From: Fidelibacterota bacterium
GTDB lineage: Bacteria; Marinisomatota; Marinisomatia; Marinisomatales; TCS56
Assembly: GCA_030634675.1 (NCBI GenBank)
Contig: DAOWAH010000127.1
Coordinates: forward strand, 1 to 5,528
Direction: 5' to 3'
Length of the DNA: 5,528 nucleotides
In this document: piece by piece, positions 1-5,528 of the stretch
How the letters are laid out: the number at the start of each line of letters is the position of its first letter
Numbering within the stretch: position 1 is the stretch's first letter
Notes under the pieces: model-generated
The model's database searches: none
What the model was told of the DNA's origin: nothing
Seen by the model: only the letters and a program-made list of their open reading frames with translations
Position numbers and translations under genes: made by a program

Positions 1-1329
1 ACCCCAGGCTTCGGCATCATCAGCGGTAAAAACGATCTGACCCATTGCACCGCCGGGACCCGCCGGCAGCCCTTTGGCCAGCGGAGTAAATCGGTCCTCA
101 TCTTTCGGATCAAGCATTGGGTGTAAAAGTTCATCCAGCCGCGCCGGCGCCACACGCAGGATTGCATCTTCTTTGGAAATACGCCCTTCACGATGCATTT
201 CAACAGCCATTCTAATAGCCGCCAGACCATTCCGCTTGCCGGTACGGGTCTGAAGCATCCACAGGGTACCGTCCTGAATGGTGAATTCAATATCCTGCAT
301 ATCGCGGTAATGCTCTTCCAGCTTGGTTCGGATGTCGTCTAACTGATTGTACAGGTTCGGCTTGAATTTTTCCAGTGATACCTTACCATGGCTTTCATCA
401 GTCCGGGTGGCTTCATTCAGTGGATTCGGCGTGCGAGTACCAGCCACCACATCTTCACCCTGGGCATTTTTAAGCCATTCGCCATAGAATATATTTTCGC
501 CTGTGGCTGGATTGCGGGTAAAAGCCACACCGGTGGCACTTTCATTGCCTAGATTTCCAAAAACCATAACCTGGACGTTAACCGCTGTTCCCCAATTCTC
601 GGGGATACCTTCTATTTTACGATAATTGATGGCCCGCCGACCGTTCCAGCTTTGGAACACGGCTTTAATACCGCCCCATAATTGAACATATGGATCGTCG
701 GGAAATTCCTGGCCCAGAACTCCCAATATTTTTGTCTTGAATTGATCAGCCATCAATTTCCAGTCATCGCCGGTCAGATCAACATCGGACTTATAACCCT
801 TGCTGGCTTTATAGTTATCCATGATTTTTTCAAGCTGATATCGGATTCCCTCACCGTCGACTGGTTCGATCCCGGCGGCTTTTTCCATTACAACATCTGA
901 ATACATCATGATCAGTCGCCGGTAGGCGTCATAAACGAATTGTGAATTCCCGGTTTTTTTGATTAATCCCGGGATGGTTTTAGAAGTTAATCCAATATTC
1001 AGTACCGTCTCCATCATGCCGGGCATGGAGGCGCGGGCACCGGAACGAACAGACAATAGCAGGGGATCATTCACAGCGCCAAACGATTTTCCCATCACCC
1101 GCTCAATTTTTCGCATTACTTCGTTTGCCTGACCATCCAATTCAGCCGGAAATTCACGCTCATTTTCATAATAGGCATTGCACACATCGGTGGTCAGCGT
1201 GAAACCCGGCGGCACCGGCATTCCCAGTTTGGTCATTTCCGCCAGGTTGGCGCCCTTGCCACCAAGAAGATTTTTCATATCGGCGGCACCGTCGGCTTCG
1301 CCATCACCAAAATAATACACGTATTTCAT
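1..1329 (-). CDS. ppdK: Pyruvate phosphate dikinase, N-terminal half (partial, cut by window start)
   Basis: PPDK interconverts pyruvate, ATP and phosphate with phosphoenolpyruvate, AMP and pyrophosphate in the cytoplasm, linking glycolysis and gluconeogenesis. The 443 visible codons are open throughout and cover the ATP-grasp nucleotide-binding part and the start of the swivelling phosphohistidine domain. Visible landmarks are GGKGANLAEM near residues 23-32, SVRSGARASMPGMMET at 93-108, and MQDIEFT...WMLQTRTGKR at 344-366. In the last, E348, Q360 and R362 match the ATP-site Glu, Gln and Arg known from Clostridium PPDK. GLPAGPGGAMGQIVF at 420-434 opens the phosphohistidine domain. The family is usually about 870-900 residues, so roughly half is missing, including the catalytic histidine and the PEP-binding barrel, which lie beyond base 1. 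The ATG at 1327-1329 is chosen because the family N-terminus (KYVYYFGDG) begins there and a GGAG lies 10 bases upstream. It is transcribed divergently from the glycosyltransferase. The related enzyme PEP synthase is less likely, given the PPDK-specific N-terminus. Confidence 0.97.
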   Translation of the reverse strand, partial: MKYVYYFGDGEADGAADMKNLLGGKGANLAEMTKLGMPVPPGFTLTTDVCNAYYENEREFPAELDGQANEVMRKIERVMGKSFGAVNDPLLLSVRSGARASMPGMMETVLNIGLTSKTIPGLIKKTGNSQFVYDAYRRLIMMYSDVVMEKAAGIEPVDGEGIRYQLEKIMDNYKASKGYKSDVDLTGDDWKLMADQFKTKILGVLGQEFPDDPYVQLWGGIKAVFQSWNGRRAINYRKIEGIPENWGTAVNVQVMVFGNLGNESATGVAFTRNPATGENIFYGEWLKNAQGEDVVAGTRTPNPLNEATRTDESHGKVSLEKFKPNLYNQLDDIRTKLEEHYRDMQDIEFTIQDGTLWMLQTRTGKRNGLAAIRMAVEMHREGRISKEDAILRVAPARLDELLHPMLDPKDEDRFTPLAKGLPAGPGGAMGQIVFTADDAEAWG

Positions 1330-1339
1330 ATTATCGTAA

Positions 1340-1343
1340 CTCC
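1340..1343 (-). promoter_or_regulatory. Shine-Dalgarno site of ppdK
   Basis: Read on the minus strand, TTGGAGTTACGATAATATG places GGAG ten bases before the ATG. This supports the chosen PPDK start. It is the only clear ribosome binding site of the three genes in the window. Confidence 0.7.
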
Positions 1344-1557
1344 AATCAATTTAAATAAAGTTAATAAAATTACGACTGTTTTTAACCGGCAGGCAAGCTG
1401 CACTCACGCCTTCGCTTACTATAGTTCCCTCATTTTTCCAGAAAATAGTACCAGCCAACTTGGGAAATCCGGTATCTTCACTAATATCGTGTGTTACAAA
1501 AAACAATATGCTATTTTCGGCCCAAAGTGTTTGTCATTTATAGTGAACAGTATTTTA

Positions 1558-1585
1558 TTGTTTCATAAAAGATATAATAGCTTTG
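1558..1585 (+). promoter_or_regulatory. Candidate promoter for the glycosyltransferase / sensor kinase operon
   Basis: A perfect TATAAT lies at 1573-1578 and ends 19 bases before the ATG at 1598. No good -35 hexamer sits at 16-18 bases. Overlapping it, TAGCTTTG at 1578-1585 fits the Bacteroidetes -7 element TAnnTTTG, with TTG at 1558-1560 about 17 bases upstream as a possible -33 element. Either reading would give a leader of only about 5-12 bases. That agrees with the lack of a Shine-Dalgarno sequence before this gene. AT-rich DNA yields such matches by chance, so this remains a candidate. Confidence 0.35.
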
Positions 1586-1597
1586 TAATTTGCACCT

Positions 1598-3055
1598 ATG
1601 GATCGTGATTCCCGGAATATATTGCTAATAATTATTTTTGCTACATTATTCAAGATGCTATATGCCGCACCGCTTTATTTACTTGATGACGAAGCCTATT
1701 ATTGGGTCTGGAGTCGTAATTTATCGCTCTCATATTTCGATCATCCGCCTATGATAGCCATATTAATCAGGCTTTCAACGACATTTTTTGGGGATTCTTT
1801 TCTCGGTATTCGCGCACTGGGTGCAATTGCCACCGGCATCAGTATCTGGTTCGGCCTTGACTTAACCTATCGCATTTATCAGGATAAGAAAGTATTATGG
1901 AATGCCACCTGGTTATTCCTGCTGGCTCTGCCTTTCTTTGCTGCTGGAATAATTATGACACCGGATACGCCCATGATGCTGTTTTTAACCCTGGCGTTGT
2001 GGTCGTTTTACCGCGCCGCGTTTGAAATGAAAACTAAATATTGGTGGGTTAGCGGCATTTGTTTCGGTTTAGCTCTGTTATCCAAGTATACAGCAATCCT
2101 CTGGTTAGGAAGTGTGTTTCTACTGTTAGTTGTTGATCCCCATCTCCGGCACCAGTTACGCCGACCAACCCCCTGGCTGGCCGGAGCAATTACCCTACTA
2201 TTGTTTTCTCCGGTCATTTATTGGAATGCCGCTCATGACTGGGCTTCGTTCAAATTTCAACTGGGGCATGGCCTGGAACTAAAAAACCCGCGACCGTTGT
2301 TTTACCTTGGGGAATATTTTGCTGGGCAGGCTGGACTTATGACGCCAGGCATTTTTTTACTGATATTAGCCCTCTGGGGAAAGATGACCGCGAGCTGGAA
2401 AAAACTATCTGGTTCCGAAAGATTCTTATTGGTCTCCGGGTTAACACCCTTTCTGTTTTTCATGTATGCCGGTTCACGAACCCATGCTGAAGCCAACTGG
2501 CCGGCACTCACCTATCTAACCGGGATTATTATCGCTGCACGCTGGCATGCTAATGCCCGCGGCTGGCAAAAATGGATTAAAGGTATCAACTACAGTTTTC
2601 TGATTCTTTTTCTATTAATAATTATTGTGCAGGCGCATTTTAAGGTATTACCGCTTAATGGTAAAAATGATCCCACCAACCGTTATTATGGCTGGCCGGG
2701 TGCCCTTGATCAGATCGAACAACTTTGGCATGAATATCCGCAAGCGATGCCGGTAGGGAATAAATATCAGATTCAGAGCCAGATTGCCTATCGCTTTAAG
2801 ACAATTAGCACACCGGCTTTAAATATTGGTGGCCGATCAAACCATTTTGAATATTTTGATTACCAGCCCCTAATCGGCCGGGACATTCTAATTGTCAGCA
2901 GTGAACGGGAACCGCGACCGGCTAAATTTCAGGCGGCTTTTGATACGGTTAATTTTCTAAAGACAATAACGATTTACCGAAACAGTGAACCTGTTAAGAA
3001 GTTGCAAGTATACCTCGGTAACAATTACCACGCTAAAAATGGGCTCGACAAGTAA
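1598..3055 (+). CDS. Membrane glycosyltransferase, PMT/ArnT-like (GT39, PMT_2 type)
   Basis: This is a 485-residue polytopic inner-membrane protein, predicted to transfer a sugar from a polyprenyl-phosphate donor to a lipid, glycan or protein acceptor on the periplasmic side. A first hydrophobic segment (about 8-29) is followed by LLDDEAYYWVW at 28-38, whose acidic residues match the first-loop catalytic motif of the PMT/ArnT superfamily. Further family signatures are YFDHPPM at 46-52, MTPDTPMMLF at 120-129, GLALLSKYTAI at 157-167 and HAEANWPA at 296-303. Hydrophobic segments lie near 102-119, 123-140, 151-179, 193-209, 248-260, 276-291, 304-314 and 332-346. A soluble C-terminal part of about 135 residues follows. 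The length is normal for the family. No Shine-Dalgarno sequence precedes the ATG, but no later start would keep the first membrane segment and the acidic motif. The 3' end overlaps the sensor kinase gene by 17 bases, which indicates an operon. The donor and acceptor cannot be read from the sequence. Assignment to ArnT itself is not supported, because other lipid A genes are absent. Confidence 0.92.
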   Translation: MDRDSRNILLIIIFATLFKMLYAAPLYLLDDEAYYWVWSRNLSLSYFDHPPMIAILIRLSTTFFGDSFLGIRALGAIATGISIWFGLDLTYRIYQDKKVLWNATWLFLLALPFFAAGIIMTPDTPMMLFLTLALWSFYRAAFEMKTKYWWVSGICFGLALLSKYTAILWLGSVFLLLVVDPHLRHQLRRPTPWLAGAITLLLFSPVIYWNAAHDWASFKFQLGHGLELKNPRPLFYLGEYFAGQAGLMTPGIFLLILALWGKMTASWKKLSGSERFLLVSGLTPFLFFMYAGSRTHAEANWPALTYLTGIIIAARWHANARGWQKWIKGINYSFLILFLLIIIVQAHFKVLPLNGKNDPTNRYYGWPGALDQIEQLWHEYPQAMPVGNKYQIQSQIAYRFKTISTPALNIGGRSNHFEYFDYQPLIGRDILIVSSEREPRPAKFQAAFDTVNFLKTITIYRNSEPVKKLQVYLGNNYHAKNGLDK

Positions 3056-5528
3056 AATACTGCGGACAAACTTCTTAAGCCGTTTTGGTTTAGTCTTCGC
3101 AATTGGATTTTGTATTAATTGTTATCAGGCAGCATCTGATCAAATGTGGGTGATGTCTATGTTCACGGATATGCCCGAGTCTGATAAAAACCTTCTACCT
3201 GATCTGGATGATGCATATGGAGTTGTTTTCCGAGATATCAACAAAGATAATCAGCCGGATATTTATGTGGTACGCTTCCGTGATTTAAATCGCCTGTTTA
3301 TCAATCAGGGAAAAGACAGGCCTTTTATTGATCGTACAATTGAATCCGGACTTGGGGGTAATTTAGCTTCCCGGGGGCAGAAGAATCTGGAATTAGGGGC
3401 TTCTGCTGTGGATTTCGATGATGATGGTACACTGGATATTCTGATTGCCGGATGGGATCACACTACCCGGTTATTTAATGGTGAAGGTAATAACCGCTAT
3501 TCTGATATTACCGGAAAAACCGGTTTTGACCTGCCAAGCAGTGGCAATGCTGGTATTTGGGCCGATATTGATCTTGATGGCGACTTGGACCTTTTTATTA
3601 CTGACGAGCATCGAGAAAACCATTTATACATCCAGATTAAACCGGGACGCTTTGAAGAACGCGCGCAGGAATTTGGCATCGATGCGGAACAAATCAGCCA
3701 GGGGGCTGCTTTTGGTGATTTGGATAATGATGGTTACCCGGATCTTTACGTCTGCAACTGGTTCGCACCGGATTTGATTTATCGCAATATGGGTGGAATC
3801 GTTTTCCAGAGGATCAAGCTACCCCTACCGCATCTGACTGATCCACTACGTAGTAATGGTGTCTGGTTCGGCGATATAGACAACGACGCTGATTTGGACA
3901 TACTGGTTACTGATCGTCAACGAACCAGCCGCTTATACCGCAATGATATCGTTCCGGGTAACAGCGAGTGGAAATTCAGTGATATTACCGAACAGTCAGG
4001 TTTGCTTAATAATTATCCATCCTATTCCGGCCTTATAGCTGATTTTAATAATGATGGTTGGCAGGATATCTTCTTCACCAATATTGGTCCAAATCAATTC
4101 TTCCTGAATCAAGGTGGTAAAAAATTTGTATCGGTATACTTGCAAAATATTCCTAATGGTTCCCGTCTCCTTCATTATAGCACCGGTGCAGCCGTTGCGG
4201 ATTATGATAATGATGGCGACCTTGATCTTTTTATCTCTAATAAAGATACGGCATCAACATTTTATATAAATCCACTGAATGGTGGAAAATTTCTCCGCTT
4301 CCGCGTTATTGGCGGAAAAAGTAATCGCGATGGAATTGGCACAAAAATCCGATTGTATCATCAATTTGCCGATGATAGCGCTTTGGAGTTAGCCGGTTAC
4401 CGTGAATTAAGCGCTGGTCAGGGTTATCTTTCCGTTGGTGAAAACATCGCTCATTTTGGTGTTGAGCCACAAGGTTCTTATCGCGCTGAAGTACGTTTTC
4501 CATCAGGAAAAGAAGTGGTCTTAAACAATCTTGTTGCAGGGCAAGAACTGTTGGTCGCGGAACATAACTCCCTAGTTATGCTTGCATTCGGGATGCATAA
4601 ATCAATTTCAAAAATGCTGGCACGGCCAGAACTCCCTGTCAATTTAATCCTGTTACTACTACTCGCCAGTACGCTTGGTGGCTATACGAATGTAGCTTTG
4701 CGTCGCTATACCTGGTCAACTCGGCAAGCAACAGGTCTGGTTGCGGGAATCCTGTTATTTTTGTTCATTGGTTTCATCTTTGTACCTGAATATGGTTTAC
4801 GCGCTGTTTTGTGGGGACAATTAGTACTATTGCTTATCATCATCGGATCAATCACCGGTTTTTCAGAACGCATTCTTCAACTCTCAGCCAAGCGTTACGG
4901 ATATCGCCCGGTTTTACGAAAATTTTCCGAAAAATTAATATTTATCCGTGACAATCAGGATCTTTATCAGCAATTAGTTGATACAGTTCACAAAACAATG
5001 GAAACCAGATTTTGTGCACTGTATCAAATATCAGATCGAACGGCAAGATCGATTTCTTCCGCTGGCAAGCTTGCCAAGCACCCACCTGTCTTATATTTAA
5101 GTGACAATCAGTATGATTTTATTAAACATGATTCAATTATTGAAGCGGATCAAATAGAAATATATTTTAATTCTCTCTATCTTGATGGCAGTCGTTTGAT
5201 CGTTTCACTCCGGTTAAAAAATGATCCCTTGGCGCTCTTAATCTTGGGAGAACGAAAAAACCGATTGGAGTATAAAGGCGATGATCATGATGTACTGGCC
5301 GTTCTGGCAGGACAAGCTGCCCTGGCCATCGAAAATAATCGCTTCATTGATGAAACCCGCACACTGGCAGAGCAAGTCAGTGAGGCTCGCACACGTGAAA
5401 AATATGTCGCCGAATTGGAGGAGAAAAACCAATCTTTGGAAAAATTATATCAGGATCTTAAGACCACACAATTGCAGTTAATCCAAAGTGAAAAAATGTC
5501 AAGCCTAGGGCAACTCGTAGCCGGAATA
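3039..5528 (+). CDS. FG-GAP propeller / ASPIC-UnbV / three-TM / GAF sensor histidine kinase (partial, open at window end)
   Basis: This single frame has 830 codons, no stop, and continues past the window. In order it shows: a signal peptide (1 to about 33; hydrophobic 16-27); seven FG-GAP/VCBS Ca-loop repeats at residues 66-401; an ASPIC/UnbV-like domain at about 427-508 ([39 protein letters not shown]); membrane segments at about 532-549, 565-583 and 588-608; a GAF-like domain at about 636-769 ending [17 protein letters not shown]; a charged coiled coil at about 770-818; and [14 protein letters not shown] at 817-830. The last is the start of a HisKA H-box, normally continued by AHEINNP. After signal-peptide cleavage, three membrane spans put the propeller outside and the GAF and kinase inside. 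Basic residues at 555-562 and 611-628 fit the positive-inside rule. The phospho-acceptor histidine and ATPase domain should lie downstream of 5528. The ATG at 3039 is preferred because later Met codons (36, 39, 41) would remove the signal peptide; no Shine-Dalgarno is visible. Its overlap with the glycosyltransferase suggests translational coupling. The ligand is unknown. Domain calls are by eye. Confidence 0.88.
   Translation, partial: [830 protein letters not shown]
3234..4241 (+). repeat. Seven FG-GAP/VCBS calcium-loop repeats (probable seven-bladed propeller)
   Basis: These are protein-level repeats inside the sensor kinase, each with a DxDxDGxxDL-type loop followed by a short beta strand. 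They start at residues 66 ([12 protein letters not shown]), 125 ([12 protein letters not shown]), 176 ([12 protein letters not shown]), 227 ([12 protein letters not shown]), 279 ([12 protein letters not shown]), 335 ([12 protein letters not shown]) and 388 ([12 protein letters not shown]). Spacing is 51-59 residues, which is normal for one propeller blade, and seven blades is the integrin-type number. Repeats 1 and 4 lack the usual loop glycine (N71 and A284). The acidic loops are expected to bind Ca2+. The DNA copies are diverged, so this is not a recent tandem duplication. Confidence 0.85.
4317..4562 (+). other. ASPIC/UnbV-like domain segment of the sensor kinase
   Basis: Residues 427-508 carry the hallmarks of the ASPIC/UnbV domain, which usually follows FG-GAP repeats in secreted proteins. 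They are an [10 protein letters not shown] opening, an [11 protein letters not shown] segment, the xHFGV motif, an RFPSGKEV strand close to the usual WPSG, and a final QELLVAE. A linker of about 23 residues joins it to the first membrane span, so it is the membrane-proximal outer domain. That position suits a module relaying the propeller state to the membrane; the relay role is inferred. Confidence 0.8.
5487..5528 (+). other. Start of HisKA H-box (histidine kinase dimerisation domain)
   Basis: Residues 817-830 read [14 protein letters not shown], preceded by the coiled-coil stretch [14 protein letters not shown]. This matches the widespread '[24 protein letters not shown]' entry into the phospho-acceptor helix of HisKA kinases. 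The window stops where AHE would follow, so the histidine itself is not seen. Confidence 0.85.

Follow-up and report, generated by a model that had tools for sequence, protein, structure and literature searches.

A propeller and a histidine kinase in one frame

The window (the whole 5,528-nucleotide stretch of DNA analyzed here) ends inside a long open reading frame that appears to join an FG-GAP propeller to a histidine kinase. Is this fusion a real protein, and what would it control? The gene probably encodes the sensor kinase in a two-component system dedicated to envelope sensing, a judgment that covers the proposed circuit as a whole. The ORF list shows no stop in the plus-strand frame over the 830 codons from the ATG at 3039 to the edge of the window. 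The kinase gene is preceded by a pyruvate, phosphate dikinase gene on the minus strand and a PMT_2-type glycosyltransferase gene on the plus strand, and its start at 3039 overlaps the glycosyltransferase stop by 17 nt. A longer GTG start at 2985 is unlikely because the alignments with locus L002 and protein P0001 begin around the ATG at 3039. P0001 is a complete homologue, 93% identical to the window protein, and may represent the window's own 90% cluster. L002 is the closest locus (94% over residues 1-455, followed by the contig end) and has the same gene order as the window. The kinase part was sought in the MAG of the closest relative (G012) and none was found there. The features of the window are as follows.

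1-1329, minus strand: pyruvate, phosphate dikinase, N-terminal half, cut by the window edge (Pfam, homology)
1598-3055, plus strand: PMT_2-type glycosyltransferase gene (Pfam, homology)
3039..5528, plus strand: sensor histidine kinase gene, 5' part, 830 codons, running off the window (open frame, domains, complete homologue P0001)
3213..4265, plus strand: seven-bladed FG-GAP propeller, approximate limits (Pfam, P0001 structure model)
3234..3260, plus strand: calcium-type loop 1, DINKDNQPD (this and the next six from the motif in the translation and conservation in the alignment)
3411..3437, plus strand: calcium-type loop 2, DFDDDGTLD
3564..3590, plus strand: calcium-type loop 3, DIDLDGDLD
3717..3743, plus strand: calcium-type loop 4, DLDNDGYPD
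3873..3899, plus strand: calcium-type loop 5, DIDNDADLD
4041..4067, plus strand: calcium-type loop 6, DFNNDGWQD
4200..4226, plus strand: calcium-type loop 7, DYDNDGDLD
4332..4550, plus strand: ASPIC/UnbV domain PF07593, residues 432-504 (Pfam 2.7e-9)
4644..4700, plus strand: transmembrane (TM) span 1 (this and the next two from hydropathy, charges and a helix in the model)
4728..4784, plus strand: TM span 2
4806..4877, plus strand: TM span 3
4956..5336, plus strand: GAF domain PF13492, residues 640-766 (Pfam 1.9e-6)
5352..5483, plus strand: helical linker to the kinase core, low model confidence (sequence, structure model)
5484..5528, plus strand: start of the HisKA helix, last 15 codons of the window (alignment with P0001 and relatives)

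A sequence-only reading had described a single frame with seven FG-GAP loops, an ASPIC/UnbV domain, three membrane spans and a GAF-like domain, and this description holds. Three Pfam models match the window protein above their cut-offs: FG-GAP_3 (2.5e-37, 127.7 bits, cut-off 26.9), UnbV_ASPIC (37.2 bits, cut-off 23.4) and GAF_3 (28.7 bits, cut-off 27). Loops of the form D-x-[DN]-x-D-xxx-D start at residues 66, 125, 176, 227, 279, 335 and 388 of the translation; loops 1 and 5 lack the G of DxDxDG. Hydropathy places the three hydrophobic spans at about residues 536-554, 564-582 and 590-613. The same reading had placed an H-box in the frame, which is half correct: its first half (QSEKMSSLGQLVAGI) lies inside the window, and the histidine lies past it. 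P0001 reads ...LVAGIAHELNNP, the residues right past its window-equivalent end are AHELNNP, and judged from this homologue the phospho-acceptor His would be the second codon beyond 5528. The window holds the sensor half only and contains neither a kinase core of its own nor a regulator or operon.

The pyruvate, phosphate dikinase gene is complete in L002 (900 aa) and ordinary. The PMT_2 neighbor was considered as a component and rejected: a phmmer homologue (E ≤ 1e-10) lies upstream in L001 and L002 only, among 48 loci of which many have short upstream DNA.

The fusion in two phyla

A contig scan of genomes kept 79 loci, with L001-L016 as the close relatives. Thirteen of these 16 reach a stop codon after the kinase part; the L010 contig ends inside HATPase_c, and L002 and L015 are cut earlier. 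In the other 63 of the 79 loci the match is confined to the FG-GAP/ASPIC part plus at most a little beyond. The sequence-only reading had asked for HisKA plus HATPase_c in frame and homologues in several genomes as support, and had named a stop or frameshift just past 5528, a missing ATPase domain or an assembly join as findings that would count against it. HATPase_c is in frame in 9/9 relatives scanned. Among the 19 members of alignment A3, Pfam finds HATPase_c in 18, ASPIC in 18, HisKA in 17 and GAF_3 in 16; the row without HATPase_c is P0003, a 775-aa fragment. The His, N and G boxes are invariant in 18/18 complete rows. Two protein searches gave 7 and 14 matches, all with FG-GAP and ASPIC, and all with HATPase_c except P0003. 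One of them, P0010 from Caldithrix abyssi DSM 13497, is annotated as an integral membrane sensor signal transduction histidine kinase; the remaining members are annotated as VCBS repeat-containing, FG-GAP-like or GHKL domain proteins.

Genomes of two phyla were searched with a profile (A4) built on the junction between the TM and GAF parts. Near-full-length matches occur in 14/245 genomes of Marinimicrobia (the phylum of L001) and 31/40 genomes of Calditrichota (the phylum of L005); the raw tallies of 25/245 and 38/40 include partial matches and other GAF kinases. The Calditrichota count is probably too low because the regulator and operon of G262 and G270, two genomes of this set without any A4 match, sit at a contig end. 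On sequence evidence, the FG-GAP/ASPIC-kinase fusion is a conserved family in these two phyla, and the relatives supply the support that the sequence-only reading had asked for. There is a negligible chance that an assembly join, or accidental read-through from a secreted ASPIC protein into a kinase, produced the frame. The window is a fragment, as such an artifact would allow, but the junction is spanned in the 31 and 14 genomes counted above, is matched inside a 4.98-Mb contig (G255) and is present in Caldithrix abyssi (P0010), which refutes a join for the family.

Searches of four other phyla (395, 84, 294 and 297 genomes) found no family member at E ≤ 1e-20, which is weak evidence for absence from other phyla, as three of them scored at most 6 or 8 candidates per genome and included no positive control. 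The two matches were L134 and L135, and ten further genomes gave matches in two, both other kinases. GAF kinases outside the two phyla (L134, L135, L136 and L138) were rejected as members, with FG-GAP and ASPIC matches absent. L135:394-3270 (minus strand) and L136:342-3206 (plus strand) are sensor kinases of another make, in which an N-terminal PDZ domain precedes GAF and PAS. The records of L004 and L014 are titled Deltaproteobacteria and Caldisericaceae; their genomes (G280 for L004, assigned through its contig position, and G010 for L014) are classed in the phylum of L005, and the titles are apparently outdated. Two variant kinases (1285 and 1311 aa) have a PSII_BNR (YCF48-like) match ahead of FG-GAP, ASPIC and HATPase_c; the ASPIC match of L137 is 21.6 bits, under the cut-off of 23.4, and a regulator gene lies behind the L133 kinase.

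L133:3780-7634, minus strand: variant sensor kinase with a YCF48/BNR-type stretch before FG-GAP/ASPIC (Pfam)
L137:863-4795, minus strand: variant sensor kinase with a YCF48/BNR-type stretch before FG-GAP/ASPIC (Pfam)

Relation of the ectodomain to known proteins

In sequence and fold, the FG-GAP/ASPIC unit matches CRTAC1 (cartilage acidic protein 1; PDB 9etn), an extracellular protein of animals, and the window protein has the CRTAC1-type order of a propeller followed by ASPIC_UnbV, both above the Pfam cut-off. Unlike in CRTAC1, the unit here is tied to TM spans, a GAF domain and a kinase. The integrin alpha headpiece propeller is a weaker match and has neither an ASPIC domain nor a kinase.

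A parallel with the Bacteroides hybrid sensors had also been drawn. As described in passages of PMC3243724, these sensors carry a pair of Reg_prop propellers and a YYY domain before the membrane and a histidine kinase inside, and the architecture here resembles them in having a large propeller and cap domain before the membrane and a kinase inside. The positional part of the parallel stands: the propeller occupies the Reg_prop/YYY position, and Reg_prop and Y_Y_Y have no Pfam match in the window (E ≤ 1) or in A3 members (E ≤ 1e-3), which fits a parallel design. The hybrid part does not. Neither a receiver nor an HTH was found in the same polypeptide as the kinase among the 19 A3 members, and the output would lie with an NtrC-type regulator that has a gene of its own. 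Membership in the hybrid class was rejected on these grounds; the propeller and cap families differ as well, and there are three TM spans. Passages of open-access PMC texts, a scope outside which subscription journals and preprints fall, hold no description of an FG-GAP/ASPIC-kinase system and mention UnbV together with histidine kinase only in unrelated contexts.

An NtrC-type regulator follows the kinase

The working set was 48 distinct loci (L001-L016, L114-L133, L139-L149 and L093), of which L002, L010, L015 and L143 lack the kinase gene end; many of the genomes used are incomplete MAGs. A regulator gene lies directly 3' of the kinase in 41/44 loci with a complete kinase end, frequently overlapping it by a few bases; the kinases of L004, L006 and L129 have no adjoining regulator. 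The four regulators scanned all have the NtrC-type composition of REC, a Sigma54_activat AAA+ domain and a Fis-type HTH (HTH_8). D54 is invariant across 11 aligned regulators, and 10 of the 11 carry GAFTGA, the sigma-54 contact loop (GAFTDA in L001). The sigma-54 domain PF04552 was present in 12/12 genomes tested. Kinase and regulator distances correlate with r 0.917 (27 pairs; 0/2000 permutations), a value that common descent of linked genes would give too.

The kinase core has ZraS as its best fold match, and the regulators match AtoC and ZraR models. P0001 scores 143.6 bits against ZraS (NCBIfam PRK10364, cut-off 479) and 179.6 against AtoS (cut-off 646), all far under the curated cut-offs, so P0001 does not class as a ZraS equivalog. 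Compared with ZraS/ZraR and AtoS/AtoC, both the ectodomain and the target differ here.

A lipoprotein and outer membrane protein operon

Among 29 loci in which 3 kb or more of DNA follows the regulator, that stretch holds an outer membrane protein (OMP) gene in 27, the exceptions being L016 and L121. A lipoprotein gene with a C-Y-T lipobox was found in 26 of the 27; in the last (L008) it was recognized by eye. The seven lipoproteins inspected have a Tyr/Trp-rich middle and an Arg/Lys/Ser-rich tail, an unusual composition noted at L008, L001, L003, L012, L124, L127, L130 and L132. No family match was found among the lipoproteins scanned.

The predicted target OMPs resemble BamG, PorV and FadL proteins, here paired with the lipoprotein. 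BamG and PorV_fam models match 20/20; for one member the scores are 57.2 bits for PorV_fam (cut-off 90) and 48.9 bits for BamG (cut-off 250). PF03349 (OMPP1/FadL/TodX) matches 3/4 sequences scanned, the miss being a split ORF of L001. By fold, the first match is BamG of the Bacteroides BAM machinery, followed by FadL (model pLDDT 88). In some of the Calditrichota loci (L120:11187-11621, L127:11177-11647, L128:11196-11666 and others) the regulator and lipoprotein genes are separated by a short gene, presumably HAD-like, that encodes a DYNGTLA/DFNGTLA motif.

A candidate promoter motif and a palindrome precede the operon

In a second locus set, the 450 bases that follow the regulator gave 6/16 strict, 10/16 relaxed and 0/16 canonical promoter matches. 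The scan was re-anchored on the lipoprotein gene because another gene intervenes between regulator and operon in several loci. On the lipoprotein-anchored loci the TGGC of the strict pattern was opened to TGG[CT], before the last set of ten genes was fetched. The resulting pattern, TGG[CT][AC][CT]N5TTG, is found no more than 150 bp from the lipoprotein start in 27/32 genes from 31 loci, compared with 0.24 expected from first-order Markov resampling. Patterns with the wrong spacing (-2, -1, +1, +2) gave 0/32, and other ORFs of the same loci gave 3/334. Ten genes from Marinimicrobia were retrieved only once the pattern had been settled; all ten have it (0.07 expected), though some are close relatives. 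A looser form precedes 31/32 lipoprotein genes versus 11/334 other ORFs; its match in L009 is probably not a real site, and in L007 and L009 a better site precedes a leader ORF. The TGG-N8-TTG motif resembles the sigma-54 -24/-12 element (-24 GG / -12 GC consensus), but the -12 C of that element is kept in only 8/31 listed sites.

Further upstream lies a palindrome, a candidate enhancer to which the regulator would bind. TGTTAAC-N3-GTTAACA with at least 11/14 matches occurs in 18/32 upstream regions (0.93 expected), the same regions from which the 17-bp palindrome was derived; spacers of 0-2 and 4-8 gave 0-4 of 32. A general inverted-repeat scan with 6-bp arms gave weak excesses at several spacings. 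In 11 measured cases the palindrome begins 104-139 bp ahead of the promoter motif; a further copy lies at 114 in one of them, and L139 offers two candidates for the promoter.

The independent evidence on the palindrome is its whole-genome uniqueness and the unlinked operons. In the Calditrichota set, TGTNAACNNNGTTNACA occurs in 7/10 genomes, at a single place in each and always before the lipoprotein operon; a reversed control pattern occurs in 1/10. In the Marinimicrobia set, TGYAWACNNNGTWTRCA occurs in 4/11 genomes, at a single place in each, between regulator and lipoprotein, and its control pattern in 0/11. The exact palindrome was not found in 10 of these 21 genomes. In G255, G009, G010, G280 and G281 the operon is unlinked to the kinase and regulator in the fetched DNA, and both sites are present. 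Two of the seven unlinked operons, L168 and L171, lack both motifs; the genome of L168 carries the variant kinase L133. This order-independent association is the best evidence that the regulator and the operon belong together.

Proposed circuit and alternatives

Read from the sequences themselves are the domain order, the two-phylum family, the NtrC-type regulator downstream in most loci and the recurrent operon with both motifs. We read the system as a two-component one of a familiar kind, new in the type of its sensor ectodomain and narrow in its predicted target. The propeller and ASPIC domain, held by calcium, would lie in the periplasm and bind a ligand or envelope component. The signal would pass through the three TM helices, the GAF domain and the helical linker to the kinase, which would phosphorylate the NtrC-type regulator. 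The regulator would act from the palindrome as an enhancer and drive sigma-54 transcription of the lipoprotein/OMP operon, whose induction is probably a homeostatic or stress response of outer membrane biogenesis. We infer the ligand, the calcium dependence and the role in envelope homeostasis. A bolder version, which we hold tentatively and at somewhat less than even chance, is a phylum-wide envelope surveillance: the integrin/CRTAC1-like calcium propeller would serve as sensor in a sigma-54 circuit with one target, which controls a BamG/PorV-like outer membrane biogenesis or export unit, and would sense the state of the unit or its cargo. The family widens the range of inputs known for histidine kinases of bacteria by an integrin- and CRTAC1-like ectodomain, and it would offer a functional readout for ASPIC/UnbV, a domain that is poorly understood. 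The predicted circuit is near-complete (sensor, regulator, enhancer, promoter and target), and the member in cultured Caldithrix abyssi DSM 13497 makes it possible to test it directly.

The ectodomain could instead serve a glycan sensor like those of Bacteroides, with propeller and ASPIC binding a periplasmic oligosaccharide, the system controlling its uptake and the FadL/PorV-like protein acting as the channel. The propeller and cap domain do stand before the membrane as in the hybrid sensors (passages of PMC3243724), and FadL-type folds are among the matches of the target OMP. We consider this unlikely: the top fold match is BamG, the kinase is not a hybrid, no glycan-degradation genes were recognized beside it in an unsystematic look at the flanks, and no result of the analysis indicates a polysaccharide ligand. 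The other challenge concerns the target. Kinase and regulator may be a conserved pair while the operon is under other control and its neighborhood is inherited synteny. The conserved gene order lies within two phyla, and shared descent also yields the kinase-regulator correlation, but both sites are kept at an operon located elsewhere in five genomes and the exact palindrome is at no other place in those genomes, which leaves synteny alone a rather improbable account. One locus adds to the case for it: at L166 (996-2360) the lipoprotein operon is preceded by a different kinase-regulator-like pair. No regulator adjoins the propeller kinase of that genome (L129), and the arrangement is possibly a rewiring.
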